From a virus, in the IMG/VR virus record IMGVR_UViG_3300036851_000121, positions 1 to 38,368 of that record: 38,368 nt of DNA. One strand, 5' to 3'. How positions within the stretch are numbered: position 1 is the first letter of the stretch; every line of letters begins with the position of its first letter. The position numbers and the translations under genes are program-made. The notes below the pieces were generated by a model. The model did not search any database. It was not told the origin of the DNA and saw only the letters and a program-made list of their open reading frames with translations. This document shows, piece by piece, positions 1 to 38,368 of this stretch.

Positions 1-2
1 CG

Positions 3-674
3 GTACTCTATTTCGAAGGCGAGCGCGGTCACAGTTTTCGCATTCTCCGGGCGGTGAAAAACCGTTTCGGCTCGACCAACGAAATCGGCGTTTTCGAAAT
101 GAAGGAAGCGGGACTGAAAGAAGTCAGCAACCCGTCGGAAATTTTTCTCATGGAGCGGCCGCTCAAGGTTCCCGGCTCCGCCGTCGTCTGCAGCATGGAA
201 GGGACGCGGCCGATCTTGGTGGAACTGCAGGCTCTGGTTAGCCGATCATTCCTTGCCGTGCCGCGCCGAACCACGATTGGCGTCGATCATAACCGCGTCG
301 CGCTGCTGGTCGCGGTCTTGGAAAAAAAGATGGGCGCGAAGCTCTTTGACCAAGATATTTTCGTCAACGTCGCGGGCGGCGTTACCATCGACGAACCGGC
401 TGTGGATCTCGGAGTCGTCGCCACAATCGCCTCGAGCAGTCGAGATTGCGCGCTCGATCCTAAGACTGTCATTTTCGGTGAAGTGGGATTGGCTGGAGAA
501 GTCCGGGGCATCTCACAAGCAGAAGCTCGCGTCAAAGAGGCGGGGAAACTCGGCTTCGAGCGCTGCATCCTGCCCACCAGCAATGCCGCGCAATTAAAAC
601 ATATCAAGCACCCTCAGCTCGACGGCGTCGGTTCGCTTAGCGAGTGCTGGAAGCTACTTTTTAGGACTGAGTAA
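3..674 (+). CDS. radA: DNA repair protein RadA (Sms), C-terminal part, cut by window edge
   Basis: Host chromosomal gene entering from the left; 223 residues are visible and the start is outside the window. RadA is a RecA-like ATPase and branch-migration helicase acting in homologous recombination. The sequence shows the diagnostic KNRFG motif shortly after the start of the window (VKNRFGSTNEIGVFEM), followed by the Lon-protease-like C-terminal domain (VNVAGGVTIDEPAVDLGV, FGEVGLAGEVRGISQAEARV, GFERCILP). The frame runs from base 3 without interruption to the stop at 672-674. It is the only clearly bacterial housekeeping gene here, so it marks the left side as host DNA. Family assignment is secure; the host taxon cannot be read from it. 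Confidence 0.96.
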   Translation, partial: VLYFEGERGHSFRILRAVKNRFGSTNEIGVFEMKEAGLKEVSNPSEIFLMERPLKVPGSAVVCSMEGTRPILVELQALVSRSFLAVPRRTTIGVDHNRVALLVAVLEKKMGAKLFDQDIFVNVAGGVTIDEPAVDLGVVATIASSSRDCALDPKTVIFGEVGLAGEVRGISQAEARVKEAGKLGFERCILPTSNAAQLKHIKHPQLDGVGSLSECWKLLFRTE

Positions 675-792
675 CGAGGGCTGAGCAGCCGCTCGGGACT
701 TTGACTCAATCCTCAGACCTGAATAACCTAATCCCGATTCCATCGCTCCTCTTGAATCCCAATCGACGGTTGGTTATCAATATTAACTCTGT

Positions 793-839
793 GCCGGAGT
801 GGTGGAATGGCAGACGCGCCGGACTCAAAATAATCCGGC
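793..839 (+). pseudogene. tRNA-Leu(CAA) 5' half; 3' half missing or displaced
   Basis: Bases 793-823 match a bacterial tRNA-Leu exactly in layout: acceptor 5' strand GCCGGAG, D-arm GTGGAATGGCAGACGC, anticodon stem CCGGA (819-823) and TCCGG (834-838). The loop starts CTCAAAA, giving anticodon CAA, but it is 10 nt long instead of 7 because TAA (831-833) is added. No variable arm plus T-arm (GGTTCGANTCC) or acceptor 3' strand (CTCCGGC) follows within 300 bases. So this is either a tRNA gene disrupted at the anticodon stem by phage integration, or an intron-bearing or rearranged gene. It is not a complete tRNA as it stands. Confidence 0.6.
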
Positions 840-953
840 ATGATGCCTGCCGCAACGGCTTGTGTGAACCCGCCGATTTAATCGCCTATCTTGAGTCAGC
901 AACCCGGCATAGCCGGTACTTCCGCATACAGTCTAACCGCAAAACTCACACAA
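837..953 (+). other. Possible structured RNA across the host-phage junction
   Basis: This non-coding stretch is unusually rich in short helices. Seen directly: GGCATGATGCC (837-847), GCCGCAACGGC (849-859), CGATTTAATCG (874-884), CCGGCATAGCCGG (904-916), and a long-range stem TTGTGTGA (860-867) with TCACACAA (946-953) enclosing the last two. In addition TTGAGTC (891-897) is fully complementary to the tRNA anticodon loop GACTCAA (822-828). I could not fit it to a group I intron core or to tmRNA. It could be a novel RNA, a remnant intron, or chance in GC-rich DNA. Confidence 0.35.
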
Positions 954-1008
954 ACGACCGTGGTCGCTCGGCGCCTAAAGGCTGGCTAAATTGCGCGCCA
1001 CTCTACCA
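905..1008 (+). repeat. 104-bp direct repeat, left copy (candidate attL core)
   Basis: These 104 bases are identical to 38265-38368, the last bases of the window. Divergence on the left begins at 904 (c here, a in the other copy). On the right this copy continues into phage DNA, while the other stops at the window end, so the true repeat may be longer. It lies just after the tRNA-Leu fragment, as expected for a prophage attachment site, but an assembly overlap would look similar. Confidence 0.7.
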
Positions 1009-1066
1009 CGCGCCTGCTCGAGCTGATCCAAAACCGAGCGATACGTAGGGCTCGAGCGTTCTTAGC

Positions 1067-1093
1067 ACGGGAGTTAACGATATAATTCCCAAA
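1067..1093 (+). promoter_or_regulatory. 27-bp dyad site, copy 1, with TATAAT box, upstream of scaffold gene
   Basis: ACGGGAGTTAACGATATA (1067-1084) followed by TCCCAAA (1087-1093) recurs in inverted orientation at 38010-38036 with two mismatches. The site contains an outer GGGA...TCCC dyad and GTTAAC. TATAAT (1081-1086) is a perfect -10 hexamer but no good -35 is seen at 16-18 bp, which would suit an activator-dependent late promoter. A role as recombinase or host-factor arm site is also possible given its position beside the repeat. Confidence 0.5.
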
Positions 1094-1118
1094 TCTTTCA
1101 GGCGGAGGGTTTAATTTT

Positions 1119-2015
1119 ATGGCAGTAGCAAACACGGACAAAGCGGCGCTTGACGAACTGATCGCCAAGGCCAACGAGACGGCCGCGGCTGGGGACAAAG
1201 AGACCGACGACGAAGGCGGCGAAGGAGATATCGACGAAGGCGGCGGCGGCGCGGATGACACGGCGGGAGAGAAAGACGGCGACGATAAAAAGAAGTCGGC
1301 AGCCGCCGCCGAAGACAAGAGCAAAGAAGCGCCGCCACGCAAAGATCCAACCGAAGGCATGACGGCGGAGCAAAAGGTCGACTACTGGCAGAAGCGCGCC
1401 AACCGCCACTATGCGGAGTATCAGAAGGAGCGCAGCAAGCGCCAAAGTTTGCAGCGCGGGCCGCTCACCGACGCCGGCAAGGGCTCGGCGCCGGCCGGGA
1501 AGGCGGCAGGCGAGGAAACGCCGAAGAGTCTCGACGAAGTGGAAAACCTCGGGCAGTTTTCCAAGTACGTCGTCGAGGAGGCTAAGCGCCAGATCAAGGA
1601 AGAGCTCACCGAGAAGGATCTCGACAGCCGAGTTACACGCACCGAAAGCGCGGCGCGCAAGAAACACGATGGCAAAGACGACTTTCCCGAATACGATGAA
1701 GTGGTCGACACCTACGTCTTACCGCTCATTCAAGAGAACCCAAACGTTTTTAAACTACTCCGCTTGATGGACGATCCGGGCGAGGCGGCGTACACCCTCG
1801 GAATGCTCCGCGGCTTTCCCAATTACATCGAGCAGATCAAGGGCAAGGGCCGCGAGGATCTCGCCAACAACATCAACGACGCCACGAAAAAGGCGGCGCT
1901 TGTGCGCGGGCGCAACGGCGGCCGGCAGACCGGCGCCAAGCTTACCGCAGCCGAGATCGACGCCATGAGTTTTGACGACTTCGAAAAAGAGATTGCAAAG
2001 ACTAAAGGGGAGTAG
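1119..2015 (+). CDS. Putative capsid scaffolding protein
   Basis: 298 residues, start supported by GGCGGAGGG about 10 bases upstream. The N-terminal third is low-complexity and very acidic (runs of D, E, G, K), the middle carries the scaffold-like heptad AEQKVDYWQKRANRHYAEYQ (near residue 85), and the rest is charged and helical, ending in a basic/mixed tail. Phage scaffolds chaperone capsid assembly and have this composition and this place, directly before the major capsid gene. Sequence identity within the family is low, so the call rests on composition, the heptad and gene order. In the circular phage it lies directly downstream of the portal gene and the small 38050 gene, the usual portal-scaffold-capsid order. 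Confidence 0.75.
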   Translation: MAVANTDKAALDELIAKANETAAAGDKETDDEGGEGDIDEGGGGADDTAGEKDGDDKKKSAAAAEDKSKEAPPRKDPTEGMTAEQKVDYWQKRANRHYAEYQKERSKRQSLQRGPLTDAGKGSAPAGKAAGEETPKSLDEVENLGQFSKYVVEEAKRQIKEELTEKDLDSRVTRTESAARKKHDGKDDFPEYDEVVDTYVLPLIQENPNVFKLLRLMDDPGEAAYTLGMLRGFPNYIEQIKGKGREDLANNINDATKKAALVRGRNGGRQTGAKLTAAEIDAMSFDDFEKEIAKTKGE

Positions 2016-2018
2016 GGC

Positions 2019-2046
2019 TTGACGGCGAAAAAAAATCCGCTATACG
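2019..2046 (+). promoter_or_regulatory. Sigma-70-type promoter before the major capsid gene
   Basis: TTGACG (2019-2024), a 16-bp spacer with an A-tract, and TATACG (2041-2046). It sits in the 195-bp gap before the capsid gene and would give an extra transcript for the most abundant virion protein. Confidence 0.5.
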
Positions 2047-2067
2047 CTTGATTAACTGCCTATTCGC

Positions 2068-2083
2068 GCCGGCTTCGGCCGGC
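2068..2083 (+). other. UUCG-capped hairpin in the capsid leader
   Basis: GCCGGC-TTCG-GCCGGC is a 6-bp perfect stem closed by the very stable C(UUCG)G tetraloop. It lies between the promoter at 2019 and the capsid ribosome binding site (AGGAGG, 2195-2200). No T-run follows, so it is more likely an mRNA-stability or processing element than a terminator. Confidence 0.5.
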
Positions 2084-2210
2084 AACTCGCCGCTTCCGCG
2101 CTAAGTGAAGCAACTCCGGGCGCCACGCCCAAAAAAGTTAAAGCGATCCGACCGGGACACCCGAGACGATCGCGGGCTCAAATAAAACTTTTTCAGGAGG
2201 CTTCACTTTC

Positions 2211-3212
2211 ATGGTTATCTACACAGCAATCGACGACGACACGCAGACGTTTTATAACAAGACTCTGCTAGTCCGCGCTGTGCCGAATTTAATTCACGAT
2301 AAGTTCGGACAGCAAAAACCCATCCCCACCAACTCGACGCGGAAACAAACCTTCCGACGCTTCAATGCTTTCGCGATCAACACCACGCCGCTGATTGAAG
2401 GTATTACCCCGCTCGGAAAGGATCTCACCAAGACCGACGTCACTTGCACGCTCAGCCAGTTCGGCGACTTCACCACCGTGACCGACGTGGCGACTTGGGT
2501 ATCGCGCGACAAGGTACTCACCGAAGCGGCTGAAGTGTTAGGCGAACAGGCCGGCCAATCGGTCGACGCCGTCTGGCGCGACATTCTCGTCGCCGGGACC
2601 AACGTGTTTTGCGCCGAGGATAGCGTTGGCGCTACCGGCACAACCCGGCTCAACGTCGACGGACTGATCAACGCGGTTTTCTTGGACAAGTTACAGCGTC
2701 AACTCAAAAACCAGAACGCTAAGTTTCATCAAAAGATGATCAAGGCGTCGACGGGCATCGGGACCGTACCGATTCGGGCGGCCTACTTCGCGATCACGCA
2801 CCCCGACGTTGAGTTTACGCTGGAAAACGTGACCGGCTACAAGTCAACCACGGAGTACGGCAACAACGCGCCGACGATGGACCCTTACGAGATCGGCGCT
2901 TACAAGAACATGCGCTTTTGCTCGACCACCCAGGCGAAGATTTTTCTCGGCGCGGGCGGCGGGCCGACCGCGGGCAACAAGCAGACCGCGGGCAAGGACG
3001 ATGTTTACATCACGCTCGTGTTTGGCACGAACGCCTACGGCATCGTGCCGCTCAACGGCCATTCGCTCGAAAACATCGTGCAGCCGCTCGGCTCAGCCGG
3101 CAGCGCCGACCCGTTGAAACAGCGCGCGACGTCGGGATGGAAGGCCATGACGACCGCCGTCATTCTCAATGACGCTTTCATGGTTCGCGGAGAAACCGCA
3201 GCGGCGGCGTAA
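2211..3212 (+). CDS. Major capsid protein, N4-gp56 family
   Basis: 333 residues; ATG at 2211 preceded by AGGAGG ten bases upstream. The overall pattern matches the N4-gp56 capsid family: an N-terminal arm (FYNKTLLVRAVPNLIHDKFG), the KQTFRRF and GITPLGKDLTKTDVTCTLSQFGDFTTVTD stretch, and a C-terminal GTNAYGIVPL segment. These HK97-fold proteins build the icosahedral shell. Its position after the scaffold gene and before small head genes fits. Length is close to other members of the family. A 25-base piece of its beginning (2234-2258) occurs again, in the same reading frame, at 38241-38265. Its own promoter and stable leader hairpin suggest high expression. Confidence 0.9.
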   Translation: MVIYTAIDDDTQTFYNKTLLVRAVPNLIHDKFGQQKPIPTNSTRKQTFRRFNAFAINTTPLIEGITPLGKDLTKTDVTCTLSQFGDFTTVTDVATWVSRDKVLTEAAEVLGEQAGQSVDAVWRDILVAGTNVFCAEDSVGATGTTRLNVDGLINAVFLDKLQRQLKNQNAKFHQKMIKASTGIGTVPIRAAYFAITHPDVEFTLENVTGYKSTTEYGNNAPTMDPYEIGAYKNMRFCSTTQAKIFLGAGGGPTAGNKQTAGKDDVYITLVFGTNAYGIVPLNGHSLENIVQPLGSAGSADPLKQRATSGWKAMTTAVILNDAFMVRGETAAAA

Positions 3213-3264
3213 ACTCTGATTTTGTGAGCGCGGCTTTTTAAAGCATGCGCAAGAACGCGACCGG

Positions 3265-3288
3265 GCCGGGAGGGGAAACTCTCCCGGC
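3265..3288 (+). other. GAAA-tetraloop hairpin before gene 3317
   Basis: Ten-pair stem GCCGGGAGGG/CTCTCCCGGC (one G-U) closed by GAAA, ending 12 bases before the AGGAGG of the next gene. No T-run follows. Similar hairpins precede the genes at 3838 and 31750. Confidence 0.5.
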
Positions 3289-3316
3289 TCATCTACTAAC
3301 AGGAGGGCATCTCAAA

Positions 3317-3766
3317 ATGAAGTTTTTCAAAAATCTTTTCCGCGAGCTCACAGCGCGCGACGTGCTTTCGCTCGCCGTCGTCATCGTTTCGCTGCTGGCG
3401 CTCGATCATTGTATGGCGCAGGCCAGCATGTCGCTTGCCGTGGCCGCGACGGCTATCTCCAAACTGGCGTCATGGGAAGGCCAAGGCGGGCGGATGGAAT
3501 GGTGGCAGTTCACCCTTGACCCCGGCTCGATCGCCGCCGCGGCGCAGGAGATCGACACCGTCGCCATTCCCGGCGCGCGAGCCGGCGATCCGTGTTGGGT
3601 AGAATTCGAAGCGCCGGACGCCAACGTCATCACGGGCGGAGGAAAGGTCACGGCTAACGACGTGGTTTCAGTTTACTTGAGCAATAACATTACCGTCACT
3701 ACAGCCACGGACTCAGCGGCCAAGGTCGGCAATTTGTTGATCTTGAAACGTACCATTCCCTCATAA
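3317..3766 (+). CDS. Small virion protein with hydrophobic N-terminus, possible capsid decoration/head-fibre protein
   Basis: 149 residues. ATG at 3317 is chosen over upstream in-frame starts because AGGAGGG lies at 3301-3307. Residues about 15-45 are hydrophobic and signal-like (DVLSLAVVIVSLLALDHCMA). The C-terminal 80 residues have a repeating beta pattern (DPGSIAAAAQEIDTVAIPGA, GDPCWVEFEAP, VTANDVVSVYLSNN) seen in small phage decoration and fibre-base domains placed after capsid genes. The hydrophobic N-terminus is odd for a capsid-bound protein. Function is inferred from position and fold pattern only. Confidence 0.55.
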   Translation: MKFFKNLFRELTARDVLSLAVVIVSLLALDHCMAQASMSLAVAATAISKLASWEGQGGRMEWWQFTLDPGSIAAAAQEIDTVAIPGARAGDPCWVEFEAPDANVITGGGKVTANDVVSVYLSNNITVTTATDSAAKVGNLLILKRTIPS

Positions 3767-3775
3767 AACCAACAC

Positions 3776-3814
3776 GCCGCGGGCGAGCTCAAGCGGGACG
3801 AGCTCGCCCGCGGC
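3776..3814 (+). other. 15-bp perfect hairpin before gene 3838
   Basis: Left arm GCCGCGGGCGAGCTC (3776-3790), 9-nt loop, perfectly complementary right arm (3800-3814). It ends nine bases before AGGAGG (3823-3828). With no T-run it is not a standard intrinsic terminator; it may stabilise or process the late mRNA. Confidence 0.6.
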
Positions 3815-3837
3815 CATCACTCAGGAGGGCTTTCTCT

Positions 3838-4443
3838 ATGGCGGAGAAAAACAAGAAACCGACGGCGCCGAGTAAAGCGCCGGCAACAACGGACAAGGCA
3901 CAACAGACACTTGACGCGGCGCTCGCCGCGCTCGAAGCGGTCGACCCGGAGCGCGCCACCGTGATCCGCAACTCGCTCGCCGAGAAAGAAAACGAAAAGA
4001 AGATCGAGGCGCTTTTGCAAAGCGAAGCGGACAAGCAGCAAGCGGAGAAACACTACTGGATTGAAATTAACCGGCTACCCGAAGACACCGAGGGCCATGT
4101 TTTCGTCGGCGCGGCCGGCGTGTCGTACCAGATCGAAAAGGGCGTGCGTGTACCTGTGCCGCGCTCTGTAGTGGAGATTCTCAATCACGCCGAAGTCTCG
4201 GGATACATCCCCGTCGTCGACTTCGCGACCAATCAGAAAGTGCTCAAGCCGGTCAAGTATAAGCGCTATCCGTTTAGCGTGTACGGTGAGGCGCCGCCGC
4301 CGGCCGTCGAGCGTTGGAAAAAGGTCGAGGAAGAGAAGGCGCGGGCGCGCGAGCTCCGCCAGCCGCAAGGGATGCCGGTTAGTTCAAGCGGTATGGATGA
4401 GCTCAGCTTAGAGGATCAACCGTCGGCCGACTTCCCCCAATGA
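3838..4443 (+). CDS. Conserved-type phage structural protein of unknown role
   Basis: 201 residues; AGGAGG ten bases before ATG. The N-terminal 75 residues are Ala/Lys/Glu-rich and helical. The middle has a short beta domain (WIEINRLPEDTEGHVFVGAA, VSYQIEKGVRVPVPRSVVEI) followed by LNHAEVSGYIPVVD, a pattern I associate with small proteins located between capsid and head-tail adaptor genes. The C-terminus is charged and Pro/Ser-rich. It overlaps the adaptor gene by four bases (ATGA), so the two are translationally coupled. A role in head completion is inferred from position only. Confidence 0.55.
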   Translation: MAEKNKKPTAPSKAPATTDKAQQTLDAALAALEAVDPERATVIRNSLAEKENEKKIEALLQSEADKQQAEKHYWIEINRLPEDTEGHVFVGAAGVSYQIEKGVRVPVPRSVVEILNHAEVSGYIPVVDFATNQKVLKPVKYKRYPFSVYGEAPPPAVERWKKVEEEKARARELRQPQGMPVSSSGMDELSLEDQPSADFPQ

Positions 4444-5114
4444 AGAAAAAAGAAATCATCGACACGGTTTGCGAGTTTATTCAGGACACCTCGGCAGCGG
4501 CCGTCGGGCTCGTCGGCCGCTGGACGAATATCGTTCTTGACGATCTTGCCAGCCGCGGACTTTTGACTTCCTTGCAGCGCGAGGAAAGCGCCGCTCTCGT
4601 CGCCGGGAACGGCGTCGACTTGAACCTCGGCCGTAACTACGATCTCGCGCCCGACACGGACAAAGTCTTCAAGGTATTCGTGCCGGGCTGGGGTTATCCC
4701 GACGGCATTCTCACCAAGCGCCGGCCGGAGCGCTTCCTTCGCGAGATGCTTTCCGACGGCGCGCTCCTTACCGGGCGGCCGCGGATCTACATGATCTTCG
4801 CGGCGAAAACGTTGCGGCTTCATCCCATCCCGTCGGCCGACTTTGCGCCGGTAGGTCCGACCGCGCTGCAAAAGCTCTACGTATGGAAGTACAAAGACAT
4901 TGCGCATCTCGGCCAGGACGATGAAATTACCGAGATCACCGTCAAGCACACGCCGCTGTTAATTTCCGGCGCCTATGCTCACGGCGCCCGCTTCGATTCG
5001 CTCGGCGACTACACTTCCACCAAGCAAGAGTACGAGCGCCACATCGTGGACTTCTTTTTTGATCAAGAAAACGACCCCGAAGTCGCGCGCCAAACTGCCT
5101 ACAATGATTTATGA
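4440..5114 (+). CDS. Head-tail adaptor protein (P22 gp4 / SU10-adaptor-like)
   Basis: 224 residues, starting in the ATGA overlap with the previous gene and ending in a four-base overlap with the nozzle gene. N-terminal helices (EIIDTVCEFIQDTSAAAVGLVGRW) are followed by the beta segment typical of podoviral adaptors (VDLNLGRNYDLAPDTDKVFKVF, RPRIYMIFAAKTLRLHPIP). These proteins form a 12-fold ring under the portal and connect it to the tail nozzle. Length and order capsid - small protein - adaptor - nozzle match P22-like and SU10-like podoviruses. Assigned by pattern and synteny. Confidence 0.7.
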   Translation: MKKKEIIDTVCEFIQDTSAAAVGLVGRWTNIVLDDLASRGLLTSLQREESAALVAGNGVDLNLGRNYDLAPDTDKVFKVFVPGWGYPDGILTKRRPERFLREMLSDGALLTGRPRIYMIFAAKTLRLHPIPSADFAPVGPTALQKLYVWKYKDIAHLGQDDEITEITVKHTPLLISGAYAHGARFDSLGDYTSTKQEYERHIVDFFFDQENDPEVARQTAYNDL

Positions 5115-6628
5115 CGCAGCTACGGCCGGAACTCCTTAGTGACTTTACCGGCGGACTCAACCGCCGCGGCGCCCCGCTCAAGTTGAGCGCACGCGATCTC
5201 ATACTGCTCGAAAATATGTACCCGGTTGCCGACGGCTATCTCGTCGGCCGCGGCGGACAGACCGAATACAACTCTGCCCAGATCGACTCCAATCCGATCC
5301 GCTCCCTTTATCGTTTCTACAAGCAAGCCGGAACGTCTCTTCTCTTGGCGACCTCGGGAACGAAAGTTTACAAGGGCAACGACGGCGCCGGGACGTTCAG
5401 CGAGATCGACAGCGGTTACACTTCGGATAAAAAGTTTTCCTTTGTGACGTGGAGCTCCAAAGACAAAGCCTATTGGATCAACGGCGTTCAAGTGCTCAAG
5501 AGCTACGACGGCACCACGGTTGCGACCGTCGGCGGCTCGCCGCCAGTGGGTTCCATGGTCGAGCTTCACAAAGATCGGCTTTGGATTTTACAACCGAGCC
5601 TCGTGAGTTTTTCGGATCTCAACGTCGACAACGTATGGCCGGGCGCAAGCGCGCTCAACATCGCGGACAATCAAGGCGGTATCGGGCAGTTTATCAAGAG
5701 CGCCAATCAAGTCTTAATCGTTGCGAAAACTTCCGGCTTGTGGCGCTTCGAAGGATCGCCGCTGCTCGGCGGCGAGCTCCGCCAGTATTCGAACATCGGT
5801 TGCATCGCGCCATGGAGTGCCGACGTCGTCACCGCGGATGTCTCGGGCGAAACGATTCCGGTTGCCGTGATTTATCTGTCGTCGCAAGGGCTCTACCTAA
5901 CGGACGGCTTTAGCGTGATCCGCATGTCGGACAAGATCGACCCGATTTTTACCGACTACTTTCGCGGCGCCGTGGGGAAATACTACCCCAAGCGCCAGCA
6001 GTTTTTTTTTAGCTTCAACGCCGCGGGCGGCGCCAACGATACGCTTTACGTTGCGACGCGCGTCAACACGCCGGCCGGCTCGGTTGTCGCATGGTCACAG
6101 TACAACGGGTTTAAGGCCGAGAGCTTCGCCGTGCTCGACGGCGCGGGCGACAAGGGCGAGCTCTACAGCGGGCGCTCCGACGGCGGCAAGGTTCGCAAGC
6201 TCGACGTCGGCGCCCAGGACGTCGGCGTCGATTTCACCGCAAAGTTTACGACTCACTTTTTAGACTTCAAAGATCCGACCGTGAACAAGCAAGTCCGCTG
6301 GTTAAAGGCGATCTTCGAGGCATCCAAGCCGGTCAACTATCTGATCAACTATTTTGACTTGGCGCAGTTAGCGGGCGGCGTGACGGTTGCCGGACAAAGC
6401 GGCCTACAGTGGGACGTGAACAATTGGGACGTCGGCGCATGGGGCGGACAGGCCGTTACCGACGAGCGGATCTCGCTGCTCAGTTTTTTACGCTCGGGCC
6501 GCTTCGTGAGCTTGCAGTTTTCCAACGCCGGCGACGGGCCGGGCTTCAAAATGTATCAACTCGAAGCCGAGGCGCGCATCAAGGATCGGCGCAGCTACAA
6601 CCTTTTCACGCTCAATCAAACGCCGTGA
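5111..6628 (+). CDS. Tail nozzle / packaged-DNA stabilisation-like protein
   Basis: 505 residues; translationally coupled to the adaptor gene. The start has the nozzle signature FTGGLNRRGAPLKLSARDLILLENMYPVADGYLVGRGG (first and last parts are the most typical: FTGGLNRR and DGYLVGRGG), followed by repeated beta blades (VYKGNDGAGTF, VLKSYDGTTV, LYLTDGFSVIRMSDKID) consistent with a beta-propeller. Podoviral nozzle proteins (T7 gp12, P22 gp10) close the tail tube and hold the DNA in. The C-terminus has a jelly-roll-like strand pattern (LQFSNAGDGPGFKMYQLEAE). Confident for the tail role, less for the exact family. Confidence 0.75.
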   Translation: MTQLRPELLSDFTGGLNRRGAPLKLSARDLILLENMYPVADGYLVGRGGQTEYNSAQIDSNPIRSLYRFYKQAGTSLLLATSGTKVYKGNDGAGTFSEIDSGYTSDKKFSFVTWSSKDKAYWINGVQVLKSYDGTTVATVGGSPPVGSMVELHKDRLWILQPSLVSFSDLNVDNVWPGASALNIADNQGGIGQFIKSANQVLIVAKTSGLWRFEGSPLLGGELRQYSNIGCIAPWSADVVTADVSGETIPVAVIYLSSQGLYLTDGFSVIRMSDKIDPIFTDYFRGAVGKYYPKRQQFFFSFNAAGGANDTLYVATRVNTPAGSVVAWSQYNGFKAESFAVLDGAGDKGELYSGRSDGGKVRKLDVGAQDVGVDFTAKFTTHFLDFKDPTVNKQVRWLKAIFEASKPVNYLINYFDLAQLAGGVTVAGQSGLQWDVNNWDVGAWGGQAVTDERISLLSFLRSGRFVSLQFSNAGDGPGFKMYQLEAEARIKDRRSYNLFTLNQTP

Positions 6629-6636
6629 GGGAGACT

Positions 6637-7542
6637 ATGAAAAAACTTCTTTCAAGCTTCGTATTGTGCTTTACGCTCGGCATCGTAGGGCTCGGAGTAG
6701 CTGGCCTGGTGAGCAAGCCGTTTACCTTCTCGCCCAACACGCTCGCCAAGTCGTCGGAAGTGAATTCCGACTTTGACACGATCTACAACGAATTCAACGG
6801 AAACATTTCCGACGCCAACATTTCCTCGATCGCCGCCATTCAGCAATCGAAGATCAACAACCTCGTAACCGATCTCTTGACCAAGCTCGCCGACACTGGC
6901 GACACGATCACCGGCGAGCTTAAGTCCAAATATTCAACGCCGTGCTGGCGCGCGACCGGGACCGAGGGCAGCGCGAAGGATTGGTCAATTTGCGAAAACG
7001 CCGGCGCCGTTCAGATCCGCGAGAACACCGGGAGCGAGGGCGCGCCAACGTGGACAGTTCGTTACACGCTGCCAGCCGGCGCCGGCGGGCCGGCCACCGG
7101 CACCGATCTTACAACGAAGACTTACGTTGACGGGCTCACCAAAGATTTAGGCGTCGGCGTCGTCAACAAAACCGACGGCGACTTTACGATTGCCTCGCTC
7201 ACGGCTGTCGACATCACCGGGCTAACTTCCACGTTTAGCACCGGCGCGCGGCGAGCGCGCGTTTCCTTTAGCGGCGTAGTCAGTAACGCCGCCGGCGGAA
7301 GCCGCACGATTCAGCTTCAAGCGCTCGTCGACGGCGTGGCGATTCCCGGCACTGTGATCAAGCAAACGATGGGCGCCGGCACGGAGACCACGTATAGCTT
7401 TAGCGTGATCACGGCCGCTCTATCGGCCGCGAGTCATACTTTCAAAATGCAAGCGCTCACCAGTTCAGCGGCCGGCACGCAAACATTACTGGCGAACGCA
7501 ACGTTCCCCGCTCATTTTTCGGCCGAGGAGTTAAGCAAGTAA
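6637..7542 (+). CDS. Fibre-type protein A with hydrophobic leader; duplicated partner of next gene
   Basis: 301 residues. ATG at 6637 follows GGGAG; upstream in-frame starts lie inside the nozzle gene. Residues 1-25 are a signal-like hydrophobic leader (MKKLLSSFVLCFTLGIVGLG). Next comes a fibre-base motif (FSPNTLAKSSEVNSDFDTIY), then TGTEGSAKDW...ENTGSEGAPTW, and a C-terminal beta-sandwich (GDFTIASLTAVDITG ... RRARVSFSGVVSNAAGGS ... LVDGVAIPGT) resembling receptor-binding tips. The last two modules are repeated in the next gene. Stop and next start overlap by one base. Role as tail fibre or adhesin is inferred; the leader is unusual for a virion protein. Confidence 0.65.
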   Translation: MKKLLSSFVLCFTLGIVGLGVAGLVSKPFTFSPNTLAKSSEVNSDFDTIYNEFNGNISDANISSIAAIQQSKINNLVTDLLTKLADTGDTITGELKSKYSTPCWRATGTEGSAKDWSICENAGAVQIRENTGSEGAPTWTVRYTLPAGAGGPATGTDLTTKTYVDGLTKDLGVGVVNKTDGDFTIASLTAVDITGLTSTFSTGARRARVSFSGVVSNAAGGSRTIQLQALVDGVAIPGTVIKQTMGAGTETTYSFSVITAALSAASHTFKMQALTSSAAGTQTLLANATFPAHFSAEELSK

Positions 7543-8339
7543 TGCCGCGGCGCGTCCAAAAAATTAAGCGCATCGACCCGCAGACCGAAGAGATCCTCAA
7601 CAAGACGATCGACACGGAAACGGGCGGGACGCAGTACGGGCCGGTTGTCAACAAGGGCGCGCAGACGTTCGACGGCGCCGGCACGCACAACGGCGCCGAG
7701 ACGTTCAATGGCGCGGTAACACTCGCCGGCAACGTTTCAGTCAGCGGCGAAGTGATCACCGACGTTAAGATCAAAAAGGCAACGCCGGCCGTCCGACTCA
7801 CTGGTACCGAGGGGAGCGCTAAAGACTGGCGCATCGCCGAAGACGCGGGCGTCGTCAAATTTCAGGAGAACACCGGGAGCGAAGGCACGCCGACGTGGAC
7901 CACGCGTCTACAAATAAACAGCGTGGGGCTAGATAATAGCATTGCCTACGGTTCCGTAGAATTGCAGGGCGGTGATTTTACCACCTCGTCAACGACCTTC
8001 GTCGACGTGACCGGCGCGTCCATCACGATCACGACCAGGGCGCGGCGCGCGATGCTTTCGGCGCTCATCGCTTCGAACAGCGACGCAGCCGGCGGGCGGC
8101 AGTTTTCCTTTACCTTCGCCATCGATGGCGCCGACCAGGGCGGCAGCGGCGGACTGCTCACTACGTTCTCAGGCAACACGGTCATCGGCAGAGCAATGAT
8201 TTTTCTAACTCCCGTGCTTTCGGCCGGTGCGCATACGTTTAAAATCCGAGCGAAAATCGCCGCCGGCACTCTTACCGTAAGAGCCAACGGTACTGATCAA
8301 TTGACGTTTCAGGCGATCGAAACGATGGCACAGGCATGA
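7542..8339 (+). CDS. Fibre-type protein B, paralogue of preceding gene
   Basis: 265 residues. It begins on the last base of the previous stop. The N-terminus is different and lacks a leader (PRRVQKIKRIDPQTEEILNK, then a short repetitive beta region GAQTFDGAGTHNGAETFNGA). From about residue 85 it shares LTGTEGSAKDWRIAEDAG and ENTGSEGTPTWTTR with protein A, and its C-terminal domain aligns with A's beta-sandwich (GDFTTSSTTFVDVTG ... RRAMLSALIASNSDAAGG). The pair therefore arose by duplication with exchange of the N-terminal attachment part. Likely a receptor-binding fibre or tip. Confidence 0.65.
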   Translation: MPRRVQKIKRIDPQTEEILNKTIDTETGGTQYGPVVNKGAQTFDGAGTHNGAETFNGAVTLAGNVSVSGEVITDVKIKKATPAVRLTGTEGSAKDWRIAEDAGVVKFQENTGSEGTPTWTTRLQINSVGLDNSIAYGSVELQGGDFTTSSTTFVDVTGASITITTRARRAMLSALIASNSDAAGGRQFSFTFAIDGADQGGSGGLLTTFSGNTVIGRAMIFLTPVLSAGAHTFKIRAKIAAGTLTVRANGTDQLTFQAIETMAQA

Positions 8340-8764
8340 ACGAGTATCATTTACACCTTGACAGGCTTGAAAGCTTCGTCGCCGAAAAATTCCCGCATCT
8401 CACCGAGGGAACGATCACGGCCATGCTTCGGCTCTGTCTCAAAAACGACGGGCTCATTTATCCGCCGGTCGAAAAGCCGGATTTTCTCTTCGCGTTTTAT
8501 CGCTACTACCCGGAGAGCCGCCGGGCCGTCGAGGAGCAGGACTTCGACGAGCTCAACCGGCGCGATCTTACTTACGGACCGCTCCTGTACGTGTCGGCCT
8601 TCGTGGCGCCGATCAAAGGTTACGAAATTTTTCGCGAGTGCGTCGACGTGCTCAACCCCATGGCGCTCACGTTTCACCGTATGGACCGGCGCTCGGGAAA
8701 GTGGCGCTTTGGTTTTCTTCAGAATCGACGGTTTAGAAAACCGCGGGAGGCTTATCATGGTTAG
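8336..8764 (+). CDS. Phage protein of unknown function, 142 residues
   Basis: ATGA overlap with the preceding fibre gene. The protein is compact and globular, with N-terminal helix (LHLDRLESFVAEKFP), FLFAFYRYYPESRRAVEEQD, a central hydrophobic segment (YGPLLYVSAFVAPIKGYEIF) and a basic C-terminus (MDRRSGKWRFGFLQNRRFRK). The helix-strand pattern recalls small acetyltransferase-like or toxin-activating-acyltransferase-like proteins found near ejection genes in podoviruses, but I cannot place it in a family with confidence. It precedes and overlaps the first ejection-type gene, so a role in virion assembly is plausible. Confidence 0.45.
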   Translation: MNEYHLHLDRLESFVAEKFPHLTEGTITAMLRLCLKNDGLIYPPVEKPDFLFAFYRYYPESRRAVEEQDFDELNRRDLTYGPLLYVSAFVAPIKGYEIFRECVDVLNPMALTFHRMDRRSGKWRFGFLQNRRFRKPREAYHG

Positions 8765-9305
8765 CTTTGGCGTATCGGGCGGCAGCGAATCCCAATCGAG
8801 CTCGAAGACAAAATTTCCGAAAAAGTTTTTGGAGCAAGCGTATCAATACTTTGGCGGCGAGCCCGACTACAAACCGAAATATGTCGGCTTCGGATCGCCC
8901 GAGGATCTCGACAAGCTCGAAGCTTCAACTTTCGGCAGCCAACAATCTAAGCTCACCGACGCTTACAACTCCGCGGTTGCGCGCCAGCGCGAAGAGCTCA
9001 GTCAATCCGGGCTGCTTAATTCCCCGGCGCAGTACATCGAGGGCGGCGCACGCAGCGAGCTCGACAAGGGTTATCTAGCCAACATTCAGCAAGCGGCGCG
9101 CGACGCCGCGCTCGGCCGGCTCGGCGTGCAGCAGACTGAAGCCGGCCGGGAAACGGGATTTAACGTTGACACGGCGACGAAACTTTACAACGCTTTTCTG
9201 CAAAAGTTAGGACTCGCTGCGACGGCCGGACGAGAACAGCAGATGACGGCCGAAGGCGGGGGCGGGTTTAATCTCGGGATCTTTTCATCGGGCTCAAGCA
9301 AGTAG
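8757..9305 (+). CDS. Putative internal virion (ejection) protein 1
   Basis: 182 residues. ATG at 8757 is chosen because GGGAGG sits 8 bases upstream; it overlaps the previous stop by eight bases. Low-complexity Ser/Gly N-terminus (GVSGGSESQSSSKTKFP), then a long Ala/Gln-rich helical region (SKLTDAYNSAVARQREELSQ, LANIQQAARDAALGRLGVQQ) and Gly/Ser-rich end. This composition, small size and position before two larger helical proteins match the first of the three ejection proteins of T7/P22-type phages, which leave the capsid with the DNA. Assignment by composition and order. Confidence 0.55.
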   Translation: MVSFGVSGGSESQSSSKTKFPKKFLEQAYQYFGGEPDYKPKYVGFGSPEDLDKLEASTFGSQQSKLTDAYNSAVARQREELSQSGLLNSPAQYIEGGARSELDKGYLANIQQAARDAALGRLGVQQTEAGRETGFNVDTATKLYNAFLQKLGLAATAGREQQMTAEGGGGFNLGIFSSGSSK

Positions 9306-9319
9306 AGGAGGGAAACATC

Positions 9320-10402
9320 ATGCCACCGAATTACAGCGCGGGCGTAGACGTGGACGCGCTCATGAACTTTTACAATCGGATAACCGGGCAAAGCCCGCAG
9401 GCCAAACGCGAGAAGTTTATTAGCGACGAACTCCCCGCGATCGCCAACGACGTACACGCCGCGACCACCATCGACGACATACAGAAGCACACTCAACGAT
9501 TCATTACCGCGGGACTCAAGGCCGGCTTGGCGCCCGAGCAACTCGATAAAATTGGCGACATGCTGATCAAGCCGGCCATGAACAATCTCGGCGCGGGTGA
9601 AATCGCCAAGCTACGCAGCAACCTCGAACCGAAAACGACCTTCAGCGAGGAGCCGGTAAACTTGCCGCCGATTAAAGATCCATTTGGACTCGGGCCAGGA
9701 CTCGAACAATTTGGCATGACGGCGCCCAAGGCGACCACGACACCGGGCCGTGAGTTTAACCAGGGCGACGCGCTACGCATGGCCGAGCTTGAAGCGCGCA
9801 GCGGCGTCAAGGCGCCGACCGGGCTGTCGAGTTTGTTAACCACGCCGTCGACCGTCGCCTCCCATCAAGCCACCGCGGCCAGCGCCCAGGCCGAAGCGAG
9901 CAAGCGCAAGACCGAGGAAGCAATGGCCTCGCGCAAAATGAAAGTCTTGGAAGATTTACCCGAGACACTGATCGCCGAGACTGGACTGTCGGCGCGCACG
10001 CTGGGGCTTGCCACCGGCGGTAGCGGGCTTACGTCGATGATACCGCAGCGCGAGAAATCCGAGACCGAGCTCGACAAGCAACTCAAACAAAGTCAGATCG
10101 GGCGCAATCAAGCCACCGCGGCGCGCACCAAAGCGGCCGGCGCCGGAGCGGGGGAGATGAAGCCGGCGCAACTGATCGCACTGCGCAATTCGCTGCGCGC
10201 CCAACTCCAAGCGGCTAACGCGGCATTCGACGATGAAGAAGCCGCAACAATCCAAGAGCAGCTCGGAATGGTCGACCAGGAGATTCAGAAAAAAGGGAAA
10301 ATTCTTTTCACTCCTGAAAAGGGCGAGGCGCCGGCCAAGGGAAAAGCGTCAGCCAAAAAGCCAACGCTCGAATCGGTCAAAGCAAAATTCGGAATCCAAT
10401 AA
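9320..10402 (+). CDS. Putative internal virion (ejection) protein 2
   Basis: 360 residues; GAGGAGGG 9 bases before ATG. The N-terminal 110 residues are helical and acidic (MNFYNRITGQSPQAKREKFI, TIDDIQKHTQRFITAGLKAG), then a Pro/Thr-rich linker, then two Ala/Gln coiled segments (SHQATAASAQAEASKRKTEE and LRAQLQAANAAFDDEEAATI), and a Lys/Ala-rich C-terminus. There is no enzymatic motif. Position between ejection-type proteins 1 and 3 and the helical, Ala-rich composition support an ejection or internal-core role. Confidence 0.5.
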   Translation: MPPNYSAGVDVDALMNFYNRITGQSPQAKREKFISDELPAIANDVHAATTIDDIQKHTQRFITAGLKAGLAPEQLDKIGDMLIKPAMNNLGAGEIAKLRSNLEPKTTFSEEPVNLPPIKDPFGLGPGLEQFGMTAPKATTTPGREFNQGDALRMAELEARSGVKAPTGLSSLLTTPSTVASHQATAASAQAEASKRKTEEAMASRKMKVLEDLPETLIAETGLSARTLGLATGGSGLTSMIPQREKSETELDKQLKQSQIGRNQATAARTKAAGAGAGEMKPAQLIALRNSLRAQLQAANAAFDDEEAATIQEQLGMVDQEIQKKGKILFTPEKGEAPAKGKASAKKPTLESVKAKFGIQ

Positions 10403-10405
10403 TCC

Positions 10406-13400
10406 ATGGCCGCGATCAACAAATTTTCCAAAATCGTCAGCGACCCTGACTTTCAAGCGCTCAGCGCCGAAGAACAGTTCGACGTGCGGCGCTCCTACTT
10501 TCAACAGCACGTCGGCGCCGACCCCGACTTTCAAGCGCTGGCACCCGAGGAGCGCCAATCGATCGGCAAGTCTATTTTATTCCCCGAGGCAAAAAAGGAA
10601 GAAAGTTTTTTCGGCAAGCTCAAGAGCGGCCAGGCATTCGAAGGCAAAGCCGGCGACGTGGTTCAGGCCGGGCTCGACGTAGCGCGCCAGATCGGCGGCG
10701 CACCGGAGAAAACCTTCGAGAACATCGGCGCGACGTTTAAGACCGAGCCCGAAACCCAACGGCTCAAAGAAAAGTTTGGAAAGTTTGTCGGCGAGAAGAC
10801 CGCCGAGCCGATCGCCAAGGCAGTCACCGCGGCGCGCGCGGCCGGCGGCGCGCTGTTCGGACCGATTGAGGGATTCATTCCGCGGGCGCTCGTCGAGAAG
10901 GGCGGCGAGGTAGCGACGGCGATCGGCACGGGACTTGCCACCGGCGCGCGAAAGCTTGGACTGCCGGAAGTTATCCCGGCCGCGATCGAGGAGTTTACGC
11001 CCGACGCTTTGTTTCTCGCCGTCGGCGCCCGGTTGCATGGTGTCACGGATCTCAACGCACCGCTCGACCGGGCATTTGCCAAGATTGAGGGCAAGGCGCC
11101 GGCCAATACTAACGACATCACCCGGCTCGCCCAGGAGAAACCCCAGGAATATGCCAAGGCGTTCGAGGCCGAAGTCGCCAGCGAAGCGCCGGCCGCGGCG
11201 CCCAAGCTCACACCCGAGACACCGATCGGGGAGCTCATCAAGCGAGGCTTCCCGGAAACGGAAGCGGCAACGAAACCGCGAGAGGCCGTTTCACGTGAAA
11301 CAATTCGGCCTAAAGCGGGAGAGAGTGGGACTCAAATTGAAACCGGCGCCGCCCGCCCGGTCGAGTCTATCTTACCGGCGGCCGGCAAAGTGGCGAAGTG
11401 GGAGGGCGACATCGTCAAGGCCGGCGTGATCGGCGCCGACAAGCTCGCCGAGCTCAAGGCCGAAGCCGCGGCCAAAGTCGGCGAGGGTATCAGCTTTGAC
11501 GAAGTCTATCAAAGCGGACTCGAACGGATCGCCAAGACCGCGCGCAAGCGAACGGCGGCCAGCGCCAAAGAGGCCGGCGACTTGCTCGCCAACTTTGCCA
11601 TCGATCCGGCCGGCGCCACCGGCACCCAGGCGCCGAAAGAAGTACGGCTCAAGCGGCTTACCCAGGGCGACATGCGCGACATGCTGGAAGGAATCAAAGC
11701 CGAGAGCGACCCCGAGAATCTCTTCGCGATTGCGCAGACCGTGCCGACGCGGGCCGTCAGACAAGCCGCCGCCAACAAGATCCACGACAATATTCCGGCC
11801 GCGACGAAGTACCTTCGAACGATCCAAGATCCGGCCGTACTTTCGGAGATCGGCAAGAATGCCTTATATGACAACGCGATCCGCGGCTTTGCCGAAGCAC
11901 GGGCCAAGACACTCAGCGAAACAGCCGCAATTAAGCCAGGATCAACGATTGAGCCGGCGCCGGCACTCACCCCCGCGGCACAGATCGAAACCTCTACAGC
12001 GGCCAAAGGCGCTAAAACGGCACCCGCAATCGAAGGGACGCCGGCCCAAAAGGCGCCGCAAATTATTCCCGAGGCCGAACCACGGCACTTTCGCGACCGT
12101 GTTTTTCAACAGACCCCGCAAGGGCCAGAGATCCGGCCGGCGGTTAAAGCCACCGACGTCAAGGCCGCGCTCGCCGAAACTTTAAGAGAGTACGGCAGCG
12201 CGCCCGAGGGCATGGAAGGACCGGCGCTTGCCGAGATTGATCAACTCCGCCGATCAATCGGCACCCAGGCGCCGCCCACCGTCGAGGGCGCGCCGGCCGG
12301 GCCTAAGCTCACCAAGTACGATACGCCCGAGATCATTCGGGCAAGGGCCGACAAACCGATCGGCGAGCTTTCCACCGTCGAGCTCATCAAGAAGGGCTTC
12401 GGCTCGCAGACCGGCGCCGTCGGCAAGCTAACCGCCGAGCAAGCGGCCGGCGAAGCCGTTGCGCGCCAAGCACGCGCCGAGCTCTACGACCGCATTGACC
12501 GCGAGACCCAGCTCGCCGGCGAAACGTTCAACGAGGCGGCGATCCGGCTCGGGCTCGCACCGAAACAAATCACCGCGCTACAACAAGAGCGCGCCGGCGG
12601 GCTGGAAGGAAAGTTTCCGCTGTCGCGCTTGGAAGAAGAGCGCGGCGCGCCGGTCAGTCAAAAACAATTCGAGGAAATCCCCGACCCCTTCAAGGGCTCA
12701 CGGTTAAACACCGCAACCACCGAAGCGATCACCCGCGCAGCGACGGACTTTTACAAAGAGGCCGGGCTCACGCTCGACAAAGACGTGCCGATCTCTTTAC
12801 AGATTGCGCGCGACCTTGCAGAAAAAAAGTTACCGCTCGACGGACTGCGGCAAAGACTGTCGGCCGAGGGCGTCACCTTGCGCGAGCTCGCCGACGGTTT
12901 TCTCGGCACGGCAACCAATGCCGGCCGCCAACTCAATCAACTGGCGCAAGTGCAGAAAAAACTTTTGGACGTTTTGAAAGACGCCAAAGACGTGACCGGC
13001 GCGGGCGAACTCCTCGACGGGCTCAAAGGGCCGCCGCCGTCGGCGTGGGAATACGCCGGCAGTTTGTTTCGCCGTTGGCTCAATATCTGGAAAGGGCTAC
13101 TCGTCTCGCAACTGTCGACGACCGTGCGCAACTTGGAAACGCAGGGCGTGCGCGTCGGCATCGAGGCCATCGAGAAAGTGACCGACGTCGCCGTACGGAA
13201 AATCTTTCGCGTGGGAACCGACGCGGAGCGAACCTTCGGCGAGGGCTCGGAGCGCGCGATCGAGCTCTTGAAGAATGTTGCATCGAGCAAGCGGCGCGCG
13301 CTGGCGGACTCTATCCTTGACGAATTCCCGGATCAAAAAGATCGGCTCTTTAGTCAGTACACGGCCGACGTCGAGCGCGCCACACCGACCGACGCCCGCG

Positions 13401-14812
13401 GCTTAAAGCTTGTCGGACAAAAGTTTGAACAGATCACGACCGGCGCCGAGAAAGTGACCGCGCTCGCCAATACGCTCAACTCCATGCAGGAGTATTTGTT
13501 TCGACGCGCCGGCTTTCGCGCCAAGCTCGCCGAGGAATTGCGCGCCAAGGGCCAGGACATCGAGCGCATCGATCCGAAGGCCATCGACGAGGCGATGATC
13601 GAGCGCGCCGTCGACCATGGGCTAGAGATGACTTTCGCGACCACACCGAAGGGCGGACTCGGCGGCGCCATCATGGACGTATTTCGCGCGGCGCCGATCT
13701 TAGGACTCGTCGCACCGTTCCCGCGTTTTATGATCAACTCGTGGCGCACGTTTCTGGACTTCTCACCGGCGGGATTCTTAAAGCTACTGTCGCCGGCGGA
13801 GCGAGCGAAGATCGCCCAGGGCGACGTCAAGACCGTATCGCGCGCCATCATCGGAACCGGGCTGTTAGGTTCGGCGCTTGCTTTACGCGATTCGGAGTAT
13901 GCCGGCGAAAAGTGGTACGAGATCCAAGCCGGCGGGAAAACCTACGACGCGCGGCCGTTTAATCCCTTCGCTACTTATCTCTTTGTCGCGGATCTCGCGC
14001 TCAAGAGCTCACGCGGCCAATTGCGCGAGCTCAAATTCAAGGATCTTACGCAAGGGCTTTTCTCCGCCAACTTCCGGGCCGGGACCGGGCTGTTCTTACT
14101 CGACAAAGTCGGCGACGTGGTCGGCGGGCTCTTTGCCAACGATGCCGGCGAGTCATCGGCCAAAGCTTTGAAAGAAGCGATCGGGCAATTTCTCGCCGGT
14201 TTTTTAACGCCGCTCCAAACTTTCACCGATCTACTTTCCGATGATCGCATCATGCGGCTACTCGGCGCCGAAAGCTTCGCCAAGGAAGAAGCGAAAGTCA
14301 GAGAGACGCGATCGCGGCCGCTAACCGGGCCGGCCATGGCGCACGTGCCTGGACTGTCGCAGACGCTACCGACCAAGGAGTATCCGATCGGGCCGGAGAA
14401 TGCCGAGCGCGAAGAGCCGCTCTTGAAACAATTTACTGGACTGCTCGGGCGCACCAAGACCGCGGCGCAAAAAGAAAGCGATCGGCTCGGGCTTTCCCTA
14501 CTCGACCTTCAGCGCCCGGTTGGCATCGTCGAGTTTGATCGGCTCGTTGCTGAAAAGGTAAGACCCAAAGCCGAGGAAGTGCTCGCGAAGATAATCGAGT
14601 CGCCCGGCTACGAGAAGCGCGACGACTTGGAGAAGCGGATTCAATTCAAGCAAGTAATGAGCAAGCTTGTGAATTCGGCAAAGAAGGCCGTGCTCGGCGA
14701 GCATGAAGAATTTCGCGAAGACGTCAAAGTAAAAGAGGCAGGCGGCGACAAAGGGAAAATTTTGAAACGGCGCTTCGAGGAATTAAGAGAGCGCCGCGGC
14801 GAGGCTCAGTGA
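10406..14812 (+). CDS. Giant internal virion / DNA-ejection protein, 1468 residues
   Basis: The longest gene, starting three bases after the previous stop. It opens with a duplicated motif (DPDFQALSAEEQ and DPDFQALAPEER, about residues 14 and 39), typical of the N-terminus of large podoviral core proteins. A long Ala/Pro/Thr-rich low-complexity region (about 230-640) follows, then a helical region and a C-terminal part with several hydrophobic stretches (APILGLVAPFPRFMINSWRT, IIGTGLLGSALALRD, NPFATYLFVADLALKSS) that could insert into the host membrane during ejection. No lytic transglycosylase or polymerase motif was recognised. Role inferred from size, order and membrane-active segments. Confidence 0.6.
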   Translation: MAAINKFSKIVSDPDFQALSAEEQFDVRRSYFQQHVGADPDFQALAPEERQSIGKSILFPEAKKEESFFGKLKSGQAFEGKAGDVVQAGLDVARQIGGAPEKTFENIGATFKTEPETQRLKEKFGKFVGEKTAEPIAKAVTAARAAGGALFGPIEGFIPRALVEKGGEVATAIGTGLATGARKLGLPEVIPAAIEEFTPDALFLAVGARLHGVTDLNAPLDRAFAKIEGKAPANTNDITRLAQEKPQEYAKAFEAEVASEAPAAAPKLTPETPIGELIKRGFPETEAATKPREAVSRETIRPKAGESGTQIETGAARPVESILPAAGKVAKWEGDIVKAGVIGADKLAELKAEAAAKVGEGISFDEVYQSGLERIAKTARKRTAASAKEAGDLLANFAIDPAGATGTQAPKEVRLKRLTQGDMRDMLEGIKAESDPENLFAIAQTVPTRAVRQAAANKIHDNIPAATKYLRTIQDPAVLSEIGKNALYDNAIRGFAEARAKTLSETAAIKPGSTIEPAPALTPAAQIETSTAAKGAKTAPAIEGTPAQKAPQIIPEAEPRHFRDRVFQQTPQGPEIRPAVKATDVKAALAETLREYGSAPEGMEGPALAEIDQLRRSIGTQAPPTVEGAPAGPKLTKYDTPEIIRARADKPIGELSTVELIKKGFGSQTGAVGKLTAEQAAGEAVARQARAELYDRIDRETQLAGETFNEAAIRLGLAPKQITALQQERAGGLEGKFPLSRLEEERGAPVSQKQFEEIPDPFKGSRLNTATTEAITRAATDFYKEAGLTLDKDVPISLQIARDLAEKKLPLDGLRQRLSAEGVTLRELADGFLGTATNAGRQLNQLAQVQKKLLDVLKDAKDVTGAGELLDGLKGPPPSAWEYAGSLFRRWLNIWKGLLVSQLSTTVRNLETQGVRVGIEAIEKVTDVAVRKIFRVGTDAERTFGEGSERAIELLKNVASSKRRALADSILDEFPDQKDRLFSQYTADVERATPTDARGLKLVGQKFEQITTGAEKVTALANTLNSMQEYLFRRAGFRAKLAEELRAKGQDIERIDPKAIDEAMIERAVDHGLEMTFATTPKGGLGGAIMDVFRAAPILGLVAPFPRFMINSWRTFLDFSPAGFLKLLSPAERAKIAQGDVKTVSRAIIGTGLLGSALALRDSEYAGEKWYEIQAGGKTYDARPFNPFATYLFVADLALKSSRGQLRELKFKDLTQGLFSANFRAGTGLFLLDKVGDVVGGLFANDAGESSAKALKEAIGQFLAGFLTPLQTFTDLLSDDRIMRLLGAESFAKEEAKVRETRSRPLTGPAMAHVPGLSQTLPTKEYPIGPENAEREEPLLKQFTGLLGRTKTAAQKESDRLGLSLLDLQRPVGIVEFDRLVAEKVRPKAEEVLAKIIESPGYEKRDDLEKRIQFKQVMSKLVNSAKKAVLGEHEEFREDVKVKEAGGDKGKILKRRFEELRERRGEAQ

Positions 14813-14995
14813 ATGGCGACGCAATGGACTGAAACATGGCTCCATAGGATCGATCAATACGGCGGCGTGGAACCGATGGGCGCCGGGCCGTATGGCGCGA
14901 CGATATGGACGGCGATCGTTACGCAAGCCGACGTCTGGACGTCTACCGAATTGGAAGATCCGCCGGGCTCAACGGCATGGGAGATTAGTCAATGA
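14813..14995 (+). CDS. Small protein of unknown function
   Basis: 60 residues. Its ATG directly follows the stop of the 1468-residue gene and its stop overlaps the next start by four bases, so translation is likely coupled on both sides. The protein is Trp/Thr-rich (six W) and acidic, without transmembrane segments. The WTETWLHRIDQYGG and VWTSTELEDPP segments suggest a small beta-rich structural piece, perhaps a tail or fibre accessory. No family recognised. Confidence 0.45.
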   Translation: MATQWTETWLHRIDQYGGVEPMGAGPYGATIWTAIVTQADVWTSTELEDPPGSTAWEISQ

Positions 14996-16098
14996 AGAAA
15001 GTTCTTTCGGTTTTGATCTTGCTCGCGCTTCTCATGAGCTCGGCTTATGCCGACACGCTCACTACGAATCTAGGACTCACCAAGCCGACGGCGCCGGCCG
15101 GAACATGGGGCGAGAGGCTTAACGCAAACTTTGATTTGATCGACGCGGCGATCGGCGCCGGCGGCGGCGCGAATCTCGCGCACCTTAACGCCAATCAGAC
15201 TTTCACCGGGACCAACACCTTTGGGCTTCCGTTCATTCTTTCCGGCTCGGGCGGCGCTAATCAGTTTCTTAAACAAAGCTCGCTCGGCGGCGCGATCTCG
15301 GTTGGCGCGATCGGCGACGCCGACGTACCCGACACGATCACGCTGACGAACATTACACAGATCACGACGCGCTCGCACGCGAGCTTACAGAATCTTAGCG
15401 CCGACGATCACACAATTTACGCACTGCTCGCCGGGCGCTCGGGAGGGCAAACGCTGATCGGTGGGACCGCCGCGGCCGACGGGCTCACGCTGCAAGCAAC
15501 CGCGGGAGTCGGCGCCGGCAGCGAGTTTATAAAATTCCTGCTCGGCAACAATGGAGCAACAGAAGCCATAAGGATGGTTGTCGCAAACGGGCAAGGAATC
15601 CTGCGAATCAACCGACCAACCGCTGGCACTTCACCGTTGAGTGTTTACAACATCAGCGATAGCGCGAATCTAGCGAATTTTATCGGCGACGGGGCAAACG
15701 CAAATTTTCAGATGTCAGCCTATGTAGGCAGCGCGGCAGGTCCGACGTTCATTGGCGTCAAAGGCAGAGGAAGCTTGGCGTCTCCGTCGCAAACGCTTTC
15801 TGGTGATAATCTTATAGCGTTCACGACTTCAGCGATTAACGCCAGTGGAGGCACAGAAAGCAATCTTGCATCTTTTCAAGCTACTGTAAGTGAAAATATT
15901 ACTACAACGGCGCATGGAAGCTTTTGGCAATTTTTCACAGTAGCCAATGGCTCAACGACGCAAATCCTCGCTCTAAAAATAGATCAAGATCAAAGCATCA
16001 CCATACCGCAGATCAAATCCACAACGGGAGTCAGGTACGTTTGTGTCGATACCAACGGCAAGCTCGTGTCGCAGGCGGCGGCCTGCTCGGGGACGTGA
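14992..16098 (+). CDS. Exported tail-fibre-like protein
   Basis: 368 residues, ATGA overlap with the previous gene. Residues 1-20 form a textbook signal peptide with an AYA cleavage site (MKKVLSVLILLALLMSSAYA). The mature part starts with the phage fibre-base motif TTNLGLTKPTAPAGTWGERL followed by NANFDLIDAAIG. A long beta-rich, Gly/Ser/Thr/Ala-rich shaft follows (DHTIYALLAGRSGGQTLIGG is typical of fibre repeats) and a C-terminal tip with two cysteines (VRYVCVDTNGKL, AACSGT). A secreted fibre is unusual: it could mature through the periplasm, or be displayed on infected cells. Confidence 0.65.
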   Translation: MKKVLSVLILLALLMSSAYADTLTTNLGLTKPTAPAGTWGERLNANFDLIDAAIGAGGGANLAHLNANQTFTGTNTFGLPFILSGSGGANQFLKQSSLGGAISVGAIGDADVPDTITLTNITQITTRSHASLQNLSADDHTIYALLAGRSGGQTLIGGTAAADGLTLQATAGVGAGSEFIKFLLGNNGATEAIRMVVANGQGILRINRPTAGTSPLSVYNISDSANLANFIGDGANANFQMSAYVGSAAGPTFIGVKGRGSLASPSQTLSGDNLIAFTTSAINASGGTESNLASFQATVSENITTTAHGSFWQFFTVANGSTTQILALKIDQDQSITIPQIKSTTGVRYVCVDTNGKLVSQAAACSGT

Positions 16099-16103
16099 TC
16101 GCA

Positions 16104-16343
16104 ATGAAAACGTTATTGTTAGCACTCGTTTTGCTTTCCGTTGGTCGCGCGCTTGGTGCCGATGTCACGAAGGAAGTTAGCGAGCAAGAGCTCCGTTTGA
16201 AAGTGGCGCTCGCCGAGGAGATGATCGCGCGCCGTGAGAGCGAGATCCGCGAGCTACGTCAGCTCAGCGCCGAACTTATGCGCCAGATCGAGGAGCTCGA
16301 CAAGAAGAAGGGAGCAGAGAGCAAAAAAAATGCTACTCCTTGA
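16104..16343 (+). CDS. Exported coiled-coil protein of the lysis cassette, spanin-like candidate
   Basis: 79 residues from ATG 16104. A signal sequence (KTLLLALVLLSVGRALGA) precedes one uninterrupted charged coiled coil (EEMIARRESEIRELRQLSAE, LMRQIEELDKKKG). There is no lipobox Cys. It overlaps the start of the SleB-type hydrolase gene by 14 bases. Small exported or anchored coiled-coil proteins in lysis cassettes often act as spanin subunits that disrupt the outer membrane, but this is inferred from architecture and position alone. Confidence 0.5.
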   Translation: MKTLLLALVLLSVGRALGADVTKEVSEQELRLKVALAEEMIARRESEIRELRQLSAELMRQIEELDKKKGAESKKNATP

Positions 16344-16827
16344 TCGGCCGAACACCGCGCTTACGCCGACACTTTGGCCGGGCTTGACGCTACTGGCGGC
16401 CACCGCATTTTTAGAAACCGACGCCGAGCCCGAGCTCGGCCAACTCGCCGTCGCTTTCAATCCTTGCAACCGCGCGCGCCGAAACGGCTGGGATCTTCAC
16501 AACGTGATCTTAGGACCGGAAGGCCAAGCTTACGGGGATGGAAAACCTTATGAGCCGTATAGCTGTTGGAATGACGATTATCGCAACGCCGCGCGCCGGC
16601 GGCTGGCAGAAATCTTTGACGCGCGCTGGGAACATTTTTACGGACTCGCCGCGGCCGCATGGTGGCAACTGCGCAAAGATCCGAGCGGCGGCGCGTACTT
16701 TTACTTAAACGTCGAAGAGACAAAAAGAATTCGCGGCGGCACCTTGCCCGATTGGTGGGACATTGACGGCGATCCGACGAGCGAAGTCAGGCTCGGCAAA
16801 CATACCTTTAGGGGAAGGAAAATTTAA
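16330..16827 (+). CDS. Endolysin, SleB-type cell wall hydrolase
   Basis: 165 residues; ATG 16330 chosen because the homologous region begins soon after it. It follows the SleB/CwlJ layout: AATAFLETDAEPELGQLAVA (candidate catalytic Glu at residue 29), NPCNRAR, YGDGKPYEPYSCWND, AWWQLRKDPSGGAYFYLN, and the C-terminal GKHTFRGRKI in place of the usual IGxHxFY. These enzymes cleave peptidoglycan glycan strands. No signal peptide is present, so release would depend on a holin, and two small membrane proteins follow. Some divergence from canonical spacing keeps this below certainty. Confidence 0.75.
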   Translation: MLLLDRPNTALTPTLWPGLTLLAATAFLETDAEPELGQLAVAFNPCNRARRNGWDLHNVILGPEGQAYGDGKPYEPYSCWNDDYRNAARRRLAEIFDARWEHFYGLAAAAWWQLRKDPSGGAYFYLNVEETKRIRGGTLPDWWDIDGDPTSEVRLGKHTFRGRKI

Positions 16828-17067
16828 ATGGATGTAAACGGGCTATTGTTCATTTTGCTTACGACGATCATTGCGCTACTAGCGTGGTCGCTCAAGAAGC
16901 TAATTTCAATCGATAAAAGCGCCGGGACTTTTCGGGAATGGACGCTGGGACACGAAAAGATCGATGACGAGCGCCACCGGGAAAACTTAACGAAATTCGA
17001 CAGCATCTTTGCAGCGCTCAACCACGGTAGGGAAGCCAGGAAAGACCAAGACAGGCGGAACAAATAA
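16828..17067 (+). CDS. Small membrane protein of lysis cassette
   Basis: 79 residues, ATG immediately after the hydrolase stop. One transmembrane segment at about 5-23 (GLLFILLTTIIALLAWSL) is followed by a charged helical cytoplasmic or periplasmic tail (EKIDDERHRENLTKFDSIFA). The one-pass plus coiled-coil layout resembles inner-membrane spanin subunits or pinholin/antiholin-like proteins. Position between hydrolase and holin candidate supports a role in lysis. Confidence 0.55.
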   Translation: MDVNGLLFILLTTIIALLAWSLKKLISIDKSAGTFREWTLGHEKIDDERHRENLTKFDSIFAALNHGREARKDQDRRNK

Positions 17068-17081
17068 CAAGGAGGGCTTTT

Positions 17082-17282
17082 ATGTTGAACCTACACCCCA
17101 AAGTGCAAAACCCGGCGATCTATGGCGCCATCGTCGTCATTATGATTTGGCTGGTAAAAGTTTTCGGTAGCGTCGAGATGCCGGGCGAAGTGGCCGGCGC
17201 CGTCACGCTTCTAATTATGAGCGGGACCGGCTACGGCACAAGCGCGCCGCAGCCGCCGGCAGAAGGCAAGGCCAAGTCATGA
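17082..17282 (+). CDS. Putative holin
   Basis: 66 residues; AAGGAGGG just upstream. Two hydrophobic segments (AIYGAIVVIMIWLVKVFG, about 12-29, and GEVAGAVTLLIMSGTGYG, about 35-52) joined by the short turn SVEMP and followed by a Pro/Lys tail. This matches small two-pass phage holins with the pattern NPKV...W...VEMP.EVA.A.T.L, which open the inner membrane at the time of lysis. It overlaps the lipoprotein gene by four bases. Confidence 0.65.
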   Translation: MLNLHPKVQNPAIYGAIVVIMIWLVKVFGSVEMPGEVAGAVTLLIMSGTGYGTSAPQPPAEGKAKS

Positions 17283-17737
17283 GGAAAATTGTGGATCTCA
17301 AATTATCGTTGCTCGCGCTTGTCTTTGCCGGCGCGTGCTCGCAGAGTACCGCGGCCATCCAAGACGCCAAGACCTTACCCGAGCTCGTCGCCGCGCTGGC
17401 GCAGTTTACCCGCACCGATCTTGAAGCCGCGCGCGATCGCGCCGTGAAGGGCGAGGATCTCATCGGCATGGATTGCTGGGATGGACTGCTAAGCACGCCG
17501 TTAAACTTACCCGACCTGAAACAGAAGTTCGCCGGCATTGCCGATGCCCACGAAGCTTTGCGGCTCGGTAGGACCGAAATCCCCGGCTCGGCGCAAGCTA
17601 CCGCCAAGGCGCTCAAGCGAGCGTGCGCCGCGATGATCATGGACGATCGCGACTTTTACTTAAAGCTCGCCGCACAGATTGCCGCTATGAGAGGCGGCGG
17701 CTTCGGCGCCGGGCTCTTCGGCGCTACCTTGCCGTAA
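17279..17737 (+). CDS. Predicted lipoprotein, last gene of late operon
   Basis: 152 residues, coupled to the holin candidate by an ATGA overlap. Signal peptide with lipobox-like LVFAGAC (Cys at 20). The mature part is helical (LPELVAALAQFTRTDLEAAR, GSAQATAKALKRACAAMIMD) with two further Cys. It may be the outer-membrane partner of the lysis cassette, but it is longer than typical o-spanins and could instead be a surface-modifying lipoprotein. It ends 30 bases before an intrinsic terminator. Confidence 0.55.
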   Translation: MRKIVDLKLSLLALVFAGACSQSTAAIQDAKTLPELVAALAQFTRTDLEAARDRAVKGEDLIGMDCWDGLLSTPLNLPDLKQKFAGIADAHEALRLGRTEIPGSAQATAKALKRACAAMIMDDRDFYLKLAAQIAAMRGGGFGAGLFGATLP

Positions 17738-17765
17738 ACTTAACCCCGAGTAACTTTGCCAGCTT

Positions 17766-17808
17766 TGAACGGCCGCGCGGGACCTCTTCCGCCGGCCGTT
17801 TCTTTTTG
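17766..17808 (+). terminator. Rho-independent terminator of late operon
   Basis: Stem AACGGCCG (17768-17775) and CGGCCGTT (17793-17800) with a GC-rich 17-nt loop, followed directly by TCTTTTTG. It separates the lysis genes from the next promoter five bases downstream. Confidence 0.85.
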
Positions 17809-17812
17809 CCCC

Positions 17813-17840
17813 TTGACTTTGTTCTGAAACTATTTAGAAT
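17813..17840 (+). promoter_or_regulatory. Early promoter P17.8 with operator dyad
   Basis: TTGACT (17813-17818), 16-bp spacer, TAGAAT (17835-17840). The -10 is bracketed by TCTGAAACT (17823-17831) and AAGTTTAGA (17841-17849), an imperfect dyad also present around the promoter at 23385. This suggests control by the same repressor. It reads into the gene at 17870. Confidence 0.75.
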
Positions 17841-17869
17841 AAGTTTAGATGAAACGAAAGGAGAGAGCG

Positions 17870-18328
17870 ATGAAGCGAATTGTTGAGAGGGAAGGGGAGA
17901 CTATGATCGAACGCAGTGATCCTTACGGTTGCGAGGCCGACGCCATGACCGAGCTTTTCGGCGCGCCGATCGCGAGCTACTCGCGCGCCCAGGCGATCGA
18001 CGACGGCGTGCTCGTGGACTTGAGCGAATCGGATCTCGCCAAAGAGGCCGGCTTTATTTTTCCCGTCGCGATGACCCGAATGGTTTGGGACAAGTACGTC
18101 GAAGTCCCGGACGGCGTCGACGGCCAGGATCTTAACGGCCGGCTTTGGGACATTCTTTGGTTGCTCAAGCTCGCCATCAAGAAGAGCCGCGGCGGCGATC
18201 GAATCCACTTCATTGTCTACGTTCGCAATGACAACCGCCGGCCGAAGCCCGTCGACCTGTACGCGGTATGCGGGCCGGGCGACACGCTCGAGCCGGTGAT
18301 CACGGTTATGGAAAAAGGAGAAGACTGA
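17870..18328 (+). CDS. DUF6573-type phage/plasmid protein
   Basis: 152 residues from ATG 17870 (AAAGGAG seven bases upstream); ATG 17849 and 17903 are also possible, the latter with a strong GGGGAG. The core reads ASYSRAQAIDDGVLVDLSES ... EAGFIFPVAMTRMVW ... RLWDILWLLKLAIKK ... VYVRNDNRRPKPVDLYAVCG, which I recognise as the DUF6573 pattern common in phages and plasmids. Function is unknown; it is the first gene behind the regulated early promoter, as is usual for host-takeover or anti-defence genes. Confidence 0.65.
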   Translation: MKRIVEREGETMIERSDPYGCEADAMTELFGAPIASYSRAQAIDDGVLVDLSESDLAKEAGFIFPVAMTRMVWDKYVEVPDGVDGQDLNGRLWDILWLLKLAIKKSRGGDRIHFIVYVRNDNRRPKPVDLYAVCGPGDTLEPVITVMEKGED

Positions 18329-18329
18329 A

Positions 18330-18518
18330 ATGAAAACCGCGCTGATCGTTCTCGCGCTCTTGCTTAACGGTTGCTTTTTCATCGCGCAGCTACCGACGAC
18401 AGCAAGCCGCGCGCCGATCACCCGCATCGAGAAGGACGGACGCGAGAAAACAATCGGAAGCCACCGGCGCGCGCCGTCATGGAGTGTTTACGGCGCCGTG
18501 ACCGTGGCGGAATGGTAG
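18330..18518 (+). CDS. Small predicted lipoprotein
   Basis: 62 residues; start directly after the previous stop. The N-terminus carries a short signal with lipobox-like LLLNGC (Cys 15), then FFIAQLPTTASR and a basic tail (EKDGREKTIGSHRRAPSW). It probably sits on a cell membrane. It is one of five predicted lipoproteins or exported small proteins in this phage. No family recognised. Confidence 0.45.
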   Translation: MKTALIVLALLLNGCFFIAQLPTTASRAPITRIEKDGREKTIGSHRRAPSWSVYGAVTVAEW

Positions 18519-18530
18519 GAGGGAGGAAAC

Positions 18531-18875
18531 ATGGCGAAGATAATCCGAAGAGTCGAGGGCGAATACGTCAAAGAGTTTATGAGCGGCATTCAATGCGCCG
18601 CGTGCGGTTGCGGATGGACGAATCGAACCGAAGCGCAACCTTGCGAAAATTGCGGCGCCACGATGAAACCGTATCGGCACGACTTAAGCCGCTATGTTGC
18701 CGGCTACATCGTCATTGAATGCGCGTGCGGCGCGGAGCTCGAATGCTCGCGCTTCACCGATGAATGCAACCGTTGCGGCCGGCTTTATAATTGGGCCGGG
18801 CAAGAGCTCGCACCGCGCGAACAATGGGGCAAAGAAACCGGCGAGCATTGGGCGGACGTTGCGAGGATCGCATGA
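18531..18875 (+). CDS. Zinc-ribbon phage protein
   Basis: 114 residues; GGAGGGA before ATG. The first part has CAACGCGW and CENCGATM motifs; the second has IECACGAELECSRFTDECNR and CGRLYNWAGQELAPREQWGK with ETGEHWAD at the end. Two pairs of CxxC/CxC make zinc-ribbon-like modules. The second half (CxCG...FTxxCxxCGxxYNxxGQxLAPRxQWGxETGE) is a widespread pattern in phages and plasmids with no assigned function. Confidence 0.6.
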   Translation: MAKIIRRVEGEYVKEFMSGIQCAACGCGWTNRTEAQPCENCGATMKPYRHDLSRYVAGYIVIECACGAELECSRFTDECNRCGRLYNWAGQELAPREQWGKETGEHWADVARIA

Positions 18876-19126
18876 AGCAACTCGACCGAAAGATCCGCCG
18901 GGAAATTCCCCGGCTCTTGGAGCTCGACCGGCACAGCCGCGGCCGGCTCATTGTCGTCGAGCTCGAACCGCCGGACTTTATCGGCTTTCGATGGAAGGGT
19001 ACGCGGCGGCGCTACACGGCGAGCATTGCTCGACTGATGCAGTGGACGATCCAAGAAACCGTCGACCGCGAACGATGCGAGAAGGCGAAAGCCAAGAAGG
19101 AGAAAAAGAAATATGGAACACGTTGA
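18872..19126 (+). CDS. Basic protein of unknown function
   Basis: 84 residues from ATG 18872 inside a four-base overlap. Strongly basic with Arg/Lys at both ends (KQLDRKIRREIPRLLELDRH and EKAKAKKEKKKYGTR) and a short central beta segment (GRLIVVELEPPDFIGFRWKG). Such charge suggests nucleic-acid binding. No family recognised. Confidence 0.4.
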   Translation: MKQLDRKIRREIPRLLELDRHSRGRLIVVELEPPDFIGFRWKGTRRRYTASIARLMQWTIQETVDRERCEKAKAKKEKKKYGTR

Positions 19127-19355
19127 AGCGCTCGGCGCCGCATGGGAAATGCACAGCTACCCGTCGGCATCGACCAAGACTTTGATCTATGCCGACGGCA
19201 AGAAAGACACTGTCGGCTATGTGACGACCGAAGTTTATCAACTCCGCTATCCGATCGGCTATGACTGCCAGGTCACACAGATCAAGCTTGACGGGAAAAT
19301 CATTGCCTCATGGTGCCATCACCATGAGCCGACCGACGGAGGGGCGCATCGATGA
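19113..19355 (+). CDS. Small protein of unknown function
   Basis: 80 residues, overlapping the previous gene by 14 bases; AAGGAG precedes the start. Beta-rich (TLIYADGKKDTVGYVTTEVY, TQIKLDGKIIASW) with a C-terminal CHHHEP cluster that might bind metal. No family recognised. Confidence 0.4.
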   Translation: MEHVEALGAAWEMHSYPSASTKTLIYADGKKDTVGYVTTEVYQLRYPIGYDCQVTQIKLDGKIIASWCHHHEPTDGGAHR

Positions 19356-19561
19356 ACGAAGAAGAGAAAATAGAGAAGCGGACGGCGATCATTGCGACCG
19401 CGCTGAACATTGCGACCGCGGCGCCGACTCGTTTTAGTCGGGCCGGTTATTACGCTTACATTCGGCGCGATCTTATCGTCCAGCTTCGGCGCGAGCTCGA
19501 AGCCTACGGGCTCGACTGGAAAGCGCTTAAGGCAAGCCGCTTGCAGCAAAGCCGGAAGTAG
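19352..19561 (+). CDS. Small helical protein of unknown function
   Basis: 69 residues, four-base overlap with the previous gene. Two helices (EEEKIEKRTAIIATALNIAT and YIRRDLIVQLRRELEAYGLD), basic C-terminus. No transmembrane segment or recognised family. Confidence 0.35.
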   Translation: MNEEEKIEKRTAIIATALNIATAAPTRFSRAGYYAYIRRDLIVQLRRELEAYGLDWKALKASRLQQSRK

Positions 19562-19569
19562 TTTAGAAC
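19541..19569 (+). promoter_or_regulatory. Weak promoter with half operator before HTH gene 19596
   Basis: TTGCAG (19541-19546), 17-bp spacer, TAGAAC (19564-19569). The -10 region is AGTTTAGAACA (19560-19570), matching AGTTCAGAACA at the 23385 promoter in ten of eleven positions, so the same regulator may bind. Confidence 0.4.
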
Positions 19570-19595
19570 AGTTTCCGAAAGGAAACCCCACGCCC

Positions 19596-19805
19596 ATGAA
19601 AAAACTCACCGCGGCCGAGCTCAAAGCCAGGATGATCCTAGCCGGCATCAAACAGGCGGATCTTTGCCGGGAATTCAAAATTCCGCGCTCGACGATGTCC
19701 CAGCTAGTCGCCGGCCGCATGGCGCCGACGCCCGAAACACGGAAACTCCAACGATTACTAGCAAAAAGATTACGGATCAAACCCGCGCAGTTACCGGGAG
19801 ACTGA
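19596..19805 (+). CDS. Small helix-turn-helix (Xre-type) regulator
   Basis: 69 residues from ATG 19596 (GAAAGGA upstream). The sequence is one HTH domain: LKARMILAGIKQADLCREFK (helices 1-2) then IPRSTMSQLVAGRMAPTPET (recognition helix and turn) and a final helix RLLAKRLRIKPAQL. It resembles Cro or phage regulators of the Xre family. A half-operator in its own promoter hints at autoregulation or inclusion in the same regulon as 17.8 and 23.4. Confidence 0.75.
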   Translation: MKKLTAAELKARMILAGIKQADLCREFKIPRSTMSQLVAGRMAPTPETRKLQRLLAKRLRIKPAQLPGD

Positions 19806-19884
19806 GGGAGTTATGAAAGCTTGGTCGATACTTGAATTTACTAGATTAAGCAGCTTGGCATGTAGCTTGCTTTACTGTTGAAGT

Positions 19885-20085
19885 ATGATGCTTGAAATAA
19901 TGGGTGCAATAGTTGGCGCGGTAATCATTCTCTTCGTACTTTGTGCAGTACTTCAAATCGTTCTGTGCGTGCTCCTCACCGAAAAACCAACACCTTCGAG
20001 CGAAGCAGAACAAAGATACTTAGACGCCTTGCGGAATGCAGGTTATCGCCTAGATAAACACGGCGAACTAAAGAGGCTAAAGTAA
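19885..20085 (+). CDS. Small membrane protein in an A+T-richer islet
   Basis: 66 residues. One long hydrophobic helix (MGAIVGAVIILFVLCAVLQI, about 6-30) and a charged C-terminus (SEAEQRYLDALRNAGYRLDK). Start could be either of two adjacent ATGs; no strong ribosome binding site. The DNA from about 19806 to 20086 is visibly richer in A+T than its neighbours, which suggests separate acquisition. A 22-codon frame at 19813-19881 just upstream might be a leader peptide but is unsupported. Confidence 0.4.
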   Translation: MMLEIMGAIVGAVIILFVLCAVLQIVLCVLLTEKPTPSSEAEQRYLDALRNAGYRLDKHGELKRLK

Positions 20086-20086
20086 C

Positions 20087-20302
20087 ATGAAAACTGGAAT
20101 CAAGCTCGAGACGCTTTTAGTGGCGCTTTTGGCTGTCAGCGGTTGCACCGCAATCCAAGATCGAGTCAACGATCGACTGAATTTGTTGCGACCTAATCCG
20201 GGCGTGGCAGAAGTTTGCGGCGAGAGGACGGGCGACGCACTAACGTTGTGCGTGGCGCAATGGGACCGGGACCAACGAGCGCGACTTCGGCACGGCTGGT
20301 AA
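20087..20302 (+). CDS. Small predicted lipoprotein
   Basis: 71 residues, ATG two bases after the previous stop. Signal with lipobox-like LLAVSGC (Cys 20), then TAIQDRVNDRLNLLRPNPG and a C-terminal Cys pair (AEVCGERT, LTLCVAQW). It might be an outer-membrane lipoprotein such as an Rz1-type spanin or a superinfection-exclusion factor. It converges with, and overlaps by about 110 bases, the leftward membrane-protein gene. Confidence 0.5.
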   Translation: MKTGIKLETLLVALLAVSGCTAIQDRVNDRLNLLRPNPGVAEVCGERTGDALTLCVAQWDRDQRARLRHGW

Positions 20303-20591
20303 GTCGATCAACCCCGAGCAGGATCTTTACACCCAGCAACGCCAGGCCGGCGGCGCCGGCAAGCTTTGCCAGGAGCGAGCCCGGCAGCAGCGAAAAACCC
20401 CACCAAGTAAATTCGACCACCATCGTGACCAAGCCCAGGCCGGCGAGATCCGGCCAGATCGCCGCGAGCTCGACGAGCACAACGGCCGCGATCGCCCATG
20501 TAACAAGGGCGCCGATCGGCAGAAAGCATAGCAAGCCGGCCGCGGTCGATAGCGGCGCCGCTCGAAACGACTCACGATAATGGCGAAGCAT
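20193..20591 (-). CDS. Membrane protein, third gene of repressor operon
   Basis: 132 residues on the minus strand, starting 15 bases beyond the stop of the coiled-coil gene. Three hydrophobic stretches follow a short basic N-terminus: AAGLLCFLPIGALVTWAIAA, IWPDLAGLGLVTMVVEFTWW, and LAGAAGLALLGVKILLGVD. The basic Pro/Arg tail overlaps the convergent lipoprotein gene and may be read-through rather than function. Being co-oriented with the repressor it should be expressed in lysogens, making it a candidate immunity or superinfection-exclusion effector. No family recognised. Confidence 0.5.
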   Translation of the reverse strand: MLRHYRESFRAAPLSTAAGLLCFLPIGALVTWAIAAVVLVELAAIWPDLAGLGLVTMVVEFTWWGFSLLPGSLLAKLAGAAGLALLGVKILLGVDRLTSRAEVALVGPGPIAPRTTLVRRPSSRRKLLPRPD

Positions 20592-20605
20592 TGGGTTCGC
20601 TTATA

Positions 20606-21247
20606 CTAACGTTCGTGCTTTGTCCAGCGTGCCGGTACTTCAAGCGGCGGATAGTGCTTCGGCGAGCGATCTTTCAAGTTGGCGATCGCTGACTCAAGTC
20701 GCTGCACCCGGCGGAAAATTGTGCCAAGGGTTTCCCACACGCGGTCATCGAGCCCGGTTCGCCAGAAGAGGAGCTCATCTTCGAGCGCCGTGAGGGCGTG
20801 CCGCAGTTTGTCATCTTTGTCACGCACGATGTTTTCCAGTTCTATAATGCGCGCCCGGAGCCGGTAAATTTCGAACTGATACTCATCGGGAATCTCAGGA
20901 CCATCCGGGACATCAAGAGCGGGCGCGTTGCTAACCGGGAAAACCTTTTGATTCATGTCGGGATTGAGTGCAACGCCGGTGCCGTCGCTATGTCCGATAA
21001 TGTCGCCGGCCGGCTCGTCTTTGACGTTAGCGCCGGAACGTTCAGGACTTGGCAACGTCTGATAAGATATAGTTGGGTCAACTGATTTCGCGGACTTAGC
21101 GAAAAACTTATGTAAACTTTCAGTTTTTTTGTCCACTTGCTTACCGGCCTTTAACTCTGCTCTTCGGAACAGCGCCAGAACTCCCCGCTTTAGCGATTTT
21201 CTTTCCCCGACCGAGAGCTCCCGCAATCGTTCGATCACGTAATTCAT
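20606..21247 (-). CDS. Coiled-coil protein co-transcribed with repressor
   Basis: 213 residues, overlapping the end of the repressor gene by 107 bases in another frame; GAGGGGGTG before ATG supports this start. The N-terminus is basic and helical (IERLRELSVGERKSLKRGVL), the centre is Pro/Gly-rich and probably flexible, and the C-terminal 90 residues form a coiled coil (YQFEIYRLRARIIELENIVR, LEDELLFWRTGLDD). No catalytic motif. Its place between repressor and membrane protein suggests a lysogenic function, perhaps partner or sensor of the membrane protein. Confidence 0.5.
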   Translation of the reverse strand: MNYVIERLRELSVGERKSLKRGVLALFRRAELKAGKQVDKKTESLHKFFAKSAKSVDPTISYQTLPSPERSGANVKDEPAGDIIGHSDGTGVALNPDMNQKVFPVSNAPALDVPDGPEIPDEYQFEIYRLRARIIELENIVRDKDDKLRHALTALEDELLFWRTGLDDRVWETLGTIFRRVQRLESAIANLKDRSPKHYPPLEVPARWTKHER

Positions 21248-21725
21248 AAGTGAGCACCCCCTCGGGCGTGAGAGGGTTCAACTTTCGTGCCTTGCTATCG
21301 GTCGCGAATTCGTCGGCCAGTTTTCGCAAGACACGGACTTGCCTGTCCATTCGTTCGCCCGTTTGCTCCACCGCGGCGGGAAGCTCTTCGATCCAGAAGT
21401 GACGAAAATCGGCAATCTGTTTGTCGAATATGTCGGCGACGGCGCCGGCCGCGTTTTGCCGGCCGGTCAAGATCCAGTCAACCGTCGTGCGGCCGAGCTC
21501 GGCAATCTGTAACAGCACATGCGCCTCGGGAATGTTGCGCGTCTCGTAGTTTTTCACCGCGCTTTGAGTGAGCGGCCTTCCGCTATCGGGATCGGCCAGC
21601 ACGGCGCCGAGCGCCTCTTGAGTTAGGCCGGCGCGCTCGCGGATCGCACGAATGCGCGCCGCTACCTCGGGAAGCATTTCCGCCTTCGGTTTCAATTCAG
21701 CACCACCGCTTGACAATGGTTTCAA
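21141..21725 (-). CDS. Xre-family (CI-like) repressor without protease domain
   Basis: 194 residues on the minus strand. The helix-turn-helix lies near residues 18-75: LPEVAARIRAIRERAGLTQE, PLTQSAVKNYETRNIPEAHV, then LLQIAELGRTTVDWIL. The C-terminal part is helical, with no S24 LexA-type Ser-Lys dyad, so induction would not be by autocleavage. TTG at 21725 is the longest start, but an ATG at 21677-21675 giving MLPEVAAR is plausible. It diverges from the Cro-like gene at 21791, the usual layout of a lysis-lysogeny switch. Confidence 0.75.
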   Translation of the reverse strand: MKPLSSGGAELKPKAEMLPEVAARIRAIRERAGLTQEALGAVLADPDSGRPLTQSAVKNYETRNIPEAHVLLQIAELGRTTVDWILTGRQNAAGAVADIFDKQIADFRHFWIEELPAAVEQTGERMDRQVRVLRKLADEFATDSKARKLNPLTPEGVLTYELRDRTIAGALGRGKKIAKAGSSGAVPKSRVKGR

Positions 21726-21738
21726 TTTGGACTAATCT
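21710..21738 (+). promoter_or_regulatory. Early promoter P21.7 with 17-bp operator
   Basis: TTGACA (21710-21715), 17-bp spacer, TAATCT (21733-21738). The spacer and -10 contain GTTTCAATTTGGACTAA (21719-21735), which recurs with one change at the same offset inside the promoter at 31608. The sequence overlaps the longest possible start of the repressor, consistent with an autoregulated switch region. Confidence 0.75.
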
Positions 21739-21756
21739 CCGTTTCGACCACACGAG

Positions 21757-21791
21757 AACGTTACCAACAAAACGTTAGGAGACGCACGTTA
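21757..21791 (+). promoter_or_regulatory. Three ACGTTA iterons at 14-bp spacing
   Basis: AACGTTA (21757-21763), AACGTTA (21771-21777) and CACGTTA (21785-21791) are spaced exactly 14 bp apart, between the promoter and the start codon of the Cro-like gene. They flank its AGGAG. Such an array suggests a cooperative operator or a binding site in the leader RNA. Confidence 0.55.
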
Positions 21792-22069
21792 TGAAAGAAC
21801 TAGAGCAAAGTCAAGTGTTGCCAAGAATGACACCGATTCAGATCGAACATCGCAAGCTCGATCTAGGACTCGGCAACACTGACATCGCGGAGCGACTCAA
21901 GGCCGCGGGCCGCGACATCTCCCCGATATACGTCGGCATGATCTTGAAGGGGGAGCGCACCGGATACACCCACCGCGCGGCGATCGCCAAGATATTGAAG
22001 CTCAAAGTCTCGGATATTTGGGGAACGAAGAAGCGGAGCGGGAAGAGTAGGAGAAAATTAACCAGCTAA
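21791..22069 (+). CDS. Cro-like helix-turn-helix regulator
   Basis: 92 residues; AGGAG nine bases before ATG. HTH pattern MTPIQIEHRKLDLGLGNTDI - AERLKAAGRDISPIYVGMIL - KGERTGYTHRAAIAKILKLK, followed by a basic tail (TKKRSGKSRRKLTS). First gene of the rightward early operon and divergent from the repressor, so it probably takes the Cro role. The family is Xre-like. Confidence 0.75.
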   Translation: MKELEQSQVLPRMTPIQIEHRKLDLGLGNTDIAERLKAAGRDISPIYVGMILKGERTGYTHRAAIAKILKLKVSDIWGTKKRSGKSRRKLTS

Positions 22070-22086
22070 ACAGGAGGAGCAGAGAA

Positions 22087-22635
22087 ATGAAAACGCCCAG
22101 TAAAATAGTTTTAGCCGCGGCGCTCGTAGCGCTCGGCGGTTGTAGCGCGACAACGGATAACGTCGGAACGGTTGTCTTACCGACGAGCAATAAAAAAATC
22201 GACGTAGTGCAGCATCGAACCGACAACAAGGGTTGTACCACTGGCTTTGTCCTACAGACCTACAATCACGACGGCGCCATTATCGATTCAAAAGGCGGTT
22301 ACGGAACCTCGCTCGGTTGCCGCACCGTCGACGGGTTGATCCGGGCCGGGGGACAAGTCGGCGCCGCGGCGCTGATTGCGGACGGTATTCGGGACTCAGC
22401 CGACCGTACGACGATCACCAACAGCAACAATCAGAGCCAAGCCCAGGCGCAAAGCCAAAGCCAGACGAGCAACAACACGAACACTAACACCGCGCAGGGC
22501 GGAGCGGGCGGCGGAGGCGGAGGCGGCCAGGGCGGCGAAGGTGGAAATAACAATCACTCCGGCGGAGGCGATGGCACGAATCCGGGCGGCCACGGCAACG
22601 ACGGCGGACTCGAGAACCCCGGTAACGGCAACTAA
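22087..22635 (+). CDS. Lipoprotein with Asn/Gln/Gly-rich tail
   Basis: 182 residues; AGGAGGAG upstream. Lipobox-like LVALGGC (Cys 19). A short globular part (KKIDVVQHRTDNKGCTTGFV, GGYGTSLGCRTVDGLIRAGG) contains two conserved-looking Cys. From about residue 108 the chain becomes N/Q/S-rich and then G/N-rich with few charges, a flexible or polymer-like tail. The tail DNA is repetitive. As the second gene of the early operon it may alter the cell surface to block superinfection; no family recognised. Confidence 0.5.
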   Translation: MKTPSKIVLAAALVALGGCSATTDNVGTVVLPTSNKKIDVVQHRTDNKGCTTGFVLQTYNHDGAIIDSKGGYGTSLGCRTVDGLIRAGGQVGAAALIADGIRDSADRTTITNSNNQSQAQAQSQSQTSNNTNTNTAQGGAGGGGGGGQGGEGGNNNHSGGGDGTNPGGHGNDGGLENPGNGN

Positions 22636-23106
22636 ATGAAAGTTGGTGAACGATACACGCGCCTCGTGGTAGCCGAGCTTCTTCCCGGTAAACGGGCGCG
22701 CGTTCACTGTGACTGCGGAATGGAGAAGATCGTTAACCGTCTCGCCCTTACGTCTGGCGCCACACGGTCATGTACCTGTTTACAGCGAGAACTCAGCAGA
22801 GCCAGGGCACCCAAGAGAACCCACGGACATAAGAGCAGGGATAACCCTTCTCAAACTCACAACTCGTGGTCAGCCATGAAGCAACGCTGCCTTTATCCGA
22901 AGAACAAATGTTTCGATCTTTACGGCGGCCGAGGCATCAAAGTTTGTGAGCGCTGGCAAAGCTTCGAGAATTTTCTCGCCGATATGGGCGAGAGACCCGA
23001 AGGAAAGACGCTCGATCGGATAGACAACGACGGCAACTACGAGCCCGGAAATTGCCGATGGGCGACGGCTAAAGAACAGCAAGCAAACAGGAGAACACAC
23101 CGATGA
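22636..23106 (+). CDS. HNH homing-type endonuclease
   Basis: 156 residues, ATG directly after the lipoprotein stop. An N-terminal zinc-binding part ([24 protein letters not shown]) is followed by [40 protein letters not shown] and [20 protein letters not shown], with AKEQQANRR at the end. This is the typical free-standing phage HNH homing endonuclease pattern (the DRIDNDGNY and NCRWAT motifs). It may be a selfish element inserted in the early operon. Confidence 0.85.
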
Positions 23107-23405
23107 AATGCGAACGTTGCGAAGAAGAGCGCGAGCTCACGCACACCGTTGAATCCGAAATGATGATGCCGCTCAAGGTATGCGCGGCGTGCGCGGCCGC
23201 GGCGGAAGGGCTCGACAAGGGAGACGGGCGACTCATCGTTCGCCCGCTTCCGTTTACCATCCCGATCGACCGGATACGAACCGCCGAGCGCGGCGAATTC
23301 AACTACGGATTTTTCGCCGTACTTTGTTATTTGCTCGCCGGTATCGGCGGGCTTTTATGGTTCTGGCGTTGGCTTGCCGACCGTTTGACAAGTGCTCTGA
23401 ACTGA
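23103..23405 (+). CDS. Zinc-finger plus membrane-anchor protein
   Basis: 100 residues, ATGA overlap with the HNH gene. N-terminal CERCEEE and a second CAAC about 20 residues later suggest one zinc site. A C-terminal hydrophobic segment ([20 protein letters not shown]) anchors it to the membrane. The end of the gene is used by the next promoter (23385). Function unknown. Confidence 0.45.
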
Positions 23406-23422
23406 TTTAGAATTAGTTCAGA
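23385..23422 (+). promoter_or_regulatory. Strong promoter P23.4 with perfect operator dyad
   Basis: TTGACA (23385-23390), 17-bp spacer, TAGAAT (23408-23413). An 8-bp inverted repeat TCTGAACT (23396-23403) and AGTTCAGA (23415-23422) is centred on the -10, so a bound dimer would block RNA polymerase. The related dyad at P17.8 points to the same regulator. Confidence 0.8.
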
Positions 23423-23445
23423 ACAAAAAGGAAGGGAGAAAAACT

Positions 23446-24318
23446 ATGGACGAAAAAGACAAAGACAAACCGACAGTCCAGACCGAAACCCGCGAAGTGA
23501 TCACGGAGGCCGAAGTCCCGCAGATCATCGAGGAAGGGCCGACGCTTCCGCAGATACTTACCGCGGCATATGTCGAGCGCTTCGAGAAGGGAATCGAGAT
23601 CTACAAGCGCTTCGTGTCGGCGTGCTACCGGCTCACCCGTGAAAGTCATTGGGTAAACCATGGCACGGCGGAAAAGCCGCGCTTCTCGCTGCAAGGCCCG
23701 GGCGCCGAGGCGCTAATGAATCCGCTCGGGATTAGCTACGACGAGCCGCAGGTCAAGCGCGAGCTCGTCGACGGCGAAGACGGCCGAAAGTTTTATCGCT
23801 ATTGGGTGCAGGGCTTCATGGAATCCGCGGCGCTTTCCCGGCGCGGTTTTTATTACGGCTATTGTGACAGCCGCGACCCGTTTTTTAACGCTCGGCCGGG
23901 ATGGAAACCCGAGACCGGCGAGGGCGACGTCAAGAAGGCGGCCGTCACCAACTGGCTTGTCAACGGCGTGTCGCGCGTGGCCGGACTGCGCGACCCCGAC
24001 CCGGAATTTTTAGCCAAGGCCGGGCTCGACGTCAGCAAGATCACGACGATCGACTACAAGGGCGGCAAGACTCCGCAGGGGTCCAACGAGCCGATCACCG
24101 AGCCGCAACTCAAGCGGCTTTGGGCAATCTGCAAACAGAATGGCGTCGACGCCGCGGCGATCCGAGAAGCCGTCAAGAAAAAATACGAACTCCCGGCGGC
24201 GCCGGAAACCGATGAAGACTTACAACGGGCGATCAAGAAGGCCGACTATCAGGCGCTTTGCGAAGCCGTCGAGCTCGGCGCCTTTAAGAAAGCCAATGGC
24301 GCCAGCAAAGCGGGCTAG
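23446..24318 (+). CDS. DNA-metabolism protein, recombination-associated type
   Basis: 290 residues; GAAGGGAG before ATG. Acidic N-terminal region, then LPQILTAAYVERFEKGIEIY, KRFVSACYRLTRESHWVNHG, PRFSLQGPGAEALMNPLGIS and a C-terminal part with ITEPQLKRLWAICKQNGVDA, a segment often seen in phage recombination or ssDNA-annealing proteins. It precedes a zinc-ribbon protein and a Cas4-like exonuclease, the usual partner genes for phage recombination. I assign the pathway, not a defined activity. Confidence 0.5.
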   Translation: MDEKDKDKPTVQTETREVITEAEVPQIIEEGPTLPQILTAAYVERFEKGIEIYKRFVSACYRLTRESHWVNHGTAEKPRFSLQGPGAEALMNPLGISYDEPQVKRELVDGEDGRKFYRYWVQGFMESAALSRRGFYYGYCDSRDPFFNARPGWKPETGEGDVKKAAVTNWLVNGVSRVAGLRDPDPEFLAKAGLDVSKITTIDYKGGKTPQGSNEPITEPQLKRLWAICKQNGVDAAAIREAVKKKYELPAAPETDEDLQRAIKKADYQALCEAVELGAFKKANGASKAG

Positions 24319-24341
24319 CCGAAACAGGGAGACTTAATAAA

Positions 24342-24554
24342 GTGAGACGCGACCCCATCCAACCGAAGAAGGGCGGCGGCGGCCATGAGCATACTTGCCG
24401 GCGTTGCCATACGCCGCGCGCTTGCTTCAAGGAAAAGTGCAGCGAACCGCAGACAACGCTTTGTCACAAATGTTTAACCCGGCAATTCCCCGAAGTGAAA
24501 ATCTACCGAAAAGTTACGGAGGTAAAAGAAACATGGACGCCCTGGAAAACCTAA
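24342..24554 (+). CDS. Small zinc-finger protein
   Basis: 70 residues from GTG 24342 (CAGGGAG upstream). CRRCHTPRACFKEKC followed by LCHKCLTRQF gives a zinc-binding pattern. Its last ten codons overlap the start of the nuclease gene in another frame; the peptide VKETWTPW from this overlap recurs inside the nuclease, because the underlying DNA is duplicated there. Confidence 0.5.
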   Translation: MRRDPIQPKKGGGGHEHTCRRCHTPRACFKEKCSEPQTTLCHKCLTRQFPEVKIYRKVTEVKETWTPWKT

Positions 24555-24742
24555 GCGCCGCTTTGGATATGACCGAGAAGGCGCTCGACTCAAGCAAGCG
24601 CACCGACCCCGAGCTCGCCGACAAACTCAAGCGGCGCGCCGTAAAAGAAACATGGACGCCCTGGAACATGGACGCCCTGGAAAACCTAAGCGCCGCTTTG
24701 GATATGACCGAGAAGGCGCGCGACTCAAGCAAGCGCACCGAC
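24531..24742 (+). repeat. In-frame tandem duplication, period 135 bp
   Basis: 24531-24607 and 24666-24742 are 77-bp copies with a single mismatch (24585 t, 24720 g). Between them lie a copy of the nuclease 3' region (24607-24640 resembling 25470-25500, one mismatch) and a copy of the gene's own start region (24641-24665 equals 24522-24546). Confidence 0.85.
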
Positions 24743-25753
24743 GAGCCGACCGTCGAGGATCTCTGTAAAGAGATCGCCGAACGGCGCCGCACGAAGTACG
24801 CCAACCGCACGAAACCTTATCCACGCAACAACCCGATCGCCTCGGACATTTCCGATTGCGTGCGCGAGACCGTGCTCGGCATCACGCAATGGAAAGAGCG
24901 CCCGGACTTTCCGATCGCGGCCGTCGAGCGCATGGAGCGCGGTAACCAGATCGAAGACTTGACGCTCCGCGAGCTCATGGAATTGGGCTACAGCGTGCGC
25001 GTAGACCGCCAACCCTTCGAACTGCGCGACAAGAAGGGCCGGCTCATTAGCCGCGGCCGCGTCGACGCCTTCATCAAAGTCGGCCGTAAAGAGTACCCAC
25101 TGGAATGCAAGAGCATGAATCCCAACATCTACAGCCGCATCGACACGCAAGAAGACTTCGACTCATATTCGTTTTTTCGAAAGTATCCGCGGCAGCTTCA
25201 AAGCTACCTACTCGCCAACAATTTCGAGGAGGGCTTTTGGTTGATCGACGATTGCATGGGACATTGGAAGCTCATCCCTTGCCGGCTCGACTACGACCGC
25301 GCGGAGAAAATTCTCAAGCACACCGAGCAAGCCGTCGAGCATATCGCCGCCGGAACACTTCCCGGCTACCACACCGACCCGTCTTACTGCCTCAAGTGTT
25401 GGGCGTTCAAGCGAGTTTGTACGCCGCCGTTCTTTTCCGGCGAAGGCATGAAGGCCATCAACGACCCCGAGCTCGCCGACAAGCTCAAGCGGCGCGCCGA
25501 GCTCGACGCCGCGGCGAGCGAATACGATCGGCTCGACAAAGACGTAAAAGAGACGCTCAAGGAAGCGATGAAGCCGACCGACGTTTTCATCATCGGCGAC
25601 TTCATGATCACGGCTGAAGAGAAGGAGCGCCGTTACAAGGCGCAGCCGGCCAAGCCGGCGCATACGACAACGTTTCTCGGACTGGAGATCGAGAAAATCA
25701 GCGAAGAGGCGGCGATCGAGAAATCGGACGCCGACTATAACGCGAGGAGTTAA
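24533..25753 (+). CDS. Cas4/RecB-like exonuclease with iron-sulphur cluster
   Basis: 406 residues from ATG 24533, preceded by GGAGG. PD-(D/E)XK nuclease features: D178 (SRGRVDAF), E191 and K193 (PLECKS), and Q221 in RKYPRQLQSYLLA. Four cysteines fit a [4Fe-4S] cluster: C109 plus C286, C289 and C296 (YCLKCWAFKRVC). Such nucleases resect DNA ends in phage recombination. The first 70 residues contain a 45-codon in-frame duplication of the N-terminus (MDALENLSAALDMTEKA twice) with a copy of PELADKLKRRA from the C-terminal region between them. The second ATG at 24668 or 24653 could be the ancestral start. Confidence 0.8.
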   Translation: MDALENLSAALDMTEKALDSSKRTDPELADKLKRRAVKETWTPWNMDALENLSAALDMTEKARDSSKRTDEPTVEDLCKEIAERRRTKYANRTKPYPRNNPIASDISDCVRETVLGITQWKERPDFPIAAVERMERGNQIEDLTLRELMELGYSVRVDRQPFELRDKKGRLISRGRVDAFIKVGRKEYPLECKSMNPNIYSRIDTQEDFDSYSFFRKYPRQLQSYLLANNFEEGFWLIDDCMGHWKLIPCRLDYDRAEKILKHTEQAVEHIAAGTLPGYHTDPSYCLKCWAFKRVCTPPFFSGEGMKAINDPELADKLKRRAELDAAASEYDRLDKDVKETLKEAMKPTDVFIIGDFMITAEEKERRYKAQPAKPAHTTTFLGLEIEKISEEAAIEKSDADYNARS

Positions 25754-25777
25754 CCAAAACCGCAGACCGGGGGAGCA

Positions 25778-25975
25778 ATGTCCAAATACTTAGCCTACCT
25801 CTTGATCCGGCGGCGCGTGCGAAAGATCACGCGCGAGCCGGATTTCCTTAGCATCATGGCTGGCGCCCGGATCAACTGCGGCGCCAACCACGGCGAGAGC
25901 TCCTATTACGGCGCTTGGAAGTGGCCGCGCGCAACGTGGTTTCAGAACCGAAAAAGGGAGATCGGGACGCTATGA
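25778..25975 (+). CDS. Small basic protein of unknown function
   Basis: 65 residues; GGGGGAG before ATG. Basic N-terminal helix (YLAYLLIRRRVRKITREPDF) and an aromatic C-terminal half (SSYYGAWKWPRATWFQNRKR). Overlaps the replication gene by four bases. No family recognised. Confidence 0.4.
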   Translation: MSKYLAYLLIRRRVRKITREPDFLSIMAGARINCGANHGESSYYGAWKWPRATWFQNRKREIGTL

Positions 25976-26676
25976 GTTGGGAAGCTTTGACATGGGCAGT
26001 ACAACGAAAAGCCGGGTCACCAGCGGCAAAGTTACTACTGCTTTTATTAGCCAACCGCACGAACACAGACACGGAAGTTTGCTACCCGTCGATTGATCGC
26101 TTAGCCGAAGACAGCGAGCTCAACCGGAGCACGGTGATCCGAAACCTTAAAGCTTTGGAAACCAGAGGAATACTCCGAGTTGAACGCCGGCTTGATCAAT
26201 ACGGCCGTAACGAAGCAAACGTCTATCGGCTTTTGATGAACGTGAAAGTGGGGGCTAGGGTGGCGCCGCGCCACCCTGATAGTGGCACAGTGCGACCCAT
26301 GGAGGGTGGCGTAGTGCCACCCGAATCAGAACTCTTTAATCAGAATAAGAATCAGAAGAAGAGAGAGGCCGGCGCTGTCGCGCCTTTTTCTCTCCCCGAT
26401 TGGCTTCCGCTCAACGAGTGGGAAGAATTCCGAGCACACCGAAAGCGCAAACGGGCGCCCATGACCGAAGCAATTGAGCGCCGAATCGTCGGCGTATTGG
26501 ACAAGCTTCGAGTGCTCGGGCATGACCCGGCCAAAGTTTTAACCGAGGCGATCGATCGGAATTGGACGGCGATCAAAGTGGATTGGATTCACAAAGAGGC
26601 CAAGCGGCCGGCCGAGCCGAAGGGATTCGCCGGACTGCGGGAAGTCTTAAGAAGTGAGAATCAAAACAAGCATTAA
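25972..26676 (+). CDS. Replication initiation-like protein (winged HTH, phage O/DnaD type)
   Basis: 234 residues from ATG 25972 in an ATGA overlap. N-terminal winged helix-turn-helix of the HTH_36 type: AAKLLLLLLANRTNTDTEVC, YPSIDRLAEDSELNRSTVIR, NLKALETRGILRVERR and NEANVYRL. A polar linker leads to a helical C-terminal domain (LPLNEWEEFRAHRKRKRAPM). Phage O-like and DnaD-like proteins bind the phage origin and recruit helicase. The linker DNA (26250-26330) contains repeated GTGGCGC/GTGGCAC-like motifs that might be the origin, as in lambdoid O genes. Confidence 0.7.
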   Translation: MSWEALTWAVQRKAGSPAAKLLLLLLANRTNTDTEVCYPSIDRLAEDSELNRSTVIRNLKALETRGILRVERRLDQYGRNEANVYRLLMNVKVGARVAPRHPDSGTVRPMEGGVVPPESELFNQNKNQKKREAGAVAPFSLPDWLPLNEWEEFRAHRKRKRAPMTEAIERRIVGVLDKLRVLGHDPAKVLTEAIDRNWTAIKVDWIHKEAKRPAEPKGFAGLREVLRSENQNKH

Positions 26677-26989
26677 ACAATTCGCGGCGCCATGGGCAAG
26701 ACTGTGCGCGGCTCACCCGCGCCACGAGATTAGCGCGGCGACGCTTACGATCTATCACGAGCGGCTTTGCCGCTACGACGTGAAAACAATAACGGCCGCG
26801 GTTAACCGAGCGATCGACGAGTGCCAGTTCTTTCCGGCCATTGCCGAGCTTTTGCGAATCGTTGAGCGTCTTCCGCCGTCATCGCTTAAGAGACTCGACG
26901 AACCGCGGCCGACGCCCGAGCAGGTCGAGAAAAATCGTAAGGCGATCAACGAAATGATCGAGAGGCTCGCCAATGAAAAAAAGATTTAA
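26654..26989 (+). CDS. Putative helicase loader or loader-like replication protein
   Basis: 111 residues from GTG 26654, overlapping the initiator gene by 23 bases. The pattern ISAATLTIYHERLCRYDVKT, AAVNRAIDECQFFPAIAELL matches small phage proteins that accompany O-like initiators (Y..rL..yd...v..av...i....fFPtiaEi, as in G39P-type loader/inhibitors). It should bring the host DnaB helicase to the phage origin. No ATPase motif is present. Confidence 0.55.
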   Translation: MRIKTSIKQFAAPWARLCAAHPRHEISAATLTIYHERLCRYDVKTITAAVNRAIDECQFFPAIAELLRIVERLPPSSLKRLDEPRPTPEQVEKNRKAINEMIERLANEKKI

Positions 26990-27170
26990 GCGCAGAACTT
27001 ACGATCTCCCCGACTTCCGCGACACCAAGCGCGGCGCCGCATGGTTGGCGGAAATGATTCAAGTATCCGAGGAGCTCGACGCCGGCAAGAAGGCAAAAAT
27101 GGAGACCGTAATCGACCGAATGCAAGCGCCGCTCTTAGCACGCGAGCGCGAGCCGGGCGAGGAGGGATAA
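26973..27170 (+). CDS. Small charged protein of unknown function
   Basis: 65 residues, overlapping the previous gene by 17 bases. Basic start (KKRFKRRTYDLPDFRDTKRG) and a helical acidic/basic remainder. No family recognised. Confidence 0.4.
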   Translation: MKKRFKRRTYDLPDFRDTKRGAAWLAEMIQVSEELDAGKKAKMETVIDRMQAPLLAREREPGEEG

Positions 27171-27173
27171 CCG

Positions 27174-27464
27174 ATGGAGAAACAAACCACACCGATCGGT
27201 CAAGACGTGCGCACGCACTACGACGCGAAGGCCGGGCGGATCTTAAAAAAGGCGATCGGCAAACTTCGCGGCATTTTGCATCCGGGCTTTCATGCGGCCG
27301 TCATCGTGGTCACGCCCGACGGGCATATCTCGCTGGCATCGAACATGAAAGATGATCAAGTCCGAAGCACGATCAGCGCGCTACGCAAAGAACTGGACGA
27401 GGGCGGCGAGCTCAAGCGGGCGCAAACCGTGATCGACAACTTAACCCAAAAAGAGCCGCTATGA
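27174..27464 (+). CDS. Phage protein of unknown function
   Basis: 96 residues; AGGAGGG before ATG. Helix-strand-helix plan with central HAAVIVVTPDGHISLASNMK and a C-terminal helix (TISALRKELDEGGELKRAQT). Overlaps the next gene by four bases. No family recognised. Confidence 0.4.
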   Translation: MEKQTTPIGQDVRTHYDAKAGRILKKAIGKLRGILHPGFHAAVIVVTPDGHISLASNMKDDQVRSTISALRKELDEGGELKRAQTVIDNLTQKEPL

Positions 27465-27901
27465 ACGGCGCAGCCAACGGACTCACGAGCTTTACGGGCG
27501 ACGATCTTTCCGACGGTGCCATCGTCGCCGCGCAATTTGACCGCTACCGGGCGCCCGCTCGAATCAACAACCAGGCGAAGGAGCTCATGTTCGCCGTGCT
27601 AGAGCAAGCGCTCACGACCGTCGCGAACGCCAACATGCACGGCGGCTACAGCCGGAAAACAAAATTCGGTTACGACCAAACCGAGCGGCGCCAACTGCGC
27701 GACATCGAGCAAGACCGCGTATGGTTCGCCGATCGCCAGCGCTGGGACCTGTGCAGCTTCAATGCAATCTGGACGCTGCTCTTCCCGGACTTCGATATTG
27801 AAAAGGCGCGGCGCGAGATCTTGGAACATCCCGGCCAGATCCGCCGCCGGATCAAAGAAATCCGAAAACTCAAACCGAAAGCGGAGGCTGTCAATGAGTG
27901 A
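27461..27901 (+). CDS. Phage protein of unknown function, 146 residues
   Basis: ATGA overlap with the previous gene. Two parts: an N-terminal region with INNQAKELMFAVLEQALTTV and a C-terminal helical, basic region (PDFDIEKARREILEHPGQIR, RRIKEIRKLKPK). One Cys and four Trp. The early replication operon context suggests a DNA-related role, but no family is recognised. Confidence 0.4.
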   Translation: MNGAANGLTSFTGDDLSDGAIVAAQFDRYRAPARINNQAKELMFAVLEQALTTVANANMHGGYSRKTKFGYDQTERRQLRDIEQDRVWFADRQRWDLCSFNAIWTLLFPDFDIEKARREILEHPGQIRRRIKEIRKLKPKAEAVNE

Positions 27902-28100
27902 TATGTGGCACGGCATGGACGAAGAACAAACGGCCAGGCAGATCGAGGACCTCAAAGTGGCGTGCAAAGTCGGCTTCGAAATGCGCAAGAGTCAACGCGC
28001 TTTTTTCGCCAGCAAAGGCAAAGACCGCGACGCGCTGATCGAATCGAAGCGGCTTGAAGCGGCATTCGACGTGCGGCTCGGACTGCTCGGATACAAGTAA
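27894..28100 (+). CDS. Small helical protein of unknown function
   Basis: 68 residues from ATG 27894, overlapping the previous gene by eight bases. Entirely helical (EEQTARQIEDLKVACKVGFE, RDALIESKRLEAAFDVRLGL). No family recognised. Confidence 0.4.
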   Translation: MSDMWHGMDEEQTARQIEDLKVACKVGFEMRKSQRAFFASKGKDRDALIESKRLEAAFDVRLGLLGYK

Positions 28101-28101
28101 A

Positions 28102-28251
28102 ATGGCGGCGACACTTTGCGGCGCTTGTGAAAATGGAGAACACCACGCTTGCGGAATGCAGACATGGTGCGAGTGCGAGTGCGAGCCGGAATTTTGCGAA
28201 TGCGGGTGTTGCAGGGGAGTGGAGCCGCCGGCCGAAGATTGCGACGATTAA
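28102..28251 (+). CDS. Cysteine-rich 49-residue protein, metallothionein-like composition
   Basis: ATG 28102 two bases after the previous stop. Eleven of 49 residues are Cys (6, 9, 17, 23, 25, 27, 32, 34, 36, 37, 47), in CxxC and CxC pairs, plus HH at 14-15. The sequence CECECEPEFCECGCC is the densest part. This suits a small metal-binding cluster protein. Short, so missed by length-filtered gene callers. Codon use matches its neighbours; no family recognised. Confidence 0.5.
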   Translation: MAATLCGACENGEHHACGMQTWCECECEPEFCECGCCRGVEPPAEDCDD

Positions 28252-28282
28252 CTACAGCAGCAAAAACCAAAGGAGGAACGAA

Positions 28283-28708
28283 ATGGCAGAGGACACTTTC
28301 ACTCAGGATCTAGCCGTCAAGCTTTCGGCCGACGAGCTCGCCGGCATGGGCAAGAAAAACGCGGCGCTCGTCGAGGAGTACCAAGAGATCGAAGACGAAA
28401 AGAAGGAAGCCGCGGCGCAAGCGCAAGCAAAGCTTTCCGAGAAGTGGGAACGGATCGCAAAGCTATCCAAGGCGATCCGCTCGGGCGTCGAGATTCGCGC
28501 GGTTAAATGCCGCGTGGTGAAGAGCTTCGAGGAAAAGGCCGCGATCACTTACCGGCTCGACACCAACGAAGAGATCAACCGCCGGGCGCTCACGATCGAG
28601 GAGCTCGAAAAGCTCACACAGCGGCCGCTCTTGCTCGAGGATCGCCGCCGGGCAATGGGCGAGAAGCGCGGCCGCGGCCGGCCGAGGAAGGAAGGGCCGC
28701 AAGCATGA
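28283..28708 (+). CDS. Coiled-coil protein with AT-hook-like tail
   Basis: 141 residues from ATG 28283 (AGGAGG upstream). The N-terminal half is a coiled coil (ALVEEYQEIEDEKKEAAAQA, KLSEKWERIAKLSKAIRSGV), followed by a small beta part (EIRAVKCRVVKSFEEKAAIT) and the C-terminal AT-hook core KRGRGRPRK. DNA binding in the minor groove is therefore likely. Function unknown; possibly a nucleoid-associated or silencing-type phage protein. Confidence 0.5.
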   Translation: MAEDTFTQDLAVKLSADELAGMGKKNAALVEEYQEIEDEKKEAAAQAQAKLSEKWERIAKLSKAIRSGVEIRAVKCRVVKSFEEKAAITYRLDTNEEINRRALTIEELEKLTQRPLLLEDRRRAMGEKRGRGRPRKEGPQA

Positions 28709-29223
28709 GCAAGGCTGTTACGCACAAAGGCTACGAGATCCGGCTAACCGACGATTTTCGCTTTGCGGTCAAGGGCGAGGGCTTCGCCGAAGAGGCGATC
28801 TTTTCGAGCCTAGAAACCGCAAAGGCAACGATCGACAAAACGATTCACTTTGTCGCCAAAAAGAAAACGCTCGCGCTCCCGATCATGAACGGCGCCGGCA
28901 AGGAGTTTGAGATCACCGGGATCAATCTACACACCGATGAATTTACCACCAAGCCGCCGACGACGCGCTCGTATTCGTGGAGCGACGACGACATTAGCGG
29001 GCAATATTATCCGCGCGTCGAAACGCTCAAGCCGCTGATCGCGAAAGTAAGACGGCTTCGAAAAGAGCTCGCCGCGGCAGAGAAGGAGCTCGAAAACTAT
29101 CAGATCACAAAAAGCCGCGGGCGCGTCTCGCCGGAGCGTTACCCCGAGGCGCTCGAAGAACTTATGAAAGAGCACGCGGAGACGACGGCCGCGGCGGAGA
29201 AGCTCGGCAAGAGGGGAGAATGA
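28705..29223 (+). CDS. Phage protein of unknown function with C-terminal coiled coil
   Basis: 172 residues from ATG 28705, ATGA overlap with the previous gene. N-terminal beta-rich part (YEIRLTDDFRFAVKGEGFAE, VAKKKTLALPIMNGAGKEFE) and a coiled-coil C-terminus (VRRLRKELAAAEKELENYQI). No family recognised. The close coupling to the AT-hook gene suggests joint function. Confidence 0.4.
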   Translation: MSKAVTHKGYEIRLTDDFRFAVKGEGFAEEAIFSSLETAKATIDKTIHFVAKKKTLALPIMNGAGKEFEITGINLHTDEFTTKPPTTRSYSWSDDDISGQYYPRVETLKPLIAKVRRLRKELAAAEKELENYQITKSRGRVSPERYPEALEELMKEHAETTAAAEKLGKRGE

Positions 29224-29663
29224 AAAAGAAAATACTACTAGGCGCGCTCGGCGCCGTGTTTGTGGCAACCGCAGCGCTTACGGTTATCAAGACCGTCGAT
29301 AGTTGGGTGGTTCGAAGCACGCGCGACGACGTGCGTTCAGCGATCGAGATTCACCCGACCAAGGGACGCAAGCCACTCGTCGACGCTTTGGCCGAGCTCG
29401 TTTGGTATCGCAAGGAGTTTAACGCCGGATGCTACGAGCGCATGAACATCAGCGCCATGAATGACAACGAACCCATGTACCGGATCGGCGTGGAGCGCGG
29501 CAACTGTCCCGAAGATGAACACCGGCCGATCGTTTTTTGCATGGAGCGGCCAGAGATCGAGCGCGGCTTGCCGGCGCATTGCCCCCTTATCATCGATGCA
29601 GACGGCAAAAGCGTTCACGTAACCGGGAAGCTCTACATCAATGGCGTGGAGATTGAACCGTGA
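29220..29663 (+). CDS. Exported or membrane-anchored protein of unknown function
   Basis: 147 residues, ATGA overlap. An N-terminal signal or anchor (KKKILLGALGAVFVATAALT) precedes a soluble domain with four Cys (AGCYERM, RGNCPED, VFCMERP, AHCPLII) that could form disulphides in the periplasm. Overlaps the next gene, which uses a GTG start. No family recognised. Confidence 0.45.
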   Translation: MKKKILLGALGAVFVATAALTVIKTVDSWVVRSTRDDVRSAIEIHPTKGRKPLVDALAELVWYRKEFNAGCYERMNISAMNDNEPMYRIGVERGNCPEDEHRPIVFCMERPEIERGLPAHCPLIIDADGKSVHVTGKLYINGVEIEP

Positions 29664-29857
29664 CCATCAATCAACAAAAGCTTGCGATCATGGGCGAGCT
29701 CGCCAAAGCGGTCGACAAACGAAACAGCAAGAAGGCGGACCGCTGGAATCAACAGCTAGTGGAGCATGCGGAGCAAATCGCCGCGGCGCATTCGGCGGAG
29801 TCGCTGAATCAGCGGATTAACGAACTGCGGGACTTGTTCACAGAGAGAAGACAATGA
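29660..29857 (+). CDS. Small helical protein of unknown function
   Basis: 65 residues from GTG 29660 in a four-base overlap; ends in another four-base overlap with the ASCH gene. Helical and polar (KLAIMGELAKAVDKRNSKKA, HSAESLNQRINELRDLFTER). No family recognised. Confidence 0.4.
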   Translation: MTINQQKLAIMGELAKAVDKRNSKKADRWNQQLVEHAEQIAAAHSAESLNQRINELRDLFTERRQ

Positions 29858-30384
29858 AAACGCTTTCACTCTATCAACCATGGGCGACGCTCGTCGTCAT
29901 CGGCGCGAAGAAATTTGAAACCAGATCATGGGCGACAAACTACCGCGGGCCGTTGCTCATTCATGCGTCGAAGAAATTCACGCGAGAAGATCAACGGCTT
30001 TGCTACGCAGCGCCGTTTTCAAAATATGTCGGCGGTCACTTCCTAGACCGCGGCGCGATCCTTGGCCGCGTCGAGCTCGTCGACTGCATCACGACGGAAG
30101 AGTGGCTAAAGCAGAACACGCAGCCGGCCGGACCAATTAAGCGCTTGGTTTTAGTGGACACAACCAAGGGCGAGGAATTATTTCTAAAACAAACGAGCGC
30201 GGAAGAGTATCACTTCGGCGACTTCTCTTACGGCCGCTTCGCTTGGAAGCTTGAGAACCCGATCGAGTTCGACGAACCGATAGCGGCGAAGGGCTCGCTT
30301 GGACTTTGGGAATTCCCCGAGAGCGCGCTTGGACATCTAGCGGAAAAGAAAATCGACGAAAAATCTACGGAAAGGCAACCATGA
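29854..30384 (+). CDS. ASCH-domain protein
   Basis: 176 residues. N-terminal ASCH pattern: SLYQPWATLVVIGAKKFETR, SWATNYRGPLLIHASKKFTR, later GAILGRVELVDCIT and FAWKLENPIEF with KGSLGLWEF at the end. ASCH folds resemble PUA and are thought to bind RNA; several act as hydrolases of modified nucleosides. In phages they are common in early operons. The specific activity here is unknown. Coupled to both neighbours by ATGA overlaps. Confidence 0.85.
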   Translation: MKTLSLYQPWATLVVIGAKKFETRSWATNYRGPLLIHASKKFTREDQRLCYAAPFSKYVGGHFLDRGAILGRVELVDCITTEEWLKQNTQPAGPIKRLVLVDTTKGEELFLKQTSAEEYHFGDFSYGRFAWKLENPIEFDEPIAAKGSLGLWEFPESALGHLAEKKIDEKSTERQP

Positions 30385-30869
30385 CCCCGCTCAGCTTCAC
30401 CGTGTACGGCTCGCCGATCGCGCAGCCGCGCACCAAGGCGCAAGGATTCATCGCCAAGAACGGCCGGCCAATGGCGCACACCTACGAGCCCGGCAAGGCC
30501 GATTCGCCGGCGCGCCAGTGGAAGCACGAAGTCAAGGCCGCGGCCGTGCGGGCGCTGATCGTCTCACTTGGAATCGAGGAGGAGGAGCTCAAAAAGATCG
30601 AGCCGGCAACCGGGCCGATTGTCATGTCGATCCTGATTTATTTTCCGCGGCCGAAGAATCTTTGTCGGAAGAAAGATCCACCCGGCGCCATCCCGCACAC
30701 CGGGAAACGAGACGTTGACAATCTTTACAAGGCGATCGCCGACACGCTCAACACGGTTATCTACAAAGACGACGGCCAGATATTCGACGCGCACGTGCTC
30801 AAGTTTTACCACGAGCTCGACGGCCGGCCGCGCGCGGAGATCACGATCGAGGAGATTAGCGCGCCGTGA
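30381..30869 (+). CDS. rusA: RusA-type Holliday junction resolvase
   Basis: 162 residues from ATG 30381. Begins LSFTVYGSPIAQPRTKA and carries the RusA active-site layout DVDNLYKAIADTLNTVIYKD (D111, D113, N114, K117, D121) followed by DDGQIFDAHV (D130, D131). RusA cuts Holliday junctions and helps resolve branched DNA before packaging. Length is slightly above the typical 120-140. Four-base overlap with both neighbours. Confidence 0.9.
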   Translation: MTPLSFTVYGSPIAQPRTKAQGFIAKNGRPMAHTYEPGKADSPARQWKHEVKAAAVRALIVSLGIEEEELKKIEPATGPIVMSILIYFPRPKNLCRKKDPPGAIPHTGKRDVDNLYKAIADTLNTVIYKDDGQIFDAHVLKFYHELDGRPRAEITIEEISAP

Positions 30870-31153
30870 AGTTTCTCGTTTATGTCGACACGCTCGACCC
30901 GGTAACTTACAAGATCGAGCGCAACTGGAAGCCAATAGGCTACGTGATCGTCACCGGCATCCAGGCCGGCCGCGAGCTCGCCCGCTCAAAGTTTCACTTG
31001 CGCCCGAATCAACGGCCGTACCTGCACAAAGACCCGTACACGGTAAACAAGATATTGGGACACTTCCGCGCGGCGGAGCGAGAGCACAAGCCGATCGGAT
31101 TTAGCGAAGCATACGAGCGCATGAAACGGCGAAGGAGAGGCGGCGCGATATGA
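30866..31153 (+). CDS. Small basic phage protein
   Basis: 95 residues, ATGA overlap with rusA. Beta-rich start (KFLVYVDTLDPVTYKIERNW, IGYVIVTGIQAGRELARSKF) and a very basic end (ERMKRRRRGGA). Location after RusA suggests a nucleic-acid role. No family recognised. Confidence 0.4.
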   Translation: MKFLVYVDTLDPVTYKIERNWKPIGYVIVTGIQAGRELARSKFHLRPNQRPYLHKDPYTVNKILGHFRAAEREHKPIGFSEAYERMKRRRRGGAI

Positions 31154-31587
31154 CTACAAACGAAAAACTCAAGGCACTAATCCGCCGGCGCGACTGGCTT
31201 AGCCAACGACTCGAACAGATCGACCGCGGCGGCAAGGCCGCATCCTACGACGCCGCGGAGCTCGCGGCGCTACGATGGGCGATCGAGATCGTCGAGAAAG
31301 ACGTCGGCGTTATTCACCTAGAGAGCCCGCCGCCGGCGGCGCCTGACTTCGGCGAGCTCACAAAACGTGCCGCCTCGAACTATGCCGAGATCCAAGAGCA
31401 TTGCGTCGGGCAACTGAAACGGCTCGACCTTACCGATCCGATCCGTTTCATTGTTCACACCGGCGACATGCTCGCTCAAAAAGAGATCCGCCAGATCCGG
31501 CGCGGGCCGATCGGCTTCGAGATCGGAATGAACGTCGGCAACCGTGCAACTCTATTCACCGCAACCCCGAAAATATTCGACAATTAG
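31150..31587 (+). CDS. Last gene of early operon, unknown function
   Basis: 145 residues, ATGA overlap. The N-terminal 55 residues are a charged coiled-coil-like helix (LKALIRRRDWLSQRLEQIDR), the C-terminal part is mixed alpha/beta (KRLDLTDPIRFIVHTGDMLA, GPIGFEIGMNVGNRATLF). No family recognised. No intrinsic terminator follows before the next promoter at 31608. Confidence 0.4.
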   Translation: MTTNEKLKALIRRRDWLSQRLEQIDRGGKAASYDAAELAALRWAIEIVEKDVGVIHLESPPPAAPDFGELTKRAASNYAEIQEHCVGQLKRLDLTDPIRFIVHTGDMLAQKEIRQIRRGPIGFEIGMNVGNRATLFTATPKIFDN

Positions 31588-31607
31588 CCCGTTTCGACAC
31601 TTCGTTA

Positions 31608-31636
31608 TTGACACGAGTTTCAAATTGGACTAAGTG
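31608..31636 (+). promoter_or_regulatory. Promoter of packaging operon with operator shared with P21.7
   Basis: TTGACA (31608-31613), 17-bp spacer, weak -10 TAAGTG (31631-31636). GTTTCAAATTGGACTAA (31617-31633) differs at one base from the sequence at the same offset in P21.7. The weak -10 may call for an activator. Confidence 0.65.
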
Positions 31637-31678
31637 AGTCTTGCTCCTCGCTCGCCGTTCAGCCATCCGGCGAGTCTT

Positions 31679-31709
31679 CGGCGGGGGAGCTTGGGCAACT
31701 CTCCCGCCG
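31679..31709 (+). other. Hairpin before gene 31750
   Basis: Eleven-pair stem (one G-U) CGGCGGGGGAG/CTCTCCCGCCG with a 9-nt loop, in the 160-bp leader of the packaging operon. A run of seven A lies about 17 bases later, not a T-run, so it is not a normal terminator on this strand. Confidence 0.5.
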
Positions 31710-31749
31710 ACTACATCGACCGCCTAAAAAAACAACGGAGGGATTTTTT

Positions 31750-32166
31750 ATGAACTGTGCACGTTGCGGCTATGAGCTCTTAGCTACCGAATCGCACGAG
31801 CAAGTAGGACAGACCGGCGCGCGCCAGCATCCGCTCGAACGTTGCTTCGAGCTCGTCGAGGGCGAGCGCAATGTTTTGCGCAGCGTGCTCACCGAGGCCA
31901 ACGAAATGAAAGACCAGGCGCTCGATACGTTGAAAAGAGTTAATGATCCTGAACTTTCGCAAAAGCTCGACGCGGCGCTCAGTGAAAACGAGGAGCTCAA
32001 AAAGCAACTCGCCGCTACTACCGAGGCGGAGGACGCCAGACTTCAAGCGATCGCGAATGAAAACGCAGTCAAGCCACCCGAGGCGCCGCTCGGCAACGTC
32101 GAGGCAGCGGCCGCCGCAATCGTCGACGGCCAGGACACCAAACCAGCCGACGCGCCGCAGTCTTAA
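31750..32166 (+). CDS. Zinc-ribbon/coiled-coil protein, first gene of packaging operon
   Basis: 138 residues; GGAGGG before ATG. CARCGY motif at the N-terminus followed by HPLERCFEL, then a long coiled coil (NEMKDQALDTLKRVNDPELS, QKLDAALSENEELKKQLAAT) and an Ala/Pro-rich tail. Position before the small terminase candidate suggests a packaging accessory or late regulator. No family recognised. Confidence 0.45.
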   Translation: MNCARCGYELLATESHEQVGQTGARQHPLERCFELVEGERNVLRSVLTEANEMKDQALDTLKRVNDPELSQKLDAALSENEELKKQLAATTEAEDARLQAIANENAVKPPEAPLGNVEAAAAAIVDGQDTKPADAPQS

Positions 32167-32175
32167 CCCGCGGCC

Positions 32176-32472
32176 GTGCCGAAAAAGCTTTTTCAAAAAG
32201 GGAACAAGCTAGGCAAGGGCGGCAAGAAACCCGGCGCCGGCCGAAAGTCCCGAAGGCAAAAAGAGCTTGAAGCCTGGACCGAAAAAGCCGCGCGGGATTA
32301 TCTCGCCAAGCACGCTAAGCGAATCATGGAGCGCTATGTGAAAGCCGCCGCAGGTACGAAATCGGTAGCGACCACACGCCACGCCGTCGACAAGATCATT
32401 CCGCCACTGGAAAAAGTGCAGCATAGCGGGAACGTGATCTTTAACAATAATCTCCCGACCGAGACCGATTGA
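32176..32472 (+). CDS. Putative terminase small subunit
   Basis: 98 residues from GTG 32176. Starts with the KGNKLGKGGKKPGAGRKSRR basic motif typical of short phage small-terminase-like proteins, then helices (ELEAWTEKAARDYLAKHAKR) and a short C-terminus. Small terminases recognise the packaging site and load DNA onto TerL. It lies one base before terL. It lacks a standard HTH, so the call relies on position and the basic motif. Confidence 0.55.
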   Translation: MPKKLFQKGNKLGKGGKKPGAGRKSRRQKELEAWTEKAARDYLAKHAKRIMERYVKAAAGTKSVATTRHAVDKIIPPLEKVQHSGNVIFNNNLPTETD

Positions 32473-32473
32473 A

Positions 32474-33943
32474 ATGACCATCCCCGTCAGCAACCTTGCA
32501 ACCGTTACCGACGAAGGCGATCTCAAAATCAGCTACCTCGCAGGACCGACCGCGCTTCGAGCTCACGCCGACCGCTCACGTATTAAAGTATTTTGGGGGC
32601 CGGTCAGATCCGGCAAGAGCTCGGCCGCGTGCTGGCGCGGAATGCAGCGCGCGCGCGTCGCCTCGACGATTTATAACACTTCGCTACGCGGGCTCGTGAT
32701 CCGCGACACCTACACGAACTTGAGAGATTCGACGCTCAAGACGTGGCTCGAATGGTTCCCCGACAAGAGCGCGTGCGGTTACTTTCACAAATCCACGCAG
32801 ACCTACCACCTACGCACGCCCGACGATCGCGAGCACGAGATCATGTTTCGTCACGGCAAAGACGCTGACGACGCGAGCAATTTTCTATCGACCGAATTCG
32901 GCTGGGTTTTACTTGAGGAAGTAGTCCCGGCGTACACCAAGACCGGGCTTGTCTCGCCGGGCATTTCCGAAGACATGCTCGACGCCGTGATCATCCGGCT
33001 CGCTCAGCGCGGGATCTTACGGCCGGAGCTCGACATCACGTGCAACCCGCCGACGCCGCAGCATTGGGTTAACCGCCGGATCTTGGCGCGCAAGCCCGAG
33101 GAGCTCGCGGCCGACGGCATCGCGCACTTTTTCTTTCCCGGCAAAGAGAACGAAATGAACCTTCGGCCGGGCTATTACGACGAGCTCCGCCGGCTACTTA
33201 AAGGCCAGCACACCACGATCGCCCGCTTTGTCGACGGTGAAATCGTCGCGATCTATCCGGGCGTAGCGGTTTATCAGAAAGACTTTTCGACGAAGACCAA
33301 TGTTTCGGACCGGCTGAAATTCGACCCGAGCCGGCCGATCATCAGTTTTTGGGATAACCCACCGACGCCGGCGTGTCTGATCGCCCAGGTCGACCAACGC
33401 GGCCGGCTACTAATCTTGAAGGAATTGCAGGGCGGCTTTATCGATGGCCGCATCATGGAAGCGATCGGACAAAGGGAATTCGCCAAGCTCGTTAAAGCGG
33501 AGCTCGCCGAAAACTTTCGCGGCTACAAGCTCGGCCGCGGCTGGGCCGATCCTTCACTCAAGTCGCCGTCGAACACGGAAACGACGACGCCGCTTCAAAT
33601 CCTTCACGCCGAGGGATTTACGGACATTGGCTTCGGCGCCGTCGACAACGACAGCCGCCAGGAATCAGTACACAGCTTGCTCGGGACGAACTTGTCAGGG
33701 GAGGCCGCGCTGCAAATCTCGCGCTCGGGCTGTCCGCTCTTAATCGAGGGCATGGCCGGCGGCTACGTGTTCGGCACCGGCACCGACGGCAAGAGACTTG
33801 CGGGAAACGGGCCGGTAAAAAATGAATTCTCGCACTTGTGCAACGCGCTAGAATACGGCGTGAGCGGACTGTATCCGCCGATCCGGCCGAACTTCTACAA
33901 ACCGCAACGGGAGCGCCGACCACCGTCGGCGATGTCAGCATGA
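32474..33943 (+). CDS. terL: Terminase large subunit
   Basis: 489 residues. Walker A GPVRSGKS at 42-49, adenine-binding RDTYTNLRDSTLKTWLEWFP, Walker B plus catalytic Glu in WVLLEE (144-149), coupling region CNPPTP, and an RNase H-like nuclease domain starting ISFWDNPPTPACLIAQVDQR. TerL is the ATP-driven motor and endonuclease that fills the capsid through the portal. Length is normal. It is followed by accessory genes and then the portal gene, so the packaging block is complete. Confidence 0.93.
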   Translation: MTIPVSNLATVTDEGDLKISYLAGPTALRAHADRSRIKVFWGPVRSGKSSAACWRGMQRARVASTIYNTSLRGLVIRDTYTNLRDSTLKTWLEWFPDKSACGYFHKSTQTYHLRTPDDREHEIMFRHGKDADDASNFLSTEFGWVLLEEVVPAYTKTGLVSPGISEDMLDAVIIRLAQRGILRPELDITCNPPTPQHWVNRRILARKPEELAADGIAHFFFPGKENEMNLRPGYYDELRRLLKGQHTTIARFVDGEIVAIYPGVAVYQKDFSTKTNVSDRLKFDPSRPIISFWDNPPTPACLIAQVDQRGRLLILKELQGGFIDGRIMEAIGQREFAKLVKAELAENFRGYKLGRGWADPSLKSPSNTETTTPLQILHAEGFTDIGFGAVDNDSRQESVHSLLGTNLSGEAALQISRSGCPLLIEGMAGGYVFGTGTDGKRLAGNGPVKNEFSHLCNALEYGVSGLYPPIRPNFYKPQRERRPPSAMSA

Positions 33944-34359
33944 GCGCAAAGCACAAACTTTTAATTCGATCGATCACGCGCGACCAGAAAGAACAGGACG
34001 CCGCGGATCTACTCACCGGCCAGGCCGTCGTGGAGTTTATCAAGATCATGGAAGGGAAGGCGCCGCTCGCATCGACACAGATCGGCGGCGAGCAAGAGCT
34101 CACCGAACAGCAGCGCGCCCGGCTTCCCTATGTGATCGCCGCCAGGCAACCGTGCCTATTGTGCGCCGGGAAAGCTTACGTCGTTAATCATTGGGCAATA
34201 CCGGCAGCGCTCACCGAAGATCGGCCGGACAATGTGATCTTTTTTGCACTGTGCGAGCTCTGCTTTCGACTGCCGTCGATTCTTCAACTCGTAACGCAAG
34301 AGCTCCTTAGTCGACTGAACGGCGAGCGCGTGAAAAGCCCGCTCCTTTCACCGCAGTAG
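33940..34359 (+). CDS. Zinc-site protein of unknown function
   Basis: 139 residues from ATG 33940, ATGA overlap with terL. Two CxxC pairs (QPCLLCAGKA and ALCELCFRLP) enclose VVNHWAIP, giving a possible zinc-ribbon or HNH-like metal site, but no complete HNH motif is present. The N-terminus is basic and helical. Its coupling to terL suggests a packaging accessory role. Confidence 0.45.
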   Translation: MSAKHKLLIRSITRDQKEQDAADLLTGQAVVEFIKIMEGKAPLASTQIGGEQELTEQQRARLPYVIAARQPCLLCAGKAYVVNHWAIPAALTEDRPDNVIFFALCELCFRLPSILQLVTQELLSRLNGERVKSPLLSPQ

Positions 34360-34371
34360 GAGGAAAAGACG

Positions 34372-34629
34372 ATGGACGAACAAGCACAGACGATACCCCA
34401 AGCGCTCGCCGCCGGAGCCCAGACACCGCCGCCGGCGCAGCGCCCTTCAATCGGCCGCATCGTTCACTATCACATGCAGCGCGGAATCATGCCGGCGATC
34501 ATCACCGCGGTACACAACGACACGTGCGTCAACCTAACGATCTTCGTCGATGCCGAATCGATCGAGATCCGCACCAGCGCAACGCTGGGTGACGAGCTCG
34601 AGCAGTGGAAGTGGCCGGCGCGCGTCTAA
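34372..34629 (+). CDS. Small phage protein
   Basis: 85 residues; AGGAGGAAAAG before ATG. Pro/Ala-rich N-terminus then a beta domain (IGRIVHYHMQRGIMPAIITA, VNLTIFVDAESIEIRTSATL). This GxxVHY...PAiIt.V...CVNLtvF pattern is frequent in phages downstream of terminase or portal genes. No function assigned. Confidence 0.5.
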   Translation: MDEQAQTIPQALAAGAQTPPPAQRPSIGRIVHYHMQRGIMPAIITAVHNDTCVNLTIFVDAESIEIRTSATLGDELEQWKWPARV

Positions 34630-34666
34630 CGTCATGATTGGCGGCGAAATACAGGGGAGGGGACCT

Positions 34667-34972
34667 ATGATGGAAGAAACAAAGCTTTGTTTGCGCGGCG
34701 AAATGGCAAAGCCGTTTCTCAAGTACAAGATCGGCGACAAGATCAAGCTTACCGTCGAGGCCGTGCTTACGAGCGCCGGCCTTGAGCCGGACTATTCAGC
34801 CGAGCCGGTTGGCAAGGGCGAAGATAAAAAGACGCCGAAGCGGCCGGCGTGCGAATTTGTTATCGCCGCAATCAACGGCAAGGGACAGAAGTCCTACGAC
34901 GAGATGGACGCGGGCGAGATGGAGAGCGAGATCCACAAAGTCAAGAACTCGGACGAACAAGAGAGCGAATGA
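34667..34972 (+). CDS. Small phage protein of unknown function
   Basis: 101 residues from ATG 34667, chosen for GGGGAGGGG just upstream; ATG 34634 is an alternative. Beta-rich centre (KYKIGDKIKLTVEAVLTSAG) and a polar C-terminus (DEMDAGEMESEIHKVKNSDE). Stop overlaps the PP-loop gene by four bases. Confidence 0.45.
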   Translation: MMEETKLCLRGEMAKPFLKYKIGDKIKLTVEAVLTSAGLEPDYSAEPVGKGEDKKTPKRPACEFVIAAINGKGQKSYDEMDAGEMESEIHKVKNSDEQESE

Positions 34973-35820
34973 TCTATCACGTCGGCATATCGGGCGGGAA
35001 GGATTCAGGCGCCGCCCTTCTCTTCATGGTTCAAGAGAGCGGCATCGCGCGCGAGCAGATCCGCGCGACGTTTTGCGACACCGGCAATGAAGCGGCCGAG
35101 ACTTACGACCATGTGCGAATGCTTGCCGATCGCGTCCATCCGATCGAATGGATCAAACCCCCGCTGAACTTCTACGAGCTCGCGAAAAAAAAGAAACGCT
35201 TTCCCTCGGTAAAATCTCGCTTTTGCACACAGGAACTAAAACTCAAGCCGACAAAAACTTTCATTGACGAACTGTTAAGAGCGGGCGAGACAGTGATCGC
35301 CGTCAACGGAGTAAGAGGCGAGGAGAGCGAGGCGCGCGCCAAACTCAGCGAGTGGGGCGATCCGGTCGAGAGTTACTTCGGCATCAAAGAATGGAGGCCG
35401 CTTCTGAGATGGAAACTTAACGACGTGATCGCGATCCACCGGCGGTACGGCGTACCGATGAATCCACTCTATTCGATGGGAGCGCAGCGCGTCGGTTGCC
35501 TGCCGTGCATCATGTCGAGAAAGTCGGAGATCCGAAACCTCGCGAAGCGCTGGCCGGAGCGGATCGACTTGTTGCGCCGGCAAGAAAAAAGCGGCGAGCG
35601 CTTTCATAGTTTTTTTGGTCCCGACAAAGTACCGGAGATTCACCGGCGACAAGAGATTGTCACGGCCGGCGGCGAAAAGATAATGGTTGCGTCAATCGAC
35701 GACGTTGTCGCATGGTCGAGAACATCGGACCGACTTCATAACAATTCGCAGTACGCTTTATTTTTTGAGAAAGACGCCGACGCGGAAGTATGCCCGGCAA
35801 CTATGGGGGCATGCGAATGA
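34969..35820 (+). CDS. PAPS-reductase/DndC-like PP-loop protein
   Basis: 283 residues from ATG 34969. PP-loop SGGKDS at 8-13, substrate motif RGEES (116-120), FCTQELK at 85-91, and NPLYSMGAQRVGCLPCI with C177 and C180, which may hold a metal or Fe-S cluster. The family activates with ATP and handles sulphur (PAPS reductase, DndC-type). Phage members are suspected to take part in DNA or tRNA modification or sulphur metabolism. Lying between terL and portal, it could modify DNA before packaging. Activity is not known. Confidence 0.8.
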   Translation: MIYHVGISGGKDSGAALLFMVQESGIAREQIRATFCDTGNEAAETYDHVRMLADRVHPIEWIKPPLNFYELAKKKKRFPSVKSRFCTQELKLKPTKTFIDELLRAGETVIAVNGVRGEESEARAKLSEWGDPVESYFGIKEWRPLLRWKLNDVIAIHRRYGVPMNPLYSMGAQRVGCLPCIMSRKSEIRNLAKRWPERIDLLRRQEKSGERFHSFFGPDKVPEIHRRQEIVTAGGEKIMVASIDDVVAWSRTSDRLHNNSQYALFFEKDADAEVCPATMGACE

Positions 35821-36008
35821 TCGGCGACCCGGAAGTTATTTTTTGGATCATCGCAGCGGCCGCGGCGCTTGTCATCGTCGGTTTTCTCGGGCTCGGCGCC
35901 GTGATCATTTGGGTCATCGAGCTTTCGTTAGAGGAGGGATCAAGCAATGGGACTGATGAGCGGAAAGAAAAAGCTTCCGAGCGCGAACAAGGCCAAGGAA
36001 ATTCTTAA
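35817..36008 (+). CDS. Small membrane protein
   Basis: 63 residues from ATG 35817, ATGA overlap with the PP-loop gene. A single long hydrophobic helix (IIAAAAALVIVGFLGLGAVI) and a charged C-terminal tail (DERKEKASEREQGQ). Overlaps the next small gene by 62 bases in another frame. Function unknown. Confidence 0.45.
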   Translation: MIGDPEVIFWIIAAAAALVIVGFLGLGAVIIWVIELSLEEGSSNGTDERKEKASEREQGQGNS

Positions 36009-36099
36009 AGACGGGACCGTGCGCGGGAAACCGATCACGCCGAAACAGCGCGGGCTAATGGGCGTGATCGCGAGCGGCCGCAAGCCGAAGAAGTATTAG
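35947..36099 (+). CDS. Short phage protein with GKPxTxKQRG motif
   Basis: 50 residues, too short for most gene callers. GAGGGAT upstream of ATG 35947. The C-terminal half RGKPITPKQRGLMGVIASGR is a pattern I recognise from small proteins encoded just before portal genes in many phages. It is very basic. Function unknown. Confidence 0.6.
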   Translation: MGLMSGKKKLPSANKAKEILKDGTVRGKPITPKQRGLMGVIASGRKPKKY

Positions 36100-36114
36100 G
36101 CGAGGGCAACAACC

Positions 36115-38004
36115 ATGCCGATCTTTTACGAACCGCGCGAGCTCGCTTCCCTGCAATCCGGCAAGAAATTCCGTGGCAAGGGCTCGTCCAAAAAAAACGC
36201 GACGCGCACTGACGACAAAAAAGAGGTCGACAAATTTATCATGAAGTGCCGGCTCGACATCGATGCTTCGTGGCGCGCTACCGAAGAGTGGAGGCGCGAG
36301 GCCGAGGAGTCGTACGACTTCGTCGAGAATAACCAATGGGACCCCAAAGACGTTGCCTTCATCAAGAGCGAAAGTCCGACGCGGCCGATCCTAACTTTTA
36401 ACGATATTTTGCCGATCGTTCGCATTCTATCCGGCATCGAGCGCCAGAAAAAGGAAAACTTCAAAATCTGGCCGCGCGAGGGCGGCGACGTGGACAGCGC
36501 GGCGCTACTCACGCAACTGATCGGCTACGTCGACGATGAGAACCTGGGCTTTTATCAGCGCATTCGGAAGTCCAACGACGTGACAATATGCGGGCGCGGC
36601 TACATCAAGACCGACATCACTTACGAAGAGAACGTCAACGGCGACATCACGGTCAAGCGGCGTAATCCCTTCACAATCTTTAACGACGCCATGGCCGAGG
36701 AGTGGGACGGCACCGATCGGAAATGGGTTGGGGAGGGCGAGTGGGTAGACGAAGGGGAAGCAAAAGAACTGTGGCCGGAATTCGCCGAACAGATCAAAGT
36801 AGGGGAGTGGCTTAGCTCGACCACCGGCACCATGCCGGCCAACCTTACCGGCGATCGGCTGGCGAACATCAAGCTCTTTTTGGATCAAGCCACCAAGCGC
36901 GTGCGAATCTTTGACTACTGGTACAAGCAGCGCGATACCGCGACGCTCGTCGTCAATCTCGACACAGGCGACGTGGTCGAGCTCGACGAGGAATTTCGCG
37001 AACTCTATCAAACCATGGCGCCACAGAGCCGCCAATCCTTTAACTTCGTGCGCCGGCCGATCACGACGGTCCGTGTCGCGACGTTCTGCAATTGGCTTTT
37101 ACTTCAAGACAAGGTGAGTCCCTTTGATCATCGCTTTTTTCCGATCACCCCGTATATCGGAATTCAATTCTTGAACGAGCCCAACGGGCTAGTTAAGTAT
37201 TTGAAAGATCCGGCTCGGCTCAAAAATAAAGCGATCTCGCAGGGACTCAACCACTTGAACCGCTCGGCAAATTCCGGCTGGATGAACCACGCCAGCGAGG
37301 GCGCGGCGCCCGGCACGCTGGAAAAATTCGGCTCGGCTCCCGGCGTCGAGATCACCTACAAGTCCATCAAGCCCGAGCAGATCCGGCCGGTTGGACTGTC
37401 CACGGGACACTTTACGCTTGCACAGCTGGGCGCCGATCAAATCAAAAACACTTCGCTTATTAATGCAGAGATCCAAGGGCTCGGCAGTCAGCGAACGATT
37501 TCCGGGAAAGCGATCCAGGCGCGCCAACAGGGCGGGCTCGTCGGCAACGAAGATTTGACCGATAATGCCTTGCTCGGCGATAAACTCGTCGGCGTGCAAC
37601 TGATCTCACTGGTTCAGCAAGTGATCACACCGCTACGAGCCCAGCGCATCGTTGAGAATGTGGCGGTGCGCAACAAGGAATCTCCCATCGCTCAACTCAT
37701 GGCGAGAAAAAAGAACGAGCTCCCCGGTATCATCGATGCAGCGCTCAAGGAGGAATACGACTACATCATCGACAAAGCCGGCGGTTTCTCTTCGGCGCGC
37801 GAGGAGCTCGCGGCCAAGCTTACCGATCTTGCCGGCAAGTGGGCGTCCACCGGCCAACCTGTACCCGTGTCACTCATCAAGGCAACGATCCAACAGCTTG
37901 ATATTCCCGAGGGGCTCGCGGCCGAGATTCAAAACGAAATTGCCGCCATGGCGCAGGGTATTCCGCCCGGCGCAGCGGCCGGCGCTAACGGCGCAGTAAC
38001 GTAA
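36115..38004 (+). CDS. Portal protein, P22-like
   Basis: 629 residues. P22-type portal signature: N-terminal ESYDFVENNQWDPKDVAFIK, RPILTFNDILPIVRILSGIE, RQKKENFKIWPREG, then ICGRGYIKTDITYEENVNGD, WGxxKWVGE-type segment (DGTDRKWVGEGEWV), and the C-terminal helical barrel region (QGLGSQRTISGKAIQARQQG). The dodecameric portal is the DNA channel at one capsid vertex and binds TerL and the adaptor. Length is slightly shorter than P22 gp1. The next structural gene (scaffold) is at the other end of the window. Confidence 0.9.
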   Translation: MPIFYEPRELASLQSGKKFRGKGSSKKNATRTDDKKEVDKFIMKCRLDIDASWRATEEWRREAEESYDFVENNQWDPKDVAFIKSESPTRPILTFNDILPIVRILSGIERQKKENFKIWPREGGDVDSAALLTQLIGYVDDENLGFYQRIRKSNDVTICGRGYIKTDITYEENVNGDITVKRRNPFTIFNDAMAEEWDGTDRKWVGEGEWVDEGEAKELWPEFAEQIKVGEWLSSTTGTMPANLTGDRLANIKLFLDQATKRVRIFDYWYKQRDTATLVVNLDTGDVVELDEEFRELYQTMAPQSRQSFNFVRRPITTVRVATFCNWLLLQDKVSPFDHRFFPITPYIGIQFLNEPNGLVKYLKDPARLKNKAISQGLNHLNRSANSGWMNHASEGAAPGTLEKFGSAPGVEITYKSIKPEQIRPVGLSTGHFTLAQLGADQIKNTSLINAEIQGLGSQRTISGKAIQARQQGGLVGNEDLTDNALLGDKLVGVQLISLVQQVITPLRAQRIVENVAVRNKESPIAQLMARKKNELPGIIDAALKEEYDYIIDKAGGFSSAREELAAKLTDLAGKWASTGQPVPVSLIKATIQQLDIPEGLAAEIQNEIAAMAQGIPPGAAAGANGAVT

Positions 38005-38009
38005 AAATC

Positions 38010-38036
38010 TTTGGGACCTATATCGTTAACTCCCGT
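38010..38036 (-). promoter_or_regulatory. 27-bp dyad site, copy 2, inverted
   Basis: Reverse complement of 1067-1093 with two mismatches (18 identical bases, two changes, seven identical). It lies between portal stop and the ribosome binding site of the 38050 gene. On the circular map the two copies face each other across the repeat. Confidence 0.6.
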
Positions 38037-38049
38037 AGGAGGTTTGAGA

Positions 38050-38349
38050 GTGAATAAAAAAGAGAGGCTAGAAGTTGCAAGAGCACTTAGGGGAAAGTTC
38101 GTTCGCTTTCACGATGATAGCAAGGTGAGTCGGGGTTATCTCGTCACGGGCGTTGATAAAAATGGAATGATTGAGCTTGACGGTTGGGCCGGGCTGTTTG
38201 ATCCGTGTCTATTCGAACGTGTGGATCATCCGCATACGGCCGACGACACGCAGACGTTTTATAACGGCATAGCCGGTACTTCCGCATACAGTCTAACCGC
38301 AAAACTCACACAAACGACCGTGGTCGCTCGGCGCCTAAAGGCTGGCTAA
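38050..38349 (+). CDS. Small phage protein, probably chimeric at its C-terminus
   Basis: 99 residues as written, from GTG 38050 (TAGGAGG eight bases upstream). The first 63 residues look natural: basic helix (NKKERLEVARALRGKFVRFH), then beta strands (GYLVTGVDKNGMIELDGWAG) and LFDPCLFERVDHPH. After that, residues DDTQTFYN are identical in DNA and frame to the beginning of the capsid protein, and the final 28 residues are translation of the 104-bp repeat. The real C-terminus is therefore uncertain. Function unknown; position between portal and scaffold is typical for a small morphogenesis gene. Confidence 0.4.
   Translation: MNKKERLEVARALRGKFVRFHDDSKVSRGYLVTGVDKNGMIELDGWAGLFDPCLFERVDHPHTADDTQTFYNGIAGTSAYSLTAKLTQTTVVARRLKAG
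38241..38265 (+). repeat. 25-bp copy of the capsid gene start
   Basis: Identical to 2234-2258 in the major capsid gene, and in the same reading frame. It abuts the right 104-bp repeat, sharing its last base (c 38265). Confidence 0.85.
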
Positions 38350-38368
38350 ATTGCGCGCCACTCTACCA
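38265..38368 (+). repeat. 104-bp direct repeat, right copy (candidate attR/attP core or assembly overlap)
   Basis: Identical to 905-1008 and ending exactly at the window edge. Together with the 25-bp copy before it, the last 128 bases contain no sequence that is unique in this window. Confidence 0.7.

Follow-up and report, generated by a model that had tools for sequence, protein, structure and literature searches.

Several kinds of integration into tRNA genes have been described. In the Islander collection, a displaced 5′ fragment is found in 159 of 3,919 islands, and 2,083 islands occupy anticodon sites (PMC4383910). In archaea, pTN3-like integrases target tRNA genes through their 5′ half, and similar bacterial cases have been described as rare (PMC8371274). 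In tRNA-dependent lysogeny, as in phage Fionnbharth, the tRNA is not rebuilt and a phage tRNA compensates for its loss (PMC10865867).

The locus described here lies near the left end of a 38,368-nucleotide stretch of viral DNA (IMG/VR record IMGVR_UViG_3300036851_000121), which was analyzed as a whole and is referred to as the window. Positions 793–831, together with the next ~130 bp, very probably constitute the attL of a temperate phage whose tyrosine integrase used the anticodon loop of the radA-linked tRNA-Leu(CAA) gene as its target, with a 5′ half carried on attP and the tRNA regenerated at attR. The finding belongs with the Islander-type islands that displace a 5′ fragment, a known but minority arrangement. 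It shares with them the anticodon-loop crossover and the displaced 5′ half, and probably also the tyrosine integrase and the recovery of that half at the opposite end, but it concerns a phage with an N4-gp56-type capsid protein and a Binatia-like host, and the window shows the displaced end only. As in pTN3-like systems, attP would carry the 5′ half, and the rebuilt tRNA would lie behind the integrase without a promoter of its own. The integrase genes of the archaeal elements can be split by integration, whereas the integrase gene here would be intact, reside upstream of attP, and be bacterial. Fionnbharth-type phages likewise combine a tyrosine integrase, an attB overlapping a tRNA, and paired arm sites around the core, but their shared segment is only ~10 bp and they provide an entire tRNA gene, whereas a 39-nt half would be carried here and no phage tRNA was found.

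Table 1. Features of the window that bear on the junction and on the phage.
Feature	Position	Strand	Remark
Host radA (sms), C-terminal part	3..674	+	TIGR00416 match; 88–90% amino acid identity to genomes of a single class
Probable native promoter of the tRNA gene, TTGAAT-17-TATCAA	752..785	+	Upstream-region comparison; GTTATCAATATTA block
Orphan 5′ half of host tRNA-Leu(CAA), forming the left side of attL	793..831	+	Stops within the anticodon loop (CTCAAAAT)
Phage right arm (P′) of attL	832..960	+	Not in host relatives; in register with L228 attP and G136 attL
TTGAGTC, complement of the anticodon loop	891..897	+	Chance
Probable integrase arm-type site CATACAGTCTAACCGCAAAACTCACACA	925..952	+	Exact 28-nt match to L228 attP
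First phage gene, probable scaffold protein between portal and capsid genes	1119..2015	+	~41% to equivalent gene
Major capsid protein (N4-gp56 family)	2211..3212	+
HTH repressor	21141..21725	-	Would fit a temperate phage
Portal protein, last large phage gene	36115..38004	+	Integrase and attR expected beyond contig end
Exact repeat of 905–1008 at contig end	38265..38368	+	103 nt plus one possibly chance base

The half tRNA and its host locus

The orphan half reads GCCGGAGTGGTGGAATGGCAGACGCGCCGGACTCAAAAT, followed by AATCCGGC, and its 39 nt are identical to the start of the intact tRNA-Leu(CAA) genes of relatives. ARAGORN calls no tRNA gene in the window, Rfam gives no match there at the gathering threshold and none in region 600–1400 even at E ≤ 10, and the + strand of the window carries no T-arm, 3′ acceptor sequence, or 3′ exon after the half tRNA. 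The original prediction of an intact tRNA-Leu 5′ half without T-arm or acceptor strand is thereby borne out. The prediction also placed the interruption after the anticodon stem; the tRNA is indeed interrupted, but the break falls within the anticodon loop, after 831, because identity with the tRNA of relatives runs through all 39 nt. The 10-nt anticodon loop can be seen as claimed, but it is only apparent, since the left stem strand is host DNA, while the right strand (TCCGG, 834–838) is phage DNA that resembles a stem strand.

The host relatives come from a set of 148 genomes, all in the class to which a Candidatus Binatia MAG belongs, and the RadA of the window is 88–90% identical to that of relatives in this class, Binatia. 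Integration, it had been proposed, would be supported by an uninterrupted tRNA-Leu behind radA in related genomes, and such a gene, tRNA-Leu(CAA), directly follows radA in eight genomes with a RadA match (G125, G131, G132, G133, G134, G137, G143, and G147). The tRNA region of every aligned relative is homologous to the window across the 5′ half at the nucleotide level, and this homology stops at 831. Integration, one of the three explanations originally offered, is thus the right one, and its site is the anticodon loop. Upstream of the half tRNA, the GTTATCAATATTA block is largely kept in the relatives, and, judged from sequence comparison, the promoter-like element that it marks is probably the native tRNA promoter, which would stay on the orphan side. 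One genome, G128, whose radA and tRNA lie 5 kb apart, was dropped as a junction pair, as no orphan half is present. The phage itself was also sought in the Binatia genomes, which gave portal matches of 24–28% only. As a separate observation, contig L104 of G143 (2254–2414) holds an intact tRNA-Leu(CAA) directly followed by a 5′-truncated tandem copy.

A second integrated element with both junctions

G136, which is among the closest relatives by RadA, likewise has the orphan tRNA half behind radA, and the DNA beyond it is unrelated (L164, an attL). On another contig, L163, a tyrosine recombinase of 402 aa (PF00589) is encoded in the same direction as, and ~15 bp upstream of, a complete tRNA-Leu, and the host flank downstream of this tRNA corresponds to the post-tRNA flank of G137 (163-bp alignment, 90%). 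Given this layout of integrase, tRNA, and host flank, the tRNA gene was evidently regenerated beside the integrase, with a 5′ half that came with the element. The G136 genome is fragmented, and its two junctions are tied to each other through these flanks; the junctions also share arm-like sequences, CACACAAGCAGTTT and then ACACAG. G136 thus shows a complete tRNA rebuilt at the other end, whereas the window stops before attR.

Among the Binatia members of this integrase family that adjoin tRNAs, most are convergent and lie at the 3′ side, and the 5′-type arrangement is found at tRNA-Leu(CAA) in G136 and twice at tRNA-Arg(CCT). In the latter two cases (L220 and L226), same-family integrases are co-directional with and upstream of the tRNA, marking two further likely 5′-type integration sites. 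A tRNA-Leu(CAA) in L167 (G129:C93, 310–422) has its 5′ acceptor strand apparently replaced by the arm-like TTACACAGTTTCACAGTTTAGTGG, perhaps through imprecise regeneration.

The attP of another phage

A 46-kb phage contig, L228, is the sole IMG/VR match to a 30-nt piece of the half tRNA. It contains, in order, an integrase gene (product 71% identical to the G136 integrase), an arm with CACACA repeats, the exact 39-nt tRNA 5′ half without a 3′ half, and a right arm, the organization of an attP. The window shares its 28-nt arm site with this contig, which is also the single IMG/VR match to that 28-mer, and the site lies 93 nt past the core in both, whereas shuffled sequences reach matches of at most 13 nt. 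IMG/VR scans with a 41-nt tRNA half and with window-specific arm sequence returned nothing. An attP with the same 5′ half beside an integrase gene is therefore present in a phage that shares the arm site of the window, while the attP of the window's own phage is not seen.

Phage genes and the right end of the contig

The phage genes begin with a product ~41% identical to that of the gene between the portal and major capsid protein genes in L084/L085, and end with the portal gene (Table 1). No integrase with a PF00589 or PF00239 domain is encoded in the window, which is incomplete at its right end, and relatives found through portal and capsid have no tRNA half near their capsid genes. Several features of these genomes are recorded in their own right. 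A 27-bp inverted similarity (93%; 38010–38036 and 1067–1093) lies on both sides of the portal–scaffold gap, around GTTAAC. The Cas4-type exonuclease gene contains a 78-bp direct repeat (98.7%; 24530–24742), and a phosphoadenosine phosphosulfate reductase gene is borne by the phage at 34849–35820. In a related phage (L144, 3669–5345), the capsid gene is split by ~660 bp with a LAGLIDADG-like ORF (3807–4397), which suggests an intron with a homing endonuclease.

The right end of the window (38241–38368) is an odd mosaic, in which 25 bp identical to the capsid gene start (2234–2258) precede 104 bp of the P′ arm, exactly 905–1008. The repeat of 905–1008 is probably an assembly-graph k-mer overlap, judging from its form, but this reading covers only the second part of the mosaic and not the 25-bp capsid-start patch.

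Proposed mechanism and alternative explanations

In the proposed mechanism, the phage attP would carry its own tRNA 5′ half directly behind the integrase gene, and the tyrosine integrase would recombine it into the anticodon loop of the host tRNA-Leu(CAA) gene beside radA. The host 5′ half and its probable native promoter would be left stranded at attL, and at attR the half supplied by the phage would join the host 3′ half (CCGGTAGGGG...) to give a complete tRNA. Both attR and a matching integrase would be expected just past the right end of the window, beyond the portal gene, and transcription of the rebuilt tRNA would presumably come from within the prophage, as the conserved promoter-like block at 752–785 stays at attL. 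Directly seen are the empty site, attL in two genomes, attR with an integrase in one, and attP in another phage contig. For the phage of the window itself, we infer regeneration of the tRNA, since the window contains neither integrase nor right junction, and its mosaic right end cannot show the rebuilt gene. These absences, together with the mosaic, count against integration with regeneration, as does the position of the phage break between the portal and scaffold genes, unlike that of attP in L228.

An attR beyond the window also leaves room for tRNA-dependent lysogeny, in which short-core integration destroys the host tRNA-Leu and a phage-borne tRNA-Leu replaces it; the mechanism has been described (PMC10865867), and the orphan side alone would look the same. 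It is nevertheless improbable here, as neither the window, incomplete at its right end, nor the L228 phage contig holds a tRNA gene, the L228 attP includes all 39 nt of the 5′ half and not just a ~10-bp core, and a rebuilt tRNA is present in G136. About equally improbable is an assembly or library chimera, in which an artificial join at 905/906 would link the phage to host DNA stemming from a different integrated element. The contig end does repeat 905–1008 exactly, as a k-mer overlap would, and the left neighbors of the two copies differ, but the arm site at 925–952 lies to the right of 906 and still keeps its register with the core at 831, so that host DNA, core, and arm make up a single attL whose spacing is right across 905/906.

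Least credible, to the point of being negligible, is the idea that the half tRNA is part of a tRNA intron, or of an RNA that pairs with or titrates tRNA-Leu through TTGAGTC. This 7-mer is present as predicted, 60 nt downstream, and its complementarity to GACTCAA (822–828) is perfect over 7 nt. However, ~7% of random 200-nt sequences contain a 7-mer complementary to some part of the stem-loop, as do 6.7% of real stretches taken from the window, and TTGAGTC is absent at the equivalent place in the two other known junctions, the G136 attL (L164) and L228; the pairing is not above chance. The intron-like element guided by this pairing, as originally envisaged, fails further in that the window offers no 3′ exon, no recognizable group I or II intron structure, and no Rfam intron match, even at a loose threshold. 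The suggested mimicry or titration of tRNA-Leu finds no support either, the same arm sequences being present in the L228 attP and, more weakly, in the attL and attR of G136. Both readings are largely refuted already, and neither is needed to explain the half tRNA.

Biological implications

The junction ties an uncultured phage to a host lineage, the class Binatia, at single-base precision, and adds a documented attB/attP/attL/attR set for the minority 5′-half class of bacterial tRNA integration. In this class, the prophage itself must supply transcription of the rebuilt tRNA. As the host promoter remains with the orphan half, the tRNA-Leu(CAA) of the lysogen might, as a tentative proposal less likely to hold than to fail, be transcribed within the prophage as the trailing part of the integrase mRNA, so that loss or repression of the integrase region would starve the cell of its UUG-reading tRNA. 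If true, host translation would be tied to the state of the prophage.
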